DNA from: Streptosporangium sp. NBC_01755
GTDB lineage: Bacteria; Actinomycetota; Actinomycetes; Streptosporangiales; Streptosporangiaceae
Reading direction: 5' to 3'
DNA: 64,000 bases
Assembly: GCF_035917995.1 (NCBI RefSeq)
Contig: NZ_CP109131.1
Coordinates: forward strand, 6,138,001-6,202,000
Shown here: piece by piece, positions 1-64,000 of the stretch
Layout of the letters: each line of letters begins with the position of its first letter
How positions within the stretch are numbered: the stretch's first letter is position 1
Made by a program: the position numbers and the translations under genes
The notes under the pieces: generated by a model
The model's database searches: none
What the model saw: only the letters and a program-made list of their open reading frames with translations
What the model was told of the DNA's origin: nothing

Positions 1-2
1 CG

Positions 3-482
3 GTACGGCAGGAGCAGCTCGGGTCCTCGACGCCATGCGCGAAGTTCGACGTCAAGGACCTGATCAACCACCTCGAGTGGGTGGCGGAGATGTTCGAGTC
101 GCTGGGTCGCAAGGGGCCGAACGTCGAGCAGGGGCCTTACGCGGGCGACTTCCCCGAGCGGGCGGAGCGCATGCTGGCCGCCTGGTCGCGGCCCGAGGCC
201 TGGGAGGGGACCAGCCCCGCCATGGGCCTGCCGATGACCATGCTGGCCCACATGTACCTCGTCGACATGGTCGTGCACGGCTGGGACCTGGCCAGGGCCA
301 CCGGCCAGGAGTACGAGCCGGACCCCGAGGCCGTCTCGCGGGCGCTGCACTTCACCGACCAGATGGCGGAGATGGGCAGGCAGCGCGGTGCCTTCGGGCC
401 GCCGGTGGCAGTGCCGGACGACGCCCCGCGGTTCGACCGCCTGCTCGGCGTCATCGGCCGGGATCCGGCCTGGACGCCGTGA
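3..482 (+). CDS. TIGR03086-family / maleylpyruvate isomerase-type metal-binding protein, 5' truncated
   Basis: The reading frame is already open at the window edge, so the N-terminus is missing; about 159 residues are visible. The first visible part carries the Thr-Pro-Cys and Asn-His-Leu pattern that opens the DinB/mycothiol-dependent maleylpyruvate isomerase-like fold, and a later segment (HGWDLARATGQ) contains the conserved His of the three-His metal site. Family members are small cytosolic proteins, often thiol-dependent transferases or isomerases; no substrate can be read from the sequence. The stop overlaps a possible GTG at 479 of the next fragment. Family assignment is fairly secure, function unknown. 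Confidence 0.72.
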   Translation, partial: VRQEQLGSSTPCAKFDVKDLINHLEWVAEMFESLGRKGPNVEQGPYAGDFPERAERMLAAWSRPEAWEGTSPAMGLPMTMLAHMYLVDMVVHGWDLARATGQEYEPDPEAVSRALHFTDQMAEMGRQRGAFGPPVAVPDDAPRFDRLLGVIGRDPAWTP

Positions 483-979
483 TCTGTGCCGGTCGCCTGC
501 GAATGCTGAGGGCGACCGGGAACGGATATCGCTCAGGCGAGCGGGCCGAGATCCTGAGCGCCGGAATTGTCCCGGCATCCGAGGAGATCGCGGATGCGCT
601 GGGAGTCGAGACAGGGACCTCCGTCGTTCGGCGGCGCCGTGCGTACCATGACGACAGGGGTGCCGTCGTGGTGTCCACCTCGTGGCTTCCCGGCGAGCTG
701 GGCGAGGCGGCATCCGAACTACTGGTCGCGGAGCCGCTCCCTCAGATGACCTTCGGGCTGGTCGAGGACCGGACCGGCCGAAGGGCCGTCCGGCGCCGTG
801 ACATCGTCGCCATCAAACCGGTCCCAGAGGACATCGCCTCGGTGTTCGGCGTGCAGAACGGCCTGCCGGTGCTCACCATGACCAACTTCTATTGGGATCA
901 GTACGGTGACGTGACCGAGTACGCCGTGGATTTCCTCGCTCCTGGGCGCGAACTCGCGGCTGACCACGACCTGGAATAG
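479..979 (+). pseudogene. GntR-family regulator remnant: UTRA ligand-binding domain only
   Basis: From the GTG at 479 the frame reads about 166 residues that match the effector-binding UTRA domain of HutC-type GntR regulators: a GYRSGE-like opening, an RRRR segment before a second strand, and a C-terminal stretch ending in an EYA-type strand. The N-terminal winged-helix DNA-binding domain that should precede it (about 70 residues) is absent. The upstream DNA in this frame is just the shadow of the preceding gene. A regulator without a DNA-binding domain is probably a decayed gene, although a free ligand-binding protein cannot be excluded. It lies beside a TnpB element in an accessory zone. 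Confidence 0.6.
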
Positions 980-1141
980 TTCCGCCCTTCATTGGTGAGG
1001 TAGGTGGTCCGAGAGGCGCATGCTGCTGTCTGTCGCGTACCGACGGAGTGAATGCGAGCCGGGCATGGCAACCGGTCACCGTGGCCTCCTGGGCGAAACG
1101 GCGGAGCCGGTGGTCGTCACCAACCATCTCCAGTGTGGATG

Positions 1142-1161
1142 CCCCGTCCTTCAGCGCGGGG
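1142..1161 (+). repeat. Left-end hairpin of the TnpB element
   Basis: CCCCG at 1142-1146 pairs with CGGGG at 1157-1161 around a loop containing CTTCAG, followed by GAGGAAACG. The same arrangement recurs at 37992-38021 in the second, tnpB-less element. Subterminal palindromes of this type are the recognition structures of IS200/IS605 transposases (family knowledge). Confidence 0.5.
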
Positions 1162-1230
1162 AGGAAACGCGGAACGGTCGGGCACGGTGGTCTCCCGGTT
1201 TTGTCGGTGGGGTTCGGTAGATTGATCGGC

Positions 1231-2424
1231 ATGTCCCGCTTCCGGCTTCAGCCTTCGCCTGCCCAAGAGCAGGTACTGGCTGAGCACTGCGGGCACGCCC
1301 GATACGTGTGGAACCTCGCGGTGGAGCAGCACGCCCACTGGCGGCCCGGCATCAAGTCCGCGCCCGGTTTCGCCGAGCAGTGCCGACAGCTCACCGAAGC
1401 CCGCGCCGCGTTCGACTGGCTGCGCGCCGGGTCGATCATCGTTCAGCAGCAGGCGCTCAAGGACTTCGCTCACGCCATGAGCAACTTCTTCGGCAAAACC
1501 CACCGCAGGCCGACCTTCCGCAAGCGTGGGCAGGGCGAAGGGTTTCGGATCGTCGCGGTCAAGCCCGGTGATGTGCGCCGCCTGTCGCGCAACGTCGGCG
1601 AGGTGAGGATCCCCAAGGTCGGCTGGGTGCGGTTGCGCTGGTCTCGTACCGTCGCCGAGGCGAAGTCCTACCGGGTGACCCGCGATGCGGCCGGACGCTG
1701 GCATATCGCGTTCGCGACGATTCCCGAACCGCTCCCCGCACCGGGGAGGGGAGAGGTCGTCGGAGTGGACCGGGGCGTGAGCGTGTCGGCCGCCCTGTCG
1801 ACGGGCGATCTGCTGAACACCCCTGCCCTGCACGATGGGGAGAAGAGGCGTCTGCTGCGGCTTCAGCGCAAACTCGCCCGCGCCAAGCGGGGGTCGAACC
1901 GGCGCGGCACGGTCAAGGCCGCGATCGCCCGCCTGAAGGCGCGTGAGAGCGACCGCCGCAAAGACTGGGTGGAGAAGACCTCGACCGATCTGGCCCTGCG
2001 GTTCGACGTCATCGCGGTCGAAGACCTGAAGATCGGCAACATGACCCGGTCGGTTCGCGGCACCATCGAGGCGCCCGGCAGGAATGTCTGTCAGAAAGCG
2101 GGCCTGAACCGGGGCATCCTCGCAGCCGGGTGGGGCCGACTCGTGACCCGCTTGGAGCAGAAGGCTCCTGGCCGGGTGCGGAAGATCAACCCGCGGTACA
2201 CGTCGCAGACCTGCAACGTCTGCAAGCACATCGCCAGGGAGAGCCGCGAGAGTCAAGCTCTCTTCCTGTGCGTGGCCTGCGGGTGGCGGGACAACGCCGA
2301 CGTCAACGCCGCGAAGAACATCCGAGATACCGCCGTTGGGCAGACGGTGGCTGCGCGGAGAGGCGCCGGGTTGCCGGAGCCTGCGAACCGTGAACCTCAA
2401 CGCGACCTTCTCCTCGTGGGGTAG
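1231..2424 (+). CDS. tnpB: RNA-guided endonuclease TnpB (IS605 OrfB family)
   Basis: The protein has 397 residues from the ATG at 1231. The frame is open further upstream, but that part lies in the left-end DNA. It has the OrfB helix-turn-helix-like N-terminus, the RuvC-type nuclease with the three acidic positions in GVDRG (Asp180), VEDLKI (Glu264) and the DVNAAKNI motif (Asp357), and a four-cysteine zinc finger (C-x2-C ... C-x2-C) between the last two. Known TnpBs are guided by an omega RNA made from the right end and cut DNA next to a short 5' motif, helping the element persist. All catalytic residues are present, so it is probably active. Confidence 0.88.
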   Translation: MSRFRLQPSPAQEQVLAEHCGHARYVWNLAVEQHAHWRPGIKSAPGFAEQCRQLTEARAAFDWLRAGSIIVQQQALKDFAHAMSNFFGKTHRRPTFRKRGQGEGFRIVAVKPGDVRRLSRNVGEVRIPKVGWVRLRWSRTVAEAKSYRVTRDAAGRWHIAFATIPEPLPAPGRGEVVGVDRGVSVSAALSTGDLLNTPALHDGEKRRLLRLQRKLARAKRGSNRRGTVKAAIARLKARESDRRKDWVEKTSTDLALRFDVIAVEDLKIGNMTRSVRGTIEAPGRNVCQKAGLNRGILAAGWGRLVTRLEQKAPGRVRKINPRYTSQTCNVCKHIARESRESQALFLCVACGWRDNADVNAAKNIRDTAVGQTVAARRGAGLPEPANREPQRDLLLVG

Positions 2425-2466
2425 TCGCTGTTGGAATCCCACGCCTTCAGGCGAGGGAGGATGTCA
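2330..2466 (+). ncRNA. Candidate omega RNA (guide scaffold) at the TnpB right end
   Basis: In studied TnpB elements the guide RNA scaffold covers the 3' end of tnpB plus the right end, and the guide is the adjoining outside DNA. Here the final structural element would be the 2438-2457 hairpin followed by GGAGGATGTCAA, so the guide would start near 2467. The 5' limit is arbitrary. Position by analogy only. Confidence 0.35.
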
Positions 2467-2649
2467 ACACCAGTAGGTGGGGTAGCGCGGTCGCACCCTT
2501 TCTCCCAGCGAGATCTCCTTCGTGTCCCCGATGGCCTGCGAATCGAGCCATGCGGTCTCCGGGCCCCCTCCCGGTCCGGACGCGTACGGCAGGAACGGCG
2601 TCGTCCACCTGCGCATCCGGCCGGCCGGGAAGAAGTTGCGAACCCCCAT
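2464..2649 (-). pseudogene. Small minus-strand gene of unknown function, 3' end cut by the TnpB element
   Basis: A 61-codon reading frame starts at an ATG preceded at 7 nt by a good ribosome site (CAGGAG) and has a strongly GC-biased third position, so it looks truly coding. It is Pro/Gly/aromatic rich (TTPFLPYASGPGGG, ending PRYPTYWC). Its TGA is contained in TGTTGA, the complement of the TnpB right-end TGTCAA, so the natural C-terminus was probably lost to insertion and the last residue may not be native. No family was recognised. Short precursor-like peptides of this kind occur among RiPPs, but no maturation enzyme is nearby. Confidence 0.5.
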
Positions 2650-3010
2650 AGAAAATCTCCTGCGATCTCGACATCGGTGACCAAAGTCGCAGAACGTACT
2701 TGTGCCTCACTTGAAGGTCAGCGAAAACGCCCGGCCACCGGGCGAACGCTGGACGTGGTACACGGTTGGCACAGCCACTGGAAGACGCCACTCAGGCATG
2801 GATCGCGCAGCGCGCCGATGCACGAACTCGTCCTTCCTGTCGAGTTCGTAAATGAGACCACAGACGTGAGACTCAAACGACACGTGAGACTCATCGGCCG
2901 CACGGCCGCACGGCCGCACGGCCGCACGGCCGCTCGCTCGCTCGGAAGGTCGCCGGGGCCCGGGCGCGCGGGCGGCGCGCCGCCACCGTCGGAAAACGGG
3001 GCCAGCCGGC
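2650..3010. other. Intergenic stretch with direct repeats
   Basis: No convincing gene is seen. A 12-bp direct repeat (ACGTGAGACTCA) lies at 2863-2874 and 2882-2893, with a 19-bp centre spacing of about two helical turns, which could be an operator for the small minus-strand gene. From 2895 to about 2933 the 9-bp unit CGGCCGCAC is repeated in tandem, next to the 3' end of the KAP gene. Confidence 0.4.
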
Positions 3011-6000
3011 TCACAGGAGGTAGCGGGCGAGGTCGGCGATGGGGTGGGGGCGGGTGAGCAGGTCGCGCAGGGAGTCCAGGTGGGTGCCGTCGGGGGTGTC
3101 GGGGTCGGTCAGGCCGGTCTCGTGGACGGCACGCTCCCAGCTCGGATCGTCGCTCGCGGCCTGCTCCAGGCGCCGCAGCGCGCTCACCCCGTCGTACTCC
3201 CTGGCCAGTGGTGACAGCAGGTGCGGCCACTGGACGGCCAGCGCGGCGAGCTTGGCGACCTCGCCGTCCGAGGCGGGGGGCGCCCCGGCGAGGGCGCGGC
3301 GGTAGGTCAGGAACGAGTAGAAACGGAAGACGTTCACGTACCGCTTGATCTCACGCGGGTTGAAGAACGTCAGGGCCGGAAGCACGAACTCGATCGCCAG
3401 GTAGGCGTTCTCGTCGCTGTAGAGGTCGTCGAAGACCCGGTCGGCGGCCTCGCGGGTCGCCGCGCAGAGGCCGCCGACGGCGTCGGAGCACTCGATGCCC
3501 AGGGCGTCCTGGGCCAGCCGCGCCGCCTCGTCGAGGGTCGTCGTGGTCGGGCGCAGCGCCCAGATGGCGTCCTGCAACCGGCTCACCTGGACCGGGTCCG
3601 GCGGCTCGGCCGCCCACGCGCCCGAGGCGTGCGAGCCGCCCGGTGGTGCGTGCGATCCCGGCACGTCCGTCAGCGGGTGCGGTCCCAGCGCCTCCACCGG
3701 CGCCCACAGTTCCAGTCTCCGCGCGCCCACCGGCGGCACGGATGTACGCCGCCCCTGCACGGCCGCTCCCGACCGCGTGGCGGTGCCGGGCGGGCCCGGC
3801 GTGGCCGCGTCGTACGGGAAGGGCCGTGCGGGAGGCAGGGGACCGCGCGAACGCGGTCCGGCCGGATCCGGGGGCGGGTCGAGCCGTTCCAGGGCGGCTG
3901 GGGGACCCGCCGGACGCGGTCCGGCCGGATTCGGTGTCCATGCGGTGTCGGGGTCCCGCGGTCGTACGGTCTCCGTGCCGGGGAGAACGTCTGCGGGCCG
4001 GGTGGTGTCGGAGACGCCGAGCAGCGCCCGTACGAAGGCGGGCAGCCGGTCGGCGTCGTCAAGCAGCGGCACGCTCAGCGGTAGCTGCACGATCTTCTCC
4101 AGGAACCGCCAGCCCAGGCCGGACCGCCCGCCCGCGGGCAGCGTCCCGGCCAGCTCCGGGTAGGCGGCCTCGACGTGCGCGACGACCACCTCGGGTTCCA
4201 TGGCCAGCACGAACACGCAGTTGGGGAACTCGCCGGCGAGGAACAGGTTGATCGCCTCGATGACCTGCGCCACCGTTCCCGACGAGCAGCGGTCCAGGTC
4301 GTCCACGAACACCACCAGCGGGCGCTCCCCGGTGGCGACCAGGTCGAGGACCTGCCGCATGTCGGTCTGCACCAGGTGCAGGAAGCCGGTCTTGGACCGG
4401 TACCCGGGGGTGGCCGCGCCCTCGCCGCCCGCCCCGCCGGCCGCGCCGGGGCCGAGCAGGTCGGGCTGGGTGACCAGGCCGCGGAACGCGTTGGCCGCCG
4501 ACTCTCCGAAGAACCGTGCCAGCCGCAGCGCGCCCGCCCCCACCACCGCCGCCGAGCCGGCCGTGCCGACGGCCGCCGCGATGTTCCCCAGTAGGGCGCC
4601 GAAGGCGGGCAGCAGCATGGCCGCGGCCAGTAGCGCCCCGGTGAGAACGAGGGTGGCGACCAGGCCGAGGGCCACCGGTGCCAGGCGGGTCATCGCCAGG
4701 TGGTAGGCGCGGCTGCGGACCGCCTCCCGGTCGACCCTGGACAGGTTCAACTCCAGCCAGAACCGCTCCCGTTCGGTGCGGGGCAGCCGCCCGGTGACCT
4801 GACTGATGATCTCGTGGGCCAGCCCGGCCCAGACCTGCTCGCCGTTCTGGTACATCCACGGGTTGAACCAGACCGTGGGCCGCCAGTCCGCCTGCCGCAG
4901 CGGAAGCGGATCCGGCTCCGCCCGCCCGGCGCTCTCCCTGGGGCGCCGGCCCGTCCTGGCCAGTACCTCGGCGTTGGTCAGCGCCCGCTCCGCGCGGGAG
5001 CCCGGCAGGTGGATCGGGACGGGGGTGTCCCCGGCGGCCCCGGGATCCAGCAGATCCTGGATCATCCGCATCAGGGAGGTCTTGCCGGTGCCCCACGGCC
5101 CCTTGACACCGATCGTCAGCGGGGGCCGGGTCTCGGGGTGGCGGACGAACGCGGCGATGGCCTCGGCGTAGACCCGGTGCCCGAGCTGGTCCTCCGTGGT
5201 CCACCGGTCGGCGGTGAGCCTGGCCCGGGGCCGTACCGTACGGAGCCCGGCCCGGCGGCGGCGGAGCAGCGCCGAGGTCTGCGCCCTCTCGGCCGCGGAG
5301 AGCCGCGAGTGGCCGAAGCTCCGCACGTCCGGATGGACGAACGTGGTCGTCTCGCCCAGCAGGCCCCACTGCCGCAGCTCGGCGGCGTCGCCGAGGATCT
5401 CGTCGATCGGCTCGCCCTCGTCGAGCAGGGCGGCCCTGCGCAGCAGCTCCCTGGCCGGGGCGCTCAGATGGAGTTCGTAGACCCGCCGTACGATCTCGAT
5501 CCCGCAGCTGGGCGGGGCGTGATCGCCGAGCCGCGCCAGGACGCGGGTGAAGGCGGCGTGCGGCCCGGCGGCGGCGTCCCTGGCCGGGGTCAGGGCGACA
5601 CCGGCGACGGCTCCGTAGGCGATCAGGATGGGGGTGCGGGCGGCCGAGGCCGCCGTGTAGCTGGCGAGCGCGTAGGCATGCAGGTCCCCGACGCTGATCG
5701 TCCCGTCCCCGTCGAGATCGGCGGCTCGCGTCATCAGGCCCTCCGCGATGACGTCGGTCAGCGTGCGCACCGGGCCCGGTACCGTCTCGTCGAGCCTCAG
5801 CGTGAGGGTCAGGGCCGCCGCCGCCACCCTCGGCTCCCCGGCCACCGCGAGCTGCCTGACCGGTTCGGCGGAGCCGTCCAGTGTGCTCCAGCCGAAGTCC
5901 ACGATCAGCAGGACGGCGGCCGCCAGCGACTCGCCGACCTGCCGTCCGAACGTGCCGATCATCGATCCCAGCTGTCCCGAGGTCCAGCCGCCGTCGGCGG

Positions 6001-6388
6001 GCAGCCGGATCAGCAGCAGGTCGCCCTCCCGCGCCGAGCGCAGCAGGTGCCACACGCGCTCGCCGTCCGCGCCCGCTCCGCCGCTGGTCTCGGCGTCGAC
6101 CGTGAACCCCTCGGCGCGCAGCGCGCTCGCCAGGCGCGCGTCCGGCCGCTCGGTGTGCGGCCCGGCGGCAGGGGGGCCCGAAGAGGGGGCCTGCCGAGGC
6201 GGCGGCCCGGCCCGACCCCGGTCGTGCGGCGGATAGGGGTGCCGGACGGGGACCTGAAGCGGGCCGGAGGGCAGCGGCGGGGGCGCGGTCGCGGTCGCGG
6301 GGGAGTCAAGGAAGACGAGAGCTCGGCGGGTGCCCACCCGGGGCGCGGTCTCGAAGACTGGATTCGCGAACGCGAGTCCCTCGCTCAA
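3011..6388 (-). CDS. Membrane-associated KAP-family P-loop NTPase with degenerate caspase-like N-terminus
   Basis: The start is chosen at the TTG at 6388, behind AGGAGG, giving 1125 residues; an ATG further upstream would lie in the divergent promoter. Residues about 20-290 follow the strand order of actinobacterial caspase-like (C14) domains and keep the DLDGDGTISV loop seen near their ends. The His-Gly and Cys positions are replaced (DGGW; VDFGW). A Walker A motif (GPWGTGKTS, Lys436), two to three hydrophobic segments (about 566-624) inserted after it, and a Walker B/KAP motif (VDDLDRC, Asp696-697) follow, then a Pro-rich linker and helical C-terminus. KAP NTPases are membrane-bound and some act in phage defence. 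Catalytic loss and defence role are inference. Confidence 0.8.
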   Translation of the reverse strand: MSEGLAFANPVFETAPRVGTRRALVFLDSPATATAPPPLPSGPLQVPVRHPYPPHDRGRAGPPPRQAPSSGPPAAGPHTERPDARLASALRAEGFTVDAETSGGAGADGERVWHLLRSAREGDLLLIRLPADGGWTSGQLGSMIGTFGRQVGESLAAAVLLIVDFGWSTLDGSAEPVRQLAVAGEPRVAAAALTLTLRLDETVPGPVRTLTDVIAEGLMTRAADLDGDGTISVGDLHAYALASYTAASAARTPILIAYGAVAGVALTPARDAAAGPHAAFTRVLARLGDHAPPSCGIEIVRRVYELHLSAPARELLRRAALLDEGEPIDEILGDAAELRQWGLLGETTTFVHPDVRSFGHSRLSAAERAQTSALLRRRRAGLRTVRPRARLTADRWTTEDQLGHRVYAEAIAAFVRHPETRPPLTIGVKGPWGTGKTSLMRMIQDLLDPGAAGDTPVPIHLPGSRAERALTNAEVLARTGRRPRESAGRAEPDPLPLRQADWRPTVWFNPWMYQNGEQVWAGLAHEIISQVTGRLPRTERERFWLELNLSRVDREAVRSRAYHLAMTRLAPVALGLVATLVLTGALLAAAMLLPAFGALLGNIAAAVGTAGSAAVVGAGALRLARFFGESAANAFRGLVTQPDLLGPGAAGGAGGEGAATPGYRSKTGFLHLVQTDMRQVLDLVATGERPLVVFVDDLDRCSSGTVAQVIEAINLFLAGEFPNCVFVLAMEPEVVVAHVEAAYPELAGTLPAGGRSGLGWRFLEKIVQLPLSVPLLDDADRLPAFVRALLGVSDTTRPADVLPGTETVRPRDPDTAWTPNPAGPRPAGPPAALERLDPPPDPAGPRSRGPLPPARPFPYDAATPGPPGTATRSGAAVQGRRTSVPPVGARRLELWAPVEALGPHPLTDVPGSHAPPGGSHASGAWAAEPPDPVQVSRLQDAIWALRPTTTTLDEAARLAQDALGIECSDAVGGLCAATREAADRVFDDLYSDENAYLAIEFVLPALTFFNPREIKRYVNVFRFYSFLTYRRALAGAPPASDGEVAKLAALAVQWPHLLSPLAREYDGVSALRRLEQAASDDPSWERAVHETGLTDPDTPDGTHLDSLRDLLTRPHPIADLARYLL

Positions 6389-6587
6389 CGGTCCTCCTGA
6401 TCCGACGGCGGTGAGGATTCCACTGTGAACGCGTCCGGTGGGACAGATGGCGATCTTGGTGATAGGCCGACCTGGTTTGACGGATGTTTGTTCTCGGATT
6501 TGCGCAATGTTTGCGTCCGTGGAGTCTCGGCGTTCATGTGAGCTTGATCGGCTTGCGGCATACCGTGAGGGACGAGGAGGAGGGGAC

Positions 6588-7721
6588 ATGCTTCGCCGTA
6601 CGTTCGTACGCACCGGAGGTCTGGCCGCCGGCGCGGTTCTCGCGGGCTCGCTCTGGCAGGGGGCCGCCGGCGCCGTCACGTCGCGTTTCGCGGGCCCCTA
6701 CGGACCGCTCGGCGAGCCCGACTCCAACGGGGTGGCGTTGCCCGAGGGGTTCACCAGCCGGATCGTCGCCCGCACCGGCCGCAGGGTCGGCGGGACGCTC
6801 TGGCACCCGGCACCGGACGGCGGCGCGTGCTTTCCCGACCGTGACGGCTGGATCTACGTGTCCAACTCGGAGATCCCGCTGCTCGGCGGGGCGTCGGCCA
6901 TCAGGTTCGGGCCGCAGGGAGCCGTCGTCGGCGCCTACCGCATCCTGTCGGGCACCGACCTCAACTGCGCGGGTGGCCGCACCCCGTGGAACTCCTGGCT
7001 GTCGTGCGAGGAGATCTTCCGCGGCCGGGTCTTCGAGTGCGACCCCTACGGCGCGCGGGCCGCGATGCCGCGCCTTGCCATGGGCCGCTTCAAACACGAG
7101 GCCGCGGCCTGTGACCCGGATCGGCGGGTGGTCTACCTGACCGAGGACGAGCCCGACGGCTGCTTCTACCGGTTCCGGCCGACCTACTGGGGCGACCTGA
7201 CGACAGGCACCCTGGAGGTGCTCTGCACCGAGTCCGGCTCGGGTGCGGTGACCTGGCGGCGGGTGCCCGACCCCGGCGCGCTGCTGAAGGCCACCCGGGA
7301 GCAGGTCGCCGGCGCCCGGCGCTTCTCGGGCGGGGAGGGCTGCCACTACGCGGACGGCGTGTGCTTCTTCACCACCAAGGGCGACAACCGGGTGTGGGCG
7401 TACGACACGGAGAACGAGCACCTGGGCGTCGTCTACGACACCGACGCCCCGTCGGCCGGTGTCGACAACATCACCGGCACCTCGTCCGGCGACCTCTACG
7501 TCGCCGAGGACGGCGGTGACATGGAGATCAACCTGATCACCCCCGGGCGGGTCGTCACCCCTGTCCTGCGGATCGCGGGCCACCCCAGGTCGGAGATCAC
7601 CGGACCCGCCTTCTCACCGGGCGGCGACCGCCTCTACTTCTCCTCACAGCGCGGCGCCCGCGGCGATGCCGCCGGCACCGACGGCGTCACCTACGAGGTC
7701 ACCGGCCCCTTCCGCCGCTGA
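6588..7721 (+). CDS. PhoX-like (DUF839) Tat-exported protein
   Basis: The ATG at 6588 follows a strong GAGGAGG site; the protein has 377 residues. It opens with a twin-arginine type leader (RRTFVRTGG followed by an Ala/Gly/Leu-rich segment and AGA cleavage-like site), so export in folded form is likely. The mature part resembles the beta-propeller PhoX alkaline phosphatase/DUF839 family, with the conserved WNSWLSCEE, FKHEAA and YLTEDEP segments that in PhoX hold Fe and Ca ions. It is shorter than PhoX itself (over 600 residues), so phosphatase activity is unproven. It is divergent from the KAP gene and ends on the TetR remnant. Confidence 0.75.
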   Translation: MLRRTFVRTGGLAAGAVLAGSLWQGAAGAVTSRFAGPYGPLGEPDSNGVALPEGFTSRIVARTGRRVGGTLWHPAPDGGACFPDRDGWIYVSNSEIPLLGGASAIRFGPQGAVVGAYRILSGTDLNCAGGRTPWNSWLSCEEIFRGRVFECDPYGARAAMPRLAMGRFKHEAAACDPDRRVVYLTEDEPDGCFYRFRPTYWGDLTTGTLEVLCTESGSGAVTWRRVPDPGALLKATREQVAGARRFSGGEGCHYADGVCFFTTKGDNRVWAYDTENEHLGVVYDTDAPSAGVDNITGTSSGDLYVAEDGGDMEINLITPGRVVTPVLRIAGHPRSEITGPAFSPGGDRLYFSSQRGARGDAAGTDGVTYEVTGPFRR

Positions 7722-8175
7722 GCGACGCGACCTGTTTGACCACCTCGGTCGACTCCTCGTGTAACTCGGCGAGTCGCCGGGGGAGTGGGCCGGCTCCGTG
7801 GCGGTCGACAGGTAGTCCGTGAGCAGGGACTTGAGCTCGGCGGTCAGTTCTGCCGCGCGTTCCGGGGGTCCCGCCGCGACCAGCGGGAGCACCGCCTTGA
7901 TGACGGCCAGCATCATGGTGGCGATCAGCAGGCGCCGGTTCTCGTCGAGGTGGGGGGGCGCGTACGGCGAGGACCTCGGCGACGCGCCGGGAGAGGCCCC
8001 GGTGGAGCCGCTCGGCCCCCTCCGCCGGCCGGTCGCCGGTGGCGGAGCCGTGCAGCAGGGCCCAGTAGGCGGGGCGGGAGGCCTTGTAGGCCACGATCTC
8101 GTCCACCACCTGGTTGATCAGGTCGGCCGTGGGCATCCGGATGACGTCGCCGGTGAGCCTGGCCTCCCAGTGCGC
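7699..8175 (-). pseudogene. TetR-family regulator remnant with two frameshifts and no DNA-binding domain
   Basis: The ligand-binding half of a TetR regulator is recognisable but spread over two frames. It starts near EARLTGDVIRMP, continues through a segment ending VAEVLAVRAP, shifts frame at a run of seven G (7952-7958, plus strand) into IATMMLAVIKAVLP, and shifts back near a second G run (about 7779-7784) into RRLAELHEESTEVV. The helix-turn-helix end is missing. The two compensating shifts at homopolymers could be sequencing errors, but the missing N-terminus means the gene is broken either way. Confidence 0.78.
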
Positions 8176-8324
8176 GCTCCGCCCAGACTGAGTCAACGAA
8201 GTGGAGAGAGGTTTTTCGAGGCGGGCGGCTGTGAGATCACCGGTTAACTGCGCTAACTTCGCATTTTGCCTTGGAACGGACAATGAGCTGGGGCGGCGCG
8301 TGCCGCGCCCGTGGCGGGAGCATG

Positions 8325-9269
8325 ATGGCTGAGGTCGCGTACATCGGTGGATACACCCCGGACACCGAAGGGTCCGGGCCGGGAATCACCCTGGTGGAGC
8401 TGGGGAGTCTCGCACGGCTCGGGGAGACGCCCGCCTCCGGGCCGTCGTTCCTCGCCGTCCACCCCGCCCTCCCGGTCCTGTACGCGGTGGGGGAGGCCGA
8501 GCGCGGCACGGTAGGCGTCTTCGCCCGCGCCGGCGACGGCACGCTGAGCCCGCTCGCGCAGCGGCCCAGCGAGGGATCGGCCCCCTGCCACCTGGCGGTG
8601 GATCCCACCGGTACGCGCCTGGCGGTGGCCAACTACGGCGACGGCACCCTCAGCGTGCACGGCATCGACGGATCCGGCCTGCTGACCGACGTGTGGATCT
8701 TCCCCTACCGTGCGGGGGCCCACGCCCACCAGGCGGTCTTCGGCCCCGACGGCGTGCTGTACGTGAGCGACCTGGGCGCCGACGAGGTCCGTCGCTACCT
8801 GGTCGGGGACGAGGTGGTCCCACACCCGGAGGGGCCGGTACGGCTCGCGCCCGGCATGGGCCCCCGGCACATGGCCAGGGCGGGCGGCCACTGGTACGTG
8901 GCGGGAGAGCTGGACGGCACCGTGCGCGCCTACGACGACGAATGGCGCGAGATCCAGGTCGCCCCGGCCGGCGGGGGCGGGGGGCGGAACCAGCCCTCAC
9001 ACCTGGAGGTCAGCGGCGGGCTCGTCTACGTCGCCAACCGAGGCCCCGACACGATCTCGGTCTTCGCCGGTCCCCAGCTGAAGCCGGTCGCGGAGGTCGC
9101 CTGCGGCGGCGTCTGGCCGAGGCACTTCGCCATCGCCGACGGCCGCATGTACGTGGCCAACCAGCACTCGGGCACCGTCGCCGTGCTCCCGCTGAAGGAC
9201 GGCGTCCCGCGGCCCGCGGGGGAGGTCTTCGCCGTCGGTACCCCGTCCTGCGTGCTGCCTCTGCCCTGA
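8325..9269 (+). CDS. Seven-bladed beta-propeller lactonase (YbhE/6-phosphogluconolactonase-like)
   Basis: The protein has 314 residues, and ATG at 8325 is preferred over 8322 because GGGAG lies 4 nt upstream. It shows repeated propeller blades with the family motifs YIGGYT at the start, PSFLAVHP, CHLAVDPTGTRL AVANY-type and HAHQAVFGPDG. The family hydrolyses 6-phosphogluconolactone or other sugar lactones in the cytosol. No sugar-phosphate dehydrogenase lies beside it, so the substrate is uncertain. The stop codon is inside the first unit of a five-fold 20-bp tandem repeat. Confidence 0.75.
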   Translation: MAEVAYIGGYTPDTEGSGPGITLVELGSLARLGETPASGPSFLAVHPALPVLYAVGEAERGTVGVFARAGDGTLSPLAQRPSEGSAPCHLAVDPTGTRLAVANYGDGTLSVHGIDGSGLLTDVWIFPYRAGAHAHQAVFGPDGVLYVSDLGADEVRRYLVGDEVVPHPEGPVRLAPGMGPRHMARAGGHWYVAGELDGTVRAYDDEWREIQVAPAGGGGGRNQPSHLEVSGGLVYVANRGPDTISVFAGPQLKPVAEVACGGVWPRHFAIADGRMYVANQHSGTVAVLPLKDGVPRPAGEVFAVGTPSCVLPLP

Positions 9270-9360
9270 GGCGTCCGCCGGTGCCCTGAGGCGTCCGCCG
9301 GTGCCCTGAGGCGTCCGCCGGTGCGCTGAGGTGCCCGCCGGTGCCCTGAGGTGCCCGCCG
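9261..9360. repeat. Five-fold 20-bp tandem repeat spanning a stop codon
   Basis: Five consecutive 20-bp units; the first contains the last codons and TGA of the lactonase gene. Units 1-3 are near identical, units 4-5 share a GCGTC to GTGCC change. This indicates a local expansion of the 3' end of the gene. Confidence 0.9.
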
Positions 9361-9569
9361 GAGGTGGGGCCGGCGCTTCCGGCTGGGTATGACTCATGAG
9401 ATGCCGGACCGTGGTCTCCCCTCCGGGATCCCCGAGGCGCACCCGAGGTGCCCGCGACGTGCGCGACCCGCTCGGGTGCGGACCCCGGGCCAGGCTTCGG
9501 GCCCGGTGGGGGCGCTCACATGCCACCTCTCCGTTGATCGCGGGAAGCGGCATGTGAGGACTAATTCCA

Positions 9570-9585
9570 TTTGGTCTAGACCACT
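9570..9585. promoter_or_regulatory. DasR-type operator (dre-like) upstream of the phosphofructokinase gene
   Basis: TTTGGTCTAGACCACT matches 14 of 16 positions of the dre consensus ACTGGTCTAGACCACT bound by the GntR/HutC regulator DasR (consensus from Streptomyces). The perfect core TGGTCTAGACCA is a strong palindrome, 109 bp upstream of the ATG. The rest of 9361-9693 shows no gene and no clear -35/-10 pair. DasR senses glucosamine-6-phosphate, so this would tie glycolysis to aminosugar supply; binding is inferred. Confidence 0.55.
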
Positions 9586-9693
9586 GGGGCAACTGACGGC
9601 AGAATGCGTTCCATAGGTGGTGGAAATTCCGTCGCCGACCGACCGTGCCATTTAGTCTGATCATCTTGTCTCAGACTCAAATCGGAGGATGCC

Positions 9694-10719
9694 ATGCGTA
9701 TCGGAGTGCTCACCGGGGGCGGCGACTGCCCCGGCCTGAACGCCGTTATCCGCGCTGTCGTGCGTAAGGGAGTGGGCGTCCACGGGCATGAGTTCGTCGG
9801 GTTCCGCGACGGCTGGCGGGGTCCTCTTGAGGGCGACACCATGCCGTTGGACATCGAGGCCGTGCGCGGCATCCTGCCGCGCGGCGGGACGATCCTGGGC
9901 TCGTCGCGGACCAACCCGATCAAGATCGACGGTGGCGTTGAGAAGATCAAGGAGAACCTGGCGAAGGGCGGGATCGACGCGCTGATCGCGATCGGCGGCG
10001 AGGACACCCTCGGCGTGGCCAAGCAGCTCTTCGACAAGGGGGTGAAGGTCGTCGGCGTGCCCAAGACGATCGACAACGACCTCAACGCCACCGACTACAC
10101 CTTCGGCTTCGACACGGCGGTCAACATCGCCGTCGAGGCGATCGACCGCCTGCACACCACCGCCGAGTCCCACCACCGCGCGCTGATCTGCGAGGTCATG
10201 GGCCGCCACGCGGGCTGGATCGCCCTGCACGCCGGCATGGCGGGCGGCGCCAACGTCATCCTCATCCCGGAGAAGCCCTTCGACATCGACCGGGTCTGCG
10301 CCTATGTCGAGTCCCGCTTCAAGACGAAGTACGCGCCGATAATCGTGGTCGCGGAGGGCGCGCACCCGATCGAGGGCCAGATGGCGCTGCAGGCGGGCGA
10401 ACTCGACGCCTTCGGCCACGTGAGGCTCGGCGGCATCGGCGAGAACCTCGCCAGCGAGATCGAGAAGCGCACCGGCAAGGAGGCCCGCACCACGGTGCTC
10501 GGCCACATCCAGCGCGGCGGCACTCCCACGGCCTTCGACCGGGTGCTGGCCACCCGGTTCGGCCTGCAGGCCATCGACGCGGTGCAGGACGGCGACTTCG
10601 GCAAGATGGTCGCACTCCGGGGCACCGACATCGTGAGGGTGGGCCTTGACGAGGCCACCGAGGAGCTGAAGACCGTGCCGGCCGGCCGCTACGAGGAGGC
10701 CGAGGTCTTCTTCGGCTGA
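9694..10719 (+). CDS. pfkA: 6-phosphofructokinase, residues of the PPi-dependent type
   Basis: The protein has 341 residues and an ATG preceded by GGAGG. It phosphorylates fructose 6-phosphate in glycolysis. Conserved motifs are GGGDCPGLN at the start, PKTIDNDL, the MGRHAGW substrate loop and GHIQRGG. Residue 104 is Asp (GGEDT) and residue 124 is Lys (PKTIDND). In family studies this Asp/Lys pair excludes ATP and marks pyrophosphate-dependent enzymes, as in Amycolatopsis PPi-PFK, while ATP enzymes have Gly at 104. The enzyme is therefore probably PPi-linked and reversible. It is monocistronic, with a dre-like site upstream. Confidence 0.93.
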   Translation: MRIGVLTGGGDCPGLNAVIRAVVRKGVGVHGHEFVGFRDGWRGPLEGDTMPLDIEAVRGILPRGGTILGSSRTNPIKIDGGVEKIKENLAKGGIDALIAIGGEDTLGVAKQLFDKGVKVVGVPKTIDNDLNATDYTFGFDTAVNIAVEAIDRLHTTAESHHRALICEVMGRHAGWIALHAGMAGGANVILIPEKPFDIDRVCAYVESRFKTKYAPIIVVAEGAHPIEGQMALQAGELDAFGHVRLGGIGENLASEIEKRTGKEARTTVLGHIQRGGTPTAFDRVLATRFGLQAIDAVQDGDFGKMVALRGTDIVRVGLDEATEELKTVPAGRYEEAEVFFG

Positions 10720-10821
10720 GATGTCCCCGCGGGCGCCTGCGGGGAGTCACCTTCTGCAAGCGTTCTGCAAGCGGCCGGCCCTAGCCTCCCGATCGGGCGG
10801 CCGGCCGCCCGCGATTCCCCT

Positions 10822-10872
10822 CCATGTACGGCCTGTGCCCTGAACGAGCGGCCCAGCGGGCGCAGGCCGTAC
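10822..10872. terminator. Long imperfect hairpin between convergent pfkA and MHYT gene
   Basis: ATGTACGGCCTG (10822-10833) is perfectly complementary to CAGGCCGTACAT (10861-10872), and the stem extends through GCCC/GGGC. It lies 2 bp beyond the MHYT stop and about 100 bp after pfkA, so it probably ends transcription from both sides. No U-run, as usual in high-GC actinomycetes. Confidence 0.6.
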
Positions 10873-10873
10873 A

Positions 10874-11731
10874 TCATCGCTCGTGGGAGTCGAACAGGGA
10901 CGGGCCCCTCGGCGCCGGACCGCTGGGCGGTGTGGGCGGCTCGTGGAGCCGGGCCTCGGTGCGGCGCTTCTCCAGCCTGGCCAGCATGGCGGCGTCGTTG
11001 TCCAGCTCCGGCTGCGACGGAGACAGGATGACGGTCAGCAGCAGGGTGAGGGTCAGCAGGCCCAGCACGGCCAGCGTGGGCAGCATGAAGTCGACGCCCC
11101 TGGCCCCTCCGAGCGGCGCCGGCGAGAGCCGAGGCCGTACCTCGAGCGCGAACATGCCGACGTAGTGCATGCCGCAGACCGCCAGGGCCATGATCATCGC
11201 GGCGCCGCCGGTGGCGAGCACGCCACTGACCCGCAGGCTGAACCAGAGCGCCACGATGGAGGCGGCGATGGCGATCAGGACCGAGAGCCCGACCAGCACC
11301 GGATCGTAGGAGAGGTGGGCCGGCATGTTCATCGCGAACATGCCGATGTAGTGCATGCCCGCCACGCCGAGACCGGTGAGCACGCCGCCGAACACGAGCG
11401 GCAGGAATCTTTCGCCCCGGTAGGAGACCAGGAGCAGTCCCGCGCCCACGACGACGACCGCCAGGATCGCCGAGCCGACCGTCAGCGGTACGTCATAGCG
11501 GATCTGGCCGCCGCCGATGGAGAAGCCCATCATGGCGACGAAGTGCATGACCCAGATGCCGGTGCCACCGATGGACAGTGCCCCGCCCGCCAGCCAGCGG
11601 GCCCGTGCCGCGCCCACCGTCGCCTGGGCTTTGGCGGTGAGCAGGAGACCGAGCATGCATCCGATGCTCGACATGACGTAGGCCAGCACGGGAGTGAGAA
11701 GGCCATAGGAAAAGTGATCTACGTGGGACAT
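10874..11731 (-). CDS. MHYT-domain seven-helix membrane sensor protein
   Basis: The protein has 285 residues with seven predicted membrane helices and three copies of the signature Met-His-x-x-x-Met (MHFVAM, MHYIGM, MHYVGM) near the outer face. These are proposed to bind copper and sense O2, CO or NO. Unlike many MHYT proteins, there is no output domain (no GGDEF/EAL or kinase), only a short Pro-rich tail. It stands alone and is divergent from the MacS-type kinase gene. Any signalling role would need a partner and is unproven. Confidence 0.85.
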   Translation of the reverse strand: MSHVDHFSYGLLTPVLAYVMSSIGCMLGLLLTAKAQATVGAARARWLAGGALSIGGTGIWVMHFVAMMGFSIGGGQIRYDVPLTVGSAILAVVVVGAGLLLVSYRGERFLPLVFGGVLTGLGVAGMHYIGMFAMNMPAHLSYDPVLVGLSVLIAIAASIVALWFSLRVSGVLATGGAAMIMALAVCGMHYVGMFALEVRPRLSPAPLGGARGVDFMLPTLAVLGLLTLTLLLTVILSPSQPELDNDAAMLARLEKRRTEARLHEPPTPPSGPAPRGPSLFDSHER

Positions 11732-11808
11732 GTTCCCGTTTTTCGTTAGAGAGAAATCGGTGGATTATTGCAGATAGCCCCTCTCTTACCGGGCGGTAGG
11801 GTCGGCGC

Positions 11809-12918
11809 GTGACGGGAATCGAGGGTCCGTTCTGGCGGGCGGTCGCGGTGTTTCGCGTCGCATCCCTCGCGTACGCGGCGGTTCTGCTCATCCGTGCCGG
11901 GGGGTACGCCCACCCGGCGATCGGCTGGCTGGTGATCGGCGTCATGGCGCTGTGGACCGCGGGGACGATCTTCGCCTACTCCGTCGAGGAGCTCCGCGGC
12001 CGGCCGCTGCTCGCCGCCGACATGCTCGTGACCGTGGGCTGCCTGCTCGCCACCCCGGCGGTGCAGGGCGCCTACCAGGAGGGCAGCCTGCCGATCACCG
12101 GCACCTGGATGGGCGGCGCGGTGCTCGCCTGGGGCGTGTACGGCGGGCGGCGGCTGGGGGCCGTGGCCGCGCTGATCGTCTCGCTGGCCGACCTGCGGCT
12201 GCACGGTGTTCCCGGGGGCGACTTCGAGACGCTGCCGATCAACGGCACCGTCCTGCTCTTCCTCGCCGGGACCGTCGTCGGGCACGTGGCCCGGCTGGCC
12301 AGGAAGGCCGAGGAGCGCATGCAGCAGGCGATCGAGCTGGAGGCCGCCGGTCGGGAGCGAGAGCGGCTCGCCCGGGGAATCCACGACTCGGTGCTCCAGG
12401 TGCTCGCGCTGGTTCAGCGGCGCGGGCAGGAGATCGGCGGTGAGGCGGCCGAACTGGGCAGGCTCGCGGGCGAGCAGGAGGCCGCCCTGCGCGAGCTGGT
12501 CAGGATCTCACCCGAGGCACCCGCCGCCGGCGCCGCGGACCTGTGTGCCCTGCTGCACAGGTACGGCTCGGCCACGGTCACCGTCTCGGCCCCGGCGACC
12601 CCGCTGATCCTGCCCGCGGCCACCGCGGCGGAGATGGCCGCCGCGGTCGGGGCCGCCCTGGACAACGTCGCCCGCCACTGTGGGGCGCGGGCACCCGCGT
12701 GGGTTTTCGCCGAGAGCGACGACGGACTGATCACCGTGACCGTCAGGGACGAGGGGCCGGGTATGGCACCCGGACGCCTGGAGGAGGCCGCCGCCGCCGG
12801 GCGGCTCGGCGTCGCGCAGTCCATCCGGGGCCGTGTCGCGGAGCTTGGCGGCACGGTCACGGTGATCTCCCATCCCGGCCGGGGCACCGAGATCGAGATG
12901 TCGGTGCCGATCGGCTAG
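11809..12918 (+). CDS. MacS-family sensor histidine kinase
   Basis: GTG start; 369 residues. Four to five membrane helices fill the first 160 residues, then a short coiled linker, a HisKA_3-type H-box (ARGIHDSVLQVL, His192) and an HATPase domain with a DEGPGM G-box. It is the MacRS-type kinase of actinomycetes, autophosphorylating on His and passing the phosphate to the NarL-type regulator encoded 92 bp downstream. The signal is unknown; with almost no extracytoplasmic loop it probably senses in or at the membrane. Confidence 0.85.
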   Translation: MTGIEGPFWRAVAVFRVASLAYAAVLLIRAGGYAHPAIGWLVIGVMALWTAGTIFAYSVEELRGRPLLAADMLVTVGCLLATPAVQGAYQEGSLPITGTWMGGAVLAWGVYGGRRLGAVAALIVSLADLRLHGVPGGDFETLPINGTVLLFLAGTVVGHVARLARKAEERMQQAIELEAAGRERERLARGIHDSVLQVLALVQRRGQEIGGEAAELGRLAGEQEAALRELVRISPEAPAAGAADLCALLHRYGSATVTVSAPATPLILPAATAAEMAAAVGAALDNVARHCGARAPAWVFAESDDGLITVTVRDEGPGMAPGRLEEAAAAGRLGVAQSIRGRVAELGGTVTVISHPGRGTEIEMSVPIG

Positions 12919-12951
12919 AGGGCGTTTCGCGGCCGCCGTGGTGGGCGGTGC

Positions 12952-13000
12952 GGGCCTACCGGCCCGGAGGTGGGCCTACCGGCCCGGAGGTGCGGGCCTA
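12952..13000. repeat. 20-bp direct repeat between kinase and regulator genes
   Basis: Two perfect 20-bp units (12952-12971, 12972-12991) plus a partial third, directly upstream of the response-regulator start. Each unit contains the self-complementary GGCC core. It may affect translation coupling. Confidence 0.6.
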
Positions 13001-13010
13001 AGGTAGGCCA

Positions 13011-13649
13011 ATGCGCGTGATGGTGGTGGACGACCACCCGATGTGGAGGGACGGGGTGGCCAGGGACCTGGCCGAGGCCGGATACGAGGTGGTGGCCGCG
13101 GTCGGGGAGGGGCGGCAGGCGGTCCGAGTGGCCGCGGCGGTCCGGCCCGAGCTGGTCGTGCTGGATCTGCAGCTGCCCGACCTGCCGGGGGTGGAGGTGG
13201 CCAGGAGGCTGGCCACCTCGGAGCCGCCGCCCAGGGTGCTGGTGCTGTCGGCCAGCGGTGAGCAGGAGGACGTGCTGGAGGCCATCAAGGCGGGAGCCTC
13301 CGGATATCTCCTGAAATCCGCGAGCAAAGAGGAGTTCCTCGACGCGGTCCGGCGCACCGCCGGGGGCGACGCGGTGTTCACCCCGGGGCTGGCCGGGCTC
13401 GTGCTGGGGGAGTATCGGAGGCTGGCGGCCCGGCCCGCGCCCGAGGCGACGCCCCGCCTGACCGAGCGGGAGACCGAGGTGCTCCGCCTGGTCGCCAAAG
13501 GGTTGTCCTACAAGCAGATCGCCGAGCGTCTCGTGCTCTCCCACCGGACCGTGCAGAACCACGTCCAGAACACGCTGAACAAGCTCCAGCTCCACAATCG
13601 GGTGGAACTGGTCCGCTACGTGATCGAGCAGGGCCTCGACGAGTCGTAG
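13011..13649 (+). CDS. NarL/LuxR-type response regulator (partner of the MacS-type kinase)
   Basis: The protein has 212 residues. The receiver domain is complete (DDH acidic pocket at the start, phospho-acceptor Asp52 in VVLDLQLPD, Lys in YLLKSAS). A LuxR helix-turn-helix follows in the last 65 residues (LTEREТEVL-type opening, KQIAERLVLSHRTVQNH recognition helix). It is a DNA-binding transcription factor activated by the adjacent kinase. No target promoter is obvious beside it; the MHYT gene is divergent and could belong to the same sensing unit. Confidence 0.88.
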   Translation: MRVMVVDDHPMWRDGVARDLAEAGYEVVAAVGEGRQAVRVAAAVRPELVVLDLQLPDLPGVEVARRLATSEPPPRVLVLSASGEQEDVLEAIKAGASGYLLKSASKEEFLDAVRRTAGGDAVFTPGLAGLVLGEYRRLAARPAPEATPRLTERETEVLRLVAKGLSYKQIAERLVLSHRTVQNHVQNTLNKLQLHNRVELVRYVIEQGLDES

Positions 13650-13764
13650 TCCCGACTAAAGTAGCAAGGTCGAGACGTTGTCTTTGTGCGAACGCGCGAG
13701 AGACTTGACGAAACTCCACGACGAAGCTCTCATACCCCCTCGAAGCTCCACCGGAGGTTGCGCC

Positions 13765-14967
13765 ATGACCATGTCCGCCTTGGGCGAGCCCTGCGTTCTG
13801 CTCAAACTGGGCGAGGTCGTCCTCAAGGGCAACAACCGTGAGCTCTTCGAGCGGAGGTTGCAGGCCAACATCAAGGCCGCTCTGAAGGACGTCGTCGTCA
13901 AGGTCGACGTGCGGCAGCGCCACGGCGTCATCGCGCTCTTCCTGCCGGAGGGCACCGGGGTCGAGGTCGCGGACGCGGTCGCCGAGCGCGTCTCGTACGT
14001 CCCGGGGCTGGTCTGGATCCACCGCGCCTGGCGGGTGGCCAAGGACCCCTCGGCGATCACCAAGGCCGCCGTCGAGCTGCTGGCCGACCGCGACGACGTC
14101 AAACGCGGTGTCTCCTTCGCGGTCCGCTCCCGCCGCCGCGACAAGCGCTTCCCGCTCACCTCGATGCAGCTGGACCGCTCGGTCGGCGGCGAGCTCAACG
14201 ACGTCTACGGCCTGCCGGTCGACCTGAAGCGTCCCGAGCTGGTGGTCTCCATCGAGGTCGACCGCGACGAGGCTTTCGTCTTCACCGGCGGGCTGTCCGG
14301 CCAGGGCGGGCTGCCGGTCGGCAGCAGCGGCCGGGGCCTGGTCCTGATGTCCGGCGGCATCGACTCCCCGGTGGCCGCCTACCGGATGATGCGCCGCGGC
14401 CTGCGTGTCGACTTCCTGCACTTCTCCGGCATCCCCTTCACCACCTCCGAGTCCATCTACAAGGCGTACGCGCTGGTCAGGGCACTCGACAGGTTCCAGG
14501 GCGGGTCCCGGATGTGGGTCGTCCCCTTCGGCAAGGCCCAGCAGTCCATCAAGGCCTCCGGCCAGGACCGTCTGGCGGTGATCACCCAGCGCCGGCTGAT
14601 GCTGAAGACCGGCGAGGAGGTCGCCCGCCGCCTGCGCGCCGGCGCCCTGGTCACCGGCGACTCCCTGGGCCAGGTCTCCTCGCAGACTCTGCAGAACATC
14701 ACCGCCCAGGACGACGCGGTCGACATGCCGATCCTGCGTCCCCTCATCGGCCTGGACAAGACCGAGATCATGGCCGAGGCCCGCCGCATCGGCACCCTGG
14801 CGATCTCCGAACTCCCCGACGAGGACTGCTGCTCGCTGCTGGCCCCCCGCCGCGCCGAGATCGCCGCGAAGGTCGCCGACCTGAAGAAGATCGAGCGTCG
14901 CCTGGACGCCGAGGAGCTCGCCGTCCAGCTCGCCGGGTCCCTGCAGGAGTACCGGCTCGACGCCTGA
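13765..14967 (+). CDS. thiI: tRNA 4-thiouridine synthase / thiazole sulfur carrier ThiI
   Basis: ATG at 13765 is chosen because GGAGG lies 7 nt upstream; the protein has 400 residues. The order is ferredoxin-like and THUMP RNA-binding region, then a PP-loop ATPase domain with SGGIDSPVA. It adenylates U8 of tRNA for thiolation and in some bacteria also supplies sulfur for thiamine. The C-terminal rhodanese domain of E. coli ThiI is absent; EDCCSLL near the end is typical of the short type. A TTGACG hexamer at 13705-13710 may be its -35. The thiS/thiG genes lie 18 kb away. Confidence 0.88.
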   Translation: MTMSALGEPCVLLKLGEVVLKGNNRELFERRLQANIKAALKDVVVKVDVRQRHGVIALFLPEGTGVEVADAVAERVSYVPGLVWIHRAWRVAKDPSAITKAAVELLADRDDVKRGVSFAVRSRRRDKRFPLTSMQLDRSVGGELNDVYGLPVDLKRPELVVSIEVDRDEAFVFTGGLSGQGGLPVGSSGRGLVLMSGGIDSPVAAYRMMRRGLRVDFLHFSGIPFTTSESIYKAYALVRALDRFQGGSRMWVVPFGKAQQSIKASGQDRLAVITQRRLMLKTGEEVARRLRAGALVTGDSLGQVSSQTLQNITAQDDAVDMPILRPLIGLDKTEIMAEARRIGTLAISELPDEDCCSLLAPRRAEIAAKVADLKKIERRLDAEELAVQLAGSLQEYRLDA

Positions 14968-14977
14968 GATCGGATCA

Positions 14978-15006
14978 CCCGGTCCCGGGGACGTACCGGG
15001 GCCGGG
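14978..15006. terminator. Bidirectional hairpin between thiI and aroF
   Basis: CCCGGTCCCGG (14978-14988) pairs with CCGGGGCCGGG (14996-15006), one G-T wobble, between two convergent genes. Position and stability fit a shared terminator. Confidence 0.65.
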
Positions 15007-15027
15007 TATCCGTGGCGAGCGGGTGGG

Positions 15028-16065
15028 TCAGGCCGGGGCCAGGGCGTCGACGGCCGCGACCTTGCCCAGCAGCGGCGGGAACCGCTCCAGCACCCGGGCC
15101 AGCTCGTCCAGATCGCTGTCGACCAGCGCCTGGGGGCCGTCGCAGAGGGCCTGCTCCGGGCGCGGGTGGACATCGATGATCACGCCGTCGGCGCCGGCCG
15201 CGATGGCGGCGCGGGTGAGCGGCAGGACCAGGTCGCGGTGGCCGCCGGAGTGGGACGGGTCGACGATGACCGGCAGGTGCGACAGCCGCTGGGCGAGCGG
15301 CACCGCGGAGACGTCCAGGGTGTTGCGGGTGGCGGTCTCGAAGGTGCGGATGCCGCGCTCGCACAGCACGATGTCGAGGTTGCCGCGCTGGGCGATGTAC
15401 TCGGCGGCCATCAGCCACTCCTCGATGGTGGCGCTCATCCCGCGCTTGAGCATCACCGGCTTGCCCGCGGCGCCGACGGCCTGCAGCAGCGCGAAGTTCT
15501 GCGCGTTGCGGGTGCCGACCTGGAGCATGTCGGCGTAGGAGGCCACCAGCTCCACGTCGGCGGCGTCGACGACCTCGGTGACGACGGGAAGCCCGGTCTG
15601 CTCGCGCACCTCGGCGAGGATGCGCAGGCCCGCCTCGCCGAGCCCCTGGAAGGCGTACGGGGAGGTGCGGGGCTTGTAGGCGCCGCCGCGCAGCAGGGTG
15701 GCCCCGGCGGCCGCGGCCATCCGGGCGGCCTGAAGGGTCTGCTCGGGGGTCTCCACCGCGCACGGGCCGGCGATCAGGGTGACCGTGCCGGGACCGATCG
15801 GCACGCCGCCGACGCGGACCGTGGACCGCTCGGGGTGGTTGTCGCGGCTCACCAGCTTGTACGGCGCGCTCACCCGCATCACGTCGGCCACCCCGGCCAT
15901 GCCCCGCAGGTCGAGAGCGGTGAACTGGGCGACATCGCCGACCAGGCCGATGATCGTGCGGCTCACGCCCCGGCTGACGAACGCCTCGCCGCCCGCCGTG
16001 CCGATGACCTCCACGATCGCCTCGACGTCGTTCTCCGTGGCACCGGGTCCCATGACGATGACCAT
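15028..16065 (-). CDS. aroF: 3-deoxy-7-phosphoheptulonate (DAHP) synthase, type Ib
   Basis: The protein has 345 residues. The first 75 form the ferredoxin-like regulatory domain typical of AroF/AroG-type Ib enzymes (as in Thermotoga), and the rest is the TIM barrel with IAGPCAVE, the FKPRTSPY-like segment (KPRTSPYAFQG), GTRNAQNF and the DPSHSGG motif. It condenses phosphoenolpyruvate and erythrose 4-phosphate, the first step to Phe, Tyr and Trp. It is controlled by a leader peptide and attenuator upstream. In many actinomycetes the main enzyme is the unrelated type II AroG, so this may be a second isozyme. Confidence 0.9.
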   Translation of the reverse strand: MVIVMGPGATENDVEAIVEVIGTAGGEAFVSRGVSRTIIGLVGDVAQFTALDLRGMAGVADVMRVSAPYKLVSRDNHPERSTVRVGGVPIGPGTVTLIAGPCAVETPEQTLQAARMAAAAGATLLRGGAYKPRTSPYAFQGLGEAGLRILAEVREQTGLPVVTEVVDAADVELVASYADMLQVGTRNAQNFALLQAVGAAGKPVMLKRGMSATIEEWLMAAEYIAQRGNLDIVLCERGIRTFETATRNTLDVSAVPLAQRLSHLPVIVDPSHSGGHRDLVLPLTRAAIAAGADGVIIDVHPRPEQALCDGPQALVDSDLDELARVLERFPPLLGKVAAVDALAPA

Positions 16066-16146
16066 GTCTCTCCCTCTCCGATGGCTCCGGCCGGTTCCGA
16101 CCGGCTCCGGGGTCCTGGGTGTTTTCGATGAAAGGCCGGGAAAAGC

Positions 16147-16184
16147 AGAAGGCCCCGAGTCCGAAACCGGACCCGGGGCCTTCT
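16147..16184 (-). terminator. Attenuator terminator in the aroF leader
   Basis: Arms of at least 10 bp (AGAAGGCCCC at 16147-16156 against GGGGCCTTCT at 16175-16184), extended by near-complementary inner bases, are followed on the minus strand by GCTTTTCC. It is an unusually strong, U-tailed intrinsic terminator placed between the leader peptide and aroF. A segment of the leader coding region (16234-16240) is complementary to the 5' arm of this stem and can form the competing antiterminator. Confidence 0.85.
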
Positions 16185-16197
16185 GTTCGCCAGGCTG

Positions 16198-16272
16198 TCA
16201 GCGCAGCATCTGGTGGCGAACGGTCCGACTCACGGGTCCGTCGCCATAAAAAAACCAGAACGCAGTACGCAT
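16198..16272 (-). CDS. aroF leader peptide rich in Phe, Trp and Tyr
   Basis: A 24-codon frame ends 14 bp before the terminator stem. Residues 5-9 are Phe-Trp-Phe-Phe-Tyr, covering all three aromatic amino acids, exactly what ribosome-mediated attenuation of a DAHP synthase would need. Stalling at these codons would leave CGGACCC (plus 16234-16240, codons for GDGP) free to pair with GGGTCCG in the terminator arm and allow read-through. There is no clear ribosome site. A TATCAT hexamer 7-8 nt before the ATG suggests a leaderless transcript starting at the AUG. Too short for automatic gene callers. Confidence 0.82.
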   Translation of the reverse strand: MRTAFWFFYGDGPVSRTVRHQMLR

Positions 16273-16412
16273 AGTCGGAAATGATAGCGCACGGCGAGAA
16301 CACCTCCGTCCCGCAGGCCGGGAGAACGCTATTCGGTGGCCGCCGAGGCGTCGGGAAGCCCGCGATGGCAGGATTACCACGTGCCATAGGGGAAACGGCG
16401 GAGGGAGTGATG

Positions 16413-17030
16413 ATGGAACAGTCCGAACCTTCGGGGGAGGAGCCTCGCCTGCCTCCGGGCCAGTACGTCCCCCGGGGCCGACCGGTGATCCACTACGGTC
16501 GGGTGCCCAGGTTCCGTCCGGAGACGTGGCAGCTGCACGTCATGGGGGCGACGGCCTCGGGCGAGCAGCACCGTTTCACCTGGCCCGAGTTCTCCGCGCT
16601 GCCACGTACCACGATCGTGGCCGACTTCCACTGCGTCACCAAGTTCTCGATCATGGGTAACGAGTGGGGCGGGGTGTCCGCGGCGACGCTGATGGCGGTC
16701 GCTCCGCCCGCGCCCGGTGTGAAGCACGTGATGATCTGGGGCGAGTACGGCTACAGCGCCAACGTGCGCATCGGCGACTTCGACCGCTCCCAGACGATGT
16801 TCGCGCTGGAATTCGACGAGAAGCCCATCGCCATGGAGCGCGGGTTCCCGGTGCGGATGATCGTCCCGCACCTGTACGCGTGGAAGAGCGTCAAGTGGGT
16901 GCGCGCCGTGGAGTACCTGCTGGAGGACAGGCGCGGCTTCTGGGAGGAACGTGGCTACCACAACATCGCCGACCCCTGGCGCGAGCAGCGCTACTCCTAT
17001 CAGGAGGAAGCGGGCGAAGGCCCGCCCTGA
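16413..17030 (+). CDS. Sulfite-oxidase-like molybdopterin oxidoreductase
   Basis: The start is set at ATG 16413, 8 nt after GGAGG (16410 and GTG 16407 are in frame too); about 205 residues. It is the short, cytosolic SUOX-fold type (Oxidored_molyb) with the Mo-ligating Cys in ADFHCVTKFS and WGGVS following. There is no signal peptide and no dimerisation domain. Substrate unknown; relatives include YedY-like reductases. It is followed at 60 bp by the LytS/LytT-type pair. Confidence 0.8.
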   Translation: MEQSEPSGEEPRLPPGQYVPRGRPVIHYGRVPRFRPETWQLHVMGATASGEQHRFTWPEFSALPRTTIVADFHCVTKFSIMGNEWGGVSAATLMAVAPPAPGVKHVMIWGEYGYSANVRIGDFDRSQTMFALEFDEKPIAMERGFPVRMIVPHLYAWKSVKWVRAVEYLLEDRRGFWEERGYHNIADPWREQRYSYQEEAGEGPP

Positions 17031-17089
17031 TCGGCTCGTGATCGGCGTTCACCCCTGATCACCGGGGCGGGTTGACTACGGTTTTCCAC

Positions 17090-18295
17090 ATGTCGACCAC
17101 CGGCTGGGTGCTGCTCTGCGCCTTCAGCGCCCTTCTCGGACTCGTCCTTCCCCGCCCGCGCCGGCGACACCCGGACCGGCAGGGCGGCCCGACGGACGAG
17201 GCCACCTTTCTGACACTTCACATCGCGGCGATGGCGGCCCCCTCGCTGCGGGCCGGGCTCACCCACGAGTCCGCCCGCAAGGCGGTCCGCCACCTGCGTG
17301 CCCTGCTGGGCACCGGCGCCGTCGCGGTCGCCGACACCGGCGGCCTGCTCGCCTGGGACGGCGCGGCGGGCTGCCACCGCGACCACGCGCCCGAACACGC
17401 ACACGAACACGCCAGGACCGTCCTCGCCTCGGCGCGCCCGCACGTGCTGACCGGGGACGAGCCGATCTGTGACACGCCGGGCTGTGCCACCAGGGGCGGG
17501 ATCGTCGTACCGCTCACCGTCGACGGCCGGGTGGTCGGGGCGCTCGCCGCGTACGACCCCGTGGTGAGCCCGGCGCTGGTGCGGACCGTCACCGAGGTCG
17601 CCAGGTGGGTCTCGGGGCAGCTGGAACTGGCAGAGGTCGACTCCTCACGGCGGCGGACGATGGAGGAGGAGATGCGGGTGCTGCGCGCCCAGATGTCTCC
17701 TCACTTCGTCTACAACGCGCTGACCACCATCGCCTCGTTCGTTCGCACCGACCCCGAGCGGGCGCGGGAGCTGCTGGTGGAGTTCGCCGACTTCAACCGG
17801 TACGCGCTGCGCCGGGAGCGCGACTTCACCACCCTCGCCGAGGAACTGCACTGTGTGGACCGCTACCTGCTGCTGGAACGTGCCAGGTTCGGCGACCGGC
17901 TCCGTTTCACCCTCAGGGTCGCACCGGAGGTGCTGTCGGTCTCCGTCCCGTTCCTCTGCCTGCAGCCGCTGGTGGAGAACGCGGTCAAGCACGGCGTGGC
18001 CGCCGCCGGACGTCATGGAGAGGTGCGGGTGGTGGTCGGTGACGCCGGGTCCGAGGCCCACATCAGCGTTGAGGACGACGGCCCGGGCATGCCCCCCGAG
18101 CGGGTCCGAGGGCTCCTCGACGGCTCCGCGCCGCGGTCGGGAGAGGAGGGCGGGATCGGGCTGGCGGGCGTCGACGTGCGGTTCCGCCGGATCTACGGTG
18201 AGGACTACGGTCTGGTCGTGGAGAGTGCCCCGAACGCGGGCACGACGGTGCGGCTCCGCGTTCCCAAGCTCCACCCCGCCAATAGCTATTTGTAG
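17090..18295 (+). CDS. LytS-type sensor histidine kinase with GAF domain
   Basis: ATG 17090 gives 401 residues (an in-frame TTG at 17072 is less likely). One N-terminal membrane segment is followed by a GAF-like domain (about 45-185) that contains a CDTPGC pair of cysteines, then a His_kinase domain with MSPHFVYNALTTI (His205) and an HATPase domain (ENAVKHG, DDGPGM). This is the LytS/YehU class that partners LytTR regulators; the regulator follows 66 bp downstream. Such pairs in actinomycetes often sit by a sodium/solute symporter, not seen here. The cysteines could make the GAF domain redox-sensitive (inference). Confidence 0.85.
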   Translation: MSTTGWVLLCAFSALLGLVLPRPRRRHPDRQGGPTDEATFLTLHIAAMAAPSLRAGLTHESARKAVRHLRALLGTGAVAVADTGGLLAWDGAAGCHRDHAPEHAHEHARTVLASARPHVLTGDEPICDTPGCATRGGIVVPLTVDGRVVGALAAYDPVVSPALVRTVTEVARWVSGQLELAEVDSSRRRTMEEEMRVLRAQMSPHFVYNALTTIASFVRTDPERARELLVEFADFNRYALRRERDFTTLAEELHCVDRYLLLERARFGDRLRFTLRVAPEVLSVSVPFLCLQPLVENAVKHGVAAAGRHGEVRVVVGDAGSEAHISVEDDGPGMPPERVRGLLDGSAPRSGEEGGIGLAGVDVRFRRIYGEDYGLVVESAPNAGTTVRLRVPKLHPANSYL

Positions 18296-18361
18296 TCAAA
18301 CTATTACCTGAAGTTGTCATCAGGCTTGCGGCGGGTGTGGTTCAGAGGGCAGCGTGGGGTC

Positions 18362-19153
18362 ATGTTGCGAGTCCTGGCCGTTGACGACGAGGTCCCCGCC
18401 CTTGAGGAGATCGCCTATCTCCTCCGCCAGGACCCCCGTATCGAGCACGTCTCCACGGCGGCGGGCGGGGTCACCGCGCTCCAGGACATGGTCCAGATGA
18501 TCGGCACGGGCGAGCGGCTGGACGGGGTGTTCCTTGACATCCGGATGCCGGGACTGGACGGCCTCGACCTGGCCAGGCTCATCGCGGGGTTTCCCAACCC
18601 GCCCCGGCTGGTCTTCGTCACCGCCCACGAGGAGTGCGCGGTGCAGGCATTCGAGCTGGAGGCGGTCGACTATCTGCTCAAGCCGGTCAGGGCCGACCGG
18701 CTGGCCGAGGCGGTGCGGCGCCTGGAGTCCATGATTCCCGCGGCGGCCGACCCGGTGCCGGAGGACGTCATCCCGGTCGAGCTCGCGGGACGGACGAGGT
18801 TCGTGCCCCAGCAGGCCGTCTGGTTCGCCGAGGCGCAGGGCGACTACGTCCGGCTCCACACCGACGAGGGCAGCTACCTGGTCCGCATGCCGCTGGCCGC
18901 CCTGGAACGGCGCTGGGCGGGGTCGGGGTTCATCCGGGTGCACCGCAGCACGCTGGTCTCGGTGCGGCACGTGAGCGAGCTGCGCTTCGACGGTGGCAGG
19001 GTGATGCTCCGGGTGGGTACCGAGACGCTTCCGGTCAGCCGCCGTCACGCCCGCCAGGTCCGCGAGCGGCTGGTCCGCCAGTTCCGTGACCGTCCGGCCG
19101 TCCCCGGCGTGGTCCGGGCCAGGCCCCTGCCCTCCGCCGCCGCCCTGCGGTAA
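18362..19153 (+). CDS. LytTR-type response regulator
   Basis: The protein has 263 residues from ATG 18362. It has a receiver domain with DDE pocket, phospho-acceptor Asp59 (VFLDIRMPG) and YLLKPV, then a LytTR DNA-binding domain (about 135-235; FIRVHRSTLVSVRHV and LPVSRRHARQVR). It is regulated by the adjacent LytS-type kinase. The last codons and the TAA are duplicated in tandem downstream. No target operator was searched. Confidence 0.87.
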   Translation: MLRVLAVDDEVPALEEIAYLLRQDPRIEHVSTAAGGVTALQDMVQMIGTGERLDGVFLDIRMPGLDGLDLARLIAGFPNPPRLVFVTAHEECAVQAFELEAVDYLLKPVRADRLAEAVRRLESMIPAAADPVPEDVIPVELAGRTRFVPQQAVWFAEAQGDYVRLHTDEGSYLVRMPLAALERRWAGSGFIRVHRSTLVSVRHVSELRFDGGRVMLRVGTETLPVSRRHARQVRERLVRQFRDRPAVPGVVRARPLPSAAALR

Positions 19154-19201
19154 CCGCGTCCGGGTCAGGCCCTGCCTCCGCCGCCGCCCTGCGGTAACCG
19201 C
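19112..19201. repeat. Tandem duplication of the lytTR gene's 3' end
   Basis: 19112-19157 (46 bp, covering the final codons and TAA) is repeated at 19158-19201 (44 bp) with a few differences and a 2-bp loss. The duplication keeps the stop codon in the first copy. Confidence 0.85.
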
Positions 19202-19709
19202 CGCACGCCTCTCCGGGCCCCCGCACGGGGATTCGAACCCGTGCGGGCTCCGGTCGCCCGCTCACGGTCGCCGTGCCCTTGGTCGGCTCACGGTCGCCGT
19301 GCCCTTGGTCGGCCCCCGTGCACTGTCCGACCTCGCGTGCCGTACGCCGTTTCGCGGTCGTCCGGCTCATCGGCGTTTCCCCGGGACGGGCGGGTCAGGC
19401 GGGTCCCAGGGGCCTCACGAGCCCCCGATCGACCGTTCGTCGCCCGCCGCGAGCCGTTCGTCGTGTCGACACTCTCCGCACATCGACAACTACGAACCGT
19501 TAATCGCGCTGGCGGGAAAGCGCCGCTCGCTCGTCTGGGCGCGCCTCTAGTGTTCCCTCATCGGAGAGCGAGACCCGCCGGGTCAGGGGGGACAGAGCCG
19601 GAAGGCTCACGCAGGACCTGATGCGCGGACACCGGGGGAGCACCGGCATCCGGCCACACGGCCGCCGAGTCCTTGACCGGAAGGGGGAGGGGTCGCCGAT
19701 CTCCGATAT
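19202..19709. other. Gene-free intergenic stretch with hairpin and 26-bp direct repeat
   Basis: No credible gene. A perfect 10-bp hairpin is at 19220-19247 (CCCGCACGGG/CCCGTGCGGG), a plausible terminator for the regulator gene. A 26-bp sequence is directly repeated at 19261-19286 and 19287-19312. The remainder (19313-19709) contains GC-rich, weakly structured DNA in which I see no promoter or known RNA motif. Confidence 0.5.
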
Positions 19710-19793
19710 GACGGGACGCCCGCGTTGGCCAGCGGGCCGGACCGTGATCCGGCCACACGGGGGCGGCCGGATCACGAGGACGGGCGTCCCGTC
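19710..19793 (-). terminator. Large nested palindrome after nfo
   Basis: The outer arms GACGGGACGCCCG (19710-19722) and CGGGCGTCCCGTC (19781-19793) and the inner arms CGTGATCCGGCC (19743-19754) and GGCCGGATCACG (19765-19776) are all perfect. It lies 22 bp past the nfo stop, so it probably ends nfo transcription. The two-level structure is bigger than a simple terminator needs. Confidence 0.6.
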
Positions 19794-19815
19794 CGACCTC
19801 AGGTGAGCCGGGAAC

Positions 19816-20655
19816 TCACCGGTCGCGGAGCTTCTTGAGCACCTCGATGTCCTCGCGGTGCTTCTCGGCGCCGCCCGGTGTCTCGATGCAGAACGGCACC
19901 CCCGCCATCACGGGATGGCGCAGCATGTCGGCGAAGGGCTCGGCGCCGATGTGGCCGGAGCCGATGTTCTCGTGCCGGTCCTTCTTGGAGTCGCACACGT
20001 CCTTGGAGTCGTTGGCGTGGACCAGCTTGAGCCGCCCGGGGGCGATCGAGTGCAGGGCGTCCAGAGTCTCCTTGACGCCCTCGGGGGTCGACAGGTCGTG
20101 CCCGGCGGCGAAGGCGTGGCAGGTGTCGAAGCAGATCCCCGCCTTCGGGTGCCAGTCGAGGGCCGCCAGGTAGGGCTCCAGATCCTGGACCGTCGCGCAG
20201 AGCACCGCGCCCTGCCCGGCCATCGGCTCCAGCAGCAGGTCGGGTCCGTCGTCGGGGATCTCCTCCAGGAGCGGCAGGAGATGTTCACGCAGCTGGCGCA
20301 ATGCCTCGTCGCGGGACTGGCTCACCGCCGACCCCGTGTGGACGACCACTCCCTTCGCGCCGATCGCGTGGCCGCGCAGCAGGTTGTGCCGCACGGTGGC
20401 CACCGACTTCTCCAGCGTCTCGGCGCTGGGCGAGCCCATGTTGATCAGGTAGGGCGCGTGCACGAAGGAGAGCACGCCGGACTCGAGGAGCTTGGCGTCC
20501 TGGGCGGGGTCGCCCACGGCGAGTGCCCAGCCGCGCGGGTTGGTGACGAACACCTGGATCATCTCGGCACCGATGTCGGAGGCGTACCGCAGGCCGCCCT
20601 TGGCGAGACCGCCGGTGACGGAGACGTGTCCGCCGATGGGAGAGAGTGAAGTCAT
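19816..20655 (-). CDS. nfo: Deoxyribonuclease IV (AP endonuclease family 2)
   Basis: The protein has 279 residues with the EndoIV TIM-barrel signature: IGGHVSVTGG start, NPRGW, HAPYLINMGSP, EPMAGQG, CFDTCHAFAAGHD and the HANDSKDVCDSKKDRHENIGSGHIG zinc-ligand region in segments. It cleaves DNA 5' of abasic sites in base-excision repair and removes 3' blocks. All usual zinc ligands (His, Glu, Asp) are visible. It is monocistronic; no LexA box was seen in front of it. Confidence 0.93.
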   Translation of the reverse strand: MTSLSPIGGHVSVTGGLAKGGLRYASDIGAEMIQVFVTNPRGWALAVGDPAQDAKLLESGVLSFVHAPYLINMGSPSAETLEKSVATVRHNLLRGHAIGAKGVVVHTGSAVSQSRDEALRQLREHLLPLLEEIPDDGPDLLLEPMAGQGAVLCATVQDLEPYLAALDWHPKAGICFDTCHAFAAGHDLSTPEGVKETLDALHSIAPGRLKLVHANDSKDVCDSKKDRHENIGSGHIGAEPFADMLRHPVMAGVPFCIETPGGAEKHREDIEVLKKLRDR

Positions 20656-20765
20656 GATGACCGTAGTTTAGGCGTCGACCCCGGTGTCTCACAGGCGGCA
20701 GGCCGGTCGCGCGGCCTGGTCCCACACCGGCTCCGTCCGCCCCTGAGGCGACCGGTGACAGATGT

Positions 20766-20899
20766 CGGCGGTGCGCTCAGCCGTGTGTCCCGAGGAGAAC
20801 CGAACGCTTGCCGGCGGTGCGCTCAGCCGTGTGTCCCGAGGAGAACCGAACGCTTGCCGGCGGTGCGCTCAGCCGTGTGTCCCGAGGAGAACCGAACGC
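20766..20899. repeat. Three-fold 46-bp tandem repeat upstream of the purine cluster
   Basis: Units start at 20766, 20812 and 20858 and are almost identical; each contains GAGGAGAACCG, a ribosome-site-like string. Because 46 is not a multiple of three, all frames read through in rotation, so it is not coding. It lies 110 bp before uraD and may hold binding sites for a regulator of the cluster (inference). Confidence 0.85.
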
Positions 20900-21009
20900 C
20901 GGATACCGGCAGGTTTGGAGGATGTTGCGGAAATCTGCGGCAAACCCTTGGCACAGTTTGGGGCGCTTGTCGCTGGACTGTACGCGCCGATGGTGTGTGT
21001 ACTGCTCAC

Positions 21010-21594
21010 ATGTCGAACGTGCACTCCGCGCCGCAGGTCGCGGGGCTGGCCGCCTTCAACGCGCTGGGCGCCGAGGAGGCCGAGGCCGAACTGCTGGCCT
21101 GCTGTGCCTGCCGGGGCTTCGCCGCGAAGGTGGCCGCGCTGCGCCCCTATCGCGACCCCGGCCGGCTGACCGAGGTCGCGGAGGCCACCGTGCGGAGCCT
21201 GGACTGGTCCGGTGTACGCGAGGCGCTGGCCGCCCACCCCCGGATCGGCGAACCGCCCCGCGAGAGCGACCCGGCGGCCGGTCACTCCGGAAGGGAGGCG
21301 GACTGGTCTCGCCGGGAGCAGTCGGGCGTCGAGACGGCGGGGCGGGAGGTCCTGGACCGGCTGGCGGAGGGCAACCGCGCCTACGAGCGGCGGTTCGGCC
21401 ACGTCTACCTGATCTGCGCCACCGGTCTGCCGGCCGAGGAGATGCTGGCCCGTCTCACCGAGCGGCTCGGTAACGACGAGGACACCGAGCGAGACGTCGT
21501 CAGGGCCGAACTCGGGAAGATCACCCGTCTGCGGCTGGTGAAACTCCTCGAGAGCGGCCACCTGGCTCCCGTGCTTCCGCGGACGGCCACGTGA
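21010..21594 (+). CDS. uraD: 2-oxo-4-hydroxy-4-carboxy-5-ureidoimidazoline (OHCU) decarboxylase
   Basis: The start ATG 21010 gives 194 residues. It has the all-helical UraD fold with the catalytic His in AHPRIGE, the SRREQSG motif and FGHVYLICATG near the end. It decarboxylates OHCU to (S)-allantoin, the last step of urate breakdown in the cytosol. It is the first gene of a nine-gene, same-direction cluster. An in-frame extension reaches upstream to 20755 but runs through the 46-bp repeats and is unlikely to be translated. Confidence 0.9.
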   Translation: MSNVHSAPQVAGLAAFNALGAEEAEAELLACCACRGFAAKVAALRPYRDPGRLTEVAEATVRSLDWSGVREALAAHPRIGEPPRESDPAAGHSGREADWSRREQSGVETAGREVLDRLAEGNRAYERRFGHVYLICATGLPAEEMLARLTERLGNDEDTERDVVRAELGKITRLRLVKLLESGHLAPVLPRTAT

Positions 21595-21655
21595 GCTCCG
21601 AGCTCCCGGGATCCGGGCCCGTACTCCTCGAACCCATGCTTGCGGAAGGTCCCGT

Positions 21656-21967
21656 ATGAGCCTGTCCACGCACGTGCTGGACGCCGCCCTGGGCAGGCCG
21701 GCGGCGGGTGTCGCCGTACGCTTGGAGAGGGACGGCGAGGTGCTCGCCGAGGGCGTCACCGACGCCGACGGGCGGATCGCGGGGTGGACGTGCGGGGCGG
21801 GCGCCCACCGGCTGGTCTTCGACACCGGGGACTACTTCGCCGCCCGCGGGGTGGCCGCCTTCTACCCACGGGTCTCGATCGACTTCACGGTGGCGAACCC
21901 GGGGGAGCACCACCACGTGCCGCTGCTGCTCAGCCCGTTCGCCTACTCGACGTATCGAGGGAGCTAG
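21656..21967 (+). CDS. uraH: 5-hydroxyisourate hydrolase (transthyretin-related)
   Basis: The protein has 103 residues with the complete HIUase signature: LSTHVLDAALGRPAAG at the start, the Arg/His active-site residues, and the C-terminal YSTYRGS that distinguishes HIUases from transthyretin. It converts 5-hydroxyisourate, the urate oxidase product, to OHCU. It lies 61 bp after uraD and 1 bp before the urate oxidase start, so the steps are co-transcribed. Confidence 0.94.
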   Translation: MSLSTHVLDAALGRPAAGVAVRLERDGEVLAEGVTDADGRIAGWTCGAGAHRLVFDTGDYFAARGVAAFYPRVSIDFTVANPGEHHHVPLLLSPFAYSTYRGS

Positions 21968-21968
21968 C

Positions 21969-23009
21969 ATGCCCGTCGTTCTCGGCCCCAACCGCTACGG
22001 CAAGGCGGAGATCCGCCTGGTCCGTGTCGTCAGGGACGGAGGCGTCCACCACCTCAAGGACGTCACCGTCGGCTCGGCGCTCTCCGGCGACATGGAGGCG
22101 GTCCATCTCATCGGCGACAACGCCGCGGTCCTGCCGACCGACACGCAGAAGAACACCGTGTACGCCTTCGCCAGGAAGCACGGTGTCGAGCAGATCGAGG
22201 ACTTCGCGATCCTGCTGGCCCGTCACTACGTGGACTCCCAGCCCACGGTCCACCACGCCCGCGTGGAGATCGAGGAGTACTTCTGGGACCGGATCCCGGT
22301 GGACGGCGACTCCGCCCCAAGAGCCCCGGGAGCCCCAAGAGCCCTGGGAGCCCCGGGAGCCCCGGGAACTCCGGGATCCTTGGAAGCCGCCGAAGCAGCC
22401 CGGGAGGCCCGGGAGGGCCGAAAAGCCGAAGGCGGGCGGCACTCCTTCGTCCGCTCCGGCAGGGAGGTGCGCACCTGCGTCGTCCACCACGACCGGGACG
22501 GCACCACCACCGTGGTCTCCGGGCTGAAGGACCTGGTGGTGCTCAACTCGACGGGCTCGGAGTTCTCCGGCTTCGCCGAGGACGAGTACACCACCTTGAG
22601 ACCCACCAGGGACCGCGTCCTGGCCACCGAGGTCTCGGCCCGCTGGCGGCACCTGCCAGGCGTGCCGCCGCGCGGGGACTCCCGCGGGGAGTCCCACTAC
22701 GGGGAGTCCCACTACGGGGAGTCCTACGACGAGGTACGCCGCTGCCTGCTCGGCGCGTTCGCCGAGACCTACAGCCTGTCGCTGCAGCAGACGCTCTACG
22801 CGATGGGCGAGCGGGTGCTGAACGCCCGGGAGGAGGTCTGCGAGGTGCGCCTGGCGATGCCCAACAAGCACCACTTCCTGGTAGACCTCACCCCCTTCGG
22901 GCTGGACAACCCTAACGAGGTGTTCTACGCCGCCGACCGTCCCTACGGGCTGATCGAGGGCGGCGTGCTCCGTGACGACGCCCCCGACGCCCGCTTCGCC
23001 TGGGAGTGA
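21969..23009 (+). CDS. uox: Urate oxidase (uricase) with low-complexity insertions
   Basis: The protein has 346 residues, longer than the usual about 300. It has two T-fold halves. The catalytic Thr is in LPTDTQKNTVYAFA, with EYFWDR, FVRSGREVRTC, LNSTGSEFSGF and SLQQTLYAMGERVL also conserved. It oxidises urate to 5-hydroxyisourate without cofactor. Two insertions stand out: a Pro/Ala/Gly-rich stretch of about 40 residues (near 115-155), coded by short DNA repeats, and a Gly-Glu-Ser-His-Tyr repeat (near 236-252) coded by 15-bp units. Both lie between conserved strands, probably in surface loops. Confidence 0.92.
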   Translation: MPVVLGPNRYGKAEIRLVRVVRDGGVHHLKDVTVGSALSGDMEAVHLIGDNAAVLPTDTQKNTVYAFARKHGVEQIEDFAILLARHYVDSQPTVHHARVEIEEYFWDRIPVDGDSAPRAPGAPRALGAPGAPGTPGSLEAAEAAREAREGRKAEGGRHSFVRSGREVRTCVVHHDRDGTTTVVSGLKDLVVLNSTGSEFSGFAEDEYTTLRPTRDRVLATEVSARWRHLPGVPPRGDSRGESHYGESHYGESYDEVRRCLLGAFAETYSLSLQQTLYAMGERVLNAREEVCEVRLAMPNKHHFLVDLTPFGLDNPNEVFYAADRPYGLIEGGVLRDDAPDARFAWE

Positions 23010-23890
23010 TGACCGTGGATTTCCTGCGCCCCGCCACCTGGGCGGAGGCACTGGCCGCCAAGGCGGACCGGCCTGAGGTGGCGCCCATCGCCGGCGGCAC
23101 CGACATGATGGTCGAGCTCAACTTCGACGTGCGACGGCCTGCCGGGCTGCTCGACCTGAACCGGGTCGCCGAGCTCGCGACATGGAGCCGGGAGGCGGAC
23201 GGCATGCTCAGGGTCGGCGCGGGCGTGTCGTACACCCGGCTGATCGCCGAGCTGGGCGACCGGTTGCCAGGGCTGGCACAGGCCTCCCGCACCGTCGGCT
23301 CGCCACAGATCCGCAACCGGGGGACGGTGGGAGGCAACCTCGGCGCGGCCTCGCCCGCCGGGGACAGCCACCCGCCGCTGCTCGCCGGTGACGCGGTCAT
23401 CGAGGTCGAGTCCGCGGCCCGGGGCGTGCGTATGATCCCGGCCGCGGCCTTCTACCTCGGGGTCAAGCGCAGCGCGCTGGAGCCCGACGAGCTGATCAGG
23501 GCGTTCTGGATGAGCCCCGCGAGCGGCCCGCAGTACTTCTCCAAGGTCGGTACCCGCAACGCCATGGTGATCGCGGTCTGCTCGTTCGCGATCGCGCTCC
23601 ATCCCGGACAGCGCAGGGTCGGCACCGGCATCGGCTCGGCCGCCCCGACCCCCCGGCGCGCCGTCGCGGCCGAGGAGTTCCTGGCCGCGGAACTCGACTG
23701 GGAGGCGCGGCTCGACCCCGCGGTGCTCGGGCGCTTCGGTGAGCTGGCCGCCGAGGCCGCCTCGCCGATCGACGACGTGCGCGGTACCGCCGACTACCGG
23801 CGCCACGCCATCGCGGTGATGGCGCGGCGCACCCTCACCTGGGCGTGGAACGAGTTACGCTCCGGGCACTTCGAGAGGAGGACCGGCTGA
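23009..23890 (+). CDS. FAD-binding subunit of a xanthine-dehydrogenase-type enzyme
   Basis: The protein has 293 residues. ATG at 23009 overlaps the uricase stop by 1 bp (GTG at 23006 is an alternative). It has the FAD motifs AGGTDMMVELN and GTVGGNLGAASPAGD and the CO-dehydrogenase flavoprotein C-terminal domain. In a full enzyme it passes electrons from the 2Fe-2S subunit to NAD. It overlaps the next gene, which encodes that subunit. The molybdopterin-binding subunit is not in the window. Confidence 0.87.
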   Translation: MTVDFLRPATWAEALAAKADRPEVAPIAGGTDMMVELNFDVRRPAGLLDLNRVAELATWSREADGMLRVGAGVSYTRLIAELGDRLPGLAQASRTVGSPQIRNRGTVGGNLGAASPAGDSHPPLLAGDAVIEVESAARGVRMIPAAAFYLGVKRSALEPDELIRAFWMSPASGPQYFSKVGTRNAMVIAVCSFAIALHPGQRRVGTGIGSAAPTPRRAVAAEEFLAAELDWEARLDPAVLGRFGELAAEAASPIDDVRGTADYRRHAIAVMARRTLTWAWNELRSGHFERRTG

Positions 23891-24390
23891 TGCGCCTCAC
23901 CTTCACGGTCAACGGACGCGGCGAGAGCGTCGACGATGTCTGGGAGGGCGAGAGCCTCCTGTACGTCCTGCGCGAACGGGTGGGCCTGCCGGGTTCCAAG
24001 AACGCGTGCGAGCAGGGCGAGTGCGGCTCCTGCACCGTCTACCTCGACGGGCTGCCCGTCTGCGCGTGCCTGGTCGCGGCCGGGCAGGTCGAGGGCCGCG
24101 TGGTCCGCACCATCGAGGGACTCGCCGACGGCGACCGGCTCGATCCGGTCCAGGAGGCGTTCGTCGAATGCGGAGCCGTCCAGTGCGGTTTCTGCACCCC
24201 CGGCCTCATCGTCCAGGCTCACGACCTGATCGAGCGGATTCCGCGGCCGTCCGACGCCGAGATCCGCGAGGCCCTGGCGGGCAACCTGTGCCGATGCACC
24301 GGCTACGAGAAGATCCTCGACGCCGTACGCCTCGCCGCGGCGCGCAAGGCCGACGCGGGCTCGGGACCGCGCGGCGAGGAGAGCGCTTGA
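23890..24390 (+). CDS. 2Fe-2S subunit of a xanthine-dehydrogenase-type enzyme
   Basis: ATG at 23890 overlaps the previous TGA; 166 residues. It has a plant-ferredoxin-type cluster (C-x4-CGSC, then C) and a second cluster in a helical domain (CGFCTPG and CRCTGYEK), as in all XDH/CO-dehydrogenase small subunits. It should relay electrons from the Mo site to the FAD subunit. The large Mo subunit normally encoded next is missing; only about 120 bp separate this gene from the deaminase gene. Confidence 0.9.
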   Translation: MRLTFTVNGRGESVDDVWEGESLLYVLRERVGLPGSKNACEQGECGSCTVYLDGLPVCACLVAAGQVEGRVVRTIEGLADGDRLDPVQEAFVECGAVQCGFCTPGLIVQAHDLIERIPRPSDAEIREALAGNLCRCTGYEKILDAVRLAAARKADAGSGPRGEESA

Positions 24391-24515
24391 CCGCCCCGGC
24401 GAGGCCGGAACCGCGATCGGAACCGCGATCGGTTCCGGAGCGGGTCCTGGAAGCGCACGCGACCGCCTCCCCGCCGCCACGGGCCGGAACCCTCACGCCC
24501 AAGGAGTCTCGTTGA
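24387..24515 (+). other. Possible remnant of the missing molybdopterin-subunit gene
   Basis: A TTG at 24387 overlaps the stop of the 2Fe-2S gene, the coupling expected for the Mo-subunit gene, and opens 42 codons ending at a TGA that overlaps the deaminase start. The sequence is Pro/Arg rich, contains a 12-bp direct repeat, and shows no Mo-subunit motif. It may be the scar of a deletion or just spacer. Confidence 0.3.
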
Positions 24516-25897
24516 GCGCCATCCTGATCGAGAACGTGCACATCGCCCCGGTCGTGGGTCCGGAGATCCCCTCGGGACACATCCACGTCGAGGGTGACCG
24601 GATCGTGGCCCTCGGAGCGGGTCCCGCCCCGGTCGTACCGGGTGCGGCCAGAATCGACGGCACCGGCTGCCTGGCCACCCCCGGCCTGGTCAACACCCAC
24701 CACCACCTCTACCAGTGGGCCTCCCAGGGGCTCGCCCAGGACGCCACGCTGTTCGAGTGGCTGACGGCGCTCTACCAGGTGTGGGCCGCGATGGACGCCG
24801 AGGTGGTGAAGGGCGCGGCGGGCGCGGGGCTGGGCTATCTGGCCCTGTCCGGCTGCACCACCTCCAGCGACCATCACTACATCTTCCCGTCCGGGCGCGG
24901 GGATCTGTTCGCCGCGGAGATCGAGGCGGCCAGGGAGGTCGGGCTCCGCTTCCACCCCGCCCGAGGCTCGATGGACCGGGGTAGGTCGCAGGGTGGCCTG
25001 CCGCCGGACGTGGTGGTCGAACGGCTCGACGAGATCCTCGACGCCACGGCCGAGGCCGTCGACACCTACCACGACCCGTCCTTCTCCTCCAGGCTCCGCG
25101 TCGCGGTCGCCCCCTGCTCGCCGTTCTCCGTCAGTGCCGACCTGATGACCGAGGCCGCCGCGCTGGCCAGGTCCAAGGGGGTACGCCTGCACACGCACCT
25201 TGCCGAGACCCTCGACGAGGAGGAGCACTGCCTGCGGCAGGTCGGGCAGCGCCCGGTCGACTACATGGAGAAGCTCGGCTGGCTCGGCCCGGACGTGTGG
25301 TTCGCCCACGCCGTTCACCTGAGCGACGGCGACATCGACATCTTCGCCCAGACCGGTACCGGCTCCGCGCACTGCCCGAGCTCCAACGGCCGCCTCGGGG
25401 CCGGGATCGCCCGCGTCTCCGAGATGCTCCGCAGGGGCGCGACCGTCGGCCTGGGGGTGGACGGCAGCGCCTCGGCCGAGCTGACCTCGATGTCGGGTGA
25501 GATGCGCCAGGCCCTGCTGTTCCAGCGGGCCAGGTACGGGCCCACCGCGCTCACCGCCCGCCAGGCCCTGGAGATCGCCACCCTGGGCGGGGCGAGAAAC
25601 CTGGGCCGGCAGGAGGAGCTTGGCTCGCTGGAGGTGGGAAAACTCGCCGACATCGCCCTCTGGCGCACCGGGGCCTTCGCCTCCGCGGTCGCCGACCCGG
25701 TCTGTGCCCTGGTCTTCGGCACCCGGCAGCCTCCGCTGGCCCGGTTGCTGGTGGGAGGGGAGACCGTCGTCGAGGACGACGAGTTGCGCACCGTCGCCCA
25801 GGACGAACTCGGCCGCGCCGGTGGCGAGGCGCACCGCCGCCTCATGCGCCTGGCCGCCGAGCAGGGCTTCACCGCGAGCCAGGAGGTCGGCGCCTGA
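24512..25897 (+). CDS. 8-oxoguanine deaminase (amidohydrolase)
   Basis: TTG start at 24512 with AAGGAG 5 nt upstream; 461 residues. It is a metal-dependent amidohydrolase with the NTHHHLYQWASQG metal-binding opening, HTHLAET, HAVHLSDGD and GVDGSASAE motifs of the 8-oxoguanine/hydroxydechloroatrazine deaminase group. It converts 8-oxoguanine (or guanine) to urate (or xanthine), feeding the cluster. Guanine deaminase activity is a possible alternative. Confidence 0.85.
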   Translation: MSAILIENVHIAPVVGPEIPSGHIHVEGDRIVALGAGPAPVVPGAARIDGTGCLATPGLVNTHHHLYQWASQGLAQDATLFEWLTALYQVWAAMDAEVVKGAAGAGLGYLALSGCTTSSDHHYIFPSGRGDLFAAEIEAAREVGLRFHPARGSMDRGRSQGGLPPDVVVERLDEILDATAEAVDTYHDPSFSSRLRVAVAPCSPFSVSADLMTEAAALARSKGVRLHTHLAETLDEEEHCLRQVGQRPVDYMEKLGWLGPDVWFAHAVHLSDGDIDIFAQTGTGSAHCPSSNGRLGAGIARVSEMLRRGATVGLGVDGSASAELTSMSGEMRQALLFQRARYGPTALTARQALEIATLGGARNLGRQEELGSLEVGKLADIALWRTGAFASAVADPVCALVFGTRQPPLARLLVGGETVVEDDELRTVAQDELGRAGGEAHRRLMRLAAEQGFTASQEVGA

Positions 25898-26187
25898 TGT
25901 CCTCCCCAGAGCCGGAGCCCGGGGTCTCCACGCCCGGGAAGACCCGATGAGGAGAGCCCGGAGTCTCCGTGTCCGGCGGGATCACCGGCGGCCGCCGCGG
26001 GTGAGGCAGCGAAGCGTGCGGGTGGTCCCCGCCGCGGCCGGTGGTGTCGCGACCGGACCGGGCGTCGAGGACGCTCAGGGGATGGATGTGATGATTGTTC
26101 TCCGTTTCATCGGGGTCAGGTATCCGGTCCCCGCCGGCTCACACGGGCGGGGGACACGTGCCGCCCATCCGCCATTAGGGGGCAGGG

Positions 26188-27414
26188 TTGTCTGAGTTGT
26201 CGGGACATGTGGTTATCGCCCCGGACAAGTTCAAGGGCTCGCTGACGGCTGCGGAGGTCGCCGAGCGGATCGCCGCGGGTCTCGGGCCCGGCGTCGCCAC
26301 GGTCGCGCTGCCGGTGGCCGACGGCGGTGACGGCACCGTGGACGCGGTCGTGGCCTGCGGGTTCACCCGGGTCGAGGTCGAGGTCACCGGTCCCGTCGGC
26401 GAGCCGGTCCTCGCCTCCTACGCCTGGCGCGACGCCCTCCCGGGTGGGGACGTGGCGACCGCGGTCGTCGAGCTGGCCGAGGCGTCAGGGCTGCGGCGGC
26501 TACCGGCCGCCTCGGGGCCGGTCGTCTCAGCGGCGGGGTCGCTCGCGCACGAGGGCGTCGAGACGGCACCCCTCACCGCGACCAGCCACGGCACCGGCGA
26601 GCTGATCGCCCACGCCGTACGGCGCGGGGCCCGGCGGATCGTGCTCGGCCTCGGCGGCAGCGCCTGCACCGACGGAGGCACGGGCATGATGCGGGCGCTC
26701 GGCGTCCGCTTCCTGGACGCCGACGGGCAGGAGCTCCCGTTCGGCGGAGCCGCCCTCGGCAACCTGGCAAAAATCGATAAATCCGACTTTATCGAGATCG
26801 ATGATGTCGAGTTCGTCGTCGCGGGCGACGTGGACAACCCGCTGCTCGGCACGCACGGAGCCGCCGCCGTGTACGGGCCGCAGAAGGGTGCGAGCCCCGA
26901 CGAGGTGAGGCTGCTCGACGCCGCCCTCGCCAGGCTGGCCGCCGTCGCCGCGCACACCCACGGTCTGGTCGGGGCCGCCGAGCACGACGGCGTCGTCCGT
27001 TCGATGGGCGTGGCCGGGCAGCCGGGCGCCGGTGCCGCCGGGGGAGTGGGCTTCGCCGCGCTGGCCTTCCTGGCGGCCGAATTTCGGCCCGGCATCGACT
27101 ACCTCCTCGACCTGCTCGGATTCCAGGACAGCCTTGAGGGGGCGTGCCTCGTCGTCACCGGTGAGGGCTCGCTCGACGAGCAGACGCTGCGCGGCAAGGC
27201 ACCCGCGGGGGTCGCGAGCGCCGCGGCCAAGGCGGGGGTCCCCGTCGTCGTGGTCTGCGGGCGCCGCGCTCTCGGTGACGAGGAGCTGAGCGCGGCCGGC
27301 ATCACGGCCGCCTACGCGCTCACCGACATCGAGCCCGACCCGGCCGTGTGCATGTCGCAGGCGGGCCCACTGCTGGAACGGCTCGCGCGCACGGTCGCCG
27401 AGAGGCACCTTTGA
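26188..27414 (+). CDS. glxK: Glycerate kinase (glycerate 2-kinase type)
   Basis: TTG start at 26188 behind GGGGCAGGG; 408 residues. It has the GckA/GlxK family motifs APDKFKGSLTA, PVADGGDGTVDA, GLGGSACTDGG and GEGSLDEQT. It phosphorylates D-glycerate made from glyoxylate through tartronate semialdehyde, so it drains the glyoxylate released by allantoin breakdown into glycolysis. About 290 bp of spacer precede it and hold a TTGTTC-like hexamer but no firm promoter. The 3' end is partly duplicated downstream. Confidence 0.9.
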   Translation: MSELSGHVVIAPDKFKGSLTAAEVAERIAAGLGPGVATVALPVADGGDGTVDAVVACGFTRVEVEVTGPVGEPVLASYAWRDALPGGDVATAVVELAEASGLRRLPAASGPVVSAAGSLAHEGVETAPLTATSHGTGELIAHAVRRGARRIVLGLGGSACTDGGTGMMRALGVRFLDADGQELPFGGAALGNLAKIDKSDFIEIDDVEFVVAGDVDNPLLGTHGAAAVYGPQKGASPDEVRLLDAALARLAAVAAHTHGLVGAAEHDGVVRSMGVAGQPGAGAAGGVGFAALAFLAAEFRPGIDYLLDLLGFQDSLEGACLVVTGEGSLDEQTLRGKAPAGVASAAAKAGVPVVVVCGRRALGDEELSAAGITAAYALTDIEPDPAVCMSQAGPLLERLARTVAERHL

Positions 27415-27490
27415 GCACCACTCCGGCACCACTCGGGCACCACTCGGGCACCGCTCGGGCGCACTTTGAGCGCCACTCCGGCGCCGCCCG
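27408..27490. repeat. Repeats after the glycerate kinase stop
   Basis: The stretch around the stop (CTTTGAGCACCACTCCGGC) recurs 55 bp later as CTTTGAGCGCCACTCCGGC, and between them a 12-bp ACCACTCGGGC-type unit is repeated three times. Non-coding. Confidence 0.7.
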
Positions 27491-27594
27491 GGCGCGGCGG
27501 GGACGGGAAGGGGGCACGGGGCCGATGAGCGTGTGGGGTCCGGGCGCTCAGGCCGGCGCGTTCCGCGGTGAGAAGCAGGCAGGACGGAGAGCCG

Positions 27595-28923
27595 ATGAGT
27601 GCGAGGGCTGAGGACGTGCCGGATCTGGTCATCCGGTCCCGCCGGGCCGTGCTGCCCGGAGGAGAGGGCCCGGCGGTCGTCGCCGTACGGGACGGGAAGA
27701 TCGTCGGGGTGCGCGCCCACGACGCGGAGCTGAACGACGCCGAGCTGAATGCCGCTGAGCAGGTCGACCTCGGCGACGTCGCGCTGCTGCCGGGCCTCGT
27801 CGACACCCATGTGCACGTCAACGAGCCCGGCCGGACCCACTGGGAGGGTTTCGCCTCCGCCACCCGGGCCGCCGCGGCGGGCGGGGTGACCACGATCGTG
27901 GACATGCCGCTCAACTCGCTGCCGCCGACCGTGAACGTGGACGCCCTGGCCGTGAAGAGGAACGCCGCGGAGGGGCAGTGCGCGGTGGACGTCGCCTTCT
28001 GGGGCGGGGCGATCCCCGGCAACGTCGGGGACCTGAGGGCGCTGCACGAGGCGGGTGTGCGCGGGTTCAAGTGCTTCCTGTCCCCGTCGGGTGTGGAGGA
28101 GTTCCCGCCGCTGGACACGGACGGGCTGCGGGCGGCCATGGTGGAGATCGCCTCCTTTGACGGCCTGCTGGTCGTCCACGCCGAGGATCCCGCGCTGCTC
28201 GCCGACCCGGTGGGGCCGCGATACCCGGAGTTCCTCGACTCCCGCCCCGGAGAGGCCGAGCGCCGTGCCGTCGAGCGGGTCGCCGCGCTGGCGGAGGAGA
28301 CCGGGGTGCGGGCGCACATCCTGCACGTGTCGTCCGCGCTCTGCCTGGAACCGCTGGCCAGGGCCAGGCGGGAGGGGATCAGGCTCACCGCGGAGACCTG
28401 CCCGCACTACCTCACACTGGTGGCCGAGGAGGTGCCCGAGGGCGCCACCCAGTTCAAGTGCTGCCCGCCGATCCGTGCCGCGGCCAACCGCGACGAGCTG
28501 TGGCGCGGGCTCGCCGACGGGGTGCTCGGCTGCGTTGTCTCCGACCACTCGCCCTCCACCCCCGACCTGAAGGTGCCCGACTTCGCCGCCGCCTGGGGCG
28601 GGATCTCCTCCCTCCAGCTCGGCCTGACCGCGATCTGGACCGAGGCGGCGCGGCGCGGGCACGGCCTGGGCGACGTGGTGCGCTGGATGGCCACCCGCCC
28701 GGCCGAGCTGGCCGGGCTGCACGGCAAGGGCGCCATCGTCGAGGGCGCCGACGCGGACCTGGTCGCCTTCGACACCGACGCCGTCCACACCGTGGACGTC
28801 TCCAGGCTGCACCACAGGAATCCGGTCACGCCCTATCACGGCAGGACGCTCACGGGTGTGGTCCGTACGACCTGGCTGCGCGGCCGGACCGTGGGGAAGG
28901 AGTCCAGGGGCGTCCTCCGGTAG
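27595..28923 (+). CDS. allB: Allantoinase
   Basis: ATG 27595 follows GGAGA at 5 nt; 442 residues. It is a cyclic amidohydrolase with a DTHVHVNEPGRTHWEG metal site, carboxylated Lys in GFKCFLSPSG, and HAEDP, LHVSS and VSDHSPST. It opens the hydantoin ring of allantoin to allantoate. A short repeated motif (AELN-DAELN) near residue 43-53 comes from a small DNA duplication. It is followed by allantoicase. Confidence 0.92.
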   Translation: MSARAEDVPDLVIRSRRAVLPGGEGPAVVAVRDGKIVGVRAHDAELNDAELNAAEQVDLGDVALLPGLVDTHVHVNEPGRTHWEGFASATRAAAAGGVTTIVDMPLNSLPPTVNVDALAVKRNAAEGQCAVDVAFWGGAIPGNVGDLRALHEAGVRGFKCFLSPSGVEEFPPLDTDGLRAAMVEIASFDGLLVVHAEDPALLADPVGPRYPEFLDSRPGEAERRAVERVAALAEETGVRAHILHVSSALCLEPLARARREGIRLTAETCPHYLTLVAEEVPEGATQFKCCPPIRAAANRDELWRGLADGVLGCVVSDHSPSTPDLKVPDFAAAWGGISSLQLGLTAIWTEAARRGHGLGDVVRWMATRPAELAGLHGKGAIVEGADADLVAFDTDAVHTVDVSRLHHRNPVTPYHGRTLTGVVRTTWLRGRTVGKESRGVLR

Positions 28924-28935
28924 CCGGCCCTCCCA

Positions 28936-28997
28936 CAGCACGATCCGGGCGGCCGAGTCCGCTCCTCAGCACGATCCGGGCGGCCGAGTCCGCTCCT
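28936..28997. repeat. 31-bp perfect tandem duplication after allB
   Basis: Units 28936-28966 and 28967-28997 are identical. They start 12 bp after the allB stop and end 19 bp before the allantoicase start. Confidence 0.88.
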
Positions 28998-29016
28998 CGC
29001 GAGAAAGGTTCTCTCC

Positions 29017-29970
29017 TTGACCGAGTTCACCGCACTGCCCGACCTCGCCCTGCGCACCCTCGGCGGCTCGGTGATCTCGGCCAACGACGAGTCCTTCGCC
29101 GAGAGGGAGAGCCTCATCCGGCCGGGCCGCCCCGGCTTCCGGCCGCACACCTTCGGCGCCAAGGGGCAGGTCTACGACGGCTGGGAGACCCGCAGGCGGC
29201 GCGAGCCCGGCCACGACTGGGCACTGGTCCGGCTCGGCATGCCCGGGGTGGTCCGGGGGGTCGTGATCGACACCGCCTGGTTCAAGGGCAACTACCCGCC
29301 ACACGCATCCGTAGAGGGGGCCGAGGTCGAGGGCTACCCGACGGTCGCCGAGCTGGAGGCGGCCCACTGGGTGGAGATCGTACCCAGGAGCGACCTCAAT
29401 GGGGACGCCGAGCACTTCTTCGAGGTGTCCGGCGAGCACCGCTACACCCACGTGCGGCTGAACATGTTCCCCGACGGGGGCATCGCCCGGCTGCGGGTGC
29501 ACGGCGAGGTCAGGCCCGACCTGTCGGTGTACGAGGGACTCGGCCTGGACCTGGCCGCGCTGGAGAACGGCGCGCTCGTCACCGCCTGCTCCAACGAGTT
29601 CTACTCCTCGCCCAACAACGCCATCTTTCCTGGCCTCGCCCGCCACCAGGCCGAGGGCTGGGAGACCGCCCGCCGCCGCGACGGTGGCAACGACTGGCTG
29701 GTGATCCGCCTGGCGGGTCCCGGGATCGTCAGGCTCGCCGAGATCGACACCACCAACCTGGTGTTCAACGCTCCCGCCGAGGTCTCCGTCACGGGCAGCA
29801 CGGACGGCGCCACCTGGTTCCCGCTGCTGCCCAGGACCCGCCTGCTGCCCGACACCCGGCACCGCTTCCGCATCACCGACGCGCCCGAGGCCGGGTACGC
29901 CAGGGTGGACATCCACCCCGACGGCGGCCTCGCCAGGATCCGCCTGCACGGTCTCCTCAGCGGAGGCTGA
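29017..29970 (+). CDS. alc: Allantoicase
   Basis: TTG start at 29017 with GAGAAAGG upstream; 317 residues. It shows the two-fold repeated jelly-roll of allantoicases: each half has a DGWETRRRR or EGWETARRRDGGNDW motif and a DT-strand followed by NY or TTNL, then a HVRLNMFPDGG or RVDIHPDGG ending. It splits allantoate into ureidoglycolate and urea. No ureidoglycolate lyase or urease gene lies in the window, so later steps are encoded elsewhere. Confidence 0.93.
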   Translation: MTEFTALPDLALRTLGGSVISANDESFAERESLIRPGRPGFRPHTFGAKGQVYDGWETRRRREPGHDWALVRLGMPGVVRGVVIDTAWFKGNYPPHASVEGAEVEGYPTVAELEAAHWVEIVPRSDLNGDAEHFFEVSGEHRYTHVRLNMFPDGGIARLRVHGEVRPDLSVYEGLGLDLAALENGALVTACSNEFYSSPNNAIFPGLARHQAEGWETARRRDGGNDWLVIRLAGPGIVRLAEIDTTNLVFNAPAEVSVTGSTDGATWFPLLPRTRLLPDTRHRFRITDAPEAGYARVDIHPDGGLARIRLHGLLSGG

Positions 29971-29993
29971 GCACGCGGAACGCGGAGGTTCCC

Positions 29994-30011
29994 CCCGGCG
30001 TGGGCGCCGGG
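29994..30011. terminator. Short hairpin between convergent allantoicase and kinase genes
   Basis: CCCGGCG (29994-30000) and CGCCGGG (30005-30011) form a perfect stem with a 4-nt loop between two converging genes. Confidence 0.45.
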
Positions 30012-30031
30012 CGCCGAACCCGTCCCGGCCG

Positions 30032-31969
30032 TCAGTACCAGATGGTGACCTCGGTGCCGGGCGGGACCGCCTGGCCGGCCGGCGGGACCTGGGCCAGCAC
30101 CGTGCCCTTGCCCAGGGTCCGCCTCAGCTTCACCGTGACCCCCGCGGCGCGCAGCTCGTCGCGCGCAGCCCTGAAGTCCTTGAAGACGATGTTCGGGATC
30201 ACCACGACGTTTCCGCCGTCGCCGGGAGGTGCCTCACCGTTGTTCTCCCAGGGCCAGTGCCACTCGGCGGCGCACTGCGAAAGGGTCAGCCGGACCACGG
30301 CGCCCTTGTCGACCTCGGCCTTGGGCTGAGGATCCTGGGCGATGACCGTGCACGGCTGGGCGGCGTCGGTCTGCTCGACGAACTCGGGGGCGAATCCGGC
30401 CCCGCGCAGCACCCCGTCGGCCTGGTCGCGGGGCATGCCCCTGACGTCCGGCATGAGCAGGCCCGCGCTCACGACCAGGTCGACCTTGCTGCCCTCCTTG
30501 ACCGGGTTCCCCACGGCGGGGACGGTCCGCATCACCTGGCCGCGCGGCACGGTCTCGCTGGGCTGCTTCCTGACCTTGCCGACGAGGAGCGAGGCCTCCG
30601 CCAGCCTGCTCCTGGCCTGAGGGTCGGTCATGCCCACCACGTTGGGCACCGCGACCCGCTTGGGGCCGGCCGAGGCGATCAGGGTCAGCTTGCTCCCCGG
30701 TTCGGCCTCGGTGCCCGCCACGGGGTCGGTACTGAGCACGTTGCCCTTGGGCACCTTCTCGTCGTGCTTGGGCTCGCCCTCCTCGACGGTGAAGCCGCGC
30801 TGCCTGGCCTCGCTGGTGGCGACCGTGATGTTCTTGCCCACCAGGGTGGAGGGCACCACGATGGTGGTGTTCTGCGAGAACAGCCAGCCGGTCACCCCCA
30901 CCGCGATCACCATGACCACGGCCAGCGCGAGCAGGAACCAGCGGGCGCCGGACATCTTGCGCGCCTTGGGAGCGGGCGGGGGCTGATCGCCCACCGGGCT
31001 GGTGAGCAGTTCGACGCGGGGCTGGATCAGCGTGTGGTTGGCCGGGGCGGGCGGCGCGGACACGACCGTCTCGTGGGCGTGCGGCGGCCCGACGGGGACG
31101 GACTGCACCGGGCCGCTCTCCCTGGGCAGCATCCGGTGCGCGTCGACGGCGGCGACCAGCAGCGCGGTGGCGTCCGCGGGACGGCTCGCGGGATCGCGGG
31201 CCGTCGCCCTGGCCACCAGGGTGTCGAGCAGCGGGGAAGAGCCGGGGAGCAGCGCGGAGGGTACGGGCACCGTGTCGTGCACGTGCCGGTAGGCCACCGA
31301 CATCGGGGTGTCGCCCTCGTACGGCTGGCGGCCGGTCAGGAGCTCGAACAGCATGATGCCGGCCGCGTAGACGTCGCTGCGGGCGTCGGCGGCCCCTGCG
31401 GTCACCTGCTCGGGGGACATGTAGCCGATGGTGCCGATCATGACACCGGTGCGCGTCTGGTTGGTCGCCTCGATCGCGCGGGCCAGGCCGAAGTCCACCA
31501 CCTTGACCCGGCCGTCGTCGGCGAGCAGCACGTTCTCCGGTTTGACGTCCCGGTGGACCAGGCCCGACTGGTGGGCGGCGCCCAGCGCGGCGAGCACCGG
31601 GATCATGACTTCCAGTGCCTCGCGGGCGGGCAGCCTACCCCGCTCGCGGAGTACGTCGCGCAGGGTCCGGCCCGGCACGTACTCCATCGAGAGGTAGACG
31701 TTGTCACCGTCCGTGCCCTGGTCGAAGACGTGCACCACGTTGGGATGCGACAGGCTCGCCACTGATTTGGCCTCGCCGATGAAGCGCCGTACGAAGGCGG
31801 GGTCCTCGGCGAGAGAGCGGTGCATCACCTTCACGGCGACTGTGCGGTCGAGCCGGATGTCCAGGGCCAGATAGACGGTCGCCATCCCGCCCCGGGCGAT
31901 CCGGGACTCGACGCGGTAACGCCCGTCGAGGAGTTTCCCGACCAGGGGGTCCGTAAGCGTCGTGTCCAC
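30032..31969 (-). CDS. pknL: PASTA-domain serine/threonine protein kinase (PknL/PknB type)
   Basis: GTG start; 645 residues. The Hanks-type kinase domain (about 15-275) is complete: glycine loop GGMATVY, VAVKVM Lys, HRDVKPEN, DFGLA and APE-equivalent SPE. A juxtamembrane Pro-rich linker, one membrane helix (about 340-362) and four extracellular PASTA repeats follow, which bind peptidoglycan fragments in relatives. It phosphorylates cytosolic targets in response to cell-wall state. The nearby Rv2175c-like gene matches the known PknL substrate pairing of mycobacteria, which suggests PknL identity; mycobacterial PknL itself lacks PASTA repeats, so the name is provisional. Confidence 0.85.
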   Translation of the reverse strand: MDTTLTDPLVGKLLDGRYRVESRIARGGMATVYLALDIRLDRTVAVKVMHRSLAEDPAFVRRFIGEAKSVASLSHPNVVHVFDQGTDGDNVYLSMEYVPGRTLRDVLRERGRLPAREALEVMIPVLAALGAAHQSGLVHRDVKPENVLLADDGRVKVVDFGLARAIEATNQTRTGVMIGTIGYMSPEQVTAGAADARSDVYAAGIMLFELLTGRQPYEGDTPMSVAYRHVHDTVPVPSALLPGSSPLLDTLVARATARDPASRPADATALLVAAVDAHRMLPRESGPVQSVPVGPPHAHETVVSAPPAPANHTLIQPRVELLTSPVGDQPPPAPKARKMSGARWFLLALAVVMVIAVGVTGWLFSQNTTIVVPSTLVGKNITVATSEARQRGFTVEEGEPKHDEKVPKGNVLSTDPVAGTEAEPGSKLTLIASAGPKRVAVPNVVGMTDPQARSRLAEASLLVGKVRKQPSETVPRGQVMRTVPAVGNPVKEGSKVDLVVSAGLLMPDVRGMPRDQADGVLRGAGFAPEFVEQTDAAQPCTVIAQDPQPKAEVDKGAVVRLTLSQCAAEWHWPWENNGEAPPGDGGNVVVIPNIVFKDFRAARDELRAAGVTVKLRRTLGKGTVLAQVPPAGQAVPPGTEVTIWY

Positions 31970-32044
31970 GTGGCCGAGTTTACGGGCGATTTGACGCCGG
32001 CAGGATCCATGAATCCCAAACCGATGCCGAGACGTGGTCGTTTT

Positions 32045-34142
<2,098 letters not shown>

Positions 34143-34153
34143 AAGTGCTCCGC

Positions 34154-34345
34154 TCCCTTCGCCGGCATGACCCGGATCAGGTTCGTGGCGGTCGAGGGCC
34201 CGCTCGCGGTCGCCTCCGGACCTCGCTCGCCTCGTGCCGTGCGGATTTCCTCCTCGCACACCACCTGGCTCGCGCAGGGTCCTTCGTCGTCCCGCGGCCC
34301 TCCTCTCAGCCCGGTGCGTTCCGGGCTCCCGCGCGTCTTCCCTTC
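34154..34345 (-). promoter_or_regulatory. TPP riboswitch (THI element)
   Basis: On the minus strand the 5' part has the GGGCTGAGAGG pyrimidine-sensing segment (plus about 34300-34340). The 3' part has the conserved ACCTGATCCGGGTCATGCCGG then CGAAGGGA (plus 34154-34184). The segment between them, about 110 nt, is much longer than in a minimal THI box and would form an extended P3 arm. It sits 12 bp before thiO and should switch off thiO-thiS-thiG when thiamine pyrophosphate is plentiful, probably by hiding the ribosome site. Confidence 0.92.
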
Positions 34346-34456
34346 ACCCTAGTGGGTCCGGCAACACGCCTAGAGCGTCAGATGTGAGGTAAATACCATT
34401 TTCGTTATCAACGACCGTTGGTAGGAGTACGGTGCTGACGCTTATGGTCAGGAAGT

Positions 34457-35635
34457 GTGAATCATGTCGTAGTGGTAGGCGCCGGCTTGGCCGGTGTACG
34501 CAGCGTCGAGGCGTTACGGGCCCGCGGGTTCGGCGGCAGGATCACGCTGATCGGGGAGGAGCGGCACAGACCATACGATCGTCCACCCCTGTCCAAGGGG
34601 GTGCTGCTCGGCGAGACCGACTCCACAGTCGTCGACTCCGACCTCGACGCGCTTGAGGTCGACTTCCACGCGGGTGTCTCCGCCAAGGGGCTCCACCCCG
34701 GAGTGGTCGAGACCACCGAGGGCGAGCTGGCCTACGAGGGCCTGGTCATCGCCACCGGCGCGCGCCCGATCCGGCTGCGCGGGGACGGCCCCCAGCACGT
34801 GGTGCGCACCATCGACGACGCGCTCCGGCTGCGTTCCCTGCTCGGCAGGGGGACGAGGGTCGCCGTGATCGGCGCGGGCTGGATCGGCGCCGAGGTGGCC
34901 ACCGCCGCTCGCAAGGCGGGGTGCGTCGTGACCGTCGTCGAGGCCGCGGCCACCCCGCTGTCCACCGCGCTCGGCCAGGTCGGTGCCTACACCGCCCCCT
35001 GGTACGCGGAGGCGGGCGTCGACCTGCGCCTGGGCACCATGGTCGCCTCGGTCGAGCACGGGGGGCTCATCCTGGCCGACGGCTCCGCGGTCGAGGCCGA
35101 CGTGGTCGTCACGGGTGTCGGCGTGCGGCCCGCGACCGAGTGGCTGGCCGGCTCCGGCATCAGGCTCGACAACGGCGTGGTCACCGACGAGCACCTGCGC
35201 ACCTCGCTGCCCGGCGTGGTCGCCGTGGGCGACTGCGCGGCCTGGTGGTCGCGCCGCTACGGCGTGCGCCTCCGCGTCGAGCACTGGGACACCGCCCTGG
35301 GCGCCCCGGACGTGGCCGCGGCCACGCTCGTCGGCGACGTCGCCGTCTACGACCCGGTCCCCTACTTCTGGTCCGAGCAGTTCGGCCACATGGTCCAGTA
35401 CGCCGGGCACCACGACGGCGCCCGCCTGATCCGGCGCGGAGACCCGGCGGCCGAGGGAAAGCCCGGGTGGGCGGTGTGCTGGGTGACCGAAGACGACCGG
35501 CTCGCCGCGCTCCTGTCGGTCAACCGTCCCCGCGACCTCGTCCAGGGGCGCCGCCTCATCGAGGGCGGACGGCGCCTCGATGTCAATCGCCTCGCCGACC
35601 CTGCGATAGCGTTGCGCGACTGTACGGTGGCGTAA
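34457..35635 (+). CDS. FAD/NAD(P)-dependent oxidoreductase, ferredoxin-reductase type
   Basis: GTG start; 392 residues. It has two Rossmann motifs (GAGLAGVRSVEALR for FAD near residue 7; GAGWIGAEVA for NAD(P) near 140), GVGVRPATEWL and VGDCAAW, then the C-terminal reductase domain. It resembles putidaredoxin/rhodocoxin reductases that pass electrons from NADH to a ferredoxin for P450s or dioxygenases. No ferredoxin or P450 gene is nearby, so the partner is unknown. It is divergent from the thiamine operon. Confidence 0.85.
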   Translation: MNHVVVVGAGLAGVRSVEALRARGFGGRITLIGEERHRPYDRPPLSKGVLLGETDSTVVDSDLDALEVDFHAGVSAKGLHPGVVETTEGELAYEGLVIATGARPIRLRGDGPQHVVRTIDDALRLRSLLGRGTRVAVIGAGWIGAEVATAARKAGCVVTVVEAAATPLSTALGQVGAYTAPWYAEAGVDLRLGTMVASVEHGGLILADGSAVEADVVVTGVGVRPATEWLAGSGIRLDNGVVTDEHLRTSLPGVVAVGDCAAWWSRRYGVRLRVEHWDTALGAPDVAAATLVGDVAVYDPVPYFWSEQFGHMVQYAGHHDGARLIRRGDPAAEGKPGWAVCWVTEDDRLAALLSVNRPRDLVQGRRLIEGGRRLDVNRLADPAIALRDCTVA

Positions 35636-35685
35636 CCTCGCCGCCAGGTGTTTGGCGAAGGGCTCGATGTGGTAGTGGTGGATTC

Positions 35686-36060
35686 GTGACGCTTTCTGTT
35701 GCGCAGATCGACCGGGAGACCGACCAGTTGGTGGGCGAGTGGCTCACCCTGACCGAGGTTGCCAGGAGGCTCAACCTGAGCGCCGGTCGCGCCAAGCAAC
35801 TTCTCAAGGACCGCAAGCTCATCGGAGTGCGCAGGGGCGGTGGTGAGCCACAGGTCCCTGCGGCCTTCCTCGCCGGCGCGGACGTCGTCAAGGGGCTGCC
35901 GGGCACTCTCACGGTGCTCCTCGACGCCGGATACGACGACGTCGAGTCGCTCCGCTGGCTTTTCACCCCCGACGACACGTTGCCGGGCTCGCCGGTCGAC
36001 GCGATCGTGGCGGGCCGCCACACGGAAGTGAAGAGACGTGCCCAAGCCCTCGGTTTCTGA
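35686..36060 (+). CDS. Rv2175c-family DNA-binding protein
   Basis: GTG 35686; 124 residues. It has a winged-helix/MerR-like helix-turn-helix in the middle ([20 protein letters not shown]) and the family's C-terminal domain ([12 protein letters not shown]). In M. tuberculosis, Rv2175c binds DNA and loses binding when phosphorylated by PknL on an N-terminal Thr; Thr residues are present near the start here (VTLS, ETD). The PASTA kinase gene lies 3.7 kb away, on the other side of the thiamine genes. It overlaps thiE by 23 bp. Confidence 0.85.
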
Positions 36061-36679
36061 CGCCCGCCTGTATCTGTGCACCGACGGGCGACGTGACCGG
36101 GGAGACCTCGCGGACTTCCTCGACGCCGCCCTCGCGGGCGGGGTCGACATCGTGCAGCTGCGCGAGAAGGGCCTTGAGGCGGGTGAGGAGATCGACCTCC
36201 TCGCCGTCTTCCGTGAGGCCTGTGACCGGCACGGCAAGCTCCTGGCCGTGAACGACAGGGCCGACATCGCCTATGCGATCCGTCCCGACGTGCTCCATCT
36301 CGGCCAGGGCGATCTGCCGGTGCCCATCGTGCGCGACATGCTCGGCGACGACATCCTCATCGGGCGTTCCACTCACGCCCCCGAGGAGGCGTCCGCCGCG
36401 GCGGACGAGCCCGGCGTCGACTACTTCTGCTGCGGCCCGATCTGGCCGACACCCACCAAGCCCGGCAGGCACGCTCCGGGCCCCGGCCTGCTCGGGCATG
36501 CCGCGGCCCTGGAGACCGAACGGCCCTGGTTCGGCATCGGCGGCATCGACCTCGTCAACCTGGACGAGGTCATCTCCTACGGTGTGCGCCGGGTCGTGGT
36601 CGTGCGGGCCATCACCGAGGCCGACGATCCCAAGGCGGCGGCCGAGGAGTTCAAGCGGAGGCTGGCGGCCGCCGCCTGA
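36038..36679 (+). CDS. thiE: Thiamine-phosphate synthase
   Basis: GTG 36038, inside the 3' end of the Rv2175c-type gene; 213 residues. It is a TIM barrel with [32 protein letters not shown] and [13 protein letters not shown]. It joins hydroxymethylpyrimidine diphosphate and thiazole phosphate to form thiamine phosphate. It is not under the riboswitch; it is transcribed away from thiOSG. Confidence 0.92.
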
Positions 36680-36848
36680 GCCCCTTCGCTCGGCGGCGAG
36701 GAGCGTGTCTGCCGGCGCGTCCCGGTGAGGGCGGGCGTACCGGCCGGGTGAATTCCTTCGCCCGGTGGCGAGGAGCGTGTCTTTGGCATCCCCTCTTTGG
36801 CATCCCCTCTTCGACGTCCCCGGCCTGGCGGGTGGGATGCCGGCCGGG

Positions 36849-36875
36849 GCACCGGTCCGTGAACCGGACCGGTGC
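36849..36875. terminator. Bidirectional hairpin between thiE and idsA
   Basis: GCACCGGTCCG (36849-36859) and CGGACCGGTGC (36865-36875) form a perfect 11-bp stem with a 5-nt loop between convergent genes. A 14-bp tandem duplication (TTTGGCATCCCCTC) lies just before it at 36782-36809. Confidence 0.75.
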
Positions 36876-36906
36876 GCAGACCGTGTGATCCGACCAGGTG
36901 CGCCGG

Positions 36907-37974
36907 TCAGGTGCGCCGGGAGGTGGCGGCCACCGCGAGGTCGGCCAGGGCCGCGCGGGCCTCGGGGCGGATCGGGGAGCCCTTCAGCGAACCGAGGGCG
37001 TTCTCCAGGTACCCCTTGATCAGGTCCTCGCAGGCCGCGAGCGCCCCCGTCTCCTTGATGATCCGGCGCAGCCGGTCGACCCCGGCCTCGTCCAGATCCG
37101 GGTCGCCGAGCGTGGTGCGTACCACCTGTTCCTGGGAGGCCGAGGCGACGGCGAGCGTGCGGGCGATGAGCATCGTCCGCTTGCCCTCTCGAAGGTCGTC
37201 GCCGGCCGGTTTACCGGTCTCGCCAGGGTCGCCGAACACGCCCAGGATGTCGTCGCGAAGCTGGAAGGCGATGCCCACGGACCGCCCGTACTCCTCGCAG
37301 AGCCGGTCGATCCAGGGTTCCCTGCCCTGGGCGGCCAGCACCAGCCCGAGCCGGAGCGGCTGTTCCACGGAGTACTTGCCGCTCTTGAAGAGGGCGACCC
37401 GCAGCGCGCTGTCAAAGGTGCCCTCGCCGTGCGCCTGCTCCAGCAGGTCGAAATACTGGCCGCACATCAGCTCGGTGCGCATGTCGTCGTGCACCTTCTG
37501 CGCCGCCGCCAGCGAGGCGGCCGGCAGACCGCTGTTGCGCCACATCTCGCCGGACCAGATGAGCATCAGGTTACCCAGCAAAATGGCCGCTCCCTCGCCG
37601 AACTGCTCGGCGGAGCCGTGCCAGCCCGCCTTTCTGTGCAGTGCCTCGAACCTGCGGTGCGCCGAGGGCATGCCCCGGCGCAGGTTGCTGGCGTCCATCA
37701 CGTCATCGTGTACCAGGGCGCTTGCCTGGAGCAGCTCAAGGGAGGCGGCAGCGGAGAAAAGCGCGGGGTCGTCACCTCCGCCCGCACCACGCCAGCCCCA
37801 GTAGCAAAAGGCGGGCCGCAACCGCTTACCGCCCGCGAGGAAGTCCTCGGCCGCGGAGACAAGGGGGGCCAGCTCGGGAGCACTGACCTGCGGACGCTGC
37901 TGTTCGACGAACCGCCGGAGAGCGTGGTCCACCTCGGACCGGATCATGTCCAGTGCGATCGCAGAAGTGGTCAT
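36907..37974 (-). CDS. idsA: Polyprenyl (geranylgeranyl-type) diphosphate synthase
   Basis: The protein has 355 residues in an all-helical trans-prenyltransferase fold. It has GGKRLRP, first Asp-rich motif DDVMD (ALVHDDVMDAS) and second motif DDILGVFGD, which lacks a third Asp of the classical DDxxD as usual in this subgroup. It extends isopentenyl diphosphate to C15-C20 chains for lipid carriers or carotenoids. Together with metF next to it, it matches Rv2173-Rv2172c of mycobacteria. The upstream region contains a TnpB-derived element. Confidence 0.88.
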   Translation of the reverse strand: MTTSAIALDMIRSEVDHALRRFVEQQRPQVSAPELAPLVSAAEDFLAGGKRLRPAFCYWGWRGAGGGDDPALFSAAASLELLQASALVHDDVMDASNLRRGMPSAHRRFEALHRKAGWHGSAEQFGEGAAILLGNLMLIWSGEMWRNSGLPAASLAAAQKVHDDMRTELMCGQYFDLLEQAHGEGTFDSALRVALFKSGKYSVEQPLRLGLVLAAQGREPWIDRLCEEYGRSVGIAFQLRDDILGVFGDPGETGKPAGDDLREGKRTMLIARTLAVASASQEQVVRTTLGDPDLDEAGVDRLRRIIKETGALAACEDLIKGYLENALGSLKGSPIRPEARAALADLAVAATSRRT

Positions 37975-37989
37975 CGAATACCTCCGGTG

Positions 37990-38250
37990 TGGAGACCCTG
38001 GGCTTCAGCTCTGGGGGGAAGAGACGGTGCGGTGCCGCACGTTCCGGCACCGTGTCCGGCGGCGATGACACCCCGGCCACCGTACGCATGATCGACATGG
38101 GCCTTCCCGCCGGGTCGGCGGAGAGGTGAAACGCTTGTGGAGCCGGGGTGAGACACGACACCTCCGGGTTTCCCGCGACTGACTGCGAGGCAGGAAACCC
38201 AATCTATGAAAGATGGGATCCTCCGGCTTCGGCGCCGGAAGGAGGTCAAG
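37990..38250 (+). mobile_element. TnpB-less derivative of an IS605-type element (PATE/MITE-like)
   Basis: A left-end motif at 37992-38021 (GAGACCCTGGGCTTCAGC then TCTGGGGGGAAG) matches the spacing and core of the left end at 1139-1168 (CCC, CTTCAGC, GGGG, GGAA). TGATCGACATG at 38089-38099 matches TGATCGGCATG at the tnpB start of the first element. A right-end motif at 38215-38250 (hairpin TCCGGC/GCCGGA, then GGAGGTCAAG) matches the typical right end. The tnpB body is missing, leaving about 260 bp between divergent idsA and metF. The rest of 37975-38375 shows no gene. Confidence 0.5.
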
Positions 38251-38375
38251 TAATGAGATTAACGGTCCAAGGGGATATTTCGATCTAGCAGGGTGGTTGT
38301 TTTGCGCGGAGCCCACCCCATGGATGATCGTGATCTGATCGGTCACCCGAGCGGCCGGGTCGGTATCCTTGCCTC

Positions 38376-39308
38376 ATGGCTCTGGGTCGCCCGTCCGTCC
38401 TTCCAGATCGTGTCGCCACCGTCCGCGAACTCCTCGCCGCCGGTGCCCACTCGTTCTCCTTCGAGTTCTCCCCTCCGAAGACCGACGAGGGGGAGCGCCA
38501 GCTCTGGCGTGCCGTCCGCGAGCTGGAGGCGCTGCACCCCACCTTCGTGTCCGTCACCTACGGCGCCGGCGGCAGCACCCGCGATCGCACCGTCGACATC
38601 GTCGAGCGGATCGCCCGTGAGACCACGTTGACCCCGGTCGCCCACTTCACGGCCGTCAACCACTCCATCCGCGAGCTGCGCCACCTGGTCGGCCGGTTCG
38701 CGGGGGCGGGCGTCCGCAACATCCTCGCCGTGCGGGGCGACCCGCCGGGCGACGTGACGGGCGAGTGGGTGCGCCACCCCGAGGGCGTCCTGTACGCCGA
38801 GGAGCTGGTCAGGCTCATCCGCCAGTCCGGCGATTTCTGCGTGGGCGTGGCCGCCTTCCCCTACAAGCACCCCAGGTCCGACTCGATCGAGTCCGACACC
38901 GAGTACTTCGTGCGCAAGTGCCGGGCGGGCGCCGACTACGCGATCACCCAGATGTTCTTCCGCGCGGACGACTACCTGCGGCTCCGTGACCGGGTGGTGG
39001 CCAGCGGCTGTGACACGCCGATCATCCCCGGCATCATGCCCGTCACGCAGGTGAGCACCATCGCCAGGTCGGAGCAGCTCTCCGGCGCGCCGTTCCCGCC
39101 CGAGGTGGCAGAGAGGTTCGCGGCCGTGGCCGACGACCCGGCCGCCGTGCGCAGTCTGGGCATCGAGCTCGCCGCCGAGCTCTGCCAGACCCTGCTCGAC
39201 GAGGGCGCGCCCGGCATCCACTTCATCACCTTCAACCGCTCCAGCGCGACCCGCGAGGTCTTCCAGGCGCTCGACCACGGGCCGAAGGTAACCCCGCCGG
39301 CGGTCTGA
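38376..39308 (+). CDS. metF: 5,10-methylenetetrahydrofolate reductase
   Basis: The protein has 310 residues in a TIM-barrel flavoenzyme: [13 protein letters not shown] with the catalytic Glu, [35 protein letters not shown] and ITQMFF. It reduces methylene-THF to methyl-THF for methionine synthesis. The start ATG directly follows GTATCCTTGCCTC; no strong ribosome site is seen, so a leaderless transcript is possible. It is divergent from idsA. Confidence 0.92.
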
Positions 39309-39334
39309 GCCGGAGAGGTCCCCCGCCGGGAGGC

Positions 39335-39892
39335 TCAGCCGCCCAGCGGGAGGACCGTCCCGACGATCGCGTACCGCTCGTGCCCGCCGGGGAAGACGAA
39401 CTGCGTGAGCAGGTCCACGAAGCCCATGCTCCGGTAGAGGTGCCGGGCCGCGGTGGGCCGGTCGCGGGTGGACAGCACGGCGGTGCGCTCCAGGCGGCCC
39501 GCGCACATGCCCGTGATCATCGACCGCCCGATGCCCTTGCCCTGGTAGTCAGGGCGGACGTGGATCTCGGCCAGCTCCAGCGCGTCGCCCAGCCAGCCGC
39601 GGGCGCTGCCCTCGCCGTGTTTCTCGGCGAGGGCCCGCCGGACCACGTCGTGCCACCACTGGCCGGGAACCCCGTGGAAGCCGTAGGCGATGCCCACCGG
39701 GGTGCCGTCGGAGAGCTCGGCGAACAGGCAGGTGAAGGCGGGATGGGTGGCGTGGTTTCCCATGATCGCTTTGCGGCCGGCGATCTGGTCGGCGGGCGGA
39801 TTCATCGCCTTGGTGTAGACGTCGAGGACCGCGTCCAGACGGAGCGTGAACTCGTCGGGGCCGATCCGTCGCAGTCCGATCACGCGTCGCAC
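39335..39892 (-). CDS. GNAT-family N-acetyltransferase
   Basis: GTG start; 185 residues. The acetyl-CoA binding signature is in ELAEIHVRPDYQGKGIGRSMI (motif A, split here over residues about 105-125), followed by TAARHLYRSMGF (motif B). The substrate cannot be predicted. It is convergent with metF and followed by a prolyl-tRNA deacylase-like gene on the same strand. Confidence 0.82.
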   Translation of the reverse strand: MRRVIGLRRIGPDEFTLRLDAVLDVYTKAMNPPADQIAGRKAIMGNHATHPAFTCLFAELSDGTPVGIAYGFHGVPGQWWHDVVRRALAEKHGEGSARGWLGDALELAEIHVRPDYQGKGIGRSMITGMCAGRLERTAVLSTRDRPTAARHLYRSMGFVDLLTQFVFPGGHERYAIVGTVLPLGG

Positions 39893-39966
39893 CCTAGCAG
39901 GGAGGGCGTGACGCGGGTCATCTCCAGGGGCGGGAACGTCGCCCGGCGCTCACCGCCGGATCGCGG

Positions 39967-40443
39967 TCATTCGACCTCGACGGGGACCCCGCCGGTGATG
40001 CGGACGAGCTCGTCGAAGGAGGTCGGGAAGACGGTGTGCGGGTGGCCGGCGGCGGCCCAGACGACGTCGTACTTGCCCAGCCAGGTGTCGACCAGCGTCC
40101 TGACCGGGGCGGGGTGGCCGATCGGGGCGACGCCGCCGATGACCTGGCCGGTGGCCGCCCGAACGAAGGCGGGATCGGCGCGCTTCACCTTCGCCACGCC
40201 GACCGTCCTGGCGATCAGGGCGGTGTCGACCCGGTGTGCGCCGCTGGTCAGGACCAGGAGCGGCTCGCCGTCGGCGTCGAATATCAGGCTGTTGGCGATG
40301 GCGCCGACCTCGCAGCCAAGCTGCGCGGCGGCGCTGGCGGCGGTCGGGGTGGCCTCCGAGAAGGTGACGACCTCACCGGGGACGGCGTGCTCACGCAGCA
40401 CGGCGGTGACTTTCTCAACGTTCGGATGCAACTTTTCTGGCAC
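39967..40443 (-). CDS. YbaK/EbsC-type aminoacyl-tRNA deacylase
   Basis: The protein has 158 residues in the YbaK/ProX fold: a TAASAAAQLGC segment, the SLIF strand, catalytic-type Lys in VKRADPAFVRAATG and GGVAPIGHP. Family members hydrolyse mischarged tRNA (Cys- or Ala-tRNAPro) as free-standing editing factors. It is divergent from the L,D-transpeptidase gene. Confidence 0.87.
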   Translation of the reverse strand: MPEKLHPNVEKVTAVLREHAVPGEVVTFSEATPTAASAAAQLGCEVGAIANSLIFDADGEPLLVLTSGAHRVDTALIARTVGVAKVKRADPAFVRAATGQVIGGVAPIGHPAPVRTLVDTWLGKYDVVWAAAGHPHTVFPTSFDELVRITGGVPVEVE

Positions 40444-40544
40444 CTGGCCACTCTAAACGGGTTGACCGTTTATTGCCGCTTCATAACCGGCGGCTTGCAT
40501 GGGGAACCCGTGCGCTATGGTCCCTTGACCTGATCCATAGTGAT

Positions 40545-41366
40545 ATGAGGAGTTGGTGGAAAGTGGGGGTTGGACAGCGGCTGGGAGCGGCCACGCTGAT
40601 GACGGCGGGGGCCGTGCTCCTCTCTTCCGTGGGCGTCACCTTTTCCGCGGGCGCGGCCGAGGCCCGGGCCACGGTCTCGGCCGCGCCGGTCGTCGCGACG
40701 AGGACCGAGGTGTCCCGGTTCGCCGCCCCCGGCAAGACGCTCAGGCTCGGCGCGAAGGGCGCCGCGGTGAAGGTGCTCCAGGAGAGGCTGGCCGAGCTCG
40801 GCTACGCCCCGGGCAGGGTCGACGGCCGCTACGGCGGTGCGACTCTGACCGCGATCTGGGCCTTCCAGAAGGTCAACGGCATCTCGCCGACCAGCACCGT
40901 GGCGCGCAGGACCTGGAAGGCCCTGGAGAGCCCGCTGGCGCCGAAGGTGCTCGTCCCCAAGGGCAAGCCGACCAGGGTGGAGGTGAACCTCACCACCCAG
41001 GTGATGGTCCTCTACGTCAACGGCGCGGTGAAGCTGATCAGCCACACCTCCTCGGGCAGTGGAATCGCCTACTGCGAGACGGCCACCTGGGAGGGCAGGA
41101 CCCAGCGGTTCTGCGGCGACGCCCGCACTCCGACGGGCGACTACAAGACCACCTGGCGCAGGGACGGCTGGCACAAGTCCTACCTGGGCCAGCTCTACAA
41201 CCCGATCTTCTTCAACGGTGGCATCGCCTTCCACGGCGCGCTGTCGGTGCCGCTGGCACCCGCCTCCCACGGCTGTGTCCGGTTGCCGATGCACGTGGCG
41301 GAGGTCCTTCCCGGTCTGATCGGCACCGGGGTGCCGGTGCATGTCCGAGGCAGGTTCGCCCGGTAG
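40545..41366 (+). CDS. Exported L,D-transpeptidase with peptidoglycan-binding domain
   Basis: The protein has 273 residues from ATG 40545; a GTG at 40563 with AGGAG 11 nt upstream is an alternative start. A signal peptide (hydrophobic LMTAGAVLLSSVGVTFSAGA) precedes a PG_binding_1 domain (about 65-125; LRLGAKGAAVKVLQERL) and a YkuD catalytic domain with the ASHGCVRLP active-site Cys and the preceding AFHGAL His. It forms 3-3 cross-links or attaches proteins to peptidoglycan outside the membrane. Confidence 0.9.
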   Translation: MRSWWKVGVGQRLGAATLMTAGAVLLSSVGVTFSAGAAEARATVSAAPVVATRTEVSRFAAPGKTLRLGAKGAAVKVLQERLAELGYAPGRVDGRYGGATLTAIWAFQKVNGISPTSTVARRTWKALESPLAPKVLVPKGKPTRVEVNLTTQVMVLYVNGAVKLISHTSSGSGIAYCETATWEGRTQRFCGDARTPTGDYKTTWRRDGWHKSYLGQLYNPIFFNGGIAFHGALSVPLAPASHGCVRLPMHVAEVLPGLIGTGVPVHVRGRFAR

Positions 41367-41430
41367 TGCGGCGGAGCGGGCGATCCGGCGGGCACTGACC
41401 CGGCGGACGGTTCGGTGGCCGGAGGGCAGG

Positions 41431-41460
41431 GGCCCCGGGAGACGGAGATCTCCCGGGGCC
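41431..41460 (+). terminator. Terminator of the L,D-transpeptidase gene
   Basis: GGCCCCGGGAGA (41431-41442) pairs perfectly with TCTCCCGGGGCC (41449-41460) over a 6-nt loop. Very stable, 65 bp after the stop. Confidence 0.8.
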
Positions 41461-41486
41461 TCCGTCATGTCCGTCATATCAGAAGA

Positions 41487-41502
41487 TCGAACTTTTGTTC
41501 GT
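41487..41502. promoter_or_regulatory. LexA (SOS) box 1
   Basis: TCGAACTTTTGTTCGT matches the actinobacterial/Gram-positive LexA consensus (TCGAAC-N4-GTTCGA) at 11 of 12 fixed positions. It lies just upstream of the -35 hexamer of the next promoter. Confidence 0.7.
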
Positions 41503-41510
41503 CGCTCTAC

Positions 41511-41542
41511 TTGACAGCATTAGTGGTCGAATTTATGTTCGA
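41511..41542 (+). promoter_or_regulatory. SOS promoter: TTGACA, 17-bp spacer, TATGTT, overlapped by LexA box 2
   Basis: TTGACA at 41511-41516 and TATGTT at 41534-41539 with a 17-bp spacer form a near-ideal sigma-70-type promoter. TCGAATTTATGTTCGA at 41527-41542 matches the LexA consensus with one mismatch and covers the -10. The layout would allow tight LexA repression and DNA-damage induction. Transcription would start near 41547, where an ATG in frame with the HEPN gene allows a leaderless, 68-residue longer protein. Confidence 0.7.
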
Positions 41543-41750
41543 TGTAATGACGCGGGGCTCGCGGCCCGTGTCCAGGGTGGTCGACCGGATCCACGTCGTC
41601 GGAGGAGACGATCGGGCCCAGGTCGGGGCGGGCGGGGAGAGGGGAAGCTCCTCGTCCGGCCGCCCGGCGGATTTGTCGGTGGGGTCTGCGAATGTTGACA
41701 CCGCCGGTGAAAACGCCGGGAGCCGCTTGCGACCAAGGAGGCTGACACAC

Positions 41751-42197
41751 ATGACCCCTCGGCTCGGCGATTCCGGTGGGCCCCGGCTGTCCCCCACGGT
41801 GCGGGCGCACCTCACAGACGCGCGCGACTGCCTCGAAGAGGCCGCCGCCGCCCGGACCTCCGCCGCTCGCTACGTCGCGGCCCACCTCGCGGCGCTCAGG
41901 GCGGCCGCCGCCGTCCTGGCCGCGCGACCCCGTCCAATGGAGGGCCGCAGGCGCAGGCTGCGCAGTGCCTGGGAGCTGCTGCCGCAGGCCGAGCCCCGGC
42001 TGGCCGGGTGGGCGCCCTACTTCGAGACGAGCGCGGCCAAGCGGGCCGCCGCGGAGGCGGGTCTGACCCGCACGGTGTCGTCGCGAGACGCCGAGGAGCT
42101 CATCTCCGAGGCGGAGCGCTTCGTCACCGAGGTCGAGAGCCTGCTCGGGCTGCCGGCGCAACCCGTGCTCCCCGGCCGAGTCCCCCTGGCGGGTTAG
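41751..42197 (+). CDS. SAV_6107-family HEPN-domain protein, LexA-controlled
   Basis: ATG 41751 has AAGGAGG 9 nt upstream; 148 residues, all-helical. The HEPN motif R-x4-H is intact (Arg40, His45 in RYVAAH), the residue pair that makes HEPN proteins metal-independent RNases. The family is widespread and uncharacterised in actinomycetes. Two LexA-type boxes over the upstream promoter suggest it is part of the SOS response. A longer form starting at the leaderless ATG 41547 is possible, but its extra 68 residues are low complexity. RNase activity is inference. Confidence 0.72.
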   Translation: MTPRLGDSGGPRLSPTVRAHLTDARDCLEEAAAARTSAARYVAAHLAALRAAAAVLAARPRPMEGRRRRLRSAWELLPQAEPRLAGWAPYFETSAAKRAAAEAGLTRTVSSRDAEELISEAERFVTEVESLLGLPAQPVLPGRVPLAG

Positions 42198-42217
42198 GTC
42201 GCCTCCGGCGGGATCCT

Positions 42218-42255
42218 GCCGTGGCGAGGGGCGGTCAGCCGGTCCTCGCCACGGC
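42218..42255. terminator. Bidirectional terminator between HEPN and phosphatase genes
   Basis: GCCGTGGCGAGG (42218-42229) pairs perfectly with CCTCGCCACGGC (42244-42255) over a 14-nt loop. A 10-bp CTGGCCTGGT-type tandem repeat follows at about 42325-42350. Confidence 0.75.
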
Positions 42256-42351
42256 GGTGACCGGCGACAGCGCGGCGGGGCGCCGCTGACCGGCCGCGGT
42301 GGCAGCGGATCCAAGGGGGCCGGTCTGGCCTGGTCTGGCCTGGTCTGGCTT

Positions 42352-43554
42352 TTACGCCGCCGAGGAGTTCTCGTGGGCGGCGCGCTGGCGCAGCAGGAGC
42401 ATGGCGGCGTCATCGCCCAGCGGCCTGCCCACGTGGTGGAGCAGGTCCGCGCGCAGGGCGTCCAGCGCCCCTTGAGGGTCCTCGCCGTCCAGCAGGTACG
42501 CCCGCTCCGACAGCGGGTAGAACTCGCCGGTTCCGCTGCGCGCCTCGATGACCCCGTCGGTGTAGAAGAGGACCTGGTCCCCCAGCTCGAAAGGGATGCG
42601 GTGCGGCGACGGCTTGCTGACCTGGAGCGTGCTCATCCCCAGCGGTAGCGCCTCGTCCGGTGGGTCGGCGAACCAGATCACGCCGTCGGCGTCCAGCACC
42701 ATGGGCGGGGGGTGGCCGCAGTTGATGACGGTGATGGTGGAACCGCCGCCGATCTCGGCCAGTACGGCGGTCACGAACTGCTCGCCGGACAACTCGCGGG
42801 TCAGCGCCTTCTCCAGCCGCTTCACGACGCCCTGGAGCTTCCTCTCGTCGTGGGCCGCCTCGCGGAAGGCGCCGAGCACCACGGCCGCGGTCTCCACGGC
42901 CTCCAGCCCCTTGCCCTGGACGTCTCCCACGATGATCCGGACCCCGTGCGGGGTGGTGACGACCTCGTACAGGTCACCGCCGATCCTGGCCTCGGCCGTG
43001 GCGGAGGTGTACGAGACGGCCACGCCTATGCCGGGACCGGCGCGGCGGGGCACAGGGCGCAGCAGCACCCGCTGGGCCGCCTCGGCCACCGAGCGCACGT
43101 CGGCGAGCTGGCGCTCGTGGCGCAGCCGTCCGGCGCTGGCCAGCACGCTGGCCACGGTGACACCGAGGATGGCGAACATGGTGATGTTGGTACGGGGCGT
43201 CCAGAGGATGTCGTTGTAGATGCCGAGCGCGACGCACAGCACCAGGGCGACGGCGCCGATCACGGTGGTGCGGCCCAGGCCGCAGGCCACGCTGGCGAAG
43301 GCAGGGCCGAGGGCGAGTAGCGGGAGGAGGCCGGAGGTGGGGCCCGAGCCGAAGTCGATCACGGCCACCACGGCCATGACGACGAACGGCAGCAGCTTCA
43401 GGGTGTCCTGGGTCCTGGTGGTGCCGATCGATGCCAGCAGGCGCAGGAAAGTGCGCGTCCTGGTTGAACCCAGCGACACCATGACGGAGTGGAGACGGTT
43501 TTTCGGGTGCGGTCGAGAGTGATCGAGCCGATCATCTCCCGAAGTCATGTCCAC
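42352..43554 (-). CDS. Membrane PP2C-family (SpoIIE/RsbU-type) protein phosphatase
   Basis: The protein has 400 residues from GTG 43554 (ATG 43548 is equally possible). Four to five membrane helices lie in residues 50-145, followed by a short helical linker and the SpoIIE catalytic domain with the metal-binding motifs GGDLYEVV, VGDVQGKGLEAVETA, LFYTDGVIEAR and GDDAAMLLL. It would dephosphorylate an anti-anti-sigma factor to release a sigma factor. There is no PAS/GAF sensor, so the signal probably enters through the membrane part. A possible partner anti-sigma ATPase is encoded 19 kb away. Confidence 0.85.
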   Translation of the reverse strand: MDMTSGDDRLDHSRPHPKNRLHSVMVSLGSTRTRTFLRLLASIGTTRTQDTLKLLPFVVMAVVAVIDFGSGPTSGLLPLLALGPAFASVACGLGRTTVIGAVALVLCVALGIYNDILWTPRTNITMFAILGVTVASVLASAGRLRHERQLADVRSVAEAAQRVLLRPVPRRAGPGIGVAVSYTSATAEARIGGDLYEVVTTPHGVRIIVGDVQGKGLEAVETAAVVLGAFREAAHDERKLQGVVKRLEKALTRELSGEQFVTAVLAEIGGGSTITVINCGHPPPMVLDADGVIWFADPPDEALPLGMSTLQVSKPSPHRIPFELGDQVLFYTDGVIEARSGTGEFYPLSERAYLLDGEDPQGALDALRADLLHHVGRPLGDDAAMLLLRQRAAHENSSAA

Positions 43555-43699
43555 CGTATCTCGCCAATCGAATGTTTGCCTTTTCCTACCACAGCGGCCG
43601 TGGGCCGGGGCGGGATGAAGTCAACGTTCCGCTGAGAGCAAGATTTTCGGGAGCGGAGTGGGCACGCCGGTTCCGGCGCACCCACGACCGGTCAGGTGG

Positions 43700-44194
43700 T
43701 CAGAAGGACTCGACGGCGCGGCGCGCCTCGGGGTCCAGGACTCCCCAGCCGATGAGCTCCTCGGTGAGCTCGCCGGGGGACTTGTCGTAGATCACGGCAA
43801 GGGAGCGGAGGTCCTCCTGGCGGATGGACAGCACCTTGCCGTTGTAGTCGCCACGCTGGCTCTGGATGGTGGCCGCGTAACGGGCGAGCGCGCCGGCCTT
43901 CTCCTTGGGGAGCTGGGCAAGGCGCTCAAGATCGATCACAAGCTTCGGTGTCGGGCCGAGAGGGCTGGGAGCAGCCCCTCCGGGCAGCAACTCCGATACC
44001 GGCACCCCGTAGAAATCAGCCAGCTCGGCAAGCTTCTGCACGGTGACGGCACGGTCGCCACGCTCGTAGGAACCCACGACGACCGCCTTCCAGCGCCCGC
44101 GGGACTTCTCTTCGACTCCGTGCAGGGACAGGCCCTGCTGGGTGCGGATGGCGCGGAGTCGTGCACCCAGCGACTTGGCATACTCAGACGGCAT
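43700..44194 (-). CDS. bldD: BldD, c-di-GMP-responsive master developmental regulator
   Basis: The start is set at ATG 44194; 164 residues, close to 167 in Streptomyces. The N-terminal XRE helix-turn-helix (SLGARLRAIRTQQGLSLHGVEEKS, in part) is nearly identical to BldD. The C-terminal domain keeps the bipartite c-di-GMP motif RGD-x8-RQED within QRGDYNGKVLSIRQEDL. When loaded with tetrameric c-di-GMP, BldD dimers repress sporulation genes; its presence implies a filamentous, sporulating organism. A candidate BldD site lies 147 bp upstream. Confidence 0.95.
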   Translation of the reverse strand: MPSEYAKSLGARLRAIRTQQGLSLHGVEEKSRGRWKAVVVGSYERGDRAVTVQKLAELADFYGVPVSELLPGGAAPSPLGPTPKLVIDLERLAQLPKEKAGALARYAATIQSQRGDYNGKVLSIRQEDLRSLAVIYDKSPGELTEELIGWGVLDPEARRAVESF

Positions 44195-44340
44195 GGTGTG
44201 GCCCCCCGGCTCTGTATGTACTGCTCTCAACTTGATTGTGCTACCTCGCAACTTATGCCCCGGTCACCGGGTTGGCGCCCGGGGTAGGTGTCTTCGGTGA
44301 CCGGTGCGTCAGGGTTCACCCGATAACGCCACGAGGTGTG

Positions 44341-44355
44341 GTTACGGACAGTGAC
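44341..44355. promoter_or_regulatory. Candidate BldD operator (autoregulation)
   Basis: GTTACGGACAGTGAC keeps both half-sites (TnAC and GTnA) of the published 15-bp BldD box but differs at two central positions. It lies upstream of bldD, which is autoregulated in Streptomyces. Confidence 0.4.
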
Positions 44356-44602
44356 GGTAAAGCTGTGGGCGCCTAAGGTCAAGCTGATTGGAAAAAAGAT
44401 GCCGAATCCGATCCGATGTGGTCCGCCTCAAACGCCGTACTTGTCCTACCGTGCATCGCGAAACCTCTGGTTTTTGCGGGATTTTCGCTAGCTTCAGGCT
44501 TCTTCTGGGGGATTCGGGGCAACATCATCGTCGGGTACGGCGGCAAGCGTATGATCTTCAATGACGCGGCCGCGAGGAATACCCGGTGCGACGATGCGGT
44601 GG
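44356..44602. other. Lower-GC stretch without an assignable gene
   Basis: Between the bldD promoter region and arcA the DNA is less GC-rich than its neighbours. A plus-strand frame from ATG 44416 would encode a short hydrophobic peptide (VLVLPCIAKPLVFAGFSLAS) and a minus-strand frame a polar one, but neither has a good ribosome site or codon bias. Nothing recognised. Confidence 0.35.
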
Positions 44603-45847
44603 TCAGATGCCGTCGCGTTCGAGCGGGCAGCTCATGCAGCGCGGGCCGCCCCGGCCCCTGCCGAGCTCGCTGCCCCGGATCGTGATGACCTCGATCCCGT
44701 TGCGGCGCAGGTGGTTGTTGGTGGTGGTGTTGCGCTCGTAGGCCACGACCACGCCGGGCCGCAGGGCCAGCACGTTGCAGCCGTCGTCCCACTGCTCCCG
44801 CTCGGAGGCGTACACGTCCTGCGTCGCGCTGAGGACCTTGATGTCGTCCAGGCCGATCGCCCGCGCGATGGCTCTGTGCATGTCCTCGGGGGGATGGTCG
44901 GTGATCTTGAGTTCCTTCTCGTTGTCGCCGGGCTCGACGGTGTAGGAGGGCAGCATGCCCAGCCCCGCGAACTTGGTGAAGACCCCGACGTCCACATTGG
45001 TCATGACCGTGTCCAGGTGCATGAAGGCCCGCGCCTTCGGCATGTCCAACGCGACGATCCTCGTCGCGGAGCCCTTCCCGAACAGGCTTCGGGCGAGCAT
45101 CTCGACGGCCTGCGGCTGGGTGCGCTCGCTGATCCCCACCAGCACCGCGTCCCGGCCGATGACGAGCACGTCGCCGCCCTCGATGGTGGCCGGCGCCGCG
45201 GGGATGCCGGGCATCCAGACGTGGTAGCCGCCCTCGTCGGGCCGGTCGTAGCCGGGTGCGAAGGCGGGGTGGTAGCGGTAGATCGCCTCCATGTTGACCG
45301 TCTCGCGGCGGCGGGCCTTCTTCCTCATCGCGTTGATCGAGACGCCGTCGTAGATCCAGCAGGAGGTGTCGCGGGTGAAAAGGTGGTTGGGCAGCGGGGG
45401 CAGGACGAAGTCGTCCGGCCTGAGCGTGTGAAAGGCGAGGCTTTTGGGATCGGTGCCCATCTCCACCAGTTCGCGCTTGGTGATGCCGCCGGTGAGGTAG
45501 CGCTGGAGCACGCTGGACTCCATCGAGTCCAGCGCGTTGCGGATGGCGTCGACGGCCATCGGGCCGAAGTAGCGCTCGTCGGCGATGCCGTCCAGGATGT
45601 GCTTGCGCGCCTGGGGGATCTCGACGGTCTCGTGGAGCAGGTCGGAGAGCATGTGAACGGTGACGCCCTGGTCGACCAGGAGTCTCTGCCACTCCTCGTG
45701 CTCCTCCACGGCGCGCTGGACCCACAGCACGTCGTCGAAGAGGAAATCGTCCTTGTTCGACGGCGTGAGCCGTTTCAGGGCCAGTTCGGGCCTGTGCAGC
45801 AGGACCTGGTGGAGCCGGCCGACCTCGGAGTCGACGTGAAAGGTCAT
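44603..45847 (-). CDS. arcA: Arginine deiminase
   Basis: The protein has 414 residues. It is a guanidino-group-modifying enzyme with FTRDTSCWI, the MPG and EGGDVLVIG motifs, the [10 protein letters not shown] catalytic His region and the active-site Cys in the C-terminal [10 protein letters not shown]. It converts arginine to citrulline and ammonia. It is alone: no arcB, arcC or antiporter is adjacent, so it may serve nitrogen release or arginine disposal more than fermentation. It is divergent from the pyrimidine operon across about 300 bp. Confidence 0.92.
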
Positions 45848-46055
45848 TTCTCTTCCTTCGCGGCTGGTGACGAGACCGTCGGGAGGGCTGCGCCCCGGAT
45901 CCCCTGGGCGCGCTCGCCATACTTCACCTTTGTGCGGATCTAAAGCGCATACCCGTCCAGAACCATGGGAAGTCAGCGAAGATCACGATATTTATTTACC
46001 TTTGGGAAGATCGCTGAGGCGGGCGTCCGGCATCCGTCGAGGTGAGGCCGGGTGA

Positions 46056-47646
<1,591 letters not shown>

Positions 47647-47647
<1 letters not shown>

Positions 47648-48975
47648 TGAACGACCGCATCGGGGCCACGCGTGACGGCATCGTCATCAGGGGCGCCAGG
47701 ATCCTCGGCGGGGAGCCCGCCGACATCCTGATCCGCGACGGCCTCCTGGTGGAGATCGGCCGGGGGCTGAGCGGCGGCGAGACCGTCGAGACCGTCGAGG
47801 CCGAGGGCCTGATCGCCCTGCCCGGCCTGGTGGACCTGCACACCCACCTGCGCGAGCCGGGGCGCGAGGACGCGGAGACCGTCACCACGGGCACCCGCGC
47901 CGCCGCCCTCGGCGGCTACACCGCCGTGCACGCCATGGCCAACACCGACCCGGTCGCCGACACCGCCGGCGTCGTCGAGCAGGTCTGGCGACTGGGCCAG
48001 GAGGCGGGCCACTGCGACGTGCAGCCCGTCGGAGCCGTCACGGTCGGCCTGGGCGGCGAGCGCCTGGCCGAACTCGGCGCCATGGCCGACTCCGCGGCGC
48101 GGGTCCGGGTCTTCTCCGACGACGGCAAGTGCGTCTCCGACGCGGTGCTCATGCGCCGTGCGCTGGAGTACGTCAAGGCCTTTGACGGCGTCGTCGCCCA
48201 GCACGCCCAGGAGCCTCGCCTGACCGCGGGCGCGCAGATGAACGAGGGCGCGGTCTCCGGCAGGCTGGGCCTGACCGGGTGGCCCGCGGTCGCCGAGGAG
48301 GCGATCATCTCCCGCGACTGCCTGCTCGCCGCCCACGTCGGCTCGCGCCTGCACATCTGCCACGTCTCCACGGCGGGCTCGGTGGAGATCATCCGCTGGG
48401 CCAAGTCCAAGGGCTGGGACGTCACCGCCGAGGTGACCCCGCACCACCTGCTGCTGACCGACGACCTCGTCGAGGACTCCCCGGTCGGCTCCTACAACCC
48501 GATCTACAAGGTGAACCCGCCGCTGCGCACCCGCGCCGACGTCGAGGCGCTGCGCGAGGCCCTGGCCGACGGCACGATCGACTGCGTGGCCACCGACCAC
48601 GCCCCCCACCCGGTCGAGGACAAGGAGACCGAGTGGGCCGCCGCGGCCATGGGCATGATCGGGCTGGAGACGGCGCTCGCGGTGGTGCAGGAGGCGATGG
48701 TGGAGACGGGGCTGCTCGACTGGGCCGGCGTCGCCGAACGCATGTCCTGCGCACCGGCCAGGATCGGCAGGCTTCGGGGACACGGGCAGCCGATCGAGGT
48801 CGGCGCGCCCGCCAACCTCACCCTCTACGACCCGGCGGTGCGCGCCGCGGTCGACCCGGCGGGCTACGCTTCCAAGAGTCGCAACACCCCCTACCAGGGC
48901 CTTACCCTGCCCGGCCGTGTCGTGGCGACCTTCCTGCGGGGCAGGCCGACGGTCCTGGACGGGAAGCTCGCGTGA
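47647..48975 (+). CDS. pyrC: Dihydroorotase
   Basis: ATG 47647 overlaps the pyrB stop by 1 bp; 442 residues. It is a type I amidohydrolase with DLHTHLREPGRED zinc site, Asp/His motifs (LHICHVST, AEVTPHHLLLTDD) and VATDHAPHPVEDK. It cyclises carbamoyl-aspartate to dihydroorotate. About 124 bp separate it from carA; the small membrane-protein gene often found there in other actinomycetes is absent, and the gap holds an AT-richer segment (49040-49075) without a gene. Confidence 0.95.
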
Positions 48976-49099
48976 GGACCTCCCGCCGCGGCGTGTCGGG
49001 CGGGCGCGGGAGCGTCCCGCTCGGCGGGGAAACGGCGAACCAATGTGCCAGATATTTCATACTTTGCGGAGCTGTAGCCGAGATGATCGGGGTGTGTGA

Positions 49100-50429
49100 G
49101 TGACCGCAGTGCTAGTGCTGGAAGACGGACGCGTCTTCCACGGGACCCCCTACGGAGCCGAGGGCGAGACCTTCGGCGAGATGGTCTTCAACACGGGGAT
49201 GACCGGCTACCAGGAGACACTGACCGATCCGTCGTACCACCGCCAGATCGTCGCGATGACCGCACCGCACATCGGGAACACCGGGATCAACGACGAGGAT
49301 CCGGAGTCCTCGCGGGTGTGGGTGGCCGGTTACGTGGTCCGCGAGCCGGCCCGGTTGGCCTCCAACTGGCGCTCCAACCGTTCCCTGGACGACTACCTCA
49401 GGGAGCAGGGTGTCGTCGGCATCGCCATTCCCGGCACCCGCGCGCTGACCCGTCACCTGCGGGAGCGGGGGGCGATGCGGGCCGGGGTCTTCTCCGGCAA
49501 GGCCCTGGCGCCGGTCGAGGAGCTGCTGGAGCGGGTGCTGGGCAGCCCCGCGATGGAGGGCGCCGACCTGGCGGGGGAGGTCTCCACCACCAAGCCGTAC
49601 GTGGTGCCCGCGATCGGCACGCGGCGGTTCACCGTGGCCGCGGTCGATCTCGGGATCAAGGCGATGACGCCGCACCGGATGGCCGAGCGCGGCTGCGAGG
49701 TGCACGTGCTGCCCGCCTCGGCCACCGCGGCGGAGATCCTCGCGCTCGGCCCGGACGGGGTGTTCTTCTCCAACGGTCCCGGCGACCCCGCCACCGCCGA
49801 CGGGCCGGTCGAGGCGCTGCGCGAGGTCCTTGACGCAGGCGTCCCGTTCTTCGGCATCTGCTTCGGAAACCAGCTCTTCGGACGGGCCCTGGGGCTGGGC
49901 ACCTACAAGTTGCGCTACGGCCATCGAGGTGTCAACCAGCCGGTACAGCACCGGGGCACCGGCAAGGTGGAGATCTCCGCGCACAACCACGGTTTCGCGG
50001 TGCGCGCGCCGCTGGAGGGCGTGTTCGACACGCCGTACGGCCCGGCGGAGGTCAGCCACGTCAACCTCAACGACGACTGCGTCGAGGGGTTGCGGCTGCT
50101 GGACCGCCCGGCCTTCAGCGTCCAGTACCACCCGGAGGCCGCGGCCGGCCCGCACGACTCCGCCGGCCTGTTCGACGACTTCTGCGCGTTGATGGCGGGG
50201 AAGCGGGGAACGGCCGACGGGGCGATCACAAGCACGGAGCGGTCCGGGGGACGAGCGGGCGGAGTGGCGGACGAGGGACGAGTCCTCCGCGGAGCCGGCG
50301 AGGAGCCGGGCGCGACCATAGGCACGGAGCGGTCCGGGGGACGAGCGGGCGGAGTGGCGGACGAGGGACGAGTCCTCCGCGGAGCCGGCGAGGAGCCGGG
50401 CGCGACCATAAGCACGGAGGGAAGCAAGG

Positions 50430-50437
<8 letters not shown>
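49100..50437 (+). CDS. carA: Carbamoyl-phosphate synthase small chain with repeated C-terminal extension
   Basis: GTG start; 445 residues against the usual 370-390. The N-terminal CPSase domain ([28 protein letters not shown]) and class I glutamine amidotransferase with nucleophile Cys in [12 protein letters not shown] and [10 protein letters not shown] are complete. It supplies ammonia from glutamine to CarB. After about residue 375 comes a Gly/Arg/Glu-rich tail made of two 30-residue repeats plus a partial one, encoded by a 90-bp tandem repeat. The tail keeps the frame and the TAA overlaps the carB start by 8 bp. Probably neutral read-through of expanded DNA. Confidence 0.94.
50232..50427. 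repeat. 90-bp in-frame tandem repeat at the end of carA
   Basis: Units start at 50232 and 50322 and are nearly identical; a partial third begins at 50412. Exactly 30 codons long, so carA stays open and still reaches its overlap with carB. Confidence 0.9.
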
Positions 50438-53722
<3,285 letters not shown>

Positions 53723-53726
<4 letters not shown>

Positions 53727-54628
53727 GGAGTGAGGCCGGCGCCCCAGCGGAGGTGAGGAAGACGCCTGTTACTCCGGTGCAGGTGACGGGCACGGTGCTG
53801 ACGACGCGCCGCGTCGACGCCTACCATGCGCTCACCGTGGTGGCGCCCGGCATCGCCGAGCGCTTCCGGCCCGGCCACTTCGTCGGGGTGGCCGCGGGCG
53901 GGGCGCAGACGTCGATGCTGACGCGCCGTGCCTTCTTCGTCCACGACGTCAAGCCCGACTACGGCGGTACCGTCGAGTTCGTCTTCTCGGTGAGCGGGCC
54001 GGGCACGGCCTGGCTGGCCGACCGGCGCGCCCGCGACACCCTCGACCTGGTGGGCCCGCTCGGCCGCCCGTTCCCGCTGCCCAGAGACCCGGTGACCTGC
54101 GTCCTGGTCGGTGCCGAGCACGGCTCGGCGACGCTGTTCACCGTGGCCGACGCCCTGCAGCGGCGCGGCTGCCGTGTCGACTTCGTCCTCGGCGCGGCCT
54201 CGGCCGACCGGGTGTTCGGCGCCCTGCGCGCCAGGAGGATGGGGGAGACGACCACGCTGACCACCGAGGACGGCTCCCTGGGCATGCGCGGCCGGGTGAC
54301 CGACGTGCTGCCCGGCGTGATCGCCGACGTGCGGGCCGACGCGGTCTACGCCTGCGGTCCGATGCCGATGCTGCACGGCGTCACCACGGTGGCCGTCGAG
54401 TTCGACATCCCCGTCCAGGTGGCGGTCGAGGAGCGGATGGCGTGCGGGATCGGCGTGTGCATGACGTGCGTGCTGCCGGTCATCGGGGACGACGGGGTGA
54501 CCCGGATGGTGCGCTCGTGCGTCGAAGGACCGGTCTTCAGGGGCGAACGCGTCCGCTTCGACGACGTCGGGACGATCCCGTTCGACGCGCTGGGAGCGCC
54601 CGGTGGAGGAACGCGCAATGCCGGTTGA
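53723..54628 (+). CDS. pyrK: Dihydroorotate dehydrogenase electron-transfer subunit
   Basis: TTG 53723 overlaps the carB stop by 4 bp (a GTG at 53753 is an alternative); 301 residues. It has a ferredoxin-NADP reductase-type FAD/NAD module ([28 protein letters not shown]) and a C-terminal 2Fe-2S site with four Cys in [12 protein letters not shown] and RSCVEGPVF. It passes electrons from the PyrD FMN to NAD. Its presence makes the enzyme class 1B. Confidence 0.92.
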
Positions 54629-55592
54629 CATGCGGACGTACCTGGGGCACGTGGAACTGGTCAACCCCGTCACCACGGCCGCCGGGTGCGCGGCGTCCGG
54701 CTCCGAACTCGCCCAGTTCTTCGACCTCGCCCGGATCGGCGCGTTGACCACCCGGTCGATCACGATGGCCCCTCGGGCGGGCCGACCGACCCCCAGGATG
54801 GCCGAGACGCCCTCGGGCATGCTCAACGCCGTCGGGCTTCAGGGGCCGGGGGTGGACGTCTTCCTGGAGCGCGAGCTGCCCTGGCTGGCCCAGCGGGGCG
54901 TGCGGACCGTGGTGTCCATCGGCGGCGGTACCGTGGCCGAGTACACCGCGCTGGCCCGCAGGCTCACCGACGCGCCCGGCGTCACCGCCGTGGAGGTCAA
55001 CCTGTCGTGCCCCAACATCGAGGACCGGGGCCGGGTCTTCGCCCGCGACGGCGCGGCCTCCGCCGAGGTGATCGCCTCGGTGCGCTCGGTCATGCGCTAC
55101 GACGTGCCCGTGGTGGCCAAGCTCTCCCCGGATGTCATGGACATCGTGAGCGTGGCCCGCGCGTGCGTGGACGGCGGTGCCGACGCCCTGTCGATGATCA
55201 ACAATCCGCTCGGCATGAGCATCGACACCGAGGCCATGCGGCCCGTGCTCGCGGCGGTCACCGGCGGCCTGTCGGGACCCGCGGTCAGGCCACTGGCCGT
55301 ACGCTGCGTGTGGCAGGTCCACGCGGCCCTGCCCAGCGTGCCCATCATCGGGATGGGCGGCGTGCTGACCGGCAGGGACGCCTTCGAGCTCATCCTCGCC
55401 GGAGCCTGCGTCGTCGCCGTGGGGACCGCGCTGTTCCACGATCCCTACGCCTGCCTGCGCATCCTCCGTGAACTGGAGGAGATCCTGGCGGCCCGGGGGT
55501 TCCACCGGCTGGCCGACGTGGTCGGGCTGGCACACCGCCCGCCGGGGGCGTCCACCCGGCACCGGATAGATCTTGAGGAGAGTTCCCTGTGA
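54618..55592 (+). CDS. pyrD: Dihydroorotate dehydrogenase, class 1B catalytic subunit
   Basis: ATG 54618 is preferred over GTG 54603, with GGAGG 8 nt upstream; 324 residues. It is an FMN TIM barrel with NLSCPNIEDRG (the Cys is the class 1 catalytic base), KLSPDVMDI, SMINNPLG and ITGGLSGPA-type motif (VTGGLSGPAVRPLA). It oxidises dihydroorotate to orotate, NAD-linked through PyrK. It overlaps pyrK by 11 bp. Most actinobacteria use the membrane class 2 enzyme; class 1B is typical of this lineage. Confidence 0.93.
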   Translation: MPVDMRTYLGHVELVNPVTTAAGCAASGSELAQFFDLARIGALTTRSITMAPRAGRPTPRMAETPSGMLNAVGLQGPGVDVFLERELPWLAQRGVRTVVSIGGGTVAEYTALARRLTDAPGVTAVEVNLSCPNIEDRGRVFARDGAASAEVIASVRSVMRYDVPVVAKLSPDVMDIVSVARACVDGGADALSMINNPLGMSIDTEAMRPVLAAVTGGLSGPAVRPLAVRCVWQVHAALPSVPIIGMGGVLTGRDAFELILAGACVVAVGTALFHDPYACLRILRELEEILAARGFHRLADVVGLAHRPPGASTRHRIDLEESSL

Positions 55593-56302
55593 CGCCCGCA
55601 CCCATCGCCGTCGCCCTGGACGCGCCAGACCTCGAGACCGCGGCTCACTGGGCGAGCCTGGTCACCCCGCACGTCACCACGGTCAAGGTCGGGTTGGAAC
55701 TCTACCTCCGCTACGGCCCCGACGTGATCGCCTCCGTCCGGGGCGCGAGCGGGGTGCGGGTCTTCCTCGACCTGAAGCTCCACGACATCCCCAACACCGT
55801 CGCGGGCGCCGCCAGGGCCGTGGCCCGGCTCAAGCCCGCCATCCTGACGGTCCACGCCACCGGCGGCCCCACGATGATCCGGGCGGCGGTGGAGGCCGTG
55901 CCCAACACCCAGATCGCGGCGGTGACGTTGCTCACGTCGCTCTCGGAGGCCGACCTGGAGCAGATGGGCGTCAGGGGCCCCTCCCAGGACGCCGTGCGCC
56001 GCCTGTCGGCCATGGCCGTCGCCGCGGGCGCCCAGGCCCTCGTCTGCTCGCCGCGCGAGGTGGCCGCGGTGCGCGCCGAGGTCGGGCCCGACATCACGCT
56101 CATCACCCCCGGCGTCCGTCCCGCCGGCGCCGAGAGTCAGGACCAGGCAAGGGTAGCGACTCCGGAGCAGGCTTTCGCCGACGGGGCGGATCTTCTCGTG
56201 ATCGGCCGCCCGATCACCGGTTCCGCCGACCCCGGCGCGACGGCCGCGGGCATCGCCGCGGCCCTCCGGCGCACCTCCGCCGCCGCTGGACACGGCGCAT
56301 GA
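55589..56302 (+). CDS. pyrF: Orotidine 5'-phosphate decarboxylase
   Basis: GTG 55589 overlaps pyrD by 4 bp; 237 residues. It has VALDAPD at the start, the DLKLHDIPNTV catalytic tetrad region (Lys/Asp), HATGG, and ITPGVRPAG and IGRPITGSADP phosphate loops. It is the last gene of the operon and makes UMP, which feeds back through PyrR. Confidence 0.96.
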   Translation: MTPAPIAVALDAPDLETAAHWASLVTPHVTTVKVGLELYLRYGPDVIASVRGASGVRVFLDLKLHDIPNTVAGAARAVARLKPAILTVHATGGPTMIRAAVEAVPNTQIAAVTLLTSLSEADLEQMGVRGPSQDAVRRLSAMAVAAGAQALVCSPREVAAVRAEVGPDITLITPGVRPAGAESQDQARVATPEQAFADGADLLVIGRPITGSADPGATAAGIAAALRRTSAAAGHGA

Positions 56303-56412
56303 CACAACCCCGGAAAACTCGGCGTTGAGTGCAGTTTCGTCCACACAGAGCAACATTGTGATCACAGAAAGTCACGAAGTTGATTTTCTGGGGGGATAAA
56401 GTGGTCTTGACG

Positions 56413-56441
56413 TTGCTTGAAGCGCCATGACCAGCTAGTTT
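56413..56441 (+). promoter_or_regulatory. Candidate promoter of the mIHF gene
   Basis: TTGCTT (56413-56418), 17-bp spacer, TAGTTT (56436-56441), 47 bp before the GTG start. A second TTGACG lies 5 bp upstream of the first hexamer. Reasonable sigma-70-like match; untested. Confidence 0.4.
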
Positions 56442-56487
56442 CCCTTCCCGTCCGAGTACATCGACAGGAAATTCGAGGTGACCCGGC

Positions 56488-56811
56488 GTGGCTCTTCCTC
56501 CCCTAACCCCTGAGCAGCGCGCCGCAGCCCTAGAGAAGGCTGCCAAGGCCCGCCGAGAGCGTGCCGAGGTTAAGAACCGCCTGAAGCACGGTGCGGTCTC
56601 TCTGACTGAGGTGCTCAAAGACGGGCAGGCCGACGACGTCATCGGCAAGATGAAGGTTTCGGCCCTTCTGGAGTCGCTCCCCGGCGTGGGCAAGGTTCGC
56701 GCCAAGCAGCTCATGGAGCGGCTTGGCATCGCAGAGTCCCGCCGCGTGCGGGGCCTGGGCACGAACCAGCGAGCTTCGCTCGAGCGTGAGTTCGGCGGGG
56801 CCGAGAGCTAA
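56488..56811 (+). CDS. mihF: Actinobacterial integration host factor (mIHF)
   Basis: GTG start; 107 residues. It is a basic helical N-terminus ([24 protein letters not shown] in parts) plus a helix-two-turn-helix DNA-binding segment ([18 protein letters not shown]). This nucleoid protein is unrelated to E. coli IHF and is essential in mycobacteria; it bends DNA and affects development in Streptomyces. The order pyrF-mIHF-gmk-rpoZ-coaBC is conserved in actinomycetes. Confidence 0.93.
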
Positions 56812-56869
56812 TCTCGGTTCATACGACCACGTTCACCCCATATGGGGACAGCATCACGGGGGGTTTGGA

Positions 56870-57577
56870 GTGACCGGAACGTCGCGGTCCGACGAGAGTC
56901 GGACTCCGGAGGCAACCGCCGAGGGCGGAGCCGGTCGCTCCACATCCTTGGCCGGAGGTCCGAAGGGGGCGCGAGCCCTCGCCGGACTCCCGGCCGGTAG
57001 GCGCCTGACGGTCCTGTCCGGGCCGTCGGGCGTCGGCAAGTCCACGGTCGTCGCCGAGCTTCGGCGGGCACACCCCGAGGTGTGGCTGTCGGTCTCGGTG
57101 ACCACCAGGAAGCCCCGTCCGGGGGAGACCCACGGGGTTGAGTACTTCTTCGCCGACGACGAGGAGTTCGACCGCCTCGCCGGCTCCGGCGAGCTGCTTG
57201 AGTGGGCCGAGTTCGCCGGAAACCGGTACGGGACGCCGCGCGGCCCGGTGCTCGAGAAACTCGCCGCCGGGGTGCCCACGCTGCTGGAGATCGACCTCCA
57301 GGGCGCCAGGCAGGTCCGTGCGACCATGCCCGAGGCCCTGCTGGTCTTCCTGGCCCCCCCGACCTGGGAGGAGCTGGAGAAGCGCCTGCGCGGCAGGGGG
57401 ACCGAGCCCGAGGACGTCATCGCCCGCCGCCTGGCGGCCGGCCGGATCGAGATGGCGGCCGAGCGGGAGTTCGACCTGACGCTCGTCAACACGTCAGTCC
57501 AGGATGTATGCCATCGGCTGATAGCCTTGTTGGCTGATGCTCCCGAGGGTTCACGCCTCGGACGTTCACCTAGCTAG
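56870..57577 (+). CDS. gmk: Guanylate kinase
   Basis: GTG 56870 gives 235 residues with a non-conserved N-terminal stretch of about 45; a shorter start is possible. It has P-loop [26 protein letters not shown] and [12 protein letters not shown]. It phosphorylates GMP to GDP. A 12-bp palindrome CCCCATATGGGG (56837-56848) lies just upstream of the start. Confidence 0.94.
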
Positions 57578-57589
57578 GGGAAATCACAC

Positions 57590-57853
57590 GTGGCAACCAG
57601 CGCCGCCTACTCCGAAGGCATCACCAACCCGTCGATCGACGCCCTGCTCGACATCGTCGACAGCAAGTACAGTCTCGTGATCTTCGGCTCCAAGCGGGCG
57701 CGTCAGATCAACGCCTACTACTCTCAGCTCGGCGAGGGCCTGCTCGAGTACGTCGGCCCGCTCGTCGAGACCCACGCGCAGGAGAAGCCGCTCTCCATCG
57801 CGCTGCGCGAGGTCAGCGAGGGCCTGCTCACCTCCGAGCCGATCGAGGGCTGA
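57590..57853 (+). CDS. rpoZ: RNA polymerase omega subunit
   Basis: GTG start; 87 residues, matching the family ([34 protein letters not shown] in parts). It helps assemble beta-prime into RNA polymerase. It is 12 bp after gmk and 9 bp before coaBC, clearly co-transcribed. Confidence 0.96.
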
Positions 57854-57862
57854 CCCACCTCG

Positions 57863-59104
57863 ATGCCGACCGCAGGCGAGGCCGAGACCTCCGTGGTTCC
57901 CAGCAGGCCGAGAGTCGTCCTCGGTGTGAGCGCGGGCATCGCCGCCTACAAGGTGTGCGAGCTGTTGCGCCTGTTCACCGAGTCCGGCCACGACGTGCGC
58001 GTGGTCCCGACCAGGGAGGCGCTCCGCTTCGTCGGCGAGCCGACCTGGGCCGCGCTGTCCGGCAACCCGGTCACGACCGACGTCTGGGAGTCGGTGCACG
58101 AGGTGCCGCACGTCCGCATCGGACAGGGCGCCGACCTGGTGGTCGTCGCGCCGGCCACCGCCGACGTGCTCGCCAAGGCCGCCCACGGGCTGGCCGGCGA
58201 CCTGCTGACCAACACGCTGCTCACCGCGCGCTGCCCGGTGGTGTTCGCCCCCGCGATGCACACCGAGATGTGGGAGCACCCCGCGACCCGCGCGAACGTG
58301 GCCACGCTCCGCGAACGCGGCTCGATCGTCGTTGATCCCGCGGTGGGCCGCCTGACCGGGGCCGATACGGGCCCCGGCCGCCTGCCGGACCCGAAGGAGA
58401 TCTTCGAGGTCTGCCGCCGCGTCCTCTCCGGGCGCCCCGCCGACCTGGTGGGCCGTCGCCTGGTGATCTCCGCGGGGGGCACCCGCGAGGCCATCGACCC
58501 GGTCCGCTTCATCGGCAACCGTTCCTCGGGCCTGCAGGGTTACGCCCTGGCCCGCACGGCCGTCGCCCGGGGGGCCGAGGTCACCCTGGTGGCCGCCAAC
58601 GTCGCCCTGCCCGACCCCGCGGGGGTCAGGGTGGTCCGGGTCACCTCGGCTCTGGAGCTGCGCGACGCCGTGCTGGAGGCAGTGGAGGGCGCCGACGCCG
58701 TGGTCATGGCCGCCGCCGTCGCCGACTTCCGGCCCTCGGCGCGGAGCGGGTCGAAGATCAAAAAGACCGCCGATGAGCCTGATGCCATCCATCTAGTGAA
58801 AAATCCCGACATTTTGGCGGAGCTGGGTGAGCGGCGCCGCGAAGGGCTCAAGCCGTACCCTCAGGTGATCGCGGGATTCGCGGCCGAGACCGACGACGTC
58901 CTCGCCAACGGGCGGGCCAAGCTCACCCGCAAGGGCTGTGATCTGCTCGTCGTCAACCAGGTCGGAGACGACCTCGCCTTCGGCACGCCCGACAACGCGG
59001 CGGTGGTCCTCCTCTCCGACGGGGAGCGGGTCGACATCCCGCGCGGCCCCAAGGAGGCGCTCGCCGAGGTGGTCTGGGACCTCGTCGCCGCGCGCCTGGC
59101 CTGA
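57863..59104 (+). CDS. coaBC: Bifunctional phosphopantothenoylcysteine decarboxylase / synthetase
   Basis: The protein has 413 residues. The N-terminal CoaC flavoprotein domain has VLGVSAGIAAYK, the His of VPHVRI, and PAMHTEMW. The C-terminal CoaB domain has ISAGGTREAIDPVRFIGNRSSG, AAAVADFRP and the KIKK substrate segment. It catalyses two successive steps of coenzyme A synthesis. Confidence 0.95.
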   Translation: MPTAGEAETSVVPSRPRVVLGVSAGIAAYKVCELLRLFTESGHDVRVVPTREALRFVGEPTWAALSGNPVTTDVWESVHEVPHVRIGQGADLVVVAPATADVLAKAAHGLAGDLLTNTLLTARCPVVFAPAMHTEMWEHPATRANVATLRERGSIVVDPAVGRLTGADTGPGRLPDPKEIFEVCRRVLSGRPADLVGRRLVISAGGTREAIDPVRFIGNRSSGLQGYALARTAVARGAEVTLVAANVALPDPAGVRVVRVTSALELRDAVLEAVEGADAVVMAAAVADFRPSARSGSKIKKTADEPDAIHLVKNPDILAELGERRREGLKPYPQVIAGFAAETDDVLANGRAKLTRKGCDLLVVNQVGDDLAFGTPDNAAVVLLSDGERVDIPRGPKEALAEVVWDLVAARLA

Positions 59105-59183
59105 CCACTTGCCGTAGGCCACCTCCCGGCGGATACTGCCTCCCAGATGCCCTGCCTCATCGCAGCCGAGAGGGGTGCGGATC

Positions 59184-59552
59184 ATGCCGGTCGCCGCCGC
59201 TGTCAGGGCCCGATGCCGCGCGCTGCTTCCGCCGGGGGAGGAGATCCACTACGTCCTGCCGGCGCTGTCGGTGGGCACCCCGGGCATGGCGGCCTTCCTC
59301 ATCGTGATCACCGATCGCACCATCTACCTGCTCTCCACCAAGTTCTTCGACCGCAACGCGCCGACCTCGGTGTACGCCACCCACACCCGGCGCACCCGGC
59401 TCGGCCCGCTGGAGTTCTCCGCGGGCGCGGCCATCGAGCTCGGCGGCATGGTGTTCGAGATCGAGGAGGAGTACGCCGCGGTGATCTCCGCCGCCGACGC
59501 CGAGGTCTTCGCCCCCGAGACGCTGCCGCCCGATCCGCTGCCCGACCTGTGA
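59184..59552 (+). CDS. Small protein of unknown function between coaBC and metK
   Basis: ATG 59184 with GAGGGG 8 nt upstream (GTG 59175 also in frame); 122 residues. It reads as an all-beta domain (alternating hydrophobic strands: FLIVITDRTIYLLSTKF, GGMVFEIEEEYAAVI) similar in pattern to PH-like YokE/DUF-type domains. No motif, signal peptide or membrane segment. Codon bias is normal. It splits the usual coaBC-metK linkage. Function not recognised. Confidence 0.65.
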   Translation: MPVAAAVRARCRALLPPGEEIHYVLPALSVGTPGMAAFLIVITDRTIYLLSTKFFDRNAPTSVYATHTRRTRLGPLEFSAGAAIELGGMVFEIEEEYAAVISAADAEVFAPETLPPDPLPDL

Positions 59553-59764
59553 GCCTCGCTCCACGGCCGGCCGTGTTTCCCCGCGGCCGATTTCGGTGAA
59601 CCCGCAGCTCTTCCACTACATGATCTGAACATTTAGGGTGACACGATCTGAGACGGTTTCGCGGCCCCGCATCAGGTGGGGCTAGAATTCGCCGGAGCGC
59701 TACTGGTGTCCTGCCGATGCCAGAGCCACAGACGCCAGCAGCCGCTGCATGAGGAGCCACTGAC

Positions 59765-60952
<1,188 letters not shown>

Positions 60953-60969
60953 CGGCCAGCACGTTTCAA

Positions 60970-61004
60970 GACGGCCCCTGTGAGAACTCTTCACGGGGGC
61001 CGTC
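60970..61004 (+). terminator. Terminator after metK
   Basis: GACGGCCCC (60970-60978) pairs with GGGGCCGTC (60996-61004), with further pairing of GTGA and TCAC inside; 18 bp after the stop. Confidence 0.85.
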
Positions 61005-61030
61005 GCATGTCCGGACCCGCCGGTACCCGG

Positions 61031-61173
61031 TTGCCCTGTGCACTGGGGGATGATCTCAGGGTGTGCGCCGATCCCGTGTTGCCCTGTGCACTGGGGGATG
61101 ATCTCAGGGTGTGCGCCGATCCCGTGTTGCCCTGTGCACTGGGGGATGATCTCAGGGTGTGCGCCGATCCCGT
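61031..61173. repeat. Three-fold 48-bp tandem repeat
   Basis: Units start at 61031, 61079 and 61127 and are practically identical. The length is 16 codons, so frames on both strands stay open (plus strand: CALGDDLRVCADP-type 16-mers), but no start with a ribosome site is seen. Each unit contains GGGGATGATCTCAGGG, a possible protein-binding core. Confidence 0.88.
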
Positions 61174-61328
61174 CAGAATTCCGTGCGTCCTGCCCCCGGC
61201 CCGGATCCTTCTGTCGCGCGCTCGGGAACAGTGGCAAGTGAGATCGCTTTGTGACTCGGCCGCGTCCGCGCAGGTGGTGTACGAGTGTTTGAGATCGGTA
61301 CCCGCGTCGCGCCTGGCTGATCGCCGTT

Positions 61329-61992
61329 GAAAAGCGCGGCGTAGTACGTGGGGAAAAGCGCGGCGGGGGTGGTGGAGTGGTTGGGGGCCGCTCACCGGTG
61401 TCGCGTTGTGCGGGGTGGAAGGTCAAAAGCGCGGCGGGGGTGGTGGAGTGGTTGGGGGCCGCTCACCGGTAGCGCATCGTGCGGGGTGGTGGCGGGCGTT
61501 GGCCGGGTGTGGGTGACCGGGGGCGGGCCGGTGGAGCTCCGGGAGGGGGCAAAGCGGGTCATGGCGGGCGTGGAGGCGGGGCCGTGGTGGTGACGATCGG
61601 GGATTTTCCATGATCTGGGTGAGTTGGCACGCTGGGGGCGTGCGGATTCACCCAGATCAAGAAAGGCGCCACTCCCACCCCCTCGGGTGGGCCGCTTTTC
61701 GTGGTGGAAGGCCCGATTCGTCCCCGCACCCGGCCGGGGGCGACCCGTGACCGGACATCCCGCGGACCTTCGTACCCCGCACGGCGAGAGCCCCGCGCGA
61801 GGCGGCGGCGAGGAGCGGCCCCGAACCCTTCCACACCGCGGCGGACCCGTACCGATGGGCGGTCTGGGGCCACTCCACCACCCTCGGCGCGCTTTTGACC
61901 TTCGACCCCGCACGACGCGACACCGACGAGCGGCCCTGAACCACTCCACCACCCTCGCCGCGCTTTTCCCCACGGACGACGCCGCGCTTTTC
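61329..61992. mobile_element. Element with long imperfect inverted arms and no transposase
   Basis: The left arm (61329 to about 61460) and the right arm (about 61868-61992, inverted) are close to 90% identical over the outer 100 bp and then decay. Each arm contains AAAAGCGCGGCG-type units three times and an internal direct repeat of about 46 bp (61354 and 61425 on the left). The roughly 400 bp between them have no recognisable gene but carry a nested hairpin. It resembles a MITE or a non-autonomous transposon, or a multi-site DNA-binding region. Confidence 0.6.
61612..61658. repeat. Nested hairpin in the centre of the inverted-arm element
   Basis: GATCTGGGTGA (61612-61622) pairs perfectly with TCACCCAGATC (61648-61658), and inside it GCACGC (61627-61632) pairs with GCGTGC (61638-61643). 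A second hairpin, CCCACC..GGGTGGG, follows at about 61676-61692. Confidence 0.75.
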
Positions 61993-62076
61993 CACTGTGA
62001 CCGGCTTACCGGATTCGGATGCTCGTACACCACATCCGTGGACGCGACCTGTGGCTCTGATCACTATCCTCAAGGC

Positions 62077-62367
62077 ATGAGGAAACTCCTCCTCCGAATC
62101 GATGACGATCTGCATCGGCGCATAATCCGAAGGGCCGGTCGCACCGGCCGTTCCGTCAACGCCACCGCCGTGGAGATCCTCGCTCGCGGTCTGTCCGATG
62201 AGGCGCGAGATGCCCGGGCGGAGCTTCGCGCACGTGCGCACCGGCTCGGCGTGCTCGCCGACCCTTCTCCCGCTTCCCCGGTGACCGAAGCCCACCGTGA
62301 GCGTGCACTTGCTGCCACCAGGGGAATCGGCCCTGTACTCGGCGACCTCTGGGCCGAGGGCCGCTGA
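62077..62367 (+). CDS. Ribbon-helix-helix antitoxin-like protein (FitA/Arc type), orphan
   Basis: The protein has 96 residues. The N-terminus is an Arc/MetJ ribbon-helix-helix (KLLLRIDDDLHRRIIRRAGR, then RSVNATAVEILARGL). Such proteins bind operator DNA as dimers, and the C-terminal tail neutralises a PIN-domain RNase toxin, usually encoded right after. Here the next gene is on the other strand and no PIN gene follows, so the toxin is missing. TATCCT 6-7 nt before the ATG suggests a leaderless mRNA. Confidence 0.75.
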   Translation: MRKLLLRIDDDLHRRIIRRAGRTGRSVNATAVEILARGLSDEARDARAELRARAHRLGVLADPSPASPVTEAHRERALAATRGIGPVLGDLWAEGR

Positions 62368-62380
62368 CCATCATGGCCGT

Positions 62381-62863
62381 CTACGCCGTGGGCGTTCGGA
62401 GGGGGGCCGAGGCTTTTCCGGTGCTGAACTGGGCCCAGACGGCGTGGCCGTGGGACTGGGTGCCTCGGCAGCCGACCTGGGAGGCCAGGGCGGTGACCAG
62501 GGGGAGTCCCCGGCCGCCCTCGCCGAGGAGGGCGGGATGGACGATGGCGGGGACGGAGCCCCGGCCGGAGTCGTAGACCGTCACCCGGGTGGCCTCGGGC
62601 CTGCGGACGACCTCGACGACGAACGTGCCGCACGGCCATCCGCTGGCGGTGTGGCGGACGGCGTTGGCGGCGAGCTCGGCGACGATCTGCTCCGCGTCCC
62701 GCTGAAAGGACGAGTCCGCCAGCAGGAACCTGACGAAGCGCCGGGCCTCGGGAACCTGGGCGGGCCGGCCGGGGAAGGTCCGTCGCCAGGTCATGCCGCC
62801 GGGGCGGAGCCGTACCATGGCGTCGATCAACTCCGGGGCCACGCCGTCGTGGGTAGCGGTCAT
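62381..62863 (-). CDS. ATP-binding anti-sigma-type regulator (HATPase_c, RsbW-like)
   Basis: The protein has 160 residues, a single GHKL ATPase domain: N-box IVAELAANAVRHT (about residue 62-75), VYDSGRGSVP and GEGGRGLPLVTAL G-box regions. It belongs to the large actinomycete family of RsbW-like serine kinases/anti-sigma factors that inhibit sigma factors or phosphorylate STAS partners. It is convergent with the antitoxin gene; no sigma or STAS gene is adjacent. It is divergent from the XRE-type regulator. Confidence 0.85.
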   Translation of the reverse strand: MTATHDGVAPELIDAMVRLRPGGMTWRRTFPGRPAQVPEARRFVRFLLADSSFQRDAEQIVAELAANAVRHTASGWPCGTFVVEVVRRPEATRVTVYDSGRGSVPAIVHPALLGEGGRGLPLVTALASQVGCRGTQSHGHAVWAQFSTGKASAPLRTPTA

Positions 62864-63092
62864 GCGTGCTCTCCTGGTCTCCTGGTCGGCGGGAAATCGT
62901 CAGCAGAACAGTGGCCCGGCCCTCCCGCGCGGTAGCCCTCCGGGATACCGCCGGCGAGATACTCCGCGCACAGTGCCGTTGAACTGCGAGAACATCGCGC
63001 TCGACGGTCGAGGATCCCCACTTCCCCGCCCGGCTGTCATTCTCCGTGACCAGAGGCATACGATCCGTGTGTGTTCGGGGAAGGGAGTGCGG

Positions 63093-64000
63093 ATGCCCGG
63101 AGAGGGATACCGGATCCTGCTGGGGTGCAGGCGGCGTAGTGAGGCGCTGCGGGCCTGCTGCCTCACGTTCGACCAGATCGCCGGGGTGTTCGCCCTCGAT
63201 CACCAGGTCAGCCCGCTGCGGCTGTACCGCTACGCCCACGGTCGTACGGCGGGCGACGTGGTGGCGGCCTACAACGACCTCGATCCGGCGGGCACCGCCA
63301 CCCTGCGGGCGGCGCGCTTCTACGACTACGAGGCCTGGCCGCAGGCCGGGCGGCGTCCCGGCGCCGGGGCGGTCACCATCTTCGCCCGCGTCTACCAGAC
63401 CACCGCCCGACGCCTGGTCACCGACGAGGTCTACGCCTCATACGGGGTACGGGACCGGGACCTGATCGACCAGGTAGATCACCGTCACCTCGATGCGCAC
63501 TACTGCCGCCAGGTGTCCGCACCGGCCATCCCGGGCACCAAGGGAACGAAGGCACTTTCCCCACTCGTTCCCGCGCCCGCGCCCGCCCGCTGTGCCGACC
63601 TGCTGCGCGCGGTCGGCGCAGAGGAGGCCGACGTGAAACGCCGCGAACTGCTCTTCGAACTGGCCCTGGTCCTGGGTGGGACGCCCGCCCTGGGGCTGCT
63701 CCGCCACCTCACCCCGCCGGAACGGGAACGCCTGGCCGCCGCCGCACGCCACCAGAACCCGATCGACGCGACCACCATCGACGTGCTGGAACGGCTCACC
63801 GCCCGGCTGTGGGCCATGGACGAGGCGTCCGGCCCCAGACAGGTTCTACCGGTCGCTGAGGCCAAGCGCGCGATGGTCGACGACCTCCTCAAACGGGGCT
63901 CCCTCACCCGGGCCCTGCGCGAGCGCCTACTGCGCGTCTACTGGAGCCTCAGCCACATGACGGGCTGGTGCCACTACGACCTGATGGACTACACGAGTGC
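63093..64000 (+). CDS. XRE-type transcriptional regulator with helical repeat domain, 3' truncated
   Basis: The frame from ATG 63093 stays open to the window end (at least 302 residues). The start has an upstream GGGAG. The N-terminus has a helix-turn-helix-like segment (LTFDQIAGVFALDHQVSPLRLYRYAHGRT) and an Asp/Tyr-rich region; residues beyond 150 are alpha-helical with pairs resembling TPR-type repeats. This layout is common in actinomycete regulators paired with RsbW-like ATPases, as here on the divergent strand. The C-terminus and true length are unknown. Confidence 0.7.
   Translation, partial: MPGEGYRILLGCRRRSEALRACCLTFDQIAGVFALDHQVSPLRLYRYAHGRTAGDVVAAYNDLDPAGTATLRAARFYDYEAWPQAGRRPGAGAVTIFARVYQTTARRLVTDEVYASYGVRDRDLIDQVDHRHLDAHYCRQVSAPAIPGTKGTKALSPLVPAPAPARCADLLRAVGAEEADVKRRELLFELALVLGGTPALGLLRHLTPPERERLAAAARHQNPIDATTIDVLERLTARLWAMDEASGPRQVLPVAEAKRAMVDDLLKRGSLTRALRERLLRVYWSLSHMTGWCHYDLMDYTS

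Follow-up and report, generated by a model that had tools for sequence, protein, structure and literature searches.

An aromatic leader peptide and predicted transcription attenuator upstream of a DAHP synthase gene in Streptosporangium and related Actinomycetota

The stretch of Streptosporangium DNA that was analyzed (the window, 64,000 nucleotides) encodes a DAHP synthase on its minus strand. The protein contains a type I catalytic domain (PF00793) and a ferredoxin-like N-terminal domain (PF18152), a combination called I-beta, and it scored over the cut-offs of PRK08673 and DAHP_synth_Bsub (TIGR01361) and under that of BagF/FevY. These Pfam and NCBIfam assignments agree with the type Ib enzyme that had been proposed from the sequence. 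A class II DAHP synthase is also encoded in the same genome, and no frame with three aromatic residues in seven was found for this enzyme or for the prephenate dehydratase of the genome.

Upstream of the DAHP synthase gene lies a short leader frame followed by an intrinsic terminator (Table 1). Direct reading of the sequence bore out the 24-codon frame of the original prediction, from an ATG at 16272–16270 to a TGA at 16200–16198 on the minus strand, with the residues Phe-Trp-Phe-Phe-Tyr at codons 5–9 and a terminator with a U tail behind it. A leader segment complementary to the terminator arm had also been predicted, and was recovered with a different length: CGGACCCG (16240–16233) and CGGGTCCG (16175–16168) match over 8 nt instead of 7 nt. 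The long frame upstream of the leader is divergent and located on the plus strand, so the terminator seems to serve the DAHP synthase transcript alone, and no other gene appears to end here. A weak terminator-like hairpin was seen nearby on the opposite strand. The final codons and stop of the leader (CTG CGC TGA; 16198–16206, minus strand) are near-invariant in many leaders despite variable preceding residues, and no pairing role was found for this segment in the window or in the relatives.

Table 1. Positions of the features at the DAHP synthase locus within the window.
Feature	Position	Strand	Basis or remark
Type I-beta DAHP synthase, presumed regulated gene	15028..16065	-	Pfam PF00793 + PF18152; PRK08673, TIGR01361
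Intrinsic terminator: hairpin 16185-16146, T tract CTTTT 16145-16141	16141..16185	-	folds, terminator scan
Segment 3 TGGCGAAC, just 3' of the stop codon, partner of GTTCGCCA in segment 2 (inner antiterminator helix)	16185..16192	-	
Leader frame MRTAFWFFYGDGPVSRTVRHQMLR + TGA	16198..16272	-	direct reading of the sequence
Segment 2 CCGTTCGCC, 3' arm of the 1:2 hairpin, also partner of segment 3	16215..16223	-	alignment, folds
Antiterminator segment CGGACCCG, copies part of the descending terminator arm	16233..16240	-	core pairing 96.5%, folds
Segment 1 GGCGACGG, 5' arm of the 1:2 hairpin	16238..16245	-	folds, 81.9% of cells paired in A1
Putative regulatory codons 5-9, TTC TGG TTT TTT TAT (F W F F Y)	16246..16260	-	F+W+Y in 73/77 clusters
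-10-like hexamer TATCAT, preceded by TGCGC	16281..16286	-	ends 8 nt 5' of the leader ATG

A search for the DAHP synthase in 120 relatives gave matches in 96 genomes, from which 99 upstream regions were taken, with weaker and partial matches left out. Seven of the regions precede second copies and three are shortened by contig ends (L057, L059, L077), leaving 89 informative first copies. Using a looser test, which required at least three F/W/Y in six residues, and after removal by hand of one spurious frame (L082), an aromatic leader was present at 78 of these loci and absent at 11. In the 78 leaders, the stop codon is located 64–153 nt from the DAHP synthase gene. For most comparisons we used 77 of them (set A), since the imperfect terminator of L048 was missed by the script. 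All three residues F, W and Y occur in the aromatic cluster of 73 of the 77 leaders, and Tyr occurs in every one. The case that had been named as a refutation, in which the terminator is kept and the leader codons are lost, did not occur. Overall, the comparison with the relatives supports the attenuator, its target gene and its aromatic codons.

More stringent criteria were applied in a strict test, which required at least four F/W/Y in eight residues, a frame of 12–40 codons and a terminator within 80 nt. The test was passed by 68 of the 89 first-copy regions, whereas no region passed in any of ten dinucleotide shuffles. Within the window, it was positive in a single one of 364 tiles (350 nt, both strands), and this tile (228; 16101–16450, minus strand) lies over the leader. 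None of the seven second-copy paralogues passed (shuffles 0.1). Among more distant Actinomycetota, 28 of 69 loci passed and no shuffles did; the 69 consist of 29 returned loci and 40 chosen mostly one per family, from 248 genomes with matches, and include five that were wrongly cut, yet counted (L150, L159, L162, L167, L183). We also scanned 80 named loci, less L237 with too little upstream DNA, of which 5 of 13 from actinobacteria and 6 of 66 from other phyla passed (shuffles 0 and 0.1, respectively); named carriers of the leader include Nocardiopsis lucentensis, Nocardiopsis metallicus and an Actinomadura. The arrangement of leader and terminator is real, widely conserved and not due to chance, and its conservation in much of Actinomycetota is new as far as we have searched. 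Two further sets of leaders were used below, 31 hand-picked from the 69 loci of the phylum (set B) and 13 located before chorismate mutase (set C).

Some additional loci were recorded in the course of these scans. The second DAHP synthase copies without an aromatic leader occur in seven genomes (L040, L044, L060, L068, L083, L091, L100) and may belong to secondary-metabolite clusters. In other phyla, aromatic frames with terminators were observed before DAHP synthase at L247, L256, L260, L267, L285 and L230, including WWW frames at L247 and L260, and a MASTERLNHFFGFYFGYYYWTQ frame precedes DAHP synthase in a metagenome-assembled genome of Calditrichota.

The region in front of the leader contains no Shine-Dalgarno-like site between TATCAT and the ATG. 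A promoter scan found no promoter at the locus because the scan also requires a -35 element, and no conserved -35 was found upstream of the leaders of the relatives. In all 77 leaders of set A, a TANNNT hexamer ends 6–8 nt 5' of the start codon, compared to a background of 1.6%, and a Shine-Dalgarno-like site is present in none of them; 57 of the leaders start with ATG and 20 with GTG. Because of this spacing and the lack of Shine-Dalgarno-like sites, the leader is probably translated from a leaderless transcript. A leaderless start was suspected already in the original prediction, and this part stands; that it should be unusual does not, as leaderless trp leaders are reported for Streptomyces lividans in the accessible text of PMC8079986. 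In set B, the hexamer was found at 6–10 nt in 18 of 31 leaders and a Shine-Dalgarno-like site in three. The TANNNT test was positive in 1 of 13 leaders in set C, and CATACT is located near the same place in ten. The bases TGCGC directly 5' of the hexamer (16287–16291, minus strand) have a per-base conservation of 73–92% in the relatives, and may represent either an extended -10 element of an unusual type or the site of a regulator.

The pairings were analyzed in an alignment (A1) of 67 of the 78 leaders, with 11 divergent leaders left out. For the RNA of the window itself (16276–16060, minus strand), the fold is 4.8 sd better than shuffles. The antiterminator core consists of GGACCC or CGGCCC in the leader and the ascending terminator arm (GGGTCC for GGACCC). 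It is paired in 96.5% of cells in A1, as compared to 86.8% in shuffles and 58% after a shift of the pairing by one column. Changes on both sides were seen in two of the six pairs, giving 53 double-change cells versus 22.9 in shuffles, and two of the five covariation measures were not above shuffles, namely double-change pairs (354 of 500 as high) and pair types (500 of 500). In a tree built from the N-terminal part of the protein, the key pair showed four changes of the leader base and two of the terminator base, with only one independent paired change on supported branches, so that most of the cell counts trace back to one or a few events. The terminator is paired in 98.3% of cells, with double changes in 6 of 13 pairs, and the 1:2 hairpin in 81.9%, with two of its eight pairs disrupted in roughly half of the aligned leaders.

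Each leader segment was also compared with its own terminator arm. The pairing was stronger than in shuffles in all three sets (Wilcoxon p = 9e-14 in set A, n = 77; 5e-4 in set B, n = 31; 1e-3 in set C, n = 13), and single loci passed at the 5% level in 21 of 77, 5 of 31 and 2 of 13 cases, respectively. Means for swapped versus own arms were -18.98 versus -21.18 in set A, -17.34 versus -18.51 in set B and -22.59 versus -22.79 in set C. The inner 2:3 helix was above shuffles in set A (Wilcoxon p = 3e-13), and without support in set B (p = 0.12) and set C (p = 0.91). The distant leader L094 has a different pairing sequence (GGCTCCGAG with CTCGGAGCC) and passed its own shuffle test, which its relatives L092 and L093 did not.

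Folding of the RNA in alternative states had been proposed as a check, and most of the states of the model were obtained. Ribosome positions were imitated by masked nucleotides, with mask widths assumed from typical ribosome footprints. The free RNA, ending at the ascending arm, formed the 1:2 hairpin (-40.4 kcal/mol). With nucleotides 1–26, 1–29 or 1–32 masked, corresponding to stalls at codons 5–7, a bipartite antiterminator was formed at -36.3 kcal/mol, with CGGACCCG:CGGGTCCG outside and GTTCGCCA:TGGCGAAC inside. The antiterminator was weaker when nucleotides 1–35 or 1–38 were masked (-28.1 and -25.3, respectively). In the fed state, with nucleotides 58–86 masked and the RNA extending to the ascending arm, the outer pairing of leader and arm was still possible (-20.7). 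The terminator forms in all three full-length folds (free, starved and fed), and the choice between the structures must therefore be kinetic. Since the terminator prevails only after the descending arm has been made, fed and starved states differ in stability and kinetics rather than by exclusion.

The leaders of the E. coli-type trp and pheA operons have alternative 1:2, antiterminator and terminator pairings, and their regulatory codons are located before segment 1. The window leader resembles these in its alternative pairings and in the position of its regulatory codons 5' of segment 1. End-product codons are clustered in a predicted short frame, as seen from the sequence, the relatives and the strict test; an intrinsic terminator is located between leader and structural gene; an antiterminator with few independent events in its history competes with the terminator; and the alignment and the folds both contain the 1:2 hairpin, which a stalled ribosome would open. 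Judging from the sequence comparisons, the DAHP synthase gene is very probably controlled by a ribosome-mediated transcription attenuator of the trp/pheA type, consistent with the attenuator and aromatic codons initially claimed for this gene and with their recurrence in relatives (leader at 78 of 89 loci; strict test passed by 68 of them, as against 0 after shuffling).

According to this model, the transcript would start at the leader ATG or a few nucleotides upstream. If Phe-, Trp- and Tyr-tRNA are all charged, the ribosome would reach the UGA and cover both segment 2 and segment 3, and the terminator would form. With no ribosome, the 1:2 hairpin would form and so would the terminator. If one aromatic tRNA is short, the ribosome is expected to stall in codons 5–9, which would leave 1:2 open and allow CGGACCCG and GTTCGCCA to pair with the ascending terminator arm and TGGCGAAC, resulting in read-through, and hence in a putative OR-logic over three amino acids. 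The response is likely to be graded, in that the antiterminator would be released completely by stalls at codons 5–7; a ribosome stalled at Tyr-9 would cover a portion of it, and tyrosine may therefore act weakly.

The Tyr and Phe codons of the leaders differ from those of the genes behind them. At 30 loci, TAT was used for Tyr in 30 of 30 leader codons versus 1 of 143 in the downstream DAHP synthase genes (Fisher p = 9e-33), and TTT for Phe in 34 of 61 versus 0 of 182 (Fisher p = 4e-25), p values that overstate the difference because related species are not independent. The long frames of the window itself have TTT in 26 of 273 Phe codons and TAT in 14 of 181 Tyr codons. In set A, TAT accounts for 68 of 78 Tyr codons up to the anchor glycine and for 3 of 34 after it (TAC 31 of 34). 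The bias up to the anchor is lacking in set B (TAT 9 of 21, TTT 4 of 50) and partial in set C (TAT 11 of 18, TTT 13 of 23). The rare codons may either slow decoding or else keep the stretch unpaired. Rare UUU and UAU at the presumed regulatory positions in the nearer relatives are new as far as we have searched.

These data bear on the possibility that the attenuator senses mainly Phe (and Trp) and that the Tyr codon is a passenger, with a Tyr-stalled ribosome covering part of the antiterminator. We consider this conceivable, but on balance doubtful. It would fit with the lower stability of the alternative fold (-25.3 instead of -36.3) when nucleotides 1–38 are masked as for a stall at Tyr-9, and with the available description of C. 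glutamicum aroR, which answers Phe and not Tyr limitation (PMC11802643). However, Tyr is present in all 77 clusters of set A, and the shift from TAT before the anchor glycine to TAC after it suggests that the Tyr codon is used, although the excess of TAT could also be a nucleotide constraint. Very unlikely is an arrest of the ribosome by the nascent peptide, with a small molecule and not uncharged tRNA as the signal. A Y-G-x-x-P pattern is indeed repeated 3' of the aromatic residues in many leaders, but the order of the aromatic residues varies while their class is kept (FWFFY, FWRFY, YWFSY, WFSYF and others), and the Gly and Pro codons sit inside the pairing segments, so that RNA pairing explains the pattern. 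Riboswitches and T-boxes regulate aromatic genes elsewhere (tyrosine T-boxes in the accessible part of PMC1262725), but direct binding of an aromatic metabolite or tRNA is highly improbable here, as neither the window nor seven related loci contained a match to any Rfam family at its gathering score and the conserved part is mostly coding frame and terminator. Weak Rfam matches to microRNA families (E up to 5) were dismissed as chance similarities of hairpins. Hardly credible at all is a plain terminator with a chance frame, or the terminator of another transcript: such hairpins are common, and a weak one lies nearby on the other strand, but the upstream long frame is divergent, the leader recurs at 78 of 89 loci and the strict test gave 0 in shuffles of the 89.

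The codon content of attenuator leaders in related genomes, from which the counts below come, appears to follow the branch of the pathway, with F, W and Y at DAHP synthase, F and Y at chorismate mutase and W at trpE, a pattern that is new as far as we have searched. In set B, all three residues were found in 21 of 31 DAHP synthase clusters. Using an RNA model of the leader (R1) in a search of 396 genomes of the phylum, we identified a leader before chorismate mutase in ten genomes of one family (f20), which we take to be Streptomyces-like, judged by its proteins. Together with one leader from each of three further families, this gives a total of 13 leaders, all of which contain F and Y and two of which contain W; the downstream product matched Pfam CM_2 in the two proteins tested, one of which is from f20. 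No match to the window-type DAHP synthase was present in f20 genomes among the matches listed. The Streptomyces-type chorismate mutase gave 11 matches in the 120 relatives, with leaders at four (L132, L133, L136, L138), two of which are loci seen before (L132 and L133 are L104 and L107 again); six have no leader and L135 has chance-looking frames only. Of eight further R1 matches, one is a leader of DAHP synthase (L297) and one repeats the L138 leader (L298), five have no aromatic frame (L292, L294, L295, L296, L299) and L293, judged by its frames, has chance-looking ones only. The gene behind L117 and L299 is presumably threonyl-tRNA synthetase. R1 matches that cover only model positions from about 60–110 onward look like terminators of other genes and were rejected.

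Genes for a chorismate mutase fusion in the family of the window have YFAF-type leaders with a terminator of their own. The leader, terminator and -10 tests were positive at 11 of the 29 fusion loci scanned (of 30 fetched), and the leader contains F and Y without W in all 11. The copy in the same genome as the window (L353) has an F/Y leader and a terminator, and fails the combined test because it has no TANNNT. At trpE, a WW leader was found at 25 of the 30 loci scanned (the 30 best of 39 matches), own genome included; W is present in all 25, and a final Phe falls inside the same six-residue window in 18. The trpE gene of the own genome (L302/L323, G000:C1:7187082-7189205) has a MRYPVALRWWRRF leader, a -10-like hexamer and a terminator. 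The L353 protein (G000:C1:6290569-6291492, outside the window) is 308 aa long and consists of a DAHP-synthase-like domain and a C-terminal chorismate mutase. When it is aligned with the enzyme of the window, the GPC and KPRTSPY motifs of the latter are missing from its DAHP-synthase-like domain, and the protein may be a catalytically dead scaffold.

The aroF enzyme of Corynebacterium belongs to another DAHP synthase subclass. As described in the accessible parts of PMC11802643, PMC4046766 and PMC3890552, aroR of C. glutamicum is an attenuator before aroF with the codons Phe-Tyr-Phe that answers Phe but not Tyr. The suggestion that the arrangement is little described is thereby corrected, since this Phe-responsive attenuator is a precedent (PMC11802643, PMC4046766). 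Both are actinobacterial aromatic leaders before DAHP synthase, and aroR is described with stalling under Phe limitation; they differ, as far as the descriptions go, in that no Trp codon is mentioned for aroR in these accounts. Unlike the trp and pheA leaders and the Streptomyces trpE and trpS leaders, which respond to one amino acid, the window leader contains codons for three and is located at the entry of the pathway.

Other reports, cited from their accessible portions, describe more distant cases. RNA-seq of S. lividans gave eight leaders, none of them at chorismate mutase in the text available to us (PMC8079986). The uORFC-13-1 motif before aroF is a predicted Phe-codon leader with a terminator (PMC8632094); unlike the window leader, it is described from Acholeplasma and environmental sequences only, with a ribosome binding site and with Phe alone named. 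Short F/Y frames are predicted before shikimate genes in a survey of five other genomes (PMC6429828); they resemble the window leader in being short Phe/Tyr frames, and no link to its family was seen in the accessible part. For other groups, putative attenuators are reported upstream of tyrA and of aro operons (PMC1173090), as is an aroF attenuator in Shewanella (PMC2659441), and the accessible sections of PMC4833913, PMC8269248 and PMC11109978 contain nothing on an aromatic leader in front of DAHP synthase. The survey of Seliverstov 2005, which included Thermobifida fusca, reports no conserved RNA structures at Phe/Tyr operons of Actinobacteria in the text available (PMC1262725), where the combined test for leader and terminator used here does find leaders. 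In the literature covered, with few subscription papers, we found no three-amino-acid DAHP synthase leader in these bacteria and no chorismate mutase leaders. Lopatovskaya 2010 may contain related predictions.

Since many related bacteria keep the arrangement, it most likely switches the pathway on when aromatic amino acids are in short supply. The aromatic pathway of these bacteria also feeds antibiotic precursors. With belief and doubt evenly balanced, we suggest that Actinomycetota have an old code of leaderless leader peptides over the whole aromatic pathway, with an F/W/Y OR gate at DAHP synthase, F and Y at chorismate mutase and W at trpE in one genome, and with UUU and UAU, rare codons read by wobble, fixed at the sites of stalling, where they would set the sensitivity. 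In Streptomyces-like genomes, in which no such DAHP synthase was found among the matches listed, a leader of the same RNA model would instead act on chorismate mutase, mostly without a Trp codon. If true, this would be a natural series in which the content of regulatory codons tracks a branched pathway, and it opens two questions to direct test, namely whether three amino acids are integrated by one leader and whether the stall is tuned by rare codons.
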